From Polaromonas sp. YR568 (GTDB lineage: Bacteria; Pseudomonadota; Gammaproteobacteria; Burkholderiales; Burkholderiaceae_C): a stretch of 37,380 bases of DNA. The DNA lies in NCBI GenBank assembly GCA_945860515.1, contig CAMARI010000006.1, positions 1 through 37,380 on the forward strand. Reading direction: 5' to 3'. The notes under the pieces were generated by a model, which made no database searches, was not told where the DNA came from, and saw only the letters and a program-made list of their open reading frames with translations. Positions 1 through 37,380 of the stretch are shown piece by piece (position 1 is the stretch's first letter; every line of letters starts with the position of its first letter). The translations under genes and the position numbers were made by a program.

Positions 1-1059
1 CCCTATGTTACTTGCCTTGTGCGGATGGGCGCTGACCAGAAACCCTTCAAACAACTGAGCCGCTTGCGACCAGCTGAAATCAAGCGCACGCAATCGGGCT
101 TCGTGGCGCGGTACGGCCAGCGCCTGATAACAAGCCTGCTGCAAGTCAGCATGCAGAACACCGCCATGATGCACGCCATCATCCGTCCCACCAGCCTTGC
201 ACAGCACCTCCAGCGGCCCGTCGACCGGGTAGGCAGCTACCGGTGTGCCAGTCGCCATCGCTTCCAACATCACCAGGCCAAAAGTTTCAGACCGGCTGGG
301 AAACACAAACACATCGGTAGCTGAATACACCTTGGCCAGCTCCTGCCGGGGCAGCACGCCCATCCAGCGCACCTGCGGGTAGCGCTGCTTGAGTGATGCC
401 TCTAGCGGCCCCACGCCGCAAACCACCTTGGTGCCCGGTATGTCAAGATTCAAAAAAGCATCAATGTTTTTTTCATAGGACACACGACCTACAAACAGCG
501 ACACAGGCCGGACCAGCGTGCCCATTGGTGGATACAACCTGGGTTGCGGCTGGTAAGCAAAGAGTTCGGTATCAACACCGTGCGTCCAGCCCCGCAGGTT
601 TTTAAAGCCGCGCTGGGACAGCATGCGCATTACACCGTTGGTGGGCACCATTACCCCCGCTGATGGCTTGTGAAAATACCTGAACAGCGCATAGCCCCAT
701 GACAATGGAATCTTCAGTGCGGCCTGCAAAATTTCAGGGAATTTGGTGTGAAATGCGGTGGTAAACCGGAGCGCTCGTTTGGTGCAGTAGCTGCGCGCAG
801 CCCAGCCCAGCGGCCCCTCAGTGGCAATATGAATCGCCTCGGGTGCAAATGCATCAAGCTTTTCTGTCAGCACCCGTTTGGGTGACACAGCCAGGTCAAT
901 GCCCGCATAGCCGGGGCAGGGCCGGGTTTTGAACAGGCCGGGGTGTATCACTTCAATGTTGTGACCCAACACCTCCAGTTCGCGCACCAGCTCGACCAGC
1001 GTGGTGACAACGCCATTGACCTGCGGTAGCCATGCGTCAGTGATGAGTGCAATTTTCAT
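1..1059 (-). CDS. Glycosyltransferase family 4/GT1-type, Agt-like (partial; C-terminus runs off the window)
   Basis: Reverse-complement translation from ATG at 1059 gives MKIALITDAWLPQVNGVVTTLVELVRELEVLGHNVEVIHPGLF...VFVFPSRSETFGLVMLEAMATGTPVAAYPVDGP, a classical GT4 pattern; no stop before base 1. Not in the ORF track because it is open-ended. Confidence 0.9.
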   Translation of the reverse strand, partial: MKIALITDAWLPQVNGVVTTLVELVRELEVLGHNIEVIHPGLFKTRPCPGYAGIDLAVSPKRVLTEKLDAFAPEAIHIATEGPLGWAARSYCTKRALRFTTAFHTKFPEILQAALKIPLSWGYALFRYFHKPSAGVMVPTNGVMRMLSQRGFKNLRGWTHGVDTELFAYQPQPRLYPPMGTLVRPVSLFVGRVSYEKNIDAFLNLDIPGTKVVCGVGPLEASLKQRYPQVRWMGVLPRQELAKVYSATDVFVFPSRSETFGLVMLEAMATGTPVAAYPVDGPLEVLCKAGGTDDGVHHGGVLHADLQQACYQALAVPRHEARLRALDFSWSQAAQLFEGFLVSAHPHKASNIG

Positions 1060-1084
1060 GTTAACTGACTTCCGTGGAGTGCCA

Positions 1085-1957
1085 TCAAGCGGTAACGGTG
1101 TTGCCCATTTGTGCACGGCCTTGCGCCTCATGCGACGGGGCCCAGTGCAGCAATTCCAGCGTGCCATCAAAGTGTTCAACCAACGCGGTTCGGCTTTCCA
1201 CCCAGTCGCCATCGTTGCAATACAGCACACCGTCTATATCGCGCATCTCGGCGCGGTGGATATGTCCGCACACCACGCCCTGGTGACCGCGCCGGCGCGC
1301 CTCGTTGGCCACCGCCACTTCGAAACTAGTCACGTAGTTAAGTGCGGTTTTGACCCTTTGCTTCAGGTACGCCGACAGTGACCAATACGGCAAGCCCAGG
1401 CGGGTGCGCAAGCTGTTCAGGTAGCGATTCAACTTGAGCGTGAATCCATAGAGATTGTCCCCCACAATGGCCAGCCACTTGGCGCATTGCACCACAGCAT
1501 CAAAGTAGTCGCCGTGAATGACCCACAACTGACGCCCATCTGCAGTGGTGTGTACCGCCTCTTCCATCACCTCGATATCGCCAAAACGCAGGCCGATAAA
1601 TTCACGTGCAAACTCATCATGATTACCCGGAATGAACACCACCCGGCAGCCCTTGCGTGCACGCTTGAGCAGCTTTTGAACCACGTCGTTGTGGGCCTGT
1701 GGCCAATACCATTTGCGACGCAATTGCCAGCCATCAATGATGTCGCCGACCAGGTACAGGTTGTCGCTGGGGTGGGCTTTTAAAAAATCCAGCAGCTCGT
1801 TGGCCTGGCAGCCAGGCGTGCCCAAGTGCAGGTCAGAGATAAAAACCGTGCGATAACGTTTGCGCAGCGAATCATCGTCGTGGTCGTGCGGCTCCTGGGC
1901 ATCTTTATCTTTGGCACTGCCCATGGAACCCAAAGCGTCAAACATCGTACGCATCAC
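1085..1957 (-). CDS. Calcineurin-like metallophosphoesterase, PlcP/LpxH2-like
   Basis: RYRTVFISDLHLGTPGCQANELLDFL...YLVGDIIDGW...WPQAHNDVVQKLL...FIPGNHDEF...VIHGDYFD...GVVCGHIHRAEMRDIDGVLYCNDGDWVES: metallophosphoesterase metal-ligand motifs. Start overlaps the stop of the upstream gene (ATGA). Confidence 0.88.
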   Translation of the reverse strand: MMRTMFDALGSMGSAKDKDAQEPHDHDDDSLRKRYRTVFISDLHLGTPGCQANELLDFLKAHPSDNLYLVGDIIDGWQLRRKWYWPQAHNDVVQKLLKRARKGCRVVFIPGNHDEFAREFIGLRFGDIEVMEEAVHTTADGRQLWVIHGDYFDAVVQCAKWLAIVGDNLYGFTLKLNRYLNSLRTRLGLPYWSLSAYLKQRVKTALNYVTSFEVAVANEARRRGHQGVVCGHIHRAEMRDIDGVLYCNDGDWVESRTALVEHFDGTLELLHWAPSHEAQGRAQMGNTVTA

Positions 1958-2826
1958 ACAACCACAGGTTTGCGGGAAGGTTGCGCCGTGAAGTGCTTCA
2001 GATAGCGCGGCGGCAGATCGGCAATGCGCATCATCATCGGCAGGTCGGCAGAATTAAAGTCAGGGTCCCAGGCCGGAGCGCCGAGCACCTTGGCACCCAA
2101 GCGCAAGTAGCCGCGAATCAGCGCGGGCGGCTCAATGTTCAGTGAGTCGTCGAGCTTGTCGACCGGCAGCGCCAGGCGCGGCGTAACGTGATAGTCAATC
2201 GGTGCCAAATGCGTCTGCTTGACTTGCCGCCAGATGCTGGCCGCCGCCTGGCCGCTGTTCGCGCCAGGAGTTTGCATCGGGATGCTGGCGCAGCCAATCA
2301 TGGTGTCTAGCTGGTTGCGCGCCATAAATTCAGCCAGCGCACCCCACAACGCCAAGATGACGCCCCCCGAGCGGTGGTCTGCATGCACGCAGCTGCGGCC
2401 CAGCTCAACCATCCGCTCACGCAGGCTGCGCAAGCGCGTCAGGTCAAACTCGGTGTCGCTGTAGGTGCTGCCCGCACGCTTGGCCTGGGTAGGCGTCAAG
2501 ACGCGGTAGGTGCCAATCACATTCCCACTGGCCTCGTCACGCACCAGAAGGTGCTCGCAGTAGTCGTCAAACAAATCAATATCATGGCCGGGCACAGTCA
2601 CGGGTAATGTGGCCCCCATTTCAACTGCAAAAATCTGGTATCTCAGGCGCTGCGCCGCCCGGACCTCGTCTTGATGCCGGGCCCAGCTGACCGAGATTTT
2701 GCCCACGGCAGGCCTTTGAACAACATCGGAAACGACAGTTTGACCGCTTGGACAAAGTGACCCCCGCATAACTTGCGGCATCGCCACGGGGGACAGGGCA
2801 AAGGTGGGGTTGGGCAGTTCTTTCAT
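1954..2826 (-). CDS. OlsB-like GNAT N-acyltransferase (lyso-ornithine lipid synthesis type)
   Basis: EVRAAQRLRYQIFAVEMGA...DLFDDYCEHLLVRDEASGNVIGTYRVL...FDLTRL...MVELGRSCVHADHRSGGVILALWGALAEFM; good SD (AAGGAG) before ATG 2826. Confidence 0.82.
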   Translation of the reverse strand: MKELPNPTFALSPVAMPQVMRGSLCPSGQTVVSDVVQRPAVGKISVSWARHQDEVRAAQRLRYQIFAVEMGATLPVTVPGHDIDLFDDYCEHLLVRDEASGNVIGTYRVLTPTQAKRAGSTYSDTEFDLTRLRSLRERMVELGRSCVHADHRSGGVILALWGALAEFMARNQLDTMIGCASIPMQTPGANSGQAAASIWRQVKQTHLAPIDYHVTPRLALPVDKLDDSLNIEPPALIRGYLRLGAKVLGAPAWDPDFNSADLPMMMRIADLPPRYLKHFTAQPSRKPVVV

Positions 2827-2877
2827 CGCGGGCTCCTTGGGTTTATCGCTGTCGGTTCAATGTTCAAAATTTGCCGT

Positions 2878-2900
2878 AAAAAAGCCCCGAGGTCGGGGCT
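2878..2900 (-). terminator. Rho-independent terminator-like hairpin
   Basis: Minus strand AGCCCCGA-CC-TCGGGGCT followed directly by TTTTTT. Confidence 0.75.
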
Positions 2901-2912
2901 GCTGGTGGGAGG

Positions 2913-3095
2913 TCATTTGCCAACGCTCGGGAGCATGGGGCGAATGCTTTGAAGTCCCTCCAGCCAGGGTCGCGCTCCCGGCTGGAAGCGCAAGCCACCC
3001 GGGCTGCTGGCCAATGCCATGGCGGTGCAGCGCAAAATGCGCAGGCACTGCTGGTTGAAATTCAGACTTGGTATGGCTTGTTCGACTTTTTGCAT
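2913..3095 (-). CDS. Putative 60-aa small protein between PHO-box array and terminator
   Basis: MQKVEQAIPSLNFNQQCLRILRCTAMALASSPGGLRFQPGARPWLEGLQSIRPMLPSVGK; GC-biased third positions; stop lies ~12 bp before the terminator hairpin; weak SD. Confidence 0.35.
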   Translation of the reverse strand: MQKVEQAIPSLNFNQQCLRILRCTAMALASSPGGLRFQPGARPWLEGLQSIRPMLPSVGK

Positions 3096-3117
3096 GCCTG
3101 TATTTTGAAAGTACGGG

Positions 3118-3157
3118 GTGACGTGCTTGTGTCAGTTAAGTGGCAGTTACGTGACAG
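3118..3157 (-). promoter_or_regulatory. PHO-box-like array (PhoB binding), four 7-bp units at exact 11-bp spacing
   Basis: Minus strand reads CTGTCAC-GTAA-CTGCCAC-TTAA-CTGACAC-AAGC-ACGTCAC; units on + strand begin at 3151, 3140, 3129 and 3118. Matches the PhoB consensus CTGTCAY with 4-nt AT-rich spacers. Confidence 0.8.
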
Positions 3158-3252
3158 GACAGGGTCGCGATGCACTCGGCTTGCCCGCATGGATTTGCCG
3201 TGAATGCGCTGCGTCCCCTGCAAGCCAGCCGCCGCTCTGGCAACATCCTCGC

Positions 3253-4179
3253 ATGCCTAAATTGACCCAAGACAGCTGCCCCACCCTGACCGCCAATCTG
3301 ACAGTCTTGTACGACGGCGCCTGCCCCCTGTGCCGCCGCGAAATCGCTGTTTACCAAGACCTTCAGCCGGTCGATGCTGGCCAGACACTGACGTTTTCAG
3401 ACATCAGCCGGGCTGACTCAGCACTGCCACTTGGCGGCGTGCGCAGCGACTATCTGGCGCGCTTTCATGTGCAGCTGGGTGATGGTCAGGTGCTCAGTGG
3501 CGCGGCGGCTTTTGTGGCGCTGTGGGCTACGCTGCCAGGCTGGCGCTACCTGGCGTTTGCGGCCCGCCTGCCTGGCGCCACCCCTCTTCTGGAGGTGGTG
3601 TATCGCGCGTTTTTGCGTATCAGGCCGCAAATGCAGGGCATCGCCAAGGCTTTTGAAGCGCCTCGCGTTTCAAAAGCGCTGGCAGGCGACTTGCGGTCAG
3701 ACCAGGCCGGAGAAACCGGTGCGGTTTGGATCTACCGTGGCCTGCTGGCTGTCTCAGGCAACGCAGGGGTGCGCGAATTTGCCCAGCGCCATTTGAAAAC
3801 CGAGCAAGTCCACCTGGACAACATCAACGCCGTTTTGCCGTGGCCCCAGCGCAGCCGCCTGCTGCCCGGCTGGCGCGTGGCTGGCTTTGCCACCGGTGCC
3901 CTGCCCGCCCTGTTTGGCCCCCGCGCCGTGTATGCCACCATTGCAGCGGTTGAAACCTTTGTTGACCAGCACTACCAGCACCAGATCGACAAGCTGCAAA
4001 ATCAGCCGGAGCACGCCGAACTGCTCAAACTGCTGCGGGAATGCCAGCAAGACGAATGCGAACACCGCGACGAAGCCTTGGCGCTGCAAGCCCAGCCGCC
4101 CGGCAGGCTGCTGCGCGCCTGGTGCAAGCTGGTCGGAAGCGGGTCCAGTGCGGCAGTGGCGCTGGCGCGGCGTATCTAG
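3253..4179 (+). CDS. DCC-family thiol-disulfide oxidoreductase fused to COQ7-like (demethoxyubiquinone hydroxylase) di-iron domain
   Basis: N-terminal LTVLYDGACPLCRREIAVYQ (DCC/DUF393); C-terminal AGETGAVWIYRGLLAV...KTEQVHLDNI...GFATGALPALFGPRAVYATIAAVETFVDQHYQHQI...CQQDECEHRDEAL (COQ7 E / ExxH ligands). Start chosen at ATG 3253 (MPKLTQ). Confidence 0.82.
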   Translation: MPKLTQDSCPTLTANLTVLYDGACPLCRREIAVYQDLQPVDAGQTLTFSDISRADSALPLGGVRSDYLARFHVQLGDGQVLSGAAAFVALWATLPGWRYLAFAARLPGATPLLEVVYRAFLRIRPQMQGIAKAFEAPRVSKALAGDLRSDQAGETGAVWIYRGLLAVSGNAGVREFAQRHLKTEQVHLDNINAVLPWPQRSRLLPGWRVAGFATGALPALFGPRAVYATIAAVETFVDQHYQHQIDKLQNQPEHAELLKLLRECQQDECEHRDEALALQAQPPGRLLRAWCKLVGSGSSAAVALARRI

Positions 4180-4186
4180 TCTTTCG

Positions 4187-4250
4187 GAATGCTATTTCTT
4201 TAATAGCTGGTTACCTCGGTATTTATTGGCCTAAAGCCACTTTTTGCACC
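4187..4250 (+). repeat. Dispersed ~60-bp repeat, copy C
   Basis: AATGCTATTTCTTTAATAGCTGGTTACCTCGGTATTTATTGGCCTAAAGCCACTTTTT. Confidence 0.7.
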
Positions 4251-4337
4251 TGGAAATGGCAGTTTTTGACCTTTAAAAGCTGTCGCAAGACGGTATTTGC
4301 CCCGCTGGAAGCCCTGTGAAGCTATTTTTGACTTGTT

Positions 4338-4412
4338 TTCAGGCATCTTTTAGACCTCCGGACCTATGAAAACTTGGGTGAAAAGCTTCTGAATTCATAG
4401 CAGCTTGAAGTT
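4338..4412 (-). repeat. Dispersed ~60-bp repeat, copy H
   Basis: Minus strand CTGCTATGAATTCAGAAGCTTTTCACCCAAGTTTTCATAGGTCCGGAGGTCTAAAAGATGCC. Confidence 0.65.
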
Positions 4413-4570
4413 CATTGGAGTCTGACTCCGATTGTTAAATGCCCTCCACAAACCCGGGATGATTCACCGATCCTAGGCATCGAAAACTTCCTGCAAATCT
4501 AGTTTTCTGGCGCCCCGTGCATTGATCATGGAACGCAATCTTGCTATCTCACCCAGGGACATCCGGATGA

Positions 4571-4939
4571 TTGGCGTTAAAAACACTCAAGTCAAGTTTC
4601 GACTTCATCCTCTCAACCATCCCGCAAAAGCATGACATCAACCCCTTTATTCTTTTGCTAAAACGTGACTGCACGATTGTGCTGTGCGGCGCCCTGGAGG
4701 CCATGGCATCTGTGAACAACATGGAACTGGCCGCTCACCGCAAGCGTGTGACGGGCTCGCTCATTGGAAGCATTGCCGACACGCAGGAAATTTTGGACTT
4801 TTGTGCAAAGCACGCGATCGGCCCAGATGTGGAGCTCATCAAAATTGACGATATCAACAGTGCCTGCGACAAAATCGAAAGCGGCAACGTACGATTTCGG
4901 TATGTCATTGATATGTCCTCGATCAACAAGGATTCATAA
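4571..4939 (+). pseudogene. C-terminal remnant of zinc-type NAD(P)-dependent alcohol dehydrogenase (YahK/cinnamyl-ADH family)
   Basis: SSFDFILSTIPQKHDINPFILLLKRDCTIVLCGALEAM...KRVTGSLIGSIADTQEILDFCAKHAIGPDVELIKIDDINSACDKIESGNVRFRYVIDM matches only the C-terminal third; catalytic and Rossmann N-terminal parts are absent; only a TTG start is available. Confidence 0.75.
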
Positions 4940-5019
4940 CATTGGCATTTTTGCCGACCCGCGGTGTGACAGGCAAGAACTAGGGCGGATTGAAGCTGCT
5001 GAGTGCGAACTCGCTCGGC

Positions 5020-5880
5020 TCATGCTTTATCTCCCGTCATCCGCGCCAGCACTTCGGCTGTGGCGGCAGTGTCTGCCTGGCCAAAACCCAAGGCCATCGC
5101 AGCCGTGTAAATGGAGTGGCAGGTGTCCAGCAGCGGGGTGGGGCAATGCACCGAGCGCGCCATCTCGCTGATGATCTGCATGTCTTTTTGCCACAGCGCG
5201 ATCTTCATGCTGGCTGGCTCATAGTTGCGCTCAATCATCATCGGCACGCGCAGCCGCATCGCGCCCGTGCCGATGTAGGGGCTGTGGCCCATCTGCGCCA
5301 GCGCCACAGCCGGATCAAGATCCATACGGCGGCACAAAGTCACCATCTCGGCATAAGCCACGTTGTAAATGGCCACGAGGTGGTTGGCAGCAAGTTTGAG
5401 CTTGGTGCCCGCACCCAGGGCGCCTACGCGTGGCGCTTGCAGCGTGAACGCTTGCGCCAGCGCCGCTGCCTCGCGGCAAGCAGCTAGCGAGCCGCTCAAG
5501 TAAATGATCCAGTTTTGCTGCGGTGCGGGCACGGCCGTACCACTGATAGGCGCATCGACCATCTGCCGCCCCTGTTTGCGCAACGCGGCTGCCGCTGCGA
5601 GCTTGTCGGCCAACGGCAAGGTACTGGTCTCGATCACGGTCTGCCCTGCCTTGGGGCGACCCGCCTGCTGAAGCTCAGCCACCACAGCGTTTAGCGCTGC
5701 GGTGCTGGGCAAAGAGCAGATCAGCGCATCGGCCTGCTGGGCCACCTCCGTGCCAGAGGCTAGAACCCGCCCCCCACTGCGGCGCAGGCGCGCGCGAGCC
5801 GCAGGCATTGGGTCATAACCCACCACCTCATGCCCCGCTTGCAGCAGGGCGCGAGCGATGATGCTGCCCATGATGCCCAA
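5020..5880 (-). CDS. NAD(P)-dependent oxidoreductase, 3-hydroxyisobutyrate dehydrogenase family (start codon problematic)
   Basis: Upstream in-frame KRVGIIGLGIMGS Rossmann motif; DAPISGTAVPAPQQNW; GAGTKLKLAANHLVAIYNVAYAE. In-frame TAA lies just upstream with no ATG/GTG before GIIGLGIMG. Confidence 0.8.
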   Translation of the reverse strand: MGIMGSIIARALLQAGHEVVGYDPMPAARARLRRSGGRVLASGTEVAQQADALICSLPSTAALNAVVAELQQAGRPKAGQTVIETSTLPLADKLAAAAALRKQGRQMVDAPISGTAVPAPQQNWIIYLSGSLAACREAAALAQAFTLQAPRVGALGAGTKLKLAANHLVAIYNVAYAEMVTLCRRMDLDPAVALAQMGHSPYIGTGAMRLRVPMMIERNYEPASMKIALWQKDMQIISEMARSVHCPTPLLDTCHSIYTAAMALGFGQADTAATAEVLARMTGDKA

Positions 5881-6093
5881 GCCGATGATGCCGACGCGTT
5901 TGGTGTGTTGTTTCCTAAGAAGGCTGACCGTTTACATGAAACCGCCAAGAACTTGAAATCTGATTTATACCCCAGCCACACCAAGGCTAAGCTCAATGCG
6001 GCACCTTTAGCAGGGGCCTGAAGCCGCAGCGACTGAGTTGCAGGTAGGCTTCACGCGATCCGCTCGTCAGCCACGCGCACTGCCCACTGCAAT

Positions 6094-7281
6094 TTACCTG
6101 TGCCGCAACGCCAGCAGGGCCGCAAACGCAGCCAAGCCCAAGGCAATTGAAAACCACAGCGCGGATGCGCCAAAGCGCTCTATCGCCAAGCCAAAAACAT
6201 AGGGTGCCAGCGCCTGGGCAAAGCGTGCGGGCATCATCAGCTTGCCTTGCCGGGCGCCATAGCCGCCGGGGCCGAAAAACAGCAGAGGCAGCGTGCCATT
6301 GGCAATCGTCATCACGCCGTTGCCGGCGCCATGCAAGACGGTAAAAACAACACCTGCTGGCACGCCCAGGGCCAAAAACAAAAGCGCGCCGATGGCGTGG
6401 GCGGTGGATGCGATGCGGGCAGACACCAGGGCGCTGATGTTGCGCAGCAGGCTGTATTCAAGCAGCCGGCCTGCCACCTGCGCTGGGCCAACCAGTGATG
6501 CAAAGGCAATCGCGCTGGCCAGACCCACACCGTTGGCCTGCAGCAGCTCGGGCAGATGCGCTGCCATGGCGGTGCTGGTGAACCAGGTCGCACCAAAAAC
6601 AAAGGCCAGCAGCCATGATGTGGACGGCGGCATAGCCTGGGCCGGTAGCTGACTAGCCACTGCCGTGCTGGCAGGCACTGCGGCATCGACTTTTTGCACT
6701 TTGTTTGCAGACGGCAACAACAGGTTCAAGGGCAAGGCTATCAGCAGATGAATCGCCGCCCATGCCAGGCAGGCACCGCGCCAACCGAACTCCAGGTTAA
6801 GCCAAGTGGTCAGTGGCCAGCCGATGGTGCTGGCAAAGCCGGCAATCAGCGTGATGCCGGTAATGGCCGAGCGTGCCGTGGCGCCATACATCCTGACCAA
6901 GGCTGAAAATGCGCCCTCATAAAAGCCTGCGGACATCGCCACGCCTATCAGCATCCAAGCGGCAAACAGACCAACCGGCCCCTGCACTGCCGACAAAGCC
7001 GCCAGCCCGGCTGCAAAAACAAGGCTATTGCAAGACAACACTAGGCGCCCGCCGTAGTGGTCTACAAACCGTCCTGCGATCGGCCCCAATGCAGCCGACA
7101 CCAGCAAAGCCACCGAAAAAGCCAAAAACACGGTCGAAGCGGCAAGGCCCAGACTTTGAGCCATGTCCTTGGCCAAAATAGCCACGATGTAATACGTCGA
7201 AGCGTAGGCAATGGTGACGGCCGAGCCCAATTTGGCGACCGTCACGACCCGTTCATTGGGTGCCATTTGCAGCAGCCGCAT
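6094..7281 (-). CDS. MFS transporter, possibly ArsK-like
   Basis: About 12 hydrophobic segments with an MFS-type loop (GRFVDHYGGRLVL); start overlaps arsH stop (TGATG), so co-operonic with arsH. Confidence 0.75.
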   Translation of the reverse strand: MRLLQMAPNERVVTVAKLGSAVTIAYASTYYIVAILAKDMAQSLGLAASTVFLAFSVALLVSAALGPIAGRFVDHYGGRLVLSCNSLVFAAGLAALSAVQGPVGLFAAWMLIGVAMSAGFYEGAFSALVRMYGATARSAITGITLIAGFASTIGWPLTTWLNLEFGWRGACLAWAAIHLLIALPLNLLLPSANKVQKVDAAVPASTAVASQLPAQAMPPSTSWLLAFVFGATWFTSTAMAAHLPELLQANGVGLASAIAFASLVGPAQVAGRLLEYSLLRNISALVSARIASTAHAIGALLFLALGVPAGVVFTVLHGAGNGVMTIANGTLPLLFFGPGGYGARQGKLMMPARFAQALAPYVFGLAIERFGASALWFSIALGLAAFAALLALRHR

Positions 7282-7991
7282 CAGATACTTTTTTGATTCA
7301 CGCGTTTTGACAAGGCCTCAGCACTTTCTTTGCGCTCGCTGTAGCGGTCTGTCAGCCAGCTTGATGAACCCCGCGTGAGCAGGGTGAACTTGACCAGCTC
7401 TTCCATCACGTCTACCACCCGGTCGTAATAGGCGGACGGCTTCATTCGCCCTGCTTCGTCGAACTCTAAAAACGCTTTGGCAATGGACGACTGGTTGGGG
7501 ATGGTGAGCATGCGCATCCAGCGACCCAAAATACGCATTTGATTGACGGCGTTGAACGACTGGCTGCCGCCGCTGACTTGCATCAGCGCCAGGGTTTTGC
7601 CCTGCGTGGGCCGCACCGCGCCGAGTGCCAGCGGTATCCAGTCGATTTGCGATTTCATGATGCCGGTCATGGCACCGTGGCGCTCGGGCGATGTCCAGAC
7701 CATGCCTTCGGCCCATTCGGCCAGGGCGCGCAGCTCGGCGACTTTGGGGTGGGTGTCGGGTGCGTCGTCTGGCAGGGGCAGGCCGCTGGGGTTGAAGGTT
7801 TTGGTTTCGCAACCCATCGCCTCGAGCAGTCGGGCGGCTTCTTCGCTGGCCAAGCGGCTGTACGAGCGTTCGCGCACCGAGCCGTAAAGCAGCAGGATGC
7901 GGGGTGGGCTGGGCGGCGGGTGGCTGGGCTGGGCCGCGCCAGGCAGCGCCGGGACATTGAAAAGCGCTGGGTCAAGGTTGGGAAGTTGCAT
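7281..7991 (-). CDS. arsH: NADPH-dependent FMN reductase ArsH
   Basis: [47 protein letters not shown]...[25 protein letters not shown]...[39 protein letters not shown]. Confidence 0.93.
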
Positions 7992-8025
7992 AAAAAATAG
8001 GAGGCGTCTTGTTTTAATTCAATAC

Positions 8026-8041
8026 TTCAATTATATTTGAA
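8026..8041. promoter_or_regulatory. Candidate ArsR operator in the divergent arsH/arsR intergenic region
   Basis: Inverted repeat TTCAA-TTATAT-TTGAA in a 52-bp divergent spacer, immediately before the arsR ATG at 8044. Confidence 0.45.
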
Positions 8042-8043
8042 CT

Positions 8044-8409
8044 ATGGAAACAATTGAACAAACCACTAAGCAGATGGACGACATGGACGAGGCAAGCGCC
8101 GTCAAAGCTCTGGCTGCCCTGGCGCAAGCCCAGCGGCTGCGCGCTTTTCGGGCGCTGGTGGCGGCTGGCCCAAGCGGGTTGACACCAGGGGTGATGGCTG
8201 AGCAACTGGCCGTAGCGCCCAGTGCCTTGTCGTTTCATGTGAAAGAACTCTCACATTCAGGCCTGGTGAGCGCCGAGGCGCGTGGCCGCAACCTGATTTA
8301 CCGCGCCAGCTTTGACCACATGACCGCCCTGCTCGGATATCTGACGGCGCATTGCTGCCAGGGGCAGCCGTGTGAGGTCAGCAGCCTGGCCGAATGTCTA
8401 GACTGCTAA
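8044..8409 (+). CDS. arsR: ArsR-family metalloregulator
   Basis: AVKALAALAQAQRLRAFRALVAAGPSGLTPGVMAEQLAVAPSALSFHVKELSHSGLVSAEARGRNLIYRASF; C-terminal Cys cluster HCCQGQPC. Confidence 0.9.
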   Translation: METIEQTTKQMDDMDEASAVKALAALAQAQRLRAFRALVAAGPSGLTPGVMAEQLAVAPSALSFHVKELSHSGLVSAEARGRNLIYRASFDHMTALLGYLTAHCCQGQPCEVSSLAECLDC

Positions 8410-8424
8410 AAAGGCCTTTTTAGC

Positions 8425-8496
8425 CTCTTTTATCGATATTTTAGGGCTCCAGGCCAATGATTACTTGGGCAAGCAGCTCCTGAATAAATAGCAACT
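8425..8496 (-). repeat. Dispersed ~60-bp repeat, copy F (between arsR and arsC)
   Basis: Minus strand TTGCTATTTATTCAGGAGCTGCTTGCCCAAGTAATCATTGGCCTGGAGCCCTAAAA. Confidence 0.75.
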
Positions 8497-8518
8497 TAAA
8501 ACCAACCGAGAAACCACC

Positions 8519-9019
8519 ATGTCAATCCAACCCATCAATGTGCTGTTTTTATGCACCCACAACTCAGCCCGCAGCATCTTGGCTGAGGCGCTGTTAAACC
8601 ACATCGGCAAAGGTCGCTTCAAAGCCTATTCGGCCGGCAGCAGCCCCCGCGACAACCAGCAGCCCAACCCGATTGGGATTGAGGTTTTGAAGTCTGCGGG
8701 CATCACCACAGACGGCCTGCACAGCAAAAGCTGGGACGAGTTTGCCAAATCCGACGCTCCGGTGATGAACCTGGTGATCACGGTTTGCGACAACGCCGCA
8801 GGCGAAGTCTGCCCCTACTGGCCGGGCCAGCCCGCCACCGCACATTGGGGCTATGAAGACCCGTCAGCCGGCGATGGCGACGACGCCCATAAACGCGAAG
8901 CTTTCAGGCAAACGCTGTACGCGCTGCGCCGCAGACTGGAACTGCTGGTCAATCTGCCAGAGGCCAGCGTCAGCCGTTTGATGCTGGAAACCACCGCACG
9001 CCATCTGGCCAAGTCTTGA
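8519..9019 (+). CDS. arsC: Low-molecular-weight phosphatase-type arsenate reductase
   Basis: NVLFLCTHNSARSILAEALLNHIGKGRFKAYSAGSSPRDNQQPNPIGIEVLKSAGITTDGLHSKSWDEF. Confidence 0.93.
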   Translation: MSIQPINVLFLCTHNSARSILAEALLNHIGKGRFKAYSAGSSPRDNQQPNPIGIEVLKSAGITTDGLHSKSWDEFAKSDAPVMNLVITVCDNAAGEVCPYWPGQPATAHWGYEDPSAGDGDDAHKREAFRQTLYALRRRLELLVNLPEASVSRLMLETTARHLAKS

Positions 9020-9023
9020 CACC

Positions 9024-9704
9024 ATGAGCCAGCCGCCTTTAAAAAACCAGTTGTTCGCAGAGTTTGTCGGCACCGCCGCCCTGCTCTGCGCGGTGATTGG
9101 CTCGGGCATCATGGCCGTGAACCTGTCTGGCGGCAACAACGGCGTGGCATTGCTGGCGAACACGCTGGCCACCGTGTTTGCGCTGTATGTGTTGATCGAG
9201 CTGCTGGGGCCCGTGAGTGGCGCGCACTTTAACCCGCTGGTGACGCTGATGGTGCTTTCCAGGACATCGAAAGAGGCTGCAGGCCATCAAAATCCTGGGC
9301 AAGTAGCTTCTCTTTTTATAGCATTTCAGTTGTTGGGGGCAATCGCTGGCGCATGGCTGGCCAACGCCATGTTTGACCTGAGCGTGTTGCAGTTCAGCAG
9401 CAAAGCACGGGGTGGCTCGGGGCAGTGGCTGGGTGAGATCATTGCAACGGCTGGCTTGATTCTGGTCGTGCTGCGCGCCCCTGCTGGCAAGGCTGCAGGC
9501 CTGGTGGCCTGCTACATCGGCGCGGCCTACTGGTTCACGTCCAGTACCTCGTTTGCCAACCCGGCTGCTGTGATGGGCCGCATGTTCAGCGACAGCTTTG
9601 CAGGCATTGCGCCGGGCAGTGCGTTAGGGTTTGTAGCGGCGCAGTGTGTTGGGGCAGTGGTGGGTGTGCTGATCAACCGCAGCCTAGGCAAGCCACTTCT
9701 GTAA
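9024..9704 (+). CDS. MIP/aquaporin family channel (AqpS-like, arsenic-associated)
   Basis: LFAEFVGTAALLCAVIGSGIMA...ELLGPVSGAHFNPLVTL (first NPA replaced by NPL)...STSFANPAAVMGRMFSDSFAGI; directly downstream of arsC. Confidence 0.88.
   Translation: MSQPPLKNQLFAEFVGTAALLCAVIGSGIMAVNLSGGNNGVALLANTLATVFALYVLIELLGPVSGAHFNPLVTLMVLSRTSKEAAGHQNPGQVASLFIAFQLLGAIAGAWLANAMFDLSVLQFSSKARGGSGQWLGEIIATAGLILVVLRAPAGKAAGLVACYIGAAYWFTSSTSFANPAAVMGRMFSDSFAGIAPGSALGFVAAQCVGAVVGVLINRSLGKPLL
9264..9327 (-). repeat. Dispersed ~60-bp repeat, copy E, inside the aquaporin CDS
   Basis: Minus strand AAATGCTATAAAAAGAGAAGCTACTTGCCCAGGATTTTGATGGCCTGCAGCCTCTTTCGATG. Confidence 0.75.
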
Positions 9705-10163
9705 AAACATAGCACTGCCCATAGCCGGGTCGAGTTGGTAAGCCGCGAAGCCAATACGTTCGTACAGCCTGATGGCGCTGCGGTTGCCGCTGAGGACTTC
9801 TAGCGTCAGTTTGCAAGCGCCGCGTTGAGCCGCGATTTGCTCGGCAAGTGCCAGCATTTGCTCGCCCACCCTCTGGCCGCGGTGGCTGGCCAGCACCACC
9901 ACATCGTGGACATGGACCAGCGGCTTGCAGGCAAAGGTTGAAAAACCCTCGATACAGTTGACCAGACCGAGCGGCGCACTACCGTCAAAGGCCAGCACGC
10001 TGAAAGCTTGCGGCCGCTTGGCCAGCTCTCGCACCAGATTCGCTTTGGCAAAATCACTGAGTGGCGCGCCACCGCCCGCCGGGTCTTGCGCATAGGCGTC
10101 CAGCAGCGCCACGATGGCATGGGCGTGCAAAGCGTCGTTGTAGTTGGCTTGCAAAATTCGCAT
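9684..10163 (-). CDS. GNAT family N-acetyltransferase
   Basis: MRILQANYNDALHAHAIVALLDAYAQDP...VHVHDVVVLASHRGQRVGEQMLALAEQIAAQRGACKLTLEVLSGNRSAIRLYERIGFAAY; start trimmed to ATG 10163. Confidence 0.85.
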   Translation of the reverse strand: MRILQANYNDALHAHAIVALLDAYAQDPAGGGAPLSDFAKANLVRELAKRPQAFSVLAFDGSAPLGLVNCIEGFSTFACKPLVHVHDVVVLASHRGQRVGEQMLALAEQIAAQRGACKLTLEVLSGNRSAIRLYERIGFAAYQLDPAMGSAMFLQKWLA

Positions 10164-10241
10164 AGGTTCAAGTACCGGGGTACCGGATGGCAAAGTAAGC
10201 TTCCATGATAATTGCCCGCAACAACAACTCAGGAGACAGAC

Positions 10242-11255
10242 ATGACAACACCAAGAACATCGACCGCCCGCCGTGGCATGCTGGCCGCTGGTGCAGCAAC
10301 TCTCTTGACCAGCGCCTTGCCGGCAGCCTTTGCACAATCCAAAATGTTGCTGCGCATATCAACCCCGGCCGTGCCGGACGACTGGCACGCCAAAATGTGG
10401 ACTGTCTTCAAAGACACCTTGGACAAAAGCGCGCCGGGTGAGTTTGACGTGCAGATCAACTTGAATGCCTCGCTCTTCAAACAGGGTGCAGAGCCCGCCG
10501 CCATGGCACGAGGCAACCTGGAGCTGACGACCATTTCAGCCTTTGACATTGCCAAGCTGGTGCCTGAGTTTTCAGTGTTCACGGCCGGCTACATCGTGCG
10601 TGACCCGGCGCACCAGCAAAAGGTGTTCAACGGCCCCATCGGCACCGACATGTTCAAGACCGTGACTGAAAAAATGGACATCACGCCTCTGGCCACCGCC
10701 TATCTGGGCACGCGCCAGGTCAATTTACGGGAGGTGCGCAATGTCAGAACGCCGGCCGACCTGAAAGGTGTGAAGCTGCGTATGCCCGGCAGCAAGGAAT
10801 GGCTGTTTTTGGGCGAAGCCTTGGGTGTGACACCCACACCGCTGGCCTTTGGTGAGGTGTACCTGGGCCTGAAAACCGGCACGATCGACGGCCAAGACAA
10901 CCCCCTGCCCACGGTACGTGCCGCCAAGTTTTATGAAGTGACCAAACAGATCGTGCTGACCAGCCATCTGGTCGACAGCCTGTTCATTGCGATATCTAAC
11001 AAAGCATTGGGCAGCATGACCCCGGCGCAGCGCCAAAAAGTAAAAGTCGCTGCCGATGCTGCCACCGCTTACAACAACGATAACCGCATCAAGGAAGAAG
11101 CCCAGTCGGTGGACTACTTCAAACAGCAAGGCCTGCAAGTGAGCACGCCGGATGTGGAGGCGTTTCGCAAAACGGTGCAAACGGCGTACTTGAACTCCGA
11201 CTACGCCAAGGTGTGGCCCAAAGGTTTGCTAGAGCGCATCAACTCAACAAAGTAA
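10242..11255 (+). CDS. TRAP transporter substrate-binding protein (DctP family)
   Basis: Tat/Sec-like leader (TARRGMLAAGAATLLTSALPAAFA) then ISTPAVPDDWHAKMWTVFKDTLDK...GVKLRMPGSKEWLFLGEALGVTPTPLAFGEVYLGLKTGTIDGQDNPL. Confidence 0.92.
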   Translation: MTTPRTSTARRGMLAAGAATLLTSALPAAFAQSKMLLRISTPAVPDDWHAKMWTVFKDTLDKSAPGEFDVQINLNASLFKQGAEPAAMARGNLELTTISAFDIAKLVPEFSVFTAGYIVRDPAHQQKVFNGPIGTDMFKTVTEKMDITPLATAYLGTRQVNLREVRNVRTPADLKGVKLRMPGSKEWLFLGEALGVTPTPLAFGEVYLGLKTGTIDGQDNPLPTVRAAKFYEVTKQIVLTSHLVDSLFIAISNKALGSMTPAQRQKVKVAADAATAYNNDNRIKEEAQSVDYFKQQGLQVSTPDVEAFRKTVQTAYLNSDYAKVWPKGLLERINSTK

Positions 11256-11261
11256 ATACCG

Positions 11262-11735
11262 ATGTGGTTTAAAAAAACCGCTAACGCGATTGGCGGGGGC
11301 CTGTTTTTGACCTTGTTTATCGTCTTCGTGATTCAGGTCATGGCGCGCTTTGGCTTGAACAAGCCGCTGGCCTGGACCGACGAGCTGGCGGTAATTTTGT
11401 ATGTATGGATTATTTTGTGGGCCGCCGCCTTTATGGTGCCCGAACGTGAACACGTGGCGTTTGACCTGCTGTGGAACAGCGCTGGGCCACGCACCCGCCA
11501 CGCCATGCAGATGGTTGGCCATTTGCTGATTGGCGGCCTGGCTCTGTGCGCTGTTCCAGCCACCTGGGACTATGTGTACTTCATGAAGCGTGAAGGCACG
11601 CCGGTTCTGGGCTTGCCTTTCATGTGGGTGTTTTTGCCGTTTGTGTTTTTGCTGGTGGCGCTGGTGGTCCGCTCGGTCTGGGCCATTTGGCGGGTCATCA
11701 AGGGCGAAGGCCTGGATACGGAGTTGCAACTGTGA
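11262..11735 (+). CDS. TRAP transporter small permease (DctQ family)
   Basis: Four TM segments with FGLNKPLAWTDELAVILYVWIILWAAAFMVPEREHVAFDLL. Confidence 0.92.
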   Translation: MWFKKTANAIGGGLFLTLFIVFVIQVMARFGLNKPLAWTDELAVILYVWIILWAAAFMVPEREHVAFDLLWNSAGPRTRHAMQMVGHLLIGGLALCAVPATWDYVYFMKREGTPVLGLPFMWVFLPFVFLLVALVVRSVWAIWRVIKGEGLDTELQL

Positions 11736-13030
11736 GCACCGCACTCACCGTGCTGGTGTTGGTGCTCGTCAGCGCCATGCTGCTACGCATGCCGATTGGC
11801 TTTTCCATGATCGCGTCCGGCATCGCCTACCTGCTGGTCAAGCGGCAAGACCTGGGTCTGGTGGCTGAGCAAATTGGCAACGGCCTTTACAACAGCTACG
11901 TGCTGCTGGCGGTGCCGCTGTTTGTGTTTGCGGCCAACATCATGAATGCGGGCACCGTCAGCGAGCGCATTTTTGACTTCTGCCGCATTCTGGTGGGCCG
12001 CATGCGCGGCGGGCTGGCGCAGGTCGACATTCTGGTCAGCGTGATTTTTTCAGGCATGAGCGGCAGCGCCATTGCCGATGCCGCCGGGCCGGGTTTGGTC
12101 ACCATCAAGCAGATGCTGAAAAAGCCTGAATACTCGCGCGGCTTTGCCGGTGCGGTGGTGGTGGCCAGTGCCACACTGGGGCCGATCATTCCGCCGTCGA
12201 TCCCGATGGTGATTTACGCCATGGTGTCGGGTGCATCGGTCGGGGCGCTGTTTTTGGGTGGTGTGGTGCCGGGTTTTTTGATGGCAGCGCTGATGATGAT
12301 CGTCGTGCACTTTATGGCCGTCAAACGCAACATGCCGCGTGAAGACGCCATACCGCTGCGTGACTGGCCGGCCATCATTTACCGCGGTGCGCTGCCGCTG
12401 TCGATGCCGATGGTGCTTTTGGGCGGTATCTATTCAGGCGCCTTCACGCCGACTGAAGCGGCTGCGGTGGCTGCGCTGCATGCTTTGATTTTGGCAGGCG
12501 TGGTGTACCGGGCCTTGAGCTGGCGCAGCTTTTGGGGCGTGGTGATGGAGTCGACTCGCGGCAGCGCGGTGATCACGCTCATTTTGGCGGGCTCGTTTAT
12601 TTTGAACTACGCTTTTACATCTGAAGGCGTGCCGCAGGCGATGGCGCAGTGGGTAGACAGCATGCATTTGAGTCAGATCAAGTTCTTGCTGCTGGTCAAT
12701 CTGATGTTTCTGGTGCTCGGCTGCTTTTTAGATGTGTCAGTGCTGCTGCTGGTGTTTGTGCCCATGCTGCTGCCTGCGGCCAAGCTGCTGGGCGTGGACT
12801 TGGTGCATTTTGGCGTGCTGGTGGTGCTGAACATGATGATTGGCCTGATTCACCCACCTTTTGGCATGCTGCTGTTTGTGACCAAGGCACTGACTGGCAT
12901 TCCGATTGGCGAGATGATGAAAGAAGGCTGGCCGTTTCTGGTCATGCTTCTGCTGCTCTTGCTGGCGATCACGTTTTTCCCTCAAATCGTGCTGTGGCTG
13001 CCGCAAACGATGGGTTACGGGGGTAAATAA
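11732..13030 (+). CDS. TRAP transporter large permease (DctM family)
   Basis: GTG start at 11732 overlaps dctQ stop; ...MSGSAIADAAGPGLVTIKQMLKKPEYSRGFAGAVVVASATLGPIIPPSIPMVIYAMVSGASVGALFLGGVVPG. Confidence 0.93.
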   Translation: MSTALTVLVLVLVSAMLLRMPIGFSMIASGIAYLLVKRQDLGLVAEQIGNGLYNSYVLLAVPLFVFAANIMNAGTVSERIFDFCRILVGRMRGGLAQVDILVSVIFSGMSGSAIADAAGPGLVTIKQMLKKPEYSRGFAGAVVVASATLGPIIPPSIPMVIYAMVSGASVGALFLGGVVPGFLMAALMMIVVHFMAVKRNMPREDAIPLRDWPAIIYRGALPLSMPMVLLGGIYSGAFTPTEAAAVAALHALILAGVVYRALSWRSFWGVVMESTRGSAVITLILAGSFILNYAFTSEGVPQAMAQWVDSMHLSQIKFLLLVNLMFLVLGCFLDVSVLLLVFVPMLLPAAKLLGVDLVHFGVLVVLNMMIGLIHPPFGMLLFVTKALTGIPIGEMMKEGWPFLVMLLLLLLAITFFPQIVLWLPQTMGYGGK

Positions 13031-13208
13031 TAGGCGTAAAAAGAGCCTGCTTGAGAAATCAGATGGTTTTTTTTATTGCAGTGGGGGGATCAGGTTCTGG
13101 TAACCCGTTCACGAACTGCCTACCCAAAGAATCGAGCGACTAAATACCTGGCACCAGCTCTTGTCAGCGTTACAAAGTAATCCTCACTGTGACATTTAAT
13201 GGTTATGC

Positions 13209-13246
13209 TAATTTTTTATATTAACTATCAAATCGATAAAAAATTA
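13209..13246. repeat. 11-bp perfect AT-rich inverted repeat upstream of the H-NS gene
   Basis: TAATTTTTTAT (13209-13219) and ATAAAAAATTA (13236-13246) within a ~200-bp AT-rich segment. Confidence 0.7.
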
Positions 13247-13380
13247 GATAAAAATTTTGAGATTTTTCAAATTAACAAAAACCAAAGATCGTAATAGCCA
13301 TACAAGCATTTACGATTCGACATTCAAACCTTTGTGAAAAAATGATAAACTAATGTTTGAAAGTTTATTAATCCTTAACT

Positions 13381-13707
13381 ATGAAGGAAACGACAGTGGA
13401 CGATCTTGAACAGCTATATAAGCAAATTTCTGAACTTCAATCCAAAGCCAAAGACTTGGCTGAAAAGAAGAAAGCGCCCATCATTAAAGACATCAAGTCG
13501 AAAATAAAACAGTTTGGCATTACAGGTAAAGAACTGGGCTTTGGAAATTCAACAACTTCAACAGAAACCAAACCCCAAAAAGCACCCGTCGCGATCAAAT
13601 ATCGTCATGGTGAAAACACTTGGACTGGCAGAGGTAAACGACCTCTGTGGATTGCGGACTATCTCGCCAAGGGCGGAAAGATTGAAGCGCTGCTTGTGAA
13701 AGCATAA
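13381..13707 (+). CDS. H-NS family nucleoid-associated protein
   Basis: N-terminal coiled coil (DDLEQLYKQISELQSKAKDLAEKKK) and C-terminal IKYRHGENTWTGRGKRPLWIADYLAKG motif of Burkholderiales H-NS proteins. Confidence 0.9.
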   Translation: MKETTVDDLEQLYKQISELQSKAKDLAEKKKAPIIKDIKSKIKQFGITGKELGFGNSTTSTETKPQKAPVAIKYRHGENTWTGRGKRPLWIADYLAKGGKIEALLVKA

Positions 13708-13710
13708 GCT

Positions 13711-13741
13711 GCAAACAAGTCATGTCCAATGACTTGTTTGC
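13711..13741 (+). terminator. 13-bp perfect stem hairpin just 3' of the H-NS gene (no strong U-tract)
   Basis: GCAAACAAGTCAT-GTCCA-ATGACTTGTTTGC beginning 4 bp after the stop codon. Confidence 0.55.
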
Positions 13742-13827
13742 GCATGGCTATCTGCGGCCTTGAACGGGATGGGATCTGCTGGTTGGGGTTGACTTCTGAC
13801 CAAGCCAGCAGACATAGGCTTTTTTAA

Positions 13828-13890
13828 AGGTTATTAAAAAATAGCTGGTATCGCTTTTATCCATTGCTTGGTTTAAAAGCCGATTAAAAA
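13828..13890 (+). repeat. Dispersed ~60-bp repeat, copy G
   Basis: GGTTATTAAAAAATAGCTGGTATCGCTTTTATCCATTGCTTGGTTTAAAAGCCGATT. Confidence 0.6.
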
Positions 13891-13908
13891 ACCTGATGAC
13901 AGGCCTGG

Positions 13909-14811
13909 TCAGTCTTTTTTGGACGCTTCGACCAACTGATCGGCGTAGTCCTGCCAGCGCGGGGCCTTGCCCACGCCTTCAAACACACCCGAGCTGGCCT
14001 GGCTGGCCACCCACTGCTGTTTATCGGCAATGGCAGCGGTCATCACAGGCTCAAAGCCTGCTTCTTTGACGGTATTGGCGGCTTCGCGCATTTCCTCGGC
14101 GCGGCGCTGGCCGTGCTGCACGACACGCCTGAAAAAGTAGGTGCCGGTTTGCGCCCAGTCGATGCTGGGGAAAGTTTCTGCCAGCGACGGCAACACATGG
14201 TCTTCTACGCCGTAGGCTCTGGCGGTGGTGTAGCTTTCAATCACCAGCGCCTCCAAGCCCTTGATCATCACGCTGCGGCACATTTTGATGGCGCTGGCCA
14301 CGCCAAGTTTGTCGCTGACGGCTTTGGCGTCCATGCCCCAGCTGACAAGCAAAGGGGCCAGTGCGGCGGCTTGCGGGCCGCCCAGCAACATGGGCGTTTT
14401 GATGCCGTAGGGCGGCACCGATGTCATGACGCCCGCTTCAACATAATGAGCGCCACGCTGTTCAATCAAAGCTGCGCATTGCTGCTTGGTACCGGGCGAG
14501 GCGGAGTTCAAGTCAAGAAACACACTGCCTGCCTTCAGATGCTGGGCAGCGTCTTGCGCGACCGCCAGCGTGCTGGATGCGGTGACGGCTGAAATGACCA
14601 GCTCACTGGCACCGCACAGCGCCTGCATGGACAGGCAGGCCTGCACCCCCGCTTGCTCGGCATGGGCAAGCTCAACATACTTCAAATCAGGGTGAACGAA
14701 CTTCAGGTCCCAGGCGCTCATACGGGCTACGCCCGAGGGCGCTTTAAGCCCTGCACTGAAGGTTTTTCCGACTTCGCCGAAGCCGATCAGGCCAATGGAT
14801 GAGAACTGCAT
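13909..14811 (-). CDS. NAD(P)-binding dehydrogenase with DUF1932-type C-terminal domain
   Basis: SSIGLIGFGEVGKTFSAGL...FLDLNSASPGTKQQ...YVEAGVMTSVPPYGIKTPMLLGG...AIKMCRSVMIKGLEALVIES. Confidence 0.85.
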   Translation of the reverse strand: MQFSSIGLIGFGEVGKTFSAGLKAPSGVARMSAWDLKFVHPDLKYVELAHAEQAGVQACLSMQALCGASELVISAVTASSTLAVAQDAAQHLKAGSVFLDLNSASPGTKQQCAALIEQRGAHYVEAGVMTSVPPYGIKTPMLLGGPQAAALAPLLVSWGMDAKAVSDKLGVASAIKMCRSVMIKGLEALVIESYTTARAYGVEDHVLPSLAETFPSIDWAQTGTYFFRRVVQHGQRRAEEMREAANTVKEAGFEPVMTAAIADKQQWVASQASSGVFEGVGKAPRWQDYADQLVEASKKD

Positions 14812-14830
14812 GCCAAGACCTGTCTTGAAT

Positions 14831-15808
14831 TTATTGGGTCGGGATTTTGGCCCGCACGATCACTTCAGACCAGCGGCGAATTTCGGCATTCAGCAAATTG
14901 GCCAGTTGCTCTGGCGTGCTGGATATGGCGTCAATGTTCAAGTCCAGCAGTCGCTTTTTAACGTCAGGAGAATCCAATGCGGCTTTGACCTCCCGGTTCA
15001 GCCGGGCCACGACGTCTTTGGGTGTTTTGGCAGGTGCGGCCAGCGCATTCCATGATGCGGCGCTGAAATTGGCCAGCCCGCTTTGCGCAGCAGTCGGCAC
15101 GTCCTTGAGCACGACCGAGCGCTTGTCGCCGAAGACCGCCAGGGCTGAAATAGCGTTGGCATTGATTTGCGGCAGCATCGGGCTCAAAATTTCGACCGCT
15201 GCATCAATCTGCCCACCGCGCAAAGCCGTGATGACAGCCGGTGTGCCATTGAACGGCACAATTTGCGCCTGAATATTGGCCGTGGATTTGAACAACTCGG
15301 CAGACAGGTTCTGCGTGCTGCCCACATTGATGGTGCCAATGTTCAGCTTGCCAGGATTGGCGCGCGCAAAGGCCAGCAACTCGGGTAGTGTTTTGTACGG
15401 CGAGTTTTGCGGCACAACCACAGCGATGTCAAAAAAACCAAGGGTTGAAATCGGCGCAAAGTCTTTCACCGTATCGTAGGGCAGAGCCTTGAAAAGGCCG
15501 GCGCTGACCGCCGTACCGTTGGACATCAGCAGCAGGGTGTGGCCGTCGGCATCAGCCTTGGCCACCGTGTCACCAGCCACGACACCACCTGCGCCGGGTT
15601 TGTTTTCAATCACCACCGGCTGGCCCATGTTGTCGGACATTTTTTGCGCCACGATGCGCGCCGTCAAGTCAGCTACACCGCCAGCGCCAAATGGCACCAC
15701 GATTTTGATGGCGCGACCAGGCAGTGGCTGCGCATACGCAGGCAGAGCGCATGTGCTGATGGCCAGGGCAGCAAGAATGAAAGAACGGCGTCGGAGTGTT
15801 TGTTTCAT
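14831..15808 (-). CDS. Tripartite tricarboxylate transporter substrate-binding protein (Bug/TctC family)
   Basis: Signal peptide then LPGRAIKIVVPFGAGGVADLTARIVAQKMSDNMGQPVVIENKPGAGGVVAGDTVAKADADGHTLLL. Start trimmed to MKQTLRRRSF. Confidence 0.92.
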   Translation of the reverse strand: MKQTLRRRSFILAALAISTCALPAYAQPLPGRAIKIVVPFGAGGVADLTARIVAQKMSDNMGQPVVIENKPGAGGVVAGDTVAKADADGHTLLLMSNGTAVSAGLFKALPYDTVKDFAPISTLGFFDIAVVVPQNSPYKTLPELLAFARANPGKLNIGTINVGSTQNLSAELFKSTANIQAQIVPFNGTPAVITALRGGQIDAAVEILSPMLPQINANAISALAVFGDKRSVVLKDVPTAAQSGLANFSAASWNALAAPAKTPKDVVARLNREVKAALDSPDVKKRLLDLNIDAISSTPEQLANLLNAEIRRWSEVIVRAKIPTQ

Positions 15809-15895
15809 TTCGCAACTATGCGCGGTTTTTGGCCATGCCGCAAGCAGCGGTAGTGCCAAGTTGCTATTTGCTTTTGTTATAACTAGACGGTGCGC

Positions 15896-16567
15896 TTAGG
15901 CTGTCTGGGCGGCAATCTGGCGCAACGCCTGCTCAAACACTTCTACCGGCTGACCGCCTGAAATCAGATGCCTGTCGTTGATGATGACCGCAGGCACCGA
16001 GCGAATGCCCAGCCCGGTGTAGAACTGTTCTTGCGCCCGTACAGCATCGGCAAATTGGTCAGAGCTCAAAACCGCTTGCGCCTGGACCTCATCCAGCCCC
16101 ACCTGACCGGCCAAGCGCAACAACACCTCGTGCGACGCAGGGCTTTGCCCGTCAGTAAAGTAGCTTGAGAACAGCGCTTCCTTCAGGGCCTTTTGTTTGG
16201 CGAGGTTGACGGTTTCCGCCCAATGCAGCAGACGGTGCGCATCAAAGGTGTTGTAGACGCGGCTGCGACCGCCACCCGGCTCGCTGGCCGTCGCAAACTT
16301 AAAGCCTACCTCAGCGCCGCGTTGCCGGATGTTCTCGCGGTTGGCGTTGGCCTGTTCGGCGCTGATGCCGTACTTCTGAGTGATGTGCTCGGTGATGTCC
16401 TGGCCTTCATCTGCCATGTGAGGGTTCAGCTCAAACGGCTGAAAGTGAATCTCGGCTGTGATGTCGGCCTTGACGTTGGCCAGCGCCTGATCAAGCGCCT
16501 TCAGCCCAATGACGCACCAAGGGCATGAAACGTCCGACACAAAATCAATTTTAAAAGCAGTGGTCAT
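15896..16567 (-). CDS. DsbA-family oxidoreductase (FrnE-like)
   Basis: KIDFVSDVSCPWCVIGLKALDQAL (CPWC)...FQPFELNPHMADEGQDITEHITQKYG...GIRSVPAVIINDRHLISGGQPVEVFEQAL. Start trimmed to ATG 16567 (SD GGAG). Confidence 0.88.
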   Translation of the reverse strand: MTTAFKIDFVSDVSCPWCVIGLKALDQALANVKADITAEIHFQPFELNPHMADEGQDITEHITQKYGISAEQANANRENIRQRGAEVGFKFATASEPGGGRSRVYNTFDAHRLLHWAETVNLAKQKALKEALFSSYFTDGQSPASHEVLLRLAGQVGLDEVQAQAVLSSDQFADAVRAQEQFYTGLGIRSVPAVIINDRHLISGGQPVEVFEQALRQIAAQTA

Positions 16568-16624
16568 GGCAACTCCGGTGGCTGAAAGGATGGCTGAACC
16601 TGCTATTTTCAGCCATGACCACTG
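16558..16624 (-). promoter_or_regulatory. Candidate 5' leader hairpin enclosing the FrnE-like start codon
   Basis: Perfect 13-bp inverted repeat CAGTGGTCATGGC / GCCATGACCACTG with a 41-nt loop; the start ATG (16567-16565) is inside one arm. Confidence 0.55.
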
Positions 16625-16861
16625 TTCTTGCTTTTGACCTTGCTTTTGAATGTGATGTTGACCCGGCGCAGGCTGTGCTGTGGCGGCTCCCAGCAGCTTG
16701 CTGAATTCGGTCAATCCCGATGTACCCAGGCCAGGACAACATTTTTGAGCGTGCTGAGATTATTTTCAAATCTCATGCGGTAGCTTCAGTAAAAACTCTA
16801 ACCTGCCCTACTGCTTTTGACTTGCAACCGGCAAGTCAGAGCCCACAGAGATAATGCAGCG

Positions 16862-17437
16862 ATGACCCTTCCAACACATGAGCCCCGTGCGCAGCCTCAG
16901 TCACTGACCGATCTGTTTGTATCTTTCAGCCTGCTGGCTTTGCAGGGTTTTGGCGGTGTTCTGACGGTTGTCCAGCGTGAGCTGGTCGAGAAAAAACGCT
17001 GGATGACGCGGGAAGAATTTGTCGAGGAATGGGCGGTAGCGCAAATCATGCCAGGACCGAATGTGGTGAATCTGTCATTGATGATTGGCGCACGTTACTT
17101 TGGTTTTAAGGGCGCGATGGCGGCGCTTGCAGGCATGCTGACCGCGCCACTGGTGATTGTGCTGCTGCTGGCGCTGGTGTATGCACAGTTTGCAGGCCAC
17201 CCTGGTGTGCAGGGTGCGCTGCGGGGGATGTCGGCCGTGGCGGCAGGCTTGATAACGGCAACCGGTTTAAAGCTGGTTGGCGCGCTGCAAAAAAACGTGC
17301 TGGGCTGGCCCCTGTGCATCGCTCTGGGCGTGCTGTGCTTTGTGGCCATTGCACTGCTGCGCTGGCCGCTGGCGTATGTGTTGCTGGGGCTGGGCGTTGC
17401 GGCCTGCACACTGGCCTACCGAAGACTTGAGCCATGA
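16862..17437 (+). CDS. Short-chain chromate transporter subunit (CHR, N-terminal type)
   Basis: SLTDLFVSFSLLALQGFGGVLTVVQRELVEKKRWMTREEFVEEWAVAQIMPGPNVVNLSLMIGARYFGFKGAMAALAGML. Confidence 0.9.
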   Translation: MTLPTHEPRAQPQSLTDLFVSFSLLALQGFGGVLTVVQRELVEKKRWMTREEFVEEWAVAQIMPGPNVVNLSLMIGARYFGFKGAMAALAGMLTAPLVIVLLLALVYAQFAGHPGVQGALRGMSAVAAGLITATGLKLVGALQKNVLGWPLCIALGVLCFVAIALLRWPLAYVLLGLGVAACTLAYRRLEP

Positions 17438-18042
17438 CCCCAACGTCACAACTGGCGCCTGAGCTGGCACCTCAGCTGCTGCTGGCCTGGCAAGACTGGG
17501 CATCCCTGTTTATTCATTACCTGTCGCTGTCCTTGCTGGCGATTGGCGGGGCGATCTCCACCGCATCAGACATGCACCGCTTTCTGGTGGACGAGCAGCA
17601 CTGGCTGACCGATGCACAGTTCAATGCCTCCATTGCAATCGCGCAAGCTGCGCCGGGGCCGAATGTGCTCTTCATTGCCCTGATGGGCTGGAATGTGGGC
17701 CTGAACGCTGGCGGCATGCTGACGGGCCTGCTCGGCGTTTTCACTGCCATGCTGGGCATGTTGATACCGAGTACCACGTTGACTTATCTGGCGGCGCAGT
17801 GGGGCCACCGCAACCGCGAGCTGCGGGCCGTGCGTGCCTTCAAGCAAGGAATGGCGCCGATCGTGGTGGCGTTGCTGATCGCCATCGGCTGGGTGCTGAC
17901 AGCCGCCAATGGCAGCGGCATGAACAACTGGCCGGTCTGGCTGTTGACGGCACTGACCACCCTGATCGTCTGGCGCAGCAAAATCCATTTGTTGTGGCTG
18001 CTGGGCGCTGGTGCCCTGCTGGGCTGGTTTGGGCTGGTTTGA
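17434..18042 (+). CDS. Short-chain chromate transporter subunit (CHR, C-terminal type)
   Basis: LSLLAIGGAISTASDMHRFLVDEQHWLTDAQFNASIAIAQAAPGPNVLFIALMGWNVGLNAGGMLTGLLGVF; ATGA overlap with the preceding gene. Confidence 0.9.
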   Translation: MTPTSQLAPELAPQLLLAWQDWASLFIHYLSLSLLAIGGAISTASDMHRFLVDEQHWLTDAQFNASIAIAQAAPGPNVLFIALMGWNVGLNAGGMLTGLLGVFTAMLGMLIPSTTLTYLAAQWGHRNRELRAVRAFKQGMAPIVVALLIAIGWVLTAANGSGMNNWPVWLLTALTTLIVWRSKIHLLWLLGAGALLGWFGLV

Positions 18043-18113
18043 CGACAACGCAGGTCACACCGAAAAAAATTAACACTTAGATACAATTCCGTGGAAATCG
18101 ATAAGGGATCTCC

Positions 18114-20258
18114 ATGCAAGGCAACGTCAGCGAAACCATCTATTCCGCCGTTCCCCTCTTTGATGTGGTGGTCACCATGCCATCCACGGCCAAGCTACAA
18201 ACCATTCAGGAGCTCGCCGCCACCCAGGCCGGCATGCCGCCCGACCGGGTAGAGCGCCTGATCAAGGTCTTGCGTAGCTCGCCTCATGCCAAGGTCGGTT
18301 CAGCCATCACACTGGAGCTCGCAGAAGAAGAAAAAATCAGATTCTCCAAAGCGGGGCTGTTGGTTGACATCACCCCAGTGTTAACGCTTCAAACCACCAC
18401 GTCAGGCAGCTTCGACGGGAAGGAAACTTGCCCTGCCTGCGGTAAGCGCTCTGTGATGCCCGCAAATCGCCAATGTCCTTCGTGCGGCGTTTTTGTTGAA
18501 AAGCTGACCGACGACTACCTGCTCAGGAAAAAGCTGACGGAGCATGAGCATGAGTTGATGGAGTTACAACGGGTCCAAGCCGCCATGAACGCAGAGAAAA
18601 GCGCGCGTGAGTCGGTCGAAGCCGCCATACGCGAGCAGATCAAACAAGAATTTGAAAAAAAGTACGGCCTGAGCAAGGGCAGTCTGATCCAAGGCAAGTC
18701 AGGTTTTTTGATTGGTGTCGCGCTGGCCGCGCTGGCTGGCTTGGCATACATGGGTGAAACAGGCGTCACCATTGCAGGGTTGTCGCTGCCCTGGGGCAAA
18801 AAAGAGACAGTTGAGGCCACCGACATGAGTGCAGCGTGCCTGAAGGATGCAGAAACAAAAGGCTTGACGATTGGTGCCATGTCGGAGCGGGTGGGCCAAA
18901 AAGACACGGTTGCTGCCGCCAACATCAGCGCATCGAGCCCACAGCAAGCATCTGGCGGTGCCTCGGCAGTCGGCGAGCGGACAGGCGACGTGGACATAGA
19001 TGACCCGCTGATTCAAGCCGCAGGCGGCAAAAGGACGGGTGCGAAAGGCCTGACGATACAAGAGGCTGTGGCAGCCGCCAATGTTTTGGGTAAATCTGTG
19101 GGCAATACCACCGCTGAACGTGCACTCGCAGGGGCAGCACCTGCTGGAGGCGCGAACGCCGGCAAGGCACAAGCTGGGGGCAGCGCCAGCACAGGGGGCG
19201 CGGCTGGTGCGGGCGGCGCAGCAGCGCCCCTGGCAGGTCCAGCGGCTTTACCAAAACAGACCCGACAAGTGCTGACGGCCGAATTTGCCACTGTGCTGGC
19301 CGACCTGGGCCAGGGCGCGCGGGCCAGGGAAGTGCTGCGTTCACTGGGTGCCAGCATCGAGCCTGCCGCCGATGCGAAAGCTGTTGTGGCCTTTCAGGCG
19401 GCACAGCTAAAAGCCCACGCCTGGGCTGTGCGGGGTATGGACAGCGCACAAGCCCGGCAGGCCGCAGACGACCTGAAAACAAAAACACAGGCCATCGCCA
19501 ATGCGCAGGAGCGTGCGCGTTTGCAAGGTGCAGTGGCGGCTATTCTGAGCCGCAGCACACAGCTACCTGTCGCGGTGCCGCGCCAGTTTTTGTCAATGGC
19601 AGCCGAATCACTGAAGGCGGTGAGCGGCCAGGGCTCGGCTGTGCTGGGGGATTTGGCGGTGTCCACGGCGGAAGTGTTTTTGCATGAAACCACAGCCGGA
19701 GCCAAGTCCGGCGCTTGGTCTAAAGCCAAAGCAGGTGCGGCCCAGATAGAAGACCTGCTCAAACAAGCACCTGATGCCTGGGCTCAGGCTAACCTGTACG
19801 CGGTAGACCACCAGGCCAAGCTGCAAACCGGCCAGCCCGACAAGGCCAACAAAAGTCTGGAAGCGTCTTTGGCGTTGGCCGCCAAAAACAACAACCTGCT
19901 GGAACGCGCCATCTGGTTGCGCAACATTGCCAGGCTGTCTGACGCGGCAACGCAGGAGCAGTTTGATGTGGCTACGGCCGCCCTGCTGGCCCAACTGGGC
20001 AGCAAGGCGGGCTTGGAAAAGGCGAAGGCGCTGACCGAGCTGTCGCTGCTGTACACCGCTGCAGGTTTGCCTGCCAAGTCGTCCCAGTACCGCACTCTGG
20101 TGCAGTCCACCTCTGGCCTGAGCGCTGCTGACACCACCGCCATCAACACCGACCTGGTGGTACGGGGCGATATGGCCATGGCCAAAATGCTGCATGGCCT
20201 GGGGCGCTATGCAGAGGCCGAAGCCCTGCTGCAGCGCGTCGGCGCTTACCTCTTTTAA
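18114..20258 (+). CDS. Uncharacterised 714-aa membrane protein: L7/L12-CTD-like N-terminus, zinc ribbon, coiled coil, single TM, Gly/Ala linker, helical (TPR-like) C-terminus
   Basis: CPACGKRSVMPANRQCPSCG zinc ribbon; TM GFLIGVALAALAGLAYM; linker AGGANAGKAQAGGSASTGGAAGAGGAAAPLAG; C-terminal helical repeats. Long ORF with consistent codon bias. Confidence 0.85.
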   Translation: MQGNVSETIYSAVPLFDVVVTMPSTAKLQTIQELAATQAGMPPDRVERLIKVLRSSPHAKVGSAITLELAEEEKIRFSKAGLLVDITPVLTLQTTTSGSFDGKETCPACGKRSVMPANRQCPSCGVFVEKLTDDYLLRKKLTEHEHELMELQRVQAAMNAEKSARESVEAAIREQIKQEFEKKYGLSKGSLIQGKSGFLIGVALAALAGLAYMGETGVTIAGLSLPWGKKETVEATDMSAACLKDAETKGLTIGAMSERVGQKDTVAAANISASSPQQASGGASAVGERTGDVDIDDPLIQAAGGKRTGAKGLTIQEAVAAANVLGKSVGNTTAERALAGAAPAGGANAGKAQAGGSASTGGAAGAGGAAAPLAGPAALPKQTRQVLTAEFATVLADLGQGARAREVLRSLGASIEPAADAKAVVAFQAAQLKAHAWAVRGMDSAQARQAADDLKTKTQAIANAQERARLQGAVAAILSRSTQLPVAVPRQFLSMAAESLKAVSGQGSAVLGDLAVSTAEVFLHETTAGAKSGAWSKAKAGAAQIEDLLKQAPDAWAQANLYAVDHQAKLQTGQPDKANKSLEASLALAAKNNNLLERAIWLRNIARLSDAATQEQFDVATAALLAQLGSKAGLEKAKALTELSLLYTAAGLPAKSSQYRTLVQSTSGLSAADTTAINTDLVVRGDMAMAKMLHGLGRYAEAEALLQRVGAYLF

Positions 20259-20264
20259 AACTGT

Positions 20265-21020
20265 TTATGCCTGGCGGCGCTGCCTGAGCGCCTCATACAA
20301 ACAAACGCCGCTGGCCACGGACACGTTCAGGCTCTCAACCGCGCCAAGCATCGGAATGCTGACCAGCTGGTCGCAGGTCTTGCGGGTCAACTGGCGCATG
20401 CCCTCGCCTTCGGCGCCCAGGACCAGCGCCACCGGGCCCTTGAGGTCGACGTCATAGATGGTTTTCTCGGCATCGTCAGACGTGCCTATGCACCAGATAT
20501 TGCGCTCTTTCAACTCGCCCAGCGTGCGTGCCAGGTTGGTGACCATGAAGTAAGGCATGGTTTCAGCGGCACCGCTGGCCACCTTGGACACGATGGCACT
20601 GATGCCTGCCGCATGGTCTTTGGGGGCGATCACAGCATGCGCGCCCGCACCGTCGGCCACCCGCAGACAAGCCCCCAGGTTGTGCGGGTCGGTCACGCCG
20701 TCCAGCACCAGCAGCAAAGGGTTTTTAACGCCCGAGGCCTCCAGGTTTTCAAGCAGCTCATCGAGCGAGGTGACTTGCGCCAGCGCATCAACCCTTGCCA
20801 CCACGCCCTGATGACCGTGGCTGCCGCACATCTTGGCCAAGCGCAGCCCGTCAGATTCGACCAGTTTGATGCCGCTGTCACGCGCCCGATCCAGAAAAGA
20901 GCGCATGCGCAGGTCACGCCGCTGAACGTCGTAAAACACTTCGAAGACAGACTTGGGGGCGGTTTTGATGCGCACGCCGACAGCGTGGAAACCGAAAAGA
21001 TTTTTGGAAGAAGAGGACAT
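20265..21020 (-). CDS. rlmB: 23S rRNA (guanosine-2'-O-)-methyltransferase RlmB
   Basis: FGFHAVGVRIK...LLLVLDGVTDPHNLGACLRVADGAGAHAVIAPKDHAAGISAIVSKVASGAAE...VALVLGAEGEGMRQLTRKTCDQLVSIPMLGAVESLNVSVASGVCLYEALRQR. Confidence 0.95.
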   Translation of the reverse strand: MSSSSKNLFGFHAVGVRIKTAPKSVFEVFYDVQRRDLRMRSFLDRARDSGIKLVESDGLRLAKMCGSHGHQGVVARVDALAQVTSLDELLENLEASGVKNPLLLVLDGVTDPHNLGACLRVADGAGAHAVIAPKDHAAGISAIVSKVASGAAETMPYFMVTNLARTLGELKERNIWCIGTSDDAEKTIYDVDLKGPVALVLGAEGEGMRQLTRKTCDQLVSIPMLGAVESLNVSVASGVCLYEALRQRRQA

Positions 21021-21055
21021 GCGCTGATTATCGACGCATGATGTAGCTGACTCGC

Positions 21056-21115
21056 CTGCTATTTAAAAAATAGCTACGTGCCTTTGAAAACGTTAGGCTG
21101 GGGCTACATTGATCC
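21056..21115 (+). repeat. Dispersed ~60-bp repeat, copy D
   Basis: CTGCTATTTAAAAAATAGCTACGTGCCTTTGAAAACGTTAGGCTGGGGC; GCTATTT-AAA-AAATAGC palindrome. Confidence 0.7.
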
Positions 21116-21117
21116 CC

Positions 21118-21822
21118 TCAATCGAGCTTGATTTGCCCGGCCTCAATCACAATCCGCCGCTCGCAGCGCGCGGCAATAGCCTTGTCGTGCGTGACCAGCA
21201 CCAGCGTCGTGCCTAACTCGCGGTTCAACTCAAACATCAGTTGCATCACCGTCTCGCCGGTTGCAAAGTCCAGGCTGCCAGTAGGTTCATCGGCCAGCAA
21301 CACGGCCGGTTGCACCACAAAGGCCCGGGCCAGCGCCACTCTTTGCTGCTCGCCGCCGGACAGCACCTTGGGATAATGCGCCAGTCGTTCGCCCAGGCCA
21401 ACGCGCTTGAGCATTTCTGTGGCCAGCGTGCGGGCGTTTTTGGTGCCAGACAATTCCAGCGGCAGCATGACGTTTTCAAGCGCCGTCAAGTTGCCCATCA
21501 ACTGAAAGCTTTGGAACACAAAACCCACTTTTTGGGCGCGCAGTGCGGCCCGGTCATCTTCGCTGATCGTAAAAATGTCCTGGCCCGCCAGGCGCACCGT
21601 ACCACTGGTGGGCGTATCCAGCCCGGCAATGATGGACAGCAGTGTGCTTTTGCCTGACCCTGATGCGCCGACAATGGCTGCGGTCTCGCGTGGGGCAAGA
21701 GCAAAATCAATATCGCGCAGAATGGTCAAGGTGCCTGTCGAGTCGCTGACTGACTTGAAAATATGCTGAACGGCAACAATTGAATCGCTGCAAACCAAGC
21801 CAGAAACTTCAGAAACAGACAT
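21118..21822 (-). CDS. ABC transporter ATP-binding protein (LolD/YbbA-like, tesA-associated)
   Basis: Walker A GASGSGKST, LSGGEQQRVALARAF, Walker B LLADEPTGSLD. Start trimmed to MSVSEV; the long N-terminal part of the 402-aa ORF is antisense to tesA. Confidence 0.92.
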   Translation of the reverse strand: MSVSEVSGLVCSDSIVAVQHIFKSVSDSTGTLTILRDIDFALAPRETAAIVGASGSGKSTLLSIIAGLDTPTSGTVRLAGQDIFTISEDDRAALRAQKVGFVFQSFQLMGNLTALENVMLPLELSGTKNARTLATEMLKRVGLGERLAHYPKVLSGGEQQRVALARAFVVQPAVLLADEPTGSLDFATGETVMQLMFELNRELGTTLVLVTHDKAIAARCERRIVIEAGQIKLD

Positions 21823-22540
21823 GACAACCCTATTAAAAAACTTTGAATCGAATGCCTCGCATTCTTTTAATGACTTTACCAAGCTATGGTTGCAGCTTGC
21901 GGCGAAAGGTCTAATCGCCATACTGGCGCTGCTAGCCTTTTCAACGTTGGTGACGCTGGCCCTGCCGGCACGGGCGGTAGGCACCGACATCATTTTGGTG
22001 GTCGGTGATTCACTGAGTGCTGAATACGGCTTAAAGCGGGGCACAGGCTGGGTAACCTTGCTGGAACAGCAATTGGCCACTGACAAGAAAGCCGTCAAAG
22101 TCATCAATGCCAGCATCAGCGGCGACACCACCTCGGGGGGACGCTCGCGCATGGGTGCGCTGCTGACTGCGTACAAGCCCACTGTGGTGGTGATTGAGCT
22201 GGGTGGTAACGATGCGCTGCGCGGCCTGCCGCTTGACATGACCGAGGCCAATCTGGCGGCAATGATACAAGCGGCCAAAAAAGTGGGTGCCAAAGTGCTG
22301 CTGCTGGGCATGCAGGTACCTCCCAATTACGGCGGTGCGTATGGCGCGACTTTCTCGGGACTGTTCACCAAGGTGGCAAAGGCTGAAAACGTTGCGTTGA
22401 TACCATTCTTTTTAAAAGGCGTCGCTGATGTCCCCGATGTCGCCAGCCAGTTTCAGGCTGACCGCATCCACCCCAACGAGCAGGCGCAGCCCAAAATGCT
22501 TGCAAATGTGTGGCCTGAATTGAAAAAGCTCCTCCGATGA
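21821..22540 (+). CDS. tesA: Arylesterase / lysophospholipase TesA-like SGNH hydrolase
   Basis: IILVVGDSLSAEYGLKRGTGW...NASISGDTTSGGRSRM...VIELGGNDALRGLP...DRIHPNEQAQ; signal-peptide-like N-terminus. Confidence 0.9.
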   Translation: MTTLLKNFESNASHSFNDFTKLWLQLAAKGLIAILALLAFSTLVTLALPARAVGTDIILVVGDSLSAEYGLKRGTGWVTLLEQQLATDKKAVKVINASISGDTTSGGRSRMGALLTAYKPTVVVIELGGNDALRGLPLDMTEANLAAMIQAAKKVGAKVLLLGMQVPPNYGGAYGATFSGLFTKVAKAENVALIPFFLKGVADVPDVASQFQADRIHPNEQAQPKMLANVWPELKKLLR

Positions 22541-23595
22541 GTCTGGTAAAAATGTCAGCCCAGGAGGCATTGAACAGGCTGGACGAATTCTCGGACGTGA
22601 TTGACGCACGCAGCGAAGGCGAATATGCAGAAGACCACTTGCCGGGTGCTGTCAACTGGCCCAGCCTGAACAACGAAGAGCGCAAGCTGGTGGGAACCGA
22701 GTACAAACAGATCAGCGCCTTTGATGCAAAAAAACGCGGCGCTGCACTGGTCGCCAAAAACATCGCACGCCACTTGGAGCGTGATGTGATTGACAAACCA
22801 CGCGACTGGCAGCCGCTGGTGTACTGTTGGCGTGGCGGCAAGCGCAGCGGCTCGCTGGCCCTGATTCTTGACCAGATTGGCTTTAAGGTCACGCTGGTCG
22901 ATGGCGGCTACAAAGCCTTCAGGGCAGCGCTGGTTGAAGCTTTGCCGCAACTGGCCAGCCAGTTTGACTACCGGGTGATTTGCGGCACCACCGGCTCGGG
23001 CAAGACACGCTTGCTGCAAGCCTTGGCCGCACTTGGCGCCCAAGTGCTTGATCTGGAGGCGCTGGCGAATCACCGTTCATCGGTGCTGGGCGTGATTCCT
23101 GGCACACCGCAGCCGACCCAAAAAGCCTATGACAGCCTGATTTGGGCAGCGCTAAGAAGTTTTGATACATCACGGCCCGTCTACATTGAAAGCGAGAGCA
23201 AGAAAGTCGGTAATGTCGCGATACCCGAAGGGCTGATCACCGCCATGCGCGCTGCGCCTTGCCTGCAGCTGGATTTGAGTGAAGATCAGCGGGTGGAACT
23301 GCTGCTCGAAGACTATGATTTTTTCGTCAAGGACGTTGAGTTTTTCTGCGACCGTCTGGGTGCGCTGACGCAGGCACGCGGCAAGGAGGTGGTGACTGGC
23401 TGGCAGACGCGGGCTAGAGTCGGCGACATCGCATCAGTCGTCCGCGAGTTGCTGGTGGATCACTATGACCCGGTGTATTTGCAGTCGATGAAGCGCAATT
23501 TTGCGCAATACCCAGCCAGAACCAGTATTGCACCAGCCAACCGAAGCGTTGAAGCCATGCGGCTACTGGCTCAGAAAATGCTATCGATAAAGTAG
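22537..23595 (+). CDS. mnmH: tRNA 2-selenouridine synthase
   Basis: DVIDARSEGEYAEDHLPGAVNWPSL...VYCWRGGKRSGSLA rhodanese Cys, then GTTGSGKTRLLQAL P-loop domain; ATGA coupling with tesA. Confidence 0.94.
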   Translation: MSLVKMSAQEALNRLDEFSDVIDARSEGEYAEDHLPGAVNWPSLNNEERKLVGTEYKQISAFDAKKRGAALVAKNIARHLERDVIDKPRDWQPLVYCWRGGKRSGSLALILDQIGFKVTLVDGGYKAFRAALVEALPQLASQFDYRVICGTTGSGKTRLLQALAALGAQVLDLEALANHRSSVLGVIPGTPQPTQKAYDSLIWAALRSFDTSRPVYIESESKKVGNVAIPEGLITAMRAAPCLQLDLSEDQRVELLLEDYDFFVKDVEFFCDRLGALTQARGKEVVTGWQTRARVGDIASVVRELLVDHYDPVYLQSMKRNFAQYPARTSIAPANRSVEAMRLLAQKMLSIK

Positions 23596-23645
23596 CTACT
23601 CGCTCAGGTACTGATTGGTCTACAAGCCTTTTTGATGCCGAAAAT
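23576..23645 (+). repeat. Dispersed ~60-bp repeat, copy A (overlaps mnmH 3' end)
   Basis: AAATGCTATCGATAAAGTAGCTACTCGCTCAGGTACTGATTGGTCTACAAGCCTTTTTGATGCC. Confidence 0.75.
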
Positions 23646-23827
23646 CAGGCTTGTGGCTCGGCTGGCGGGGCGCCGTCAGCCGGTGTGTTGCCATCGCCAT
23701 CGGCATCGGTACCGTCTTCAGGCTCGTCAGGTTTGCCTTCGGCTTTGCGTTTGAGCTTGTCTTCTTTTTTACGCTTTTTGGCAAGCTCTTTTTGACGCTT
23801 TTCGTAACCATAATTGGGAGTTGCCAC
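23645..23827 (-). CDS. Small highly charged conserved-type hypothetical protein
   Basis: MATPNYGYEKRQKELAKKRKKEDKLKRKAEGKPDEPEDGTDADGDGNTPADGAPPAEPQA; resembles a small Burkholderiales protein I recall. Confidence 0.65.
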   Translation of the reverse strand: MATPNYGYEKRQKELAKKRKKEDKLKRKAEGKPDEPEDGTDADGDGNTPADGAPPAEPQA

Positions 23828-23871
23828 AGGCTGCTTTCGTTTGAATGTTGCACTAACTGTAATGCATCGCC

Positions 23872-25065
23872 CTAAGACATTTTTGAGAGTGCCTGAGCCA
23901 GGTCAGCCTGCAGGTCTTGTGAGGCCTCCAGCCCGACTGAAAAGCGCACCAAACCGCCTTTGTGGGGCCAGTCGGTGTTGCGCAGCGCGGGGATATCGTA
24001 AGGCGCGCACAAGCTCATGGGCCCTGCCCAGCTGTAACCCAGCTTGAAGAGTTTGAGGCTGTCGCAAAAGCGGTCAACCTGGATCTGGGTGAATTCTGGC
24101 TTGAACACGACACTGAACAGGCAAGCCGCAGCAGTGCAATCACGTTTGAAGGCCTCATGCCCAGGCGAACCAGGCAAAGCAGGGTGAAGCACGGCAGCGA
24201 CCTGAGGCTGGTCTTGCATCGACCTGGCGACGGCACGGGTAGCGGTGTCTTGGGCCGCATAGCGCAGCGCCATCGAGTTCAGCCCGCGCAAAACCAGCTC
24301 GGCATCGTTGCCTGCCACGCCGTAGCCCAGACGCATGTGGCAAAAATGAAGCAGATGATGCAAAGCCTCGTTTTGAGTGACCACCGAGCCCATCAGCACA
24401 TCCGCCCCGCCGCTGGGGTATTTGGTCAGGGCGTGGGCAGAAATATCAGCGCCCAGCGTGAAGGCATTGAACGCGATGCCTGCGCCCCAGGTGTTGTCGA
24501 GTGCGGTGACGATGCCCAGCGGGTGCACGTTGCTGTGGGCTTTGACTGTGGAGACCAGCGCCGGCAAATCAGGAAACTCCAGCGTGATGCTGCCAGGCGC
24601 CTCCAGCCACACCAAGCGCGTTTTTGCGCTAAGTTTGCTGGCCAGGTCTGCCGGGTTCATGGGGTCATACAACCGGTGCGTGATGCCCCACGCCGCCAGC
24701 TCGCCAGTGGCAAACGCTTTGTTGGGGCCATAGGCGTTGTCAGGTATCAACAGCTCGTCGCCCGTCCTGAGCAGTGCCATACCCACCAGTACGACCGCAG
24801 CCAGACCGCTCGGGACGAGGGTACAAAATTGGCCACCTTCCAGCGTGGCGATCCGCTCTTCCAGCAAGAAGGTTGTCGGCGTGCCATGCAGGCCGTAGGT
24901 GTAGCCGGTTTTGTGCTTCCAGTCGCGGGTACGCAGGGCAGCGACGTTTGGGAAGATGACGGTCGAAGCCCGGTGGATGGCGGGCGTCACAGCCTCAAAG
25001 CCGGCGGGTGGCTTGTAGGGGTGGTGGACCAGTGCGGTGGAAAGTTGGGAAGATTTTTCGCTCAT
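23872..25065 (-). CDS. metC: PLP-dependent cystathionine beta-lyase
   Basis: FEAVTPAIHRASTVIFP...YTYGLHGTPTTFLLEERIATLEGG...TALDNTWGAGIAFNAFTLGADISAHALTKYPSGGADVLMGSVV (PLP Lys). Confidence 0.9.
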   Translation of the reverse strand: MSEKSSQLSTALVHHPYKPPAGFEAVTPAIHRASTVIFPNVAALRTRDWKHKTGYTYGLHGTPTTFLLEERIATLEGGQFCTLVPSGLAAVVLVGMALLRTGDELLIPDNAYGPNKAFATGELAAWGITHRLYDPMNPADLASKLSAKTRLVWLEAPGSITLEFPDLPALVSTVKAHSNVHPLGIVTALDNTWGAGIAFNAFTLGADISAHALTKYPSGGADVLMGSVVTQNEALHHLLHFCHMRLGYGVAGNDAELVLRGLNSMALRYAAQDTATRAVARSMQDQPQVAAVLHPALPGSPGHEAFKRDCTAAACLFSVVFKPEFTQIQVDRFCDSLKLFKLGYSWAGPMSLCAPYDIPALRNTDWPHKGGLVRFSVGLEASQDLQADLAQALSKMS

Positions 25066-25093
25066 CCACAGATATTAACGGCAAGCGTGGGGG

Positions 25094-25618
25094 CTACACC
25101 TTCCATTTGGCAAGCAACTGCGCCGGCGTCAGGGAGTCATAGCTTTCAAACGGCTGATGAATCCACGGGTTGGTGGGCAACAGTTCGACCGAATAATCGC
25201 ACTGGAAGGTGGACACGCCTTTGGTCCAGATCACGGCGCTGCGCAGCTCGGTGATGGGCCGATAGTTGTTTTTCAGCTGGTGAATCACCGCGTTCAGTGT
25301 GTGCCCGGTGTCGGCCAAATCATCAACCAGCAGCACCTTGCCTGCGATTTCGCCTTTGGGCGTGGTGATGAAGCGGGCGATGTCCAACTCGCCTTGGGTG
25401 GTCCCTGCATCAGCACGGTAAGAGCTGGTCGACATGATGGCCAGCGGCTTGTCAAAGATGCGTGACAGGATGTCGCCAGGGCGCATGCCGCCGCGTGCCA
25501 GGCACAAGATGGTGTCAAACTGCCAACCCGACTGGTGGATTTTGATGGCCAGCTTTTCAATCAGGCTGTGGTACTCGTCATAGCTGACGTAGAGATGTTT
25601 GCCGTCTTCTGTCAACAT
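25094..25618 (-). CDS. Phosphoribosyltransferase (xanthine/hypoxanthine type)
   Basis: DTILCLARGGMRPGDILSRIFDKPLAIM...GKVLLVDDLADTGHTL PRPP motif. Confidence 0.88.
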   Translation of the reverse strand: MLTEDGKHLYVSYDEYHSLIEKLAIKIHQSGWQFDTILCLARGGMRPGDILSRIFDKPLAIMSTSSYRADAGTTQGELDIARFITTPKGEIAGKVLLVDDLADTGHTLNAVIHQLKNNYRPITELRSAVIWTKGVSTFQCDYSVELLPTNPWIHQPFESYDSLTPAQLLAKWKV

Positions 25619-25622
25619 ACTT

Positions 25623-25677
25623 AAATGCTCCTATATTAATAGCTACTCTTGCAGATATTCATTGGCTTTGGGGTTGA
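25623..25677 (+). repeat. Dispersed ~60-bp repeat, copy B (5' of the phosphoribosyltransferase gene)
   Basis: AAATGCTCCTATATTAATAGCTACTCTTGCAGATATTCATTGGCTTTGGGG. Confidence 0.7.
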
Positions 25678-25752
25678 GTTATGTCCACAAACCAAGCTCT
25701 TGGGCAGATTCCCCTTCAGGCCGGGGCCACATGTCGTGGGCAAGCGTGGGGG

Positions 25753-28324
<2,572 letters not shown>

Positions 28325-28394
28325 ACGCTGTTAAAGACAGGATTTTACCGGGCGAACGCCCCAGTTTCTGGCACAACAGCTTGCAGGCGCCATG

Positions 28395-28583
28395 TCAGCT
28401 TAAAAAAGCAATCGCCAGTATTCCCAAAACGACACTGCAAAGCCCGAAAAACCGGATTTGCCCGTCGTTCATTTTCAGAGCCTGTTCAAAAGCCTTTCGC
28501 CAGCTTGTGGGCGACAAAAAAGGCAGCAGCCCTTCAATGACCAACACCATGGCCAGTGCCAGCCAGACGCTGCTGCCGTTCAT
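28395..28583 (-). CDS. DUF2065 small membrane protein
   Basis: WLALAMVLVIEGLLPFLSPTSWRKAFEQALKMNDGQIRFFGLCSVVLGILAIAFLS. Confidence 0.88.
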   Translation of the reverse strand: MNGSSVWLALAMVLVIEGLLPFLSPTSWRKAFEQALKMNDGQIRFFGLCSVVLGILAIAFLS

Positions 28584-28592
28584 GGCGTACCT

Positions 28593-29498
28593 TTATTTTT
28601 TGGCTGGCGCTGCGCCGCCAGAGCTACCGGAGCCACGCATGGCTTTGAAAAAGTCTGACGAGGGGTCGAGCACCATCACGTCGCTTTTCTTGTTGAAGCT
28701 GGCTTTGTAAGCCTCCAGGCTACGGTAGAACTGGGCAAACTGGGCATCCCGGCCAAACGCTTCAGAATAGAGAGCGGCCGCCTTGGCATCACCCTCACCC
28801 TTGATTTTTTGCGCATCGCGGTAGGCGTCGGCAATCAGCACTTCACGCTGGCGATCAGCATCAGCACGAATTTTTTCACCTTCAGCGCTACCGGTCGAAC
28901 GCAGTTCATTGGCCACCTGCTGGCGTTCGGACTTCATGCGCTGATAAACCGAATCAGCAACAGACGGCGGGAAGTCGACACGCTTGATGCGGACGTCAAC
29001 GATTTCAATACCGAAAGTTTTAGCGTCGTCTATCAGGCGCTGCTGTACGCCCTGCATGATTTTGTCGCGGTCCGTCGACAGCACGTCCTTGACGGTACGC
29101 TTGGTCACTTCAGAGTTCAATGCGTCCTGTACCACCGAAGTCAGGCGCGCCTCAGCAGTTTGAATGCTGGTGCCACCCGAGTTGTTGCGGATGAATTGTT
29201 TGGGGTCAGCAATGCGCCACTTGACCAGCCAGTCAACCACCAGATTTTTCTTTTCTGCAGTTTGAATGGAGCCTGTCTCAGGGCTGTCCAGTGTCAGCAC
29301 ACGGCGGTCAAGAAACACCACGTTTTGAAACGGCTGGGGCAACTTGAAGCGCAGGCCCGGCTCCGTGATGACTTCCTTGATCTGGCCAAAGGAATAGAGC
29401 ACGCCAAACTGACGCTGATCAACCACAAAAAGAGTGGACGCAAAAAAAGCCACGGCCACCAGCAAGGTGGTGGTGATAGCGAATCCGAATTTATTCAT
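28593..29498 (-). CDS. hflC: Protease modulator HflC
   Basis: SPFH/prohibitin family: FVVDQRQFGVLYSFGQIKEVITEPGLRFKLPQPFQNVVFLDRRVLTLD. Confidence 0.96.
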   Translation of the reverse strand: MNKFGFAITTTLLVAVAFFASTLFVVDQRQFGVLYSFGQIKEVITEPGLRFKLPQPFQNVVFLDRRVLTLDSPETGSIQTAEKKNLVVDWLVKWRIADPKQFIRNNSGGTSIQTAEARLTSVVQDALNSEVTKRTVKDVLSTDRDKIMQGVQQRLIDDAKTFGIEIVDVRIKRVDFPPSVADSVYQRMKSERQQVANELRSTGSAEGEKIRADADRQREVLIADAYRDAQKIKGEGDAKAAALYSEAFGRDAQFAQFYRSLEAYKASFNKKSDVMVLDPSSDFFKAMRGSGSSGGAAPAKK

Positions 29499-29512
29499 TG
29501 TTGTTCTCCGGC

Positions 29513-30922
29513 TTAGCGGTTGTCACGATCACGGGTGCGTGAGCTATCGCGCGATCGCGTATCTGTTGGAGCAGGTGCTGGTGGGGCTACGGCGGCTGGC
29601 GCTGTAGGCACCACCGCAATGTCAGTGCTGCTGGCGCTGGGGGCAGTACCTGCCGCCTGCATCAGTTTGTCGAGCGGCAGGTACAGCAGGTTGCTGCCCT
29701 GCTTTGAATCCACAATGACCTTGGTCACACTGCTGTAAATTTGCTGCATGGCGTCCGTGTACATTCGGTCACGGGTGACCTGAGGTGCTTTTTGATACTC
29801 GTTGTACACCGACTTGAAGCGCTGCGAATCACCCTCGGCGCGCGCCACCACGTTGGACTTATAACCGTCAGCTTCTTCTTTCAGACGTGCGGCAGTACCC
29901 TTGGCGCGAGGCACCACCTCATTGGCATAAGCCTGGCCTTCATTTTTCAGTCGATCCCGATCCTGACCTGCCTTGAGAGCGTCGTCAAAAGCGGCTTGAA
30001 CCGGCTCGGGCGGCTGCACGTTTTGGATGTTGACGGTTTGAATCAAGATGCCGGTCTTGTAGCGGTCAAGCTGGGTTTGTACGCTTTTGACCACATCGCG
30101 CTGGATCGATTCGCGGTCTTTGTTCAGCACCGTGTCCATCGTGCCCTTGCCCACAACCTCTCGAATCGCAGATTCTGCTGCTTTTTTGACGGCATCATCA
30201 GGATTGCGGTTTTGAAATAGATAGTCAGCCGCACTCTTGAGACGGTACTGAATCGTGAATTTGACGTCGACAATGTTTTCATCCTGCGTCAGCATGGATG
30301 ATTCCTTGAGCCCAGCCGCACCAGCGGCAGAACCCCGGCCGATTTCGACCGACCGCAGCTGTGTCAGTGCTACTGTTTCATGTCGCTCGATCGGATAAGG
30401 CATGCGCCAGTTAAAACCAGCATCGCGCGTGCCCTTGAGTTCGCCAAACCGGGTAATGACCGCCTGCTGGCCCTCTTGCACAATGAAAAACCCTGTGCCC
30501 AACCAGATCAGCACAGCGACAGCCGCAATCAGGCCGGCCCCAATGCCCGCACTTTTCATGTCGGGCTGAAAGCCGCCGCCAGGGCTATTGCCGCCACCGC
30601 CACCGCCGCCCGCCGTGCGGCCACGTGTATTTTTGTTGCCACCAAACAGGCCATTGAGCTTGCGGTTGAAATCACGCCACAACTCGTCCAGATCAGGCGG
30701 ACCCTGGTTGCTTCCCTTTGGCCGGGGACGCTGCTCGGGGGCGGGTGCTGGACTTTCAGGCTCGGCGTTGGGTTTGGTTTCGCCGCCAGAAGGTTTGTCG
30801 GCGGCAGGCTTGTCACCATCACGGCCCCAGCGGTTATCGTTGAGATTGAACATGCCAAGGGTACGGTGTTTCAATCGGGCAGGCCATGTGGCCAAGGTTT
30901 GTAGCACGGGGTTCAGGTTCAT
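29513..30922 (-). CDS. hflK: FtsH protease activity modulator HflK (real start probably MFNLNDNRWGR, 30853)
   Basis: LNGLFGG...GTGFFIVQEGQQAVITRFGELKGTRDAGFNWRMPYPIERHETV; SPFH family. Confidence 0.95.
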   Translation of the reverse strand: MNLNPVLQTLATWPARLKHRTLGMFNLNDNRWGRDGDKPAADKPSGGETKPNAEPESPAPAPEQRPRPKGSNQGPPDLDELWRDFNRKLNGLFGGNKNTRGRTAGGGGGGGNSPGGGFQPDMKSAGIGAGLIAAVAVLIWLGTGFFIVQEGQQAVITRFGELKGTRDAGFNWRMPYPIERHETVALTQLRSVEIGRGSAAGAAGLKESSMLTQDENIVDVKFTIQYRLKSAADYLFQNRNPDDAVKKAAESAIREVVGKGTMDTVLNKDRESIQRDVVKSVQTQLDRYKTGILIQTVNIQNVQPPEPVQAAFDDALKAGQDRDRLKNEGQAYANEVVPRAKGTAARLKEEADGYKSNVVARAEGDSQRFKSVYNEYQKAPQVTRDRMYTDAMQQIYSSVTKVIVDSKQGSNLLYLPLDKLMQAAGTAPSASSTDIAVVPTAPAAVAPPAPAPTDTRSRDSSRTRDRDNR

Positions 30923-30976
30923 GAGGTCTTGCTCTTTTTTCAGTACTTCTATATTGTGCCTAATTCGCGACCCCGT

Positions 30977-32137
30977 CTACACTACGGCCTCAAATGTCTC
31001 GGGGATATCCAGTGAATTGCCCAAGGCAGCATGTGCCGACAGCAATTGCCTGAGCTGCGGCAAGCCGTCGCCAGTGTGTGCGCTCACAAAGACGCGCTCT
31101 ACCCGGCGAGTTGCTTCGGAGAAGGCATCTTTGACTTCAAACATATCGCTCAACTGCAGGGGCCAGCGTGATTTTTCAAGGGCATCGAGCTTGTTGAAGA
31201 TCAAAATCTGCGGTACGTCAGCCGCACCGATTTCCTCCAGAACGCGCTGCACCTGCTCAATCTGCTCGAGATAGTCGGAATTGGCCGCGTCAACCACGTG
31301 CAGCAACAGGTCGGCATCAGCGGCTTCCTGCAAGGTGGCTGCGAAAGCGTTGACCAGCCCGTGGGGTAAATCTCGAATAAACCCCACCGTGTCTGACAGC
31401 GACACCATGCGCTGCGCGTCCCCCAGATACAACTGCCGCGTGGTCGTGTCCAGCGTGGCAAAAAGCTGGTCAGCCGCGTAGGTTTTGGCTTTGACCAGCG
31501 AGTTGAACAAAGTTGATTTGCCAGCGTTGGTGTAGCCAACCAGCGAGATGCCGAAGGCGTTTCTCCGGTCGCGCTGGCGACGCTGGGTCTGGCGCTGTTT
31601 TTTGACTTTGGAGAGCCGCTCTTTGCAGCGTTTGATGGCTTCGCCAATCATGCGCTTGTCTAGTTCGATCTGCTTTTCGCCCGGGCCGCCACGCACGCCG
31701 GCGCCACCGGTTTGACGTTCCAAGTGGGACCAGCGCCGCACCAGACGGGTAGACGAATATTGCAGGCGGGCCAGCTCTACCTGTAATTTGCCTTCGTGGC
31801 TGCGTGCGCGCTGACCGAATATTTCCAGAATCAGCAAGGTTCGGTCGTTCACAGGCAGCTCAAGGTACCGCTCAAGGTTGCGCTGCTGGGCCGGGCTCAA
31901 GGCTTGGTCAAACAGCACCTCAGTAGCACCTACTTGCTGGGCCAGCATTTTGATCTCATCAGCCTTGCCGCTGCCGATGAAAAGCGCAGCGTCGGGCGCA
32001 CGGCGCTTGCAGGTCACGCGCTCAACAGGTTCAAGGCCTGCCGTTTGAGCGAGCAGACCCAATTCTTGCAATTCGCGGTCGAAATTGGGAAGACCCAAGT
32101 CGACACCAACCAATATGGCCAGTGGCTTGGGAGTCAC
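30977..32137 (-). CDS. hflX: GTPase HflX
   Basis: GGAGVRGGPGEKQIELDKRMI...ISLVGYTNAGKSTLFNSLVK...DTVGFIRDLPHGLVNAF. Confidence 0.97.
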   Translation of the reverse strand: MTPKPLAILVGVDLGLPNFDRELQELGLLAQTAGLEPVERVTCKRRAPDAALFIGSGKADEIKMLAQQVGATEVLFDQALSPAQQRNLERYLELPVNDRTLLILEIFGQRARSHEGKLQVELARLQYSSTRLVRRWSHLERQTGGAGVRGGPGEKQIELDKRMIGEAIKRCKERLSKVKKQRQTQRRQRDRRNAFGISLVGYTNAGKSTLFNSLVKAKTYAADQLFATLDTTTRQLYLGDAQRMVSLSDTVGFIRDLPHGLVNAFAATLQEAADADLLLHVVDAANSDYLEQIEQVQRVLEEIGAADVPQILIFNKLDALEKSRWPLQLSDMFEVKDAFSEATRRVERVFVSAHTGDGLPQLRQLLSAHAALGNSLDIPETFEAVV

Positions 32138-32148
32138 GCTGGTGGAAC

Positions 32149-32400
32149 TCAGCTTGCGGGGCTTTCTTCGGGGTTAGCGGCTGCAAAGTTGACAGCACGG
32201 CCCGGCACGATGGTCGAGATAGCGTGTTTGTAAACCATTTGCGTCACCGTGTTGCGCAACAAGACCACATACTGATCGAACGACTCGATCTGACCCTGCA
32301 ATTTGATCCCGTTGACGAGATAAATAGAAACCGGCACATGTTCTCTACGCAGGGTATTGAGAAACGGGTCCTGGAGTAACTGACCTTTATTATTGCTCAC
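32149..32400 (-). CDS. hfq: RNA chaperone Hfq
   Basis: [66 protein letters not shown]. Confidence 0.99.
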
Positions 32401-32468
32401 GATATTTTCCGTGTTAAAGAGTTAATAGACCCATACAGTATCACAGCAAACCTATGCCGTTTGTAGGT

Positions 32469-33812
32469 CTAGGCCGATTCCTTGTCTTTGTAAGGGTTTG
32501 TCGACGTTTTCATCTGAATCCGCATCGGCGTGCCGGTCAGGTCAAACTCCTTGCGAAAACGCCCTTCCAGAAAACGTTTGTAAGACTCGCTGACATGCTC
32601 CAGCGAATTGCCATGAACGATGATGATGGGAGGGTTCATGCCGCCCTGATGCGCGTAACGCAGCTTGGGCCGGAACACACCCACCCGCTGGGGCTGCTGG
32701 AACTGCACCGCCTCGAGCAGCAGGCGCGTCAAAACCGGGGTGGACATCTTCCGGTTGGCCGACGCATGCGCCTGCGCGATGGACTTCCACACAGGACCCA
32801 GTCCCTGGCGCTTGATGGCAGAAATGTAATGAATGGCCGCAAACTTCAAAAAAGCCAGGCGAGTTTCAACCGACCGGGCCAGGGTTTCCCGTTGATAGGC
32901 ATCTACGGCGTCCCATTTGTTGATGGCCAGAACCACGGCGCGGCCACTTTCCAGGATGTAACCCGCGATGTGCGCGTCCTGATCAGTCACGCCTTGGGTG
33001 GCATCGAGCAGTAGCAAGGCCACATTGCAATTTTCAATCGCCTGCAAGGTTTTAACGACTGAAAACTTTTCAATCGCCTCAAACACCTTGCCTTTGCGGC
33101 GCAAGCCGGCCGTATCAATCAATTCAAATTTTTGCCCCGCGCGCTCAAAAGGGACTGAAATGGCATCGCGCGTGGTACCGGGCAAATCAAACGCCACCAG
33201 ACGCTCTTCACCCAGCCAAGTGTTAATCAGCGTCGATTTGCCGACATTGGGTCGCCCCGCCACAGCCAGCTTGATGATGGACGGATCCTGGGGTTCGGAC
33301 TCCTCACCCTCCTCTGGCAAATGCAACAGTTCAAGGGCTGTGTCGACGAGCGTGCGCATGCCCTGACCGTGCGCCGCCGATACGCCTAGCACCTCGCCCA
33401 GGCCCAGTTCAAAAAACTCGGACAACTGAACACCTTCCAGCATCCCCTCTGCCTTGTTGGCCGTCAGGACCGTCGGTTTGCCCAGCTTGCGCAGGTAGGT
33501 GCCAATGTCGTAGTCTTGCGCACTGACGCCCGCGCGTGCATCCACCACAAAAATGACCACGTCGGCCTCTGCCACGGCCTGACGGGTTTGCTTGGCCATT
33601 TCCTTGTAAATGCCGCTTTGCGCGTCGGGCTCAAACCCACCCGTGTCAATCACGATGTATTCGTGGCTGCCGAGATTGCCGTTGCCGTAATGGCGATCGC
33701 GGGTCAGCCCGGCATAGTCAGCAACGATGGCGTCACGCGTTTTTGTCAGGCGATTGAATAAAGTGGATTTGCCTACATTGGGGCGGCCGACCAAGGCAAT
33801 AACGGGTTTCAT
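32469..33812 (-). CDS. der: Ribosome biogenesis GTPase Der
   Basis: Two G-domains: [21 protein letters not shown] and [22 protein letters not shown]-terminal KH-like region. Confidence 0.98.
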
Positions 33813-33856
33813 AGCTGCTTTTCATGGACCACAAGGTCAGTCGATGTTGCGGTTTT

Positions 33857-35029
33857 TTACTCGGGTACAAAGCCGAAAATGCCGCCATTACGAGTGACTG
33901 CCACCAGGGTGTTGCCAGCCAGCACGGGGGCTGCAGCAACAGGAGAGCCATCCGTGCTCAAGCGGTTCAGCAAAGAGCCGTCTTCACGCGACAGCAAGTG
34001 AATCACGCCTGCAAAATCACCAATTGCCAAAGAACGTCCAACCACCAAAGGGGCCGTTAAATTGCGATAACGCAAAACATCGGTTGTCCAGGAACGCTCG
34101 CCATCCGAGCGATTCCAGGCCCTGACGACACCGTCAGATTCGGTGCCAAAAACGCGCTTGTCGTCACCATGAATACCTTGAGAGCCATTGGCGGGTTGCG
34201 ACCAGATCAGATTGCCGCGTGTCGTGTTGACACAGCCGACGCTGGCCTGAAAAGCCCGCGCGCACACCACCTCACCATCGCGGCTGACGCGCCCAACCAA
34301 GTCGACCAGCCGCTCAACATCGTTCACGCCTCGCGGAGACGCAATCGGCGCCTCCCAGCGGATGCTGCCGCTGGATGGGTTCAAACCGGCCAAACGCCCG
34401 CCCAAACCCACCACCAGCGTGTCACCCACCGCCAGCATGATGCCAGACTGCTTGAGCACCAAAGGCTCGTTGGGCCGCAACTGCGTCCACAGCTTGCGGC
34501 CGGTTTGCCCGTCATAAGCACTCACAGCGCGGTCCGCGGTCAGGATGAATACCCTTCCACCCGCCACAAATGGCGCTGTGTAAGCTTGCGCGGTCAGTTT
34601 TTGACGCCAAATCTCACGTCCACCAAGAAAAGCCACCGCCTCGTTCGCCTGGGTGACCACGGCCGACGTTTTTCCATCAGTGCCTATACCTGCGGCGATC
34701 GGTGCACCTGCGTTGGCACGCCAGAGGTCTGCACCCGTGCGGCCGTCGATAGAAACGAGTGAACCGTCGCCACCGGCCACAAAAACCGAATCGCCAACCA
34801 CCTGAACATCGAGCGGAAAATTGATCGGTCCAATGCGTGAAACCCAGGCCTGCCTGGCAACAACCGAACCACTCACAGGCTGCAAGGCTGCAGGCTGGGG
34901 CTTACTCGGGCCACTGAAATACGACATCATGGAGCAACCCGACAAGGGCAGAACAATTGCTATTAAAAAAGCAGCTATTCGCCCTTGTGAAATGAGGGCC
35001 AGAGGCATATTCAGCGCGTAAAAACTCAC
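33857..35029 (-). CDS. bamB: Outer membrane protein assembly factor BamB
   Basis: Lipobox LPLSGC; PQQ-like beta-propeller repeats; GTG start overlapping yfgM stop (GTGA). Confidence 0.95.
   Translation of the reverse strand: MSFYALNMPLALISQGRIAAFLIAIVLPLSGCSMMSYFSGPSKPQPAALQPVSGSVVARQAWVSRIGPINFPLDVQVVGDSVFVAGGDGSLVSIDGRTGADLWRANAGAPIAAGIGTDGKTSAVVTQANEAVAFLGGREIWRQKLTAQAYTAPFVAGGRVFILTADRAVSAYDGQTGRKLWTQLRPNEPLVLKQSGIMLAVGDTLVVGLGGRLAGLNPSSGSIRWEAPIASPRGVNDVERLVDLVGRVSRDGEVVCARAFQASVGCVNTTRGNLIWSQPANGSQGIHGDDKRVFGTESDGVVRAWNRSDGERSWTTDVLRYRNLTAPLVVGRSLAIGDFAGVIHLLSREDGSLLNRLSTDGSPVAAAPVLAGNTLVAVTRNGGIFGFVPE
34955..35012 (+). repeat. Dispersed ~60-bp repeat, copy I, inside the bamB signal-peptide coding region
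   Basis: ATTGCTATTAAAAAAGCAGCTATTCGCCCTTGTGAAATGAGGGCCAGAGGC. Confidence 0.65.
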
Positions 35030-35727
35030 TTTTTAGCCTCCGGATCAGCCGTTTTTGAAGACGCTACCAAAGAAGTCGCCACGGCCACCGGGTCAACGCC
35101 CAGTGCGTTGAGTTTGACCTCCACCAGGCGGCGGTATTCAGCACGCTCATCCAGCGTCTTGTAGGCTTTTTCATATTCAGCCCTGGCTTCGGGCTTTTTG
35201 CCCTGCAGCAGCAAAATGTCGCCACGCCTGTCACTGGCCAGAGACGCAAAATCTTTGGGGAAACTGCCAGACAGCAGCTTTAATGCTTCGTCATAAGCCT
35301 TGCCTTCCAGCAAAATGCCGGACAAACGCAATTTGGCAATCGACTGGTAGCCCTCGTCCTTGGCCTTGTCGGTCACCCAGGTCAGCGCCGCCTTGGACGC
35401 ATCCAGATTGCCTTTGTCATAAAAAACCTTGGCCGCCAGCAGGCCGGCTTGTTCTGCGTAAGCCGTGCCGCCAAAACGGTCTTTCATGTCTGCCAGCGAG
35501 CGCTCAATACGGGCCTGGTCACCCGACTGCACGGCCCGGTCTACTTCGTCATACATCGCAGAAGCTTGCGCAGCTTGCCGTGTTTGCCAGTACTGGTAGC
35601 CGTTCCATGCGGCTACCGTGCCAAAAACAGCAATCAGCAGCCAGGAAATTGCATTGCCGTACCGTTTCCAGAAATGTTTTAGCTCGGCAAGCTGTTCCTG
35701 CTCTTCAAGATCGAGGTGGTTTGACAT
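35026..35727 (-). CDS. YfgM-like tetratricopeptide/ancillary translocon protein
   Basis: DLEEQEQLAELKHFWKRYGNAISWLLIAVFGTVAAWNGYQYWQTRQAAQASAMYDEVDRAV; located hisS-yfgM-bamB. Confidence 0.92.
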   Translation of the reverse strand: MSNHLDLEEQEQLAELKHFWKRYGNAISWLLIAVFGTVAAWNGYQYWQTRQAAQASAMYDEVDRAVQSGDQARIERSLADMKDRFGGTAYAEQAGLLAAKVFYDKGNLDASKAALTWVTDKAKDEGYQSIAKLRLSGILLEGKAYDEALKLLSGSFPKDFASLASDRRGDILLLQGKKPEARAEYEKAYKTLDERAEYRRLVEVKLNALGVDPVAVATSLVASSKTADPEAKK

Positions 35728-35811
35728 ACGAATGGTTTAGGGTGTCGCGCCGATAAAGGGCACGGTTGGAACACAGGTTGATTTGCTCAATTGTAGAGGG
35801 ACAGTCTGGCG

Positions 35812-37122
35812 TCATACGATCGGACTGCCCAGCTTGTTCGCCCATAAAGCAACATCCTGCAGCCGATGCAAGGTTTGAGCGTCAATTTCGCCGGCCTCTG
35901 CAGACGCCCGCAAAGGCTTGAGGGCCACGCAACCTTGCGCCAGCTCGGCAGCGCCAAAGATCAATGCAAAGCGGGCACCACTGCCGTCGGCTTTTTTAAA
36001 CTGCGATTTCATGCTGCCCATGCCATCCACGCTCAGGCCTGAATGCATTTGCACACTGATGCCGGCTGCCCTGAGTTGCTGCAAAACTCTCAAGGCTACT
36101 GGCAAAGCTGAAGTCTCTGGAATCACGGCATAGGCGTCCAGAACCGGCATAGGTATGTCTTTGCCCTGCTCTTTGATGAGTTCAAGGACCCGCTCGACGC
36201 CCAATGCCCAGCCCACGGCAGGCGCAGCCTTGCCGCCAATTTGCTCGATCAGATAGTCGTAGCGGCCGCCGCCGCAAATCGTGCCTTGGGAACCCAGACT
36301 CCGAGTGACAAATTCAAACACGGTGAGGTTGTAGTAGTCCATACCGCGCACCAGCCGCGGGTTAATGCGGTAAGCAACACCATTGGCGTCAAGCATGGCT
36401 TTGACGCCGTCAAAGTGCTTTAGCGAAGCTTCACCCAGAAAATCCATCAATTGGGGAGCGGCCTCCAGCATGCTTTGCATGGCGGGGTTCTTGCTGTCGA
36501 GCAGACGCAGCGGGTTGCTGTGCAGGCGCCGTTTGGCCTCTGCATCGAGCACGTCGCTGTGCGCTTCAAAATAGACAATCAGCGCGGCCCGGTGCTGCTT
36601 GCGCTCGTCGGGCTGGCCCAGGCTGTTCAACTCCAGCTGAACGTCCGTCAAACCCAGTTCTTTCCAAAGGGCATCGGCAAGCAAAATCAGTTCGGCATCC
36701 ACTTCCGCGCCCGGAAAACCCAACGCTTCAGCACCCACTTGATGAAACTGCCGATAACGCCCACGCTGTGGACGCTCGTGGCGAAACATCGGCCCCATGT
36801 AATACAGGCGTTTGCCGCCCTCGTACAGCATGGAATGTTCCGCCACCGCGCGTACCACTCCCGCCGTATTTTCAGGCCGCAGTGTCAGGGCTTCTCCATT
36901 GAGCTTGTCTTCAAAAGAGTACATCTCTTTTTCAACAATATCGGTGACCTCGCCCAGTCCGCGTACGAACAGTGGGGTAGGCTCAACGATCGGTGTACGG
37001 ATATTACGGTAGGCATAGCGCGCCATGAGCGTGCGGACTTTGTCCTCCAGCCATTCCCACCGCGCTGAATCAGGCGGCAAGATGTCGTTCATGCCCTTAA
37101 CGGCACTTAATTTTTCAGCCAT
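35812..37122 (-). CDS. hisS: Histidyl-tRNA synthetase
   Basis: [23 protein letters not shown]...[24 protein letters not shown]...GGGRYDYL. Confidence 0.98.
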
Positions 37123-37140
37123 CGTTCACTAACAGTTAGG

Positions 37141-37380
37141 TCAAGCAGCTTCAGCGGAAGTTTTGCCAAAACGTTTTTCAATATAGTTTTCAACGATCAC
37201 ACGAAACTCTTGTGCGATGTTGTCGCCCCGAAGCGTCACGTTCTTTTCGCCATCGATGTAAACAGGCGCAGCGGGCGCCTCACCCGATCCTGGCAGGCTG
37301 ATGCCGATGTCGGCATGCTTGCTTTCACCGGGGCCATTGACGATGCAACCCATAACGGCCACTTTCATTTTCTCGACGCC
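37141..37380 (-). CDS. ispG: 4-hydroxy-3-methylbut-2-enyl diphosphate synthase IspG, C-terminal part (continues past the window edge)
   Basis: [58 protein letters not shown]; open at 37380. Confidence 0.95.

Follow-up and report, generated by a model that had tools for sequence, protein, structure and literature searches.

A Pho-regulon small-protein gene of probable phoX origin between a PHO box and olsB-type lipid genes in Polaromonas

Organization of the locus

The window (the whole stretch of 37,380 nucleotides that was analysed) carries on its minus strand, in this order, a tandem PHO box, a -10 element, an open reading frame (ORF) of 60 amino acids, a hairpin followed by six T residues (T6), and the genes olsB, plcP and a glycosyltransferase (GT) gene. 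The sequence-only reading of this DNA had placed the 60-aa ORF at 2913-3095 and the hairpin with T6 between the PHO box and olsB, and these coordinates were found to be correct.

The PHO box (3118-3157, minus strand) consists of four 11-nt repeats (CTGTCAC gtaa CTGCCAC ttaa CTGACAC aagc ACGTCAC), a layout that recurs in nearly all relatives. The -10 element CAAAAT (3102-3107, minus strand) lies 10 nt past the last repeat, and CANAAT is found at an equal distance from the PHO box in most relatives; a PHO box about 10 nt ahead of a -10 element corresponds to the Pho-regulon layout. The 56-nt promoter pattern matched a single site in the genome to which the window belongs, and its backward control contained no match. 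Transcription is predicted to start at 3095, the A of the small-ORF ATG, which would give a transcript of about 218 nt from +1 to the end of the T-run. A leaderless start was ruled out as a family-wide trait, since most family members carry a GGAG together with an ATG located some 45 nt downstream of the PHO box. Within the five-genome subclade of the window (L016 and L066-L069) this usual start has been lost, and the one start codon that all five share, an ATG, coincides with the predicted +1; a leaderless mRNA is accordingly predicted for the small ORF there. On the other strand, the divergent neighbour (3254-4179, plus strand) combines a COQ7 domain with a DCC1-like thiol-disulfide domain in a single frame.

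The olsB leader (2827-2877, minus strand) contains the Shine-Dalgarno sequence AAGGAG at 2833-2838 and precedes a gene for an ornithine N-acyltransferase of the GNAT type (1954-2826, minus strand; PF13444, 6e-35). The top NCBIfam models for its product were those of OlsB, with 158 and 151 bits against equivalog cut-offs of 350 and 320 that were not reached, and the gene is therefore referred to as OlsB-like. It is followed on the same strand by a calcineurin-like phosphoesterase gene, LpxH/PlcP-like (1085-1957; PF12850 and PF00149), which the LpxH models scored below their cut-off, and by an Agt-like GT4 glycosyltransferase gene (1-1059; PF00534 and PF13439) that is truncated by the contig end. 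These genes belong to the families of phosphate-starvation lipid remodelling (PlcP-Agt, OlsB) and, as in those systems, lie behind a PHO box; the literature searched differs in giving no account of a preceding small protein and terminator.

The intrinsic terminator (2878-2900, minus strand) is formed by a GCCCC-GACCTC-GGGGC hairpin (AGCCCCGACCTCGGGGCT, 2900-2883) and a T-run extending to 2878. No other terminator-like site is present in 2000-4500; taken alone this one is not beyond chance, because shuffled sequences yielded 3.1 such sites on average (z only -1.8), and its significance comes from its conservation in place across loci. Among the small-ORF loci with an olsB start within reach, a G+C-rich hairpin with a U-run is kept in place in 35 of 54, or 36 if L073 with its longer loop is counted, and the hairpin begins 7-20 nt past the small-ORF stop in every one of these terminator loci. 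In about a third of the loci the terminator is absent, and in most of these the small ORF is close to or overlaps olsB. For the separate olsB promoter that the sequence-only reading had considered as the opposing case, PHO and sigma-70 scores between terminator and olsB equalled those of shuffles (34 loci). With the terminator conserved and no second promoter above chance, transcriptional read-through is the simplest and likely route to olsB-plcP-GT, which suggests that in such bacteria expression of the lipid remodelling genes depends on polymerase reading past a terminator; a promoter of another type may lie ahead of olsB. G180 and G208 have more than 700 nt between small ORF and olsB. At these loci (L091 and L080, respectively) an apparent opposite-strand gene lies between the small-ORF terminator and olsB, and olsB therefore probably has a separate promoter in these two genomes.

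Conservation of the small-protein gene

On comparative grounds, the 60-aa ORF (P0001; 2913-3095, minus strand, with its ATG at the predicted +1) is a genuine, strongly conserved gene. Of the 87 genomes that represent the genus, 66 gave homologs in a profile search, the two weakest of which (G185 and G197) are doubtful. These homologs share the Pho promoter and are in nearly every case located directly upstream of olsB. The genus is Polaromonas according to named matches, and the gene also occurs in some Rhodoferax and unclassified bacteria. An initial search of 151 family genomes gave convincing matches only in G100 and G126, both adjoining olsB, and a wider search of 401 family genomes gave no matches outside the genus other than G126 and a chance frame in G456. 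Plasmids and viral contigs that were searched for the small ORF gave no match. The sequence-only reading had raised a Pho-induced small protein and had named conservation of this segment as a check; these comparisons bear out the conservation and support a small protein encoded behind a Pho promoter.

The core consensus of the protein is LRILRCTAxAMASSPGGLRFKAGTRPWLEGL; the tails are variable among members, and the product length ranges from 60 aa in the window up to about 110 aa elsewhere (60-111). In four clades dN/dS was 0.05-0.14 in the frame of the ORF (0.07 in the clade of the window) versus 1.3-4.9 in the other two frames. The low values span an unbroken core of 38 codons, and synonymous sites differ by 44-56% within clades. 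Profile searches gave no Pfam, NCBIfam, PHROG or PDB family match for the small protein, an Rfam search of the region returned nothing of note, and no description of the protein was found in the literature or family libraries searched.

Two genomes hold small ORFs that are unlinked to olsB and have their own PHO box: G152 (L119, and L201 at G152:C1:1665238-1665453) and G200 (L122 and L203). Degenerate copies were found in G152 and G168; the degenerate copy of G152 is the olsB-linked one, which has lost core residues, and its unlinked copy is intact.

Relation to phoX

Fourteen genomes of the genus without the small ORF all carry phoX in the same slot, followed by the same kind of terminator (present in 14/14 loci) and then by olsB. 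Searching with PF05787 recovered the linked phoX form, at 554-567 bits, from these 14 genomes and from no others; in no case did it occur together with the small ORF. Seven further genomes lack the small ORF. Most of them are incomplete, and G195 (L176) holds a degenerate copy. The gene for the olsB-linked PhoX alkaline phosphatase thus shares with the small ORF the slot, the promoter layout, a similar leader, the terminator and the downstream operon. The likeness of the promoters alone is no proof of descent from phoX because PHO boxes are alike across the family.

The N block of the small protein (residues 1-29, core NFNQQCLRILRCTAMALA; 3009-3095, minus strand) is related to the N-terminus of PhoX. 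The small-protein profile matched PhoX residues 11-42 above all shuffles, and the N block alone scored up to 13.8 bits against PhoX of the genus (best shuffle 5.4) and 15.9 bits against PhoX from outside the genus (best shuffle 4.1). These profile comparisons show common ancestry of the two N-terminal segments.

For the C block (residues 30-48, SSPGGLRFQPGARPWLEGL; 2952-3008, minus strand) the likely source is the PhoX motif GSPDGLQFDAGGMLWIQ, which lies about 480 residues beyond the N-terminal match. The best ungapped PhoX position of the C block was the same, at this motif, in 581 of 610 pairs (95%), and 0-3 of 300 shuffles were as good per comparison, the comparisons not being independent. 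A profile of the C block standing alone fails to find the PhoX motif, and for this reason we regard the derivation of the block from the motif as probable rather than shown.

By the tests made on sequence, the small protein itself is outside PhoX. PhoX has about 650 aa, and the small protein lacks the catalytic domain; PF05787 gave no match in P0001 or in 39 relatives. Where PhoX carries RRHVLRC at its twin-arginine site, the small proteins have no twin-arginine pair; RR occupies this position in just two copies, the degenerate L168 and L169. With the catalytic part and the twin-arginine pair gone, export and phosphatase activity are not expected.

In the olsB tree most small-ORF genomes group together, next to the phoX ones, with the exceptions of G160 and a separate Rhodoferax group. 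To fit this tree, the slot must have switched between small ORF and phoX several times, and with the Rhodoferax group apart a single, vertically inherited deletion does not explain everything; some transfer, or change that recurred in the history of the slot, is likely.

Mode of action and alternative explanations

The structure model of the small protein is poor (mean pLDDT 66) and has only one confident helix, at residues 13-30. Several findings favour action in trans: the core stays conserved where the terminator is missing and in the unlinked copies of G152 and G200, and the linked copy of G152 has decayed in a genome that has an intact unlinked one. From its genomic place, we infer a role in the phosphate-starvation lipid response.

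Regulation in cis would take the form of a leader ORF whose translation, and not its product, sets the passage of RNA polymerase through the terminator into the lipid genes. As in leader-peptide attenuators, the short ORF lies directly ahead of a terminator and an operon, and a ribosome terminating at its stop, so close to the hairpin in every terminator locus, could disturb it. In the sister genome G234, a near relative of the window (L067, 1232-1504), the stop is even lost, and the frame crosses the hairpin and overlaps the olsB start codon. Against this, no regulatory codon run is seen, phoX has a comparable distance between its stop and the hairpin, and the amino-acid core is conserved in terminator-less loci (dN/dS 0.14) and in copies away from olsB, such that the ORF is not always in cis to operon and terminator as an attenuator would be. 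We consider this explanation unlikely. The attenuation or read-through raised by the sequence-only reading is upheld with respect to read-through; a purely cis-acting leader as the main function is not supported, given the terminator-less and unlinked copies and the decay of the linked copy in G152. A Pho-induced small RNA was also put forward there. On this view the RNA would end at the terminator and the ORF would be incidental, which would suit the short predicted transcript with its canonical terminator. Selection acts at the codon level with synonymous sites strongly diverged within clades, Rfam gave no match of note, and a small RNA as the main function appears the least credible of the explanations considered.

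Two further alternatives concern the origin of the gene. If it were a phoX pseudogene in decay whose product serves no purpose, the resemblance to the PhoX N-terminus, the variable tails and the degenerate copies in G152 and G168 would be accounted for, but the low dN/dS across the unbroken core in four clades and the intact promoter make this very improbable. A conserved small protein unrelated to phoX, its arrival and the loss of phoX being independent events, would agree with the weakness of the second block on its own and with the patchy olsB tree. Yet the N block finds its match in the corresponding position, with a similar leader ahead of it, in and outside the genus, the second block is collinear, and the small ORF excludes linked phoX; we find this reading as doubtful as the leader ORF.

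We therefore consider it rather probable that an internally deleted phoX has become a conserved, non-secreted small protein of the Pho regulon, with the lipid genes reached by read-through. The interval would then be a separate Pho-regulon gene. PhoB would bind the four-repeat PHO box, the transcript would begin at or beside the small-protein ATG, and the majority of transcripts would stop at the hairpin and T6 just past the stop codon. The remainder would be read into olsB, plcP and the glycosyltransferase gene, so that the small protein would be abundant and the lipid enzymes less so. The gene was most likely born when the phoX of the slot lost most of its frame, with the first approximately 40 codons retained, the twin-arginine pair lost, and the remnant probably fused to the later PhoX motif. 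The promoter, leader and terminator of phoX would have been retained with the remnant, which would be kept as a cytosolic one-helix small protein with a probable trans-acting part in the phosphate-starvation lipid response. A fuller version is in our view an evenly balanced proposition: internal deletion would have reduced the gene of a secreted phosphatase to one for a small cytosolic protein with a selected role in the phosphate-starvation lipid response, and this gene would have replaced the phosphatase in the Pho slot across most of the genus and become leaderless in some species.

The interpretation offered by the sequence-only reading is thus partly supported, and the analysis goes beyond it in showing that the protein family is conserved, that it alternates with phoX and that it probably arose from phoX. 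The Pho regulon gains an unnamed, well-conserved family of small proteins, new in that it would combine Pho control with an unusual origin. It would illustrate with unusual clarity how the 5' end of a larger gene can give rise to a small protein that selection maintains, the full-length form still occupying the same slot in sister species. Culturable carriers, e.g., Polaromonas sp. JS666 (L129), make the small protein testable.

Further observations concern the neighbourhood of these loci. An arsH-like gene, recognized by eye, is often found upstream of the Pho slot in the genus, in phoX and small-ORF genomes alike (L187, L196, L201, L202). At L198 (G160:C12), where the olsB of the small ORF groups with phoX-type genomes, a divergent phoX of another form lies alongside. 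The olsB-unlinked copies of G152 and G200 are near a quinone-oxidoreductase-like gene on the opposite strand.
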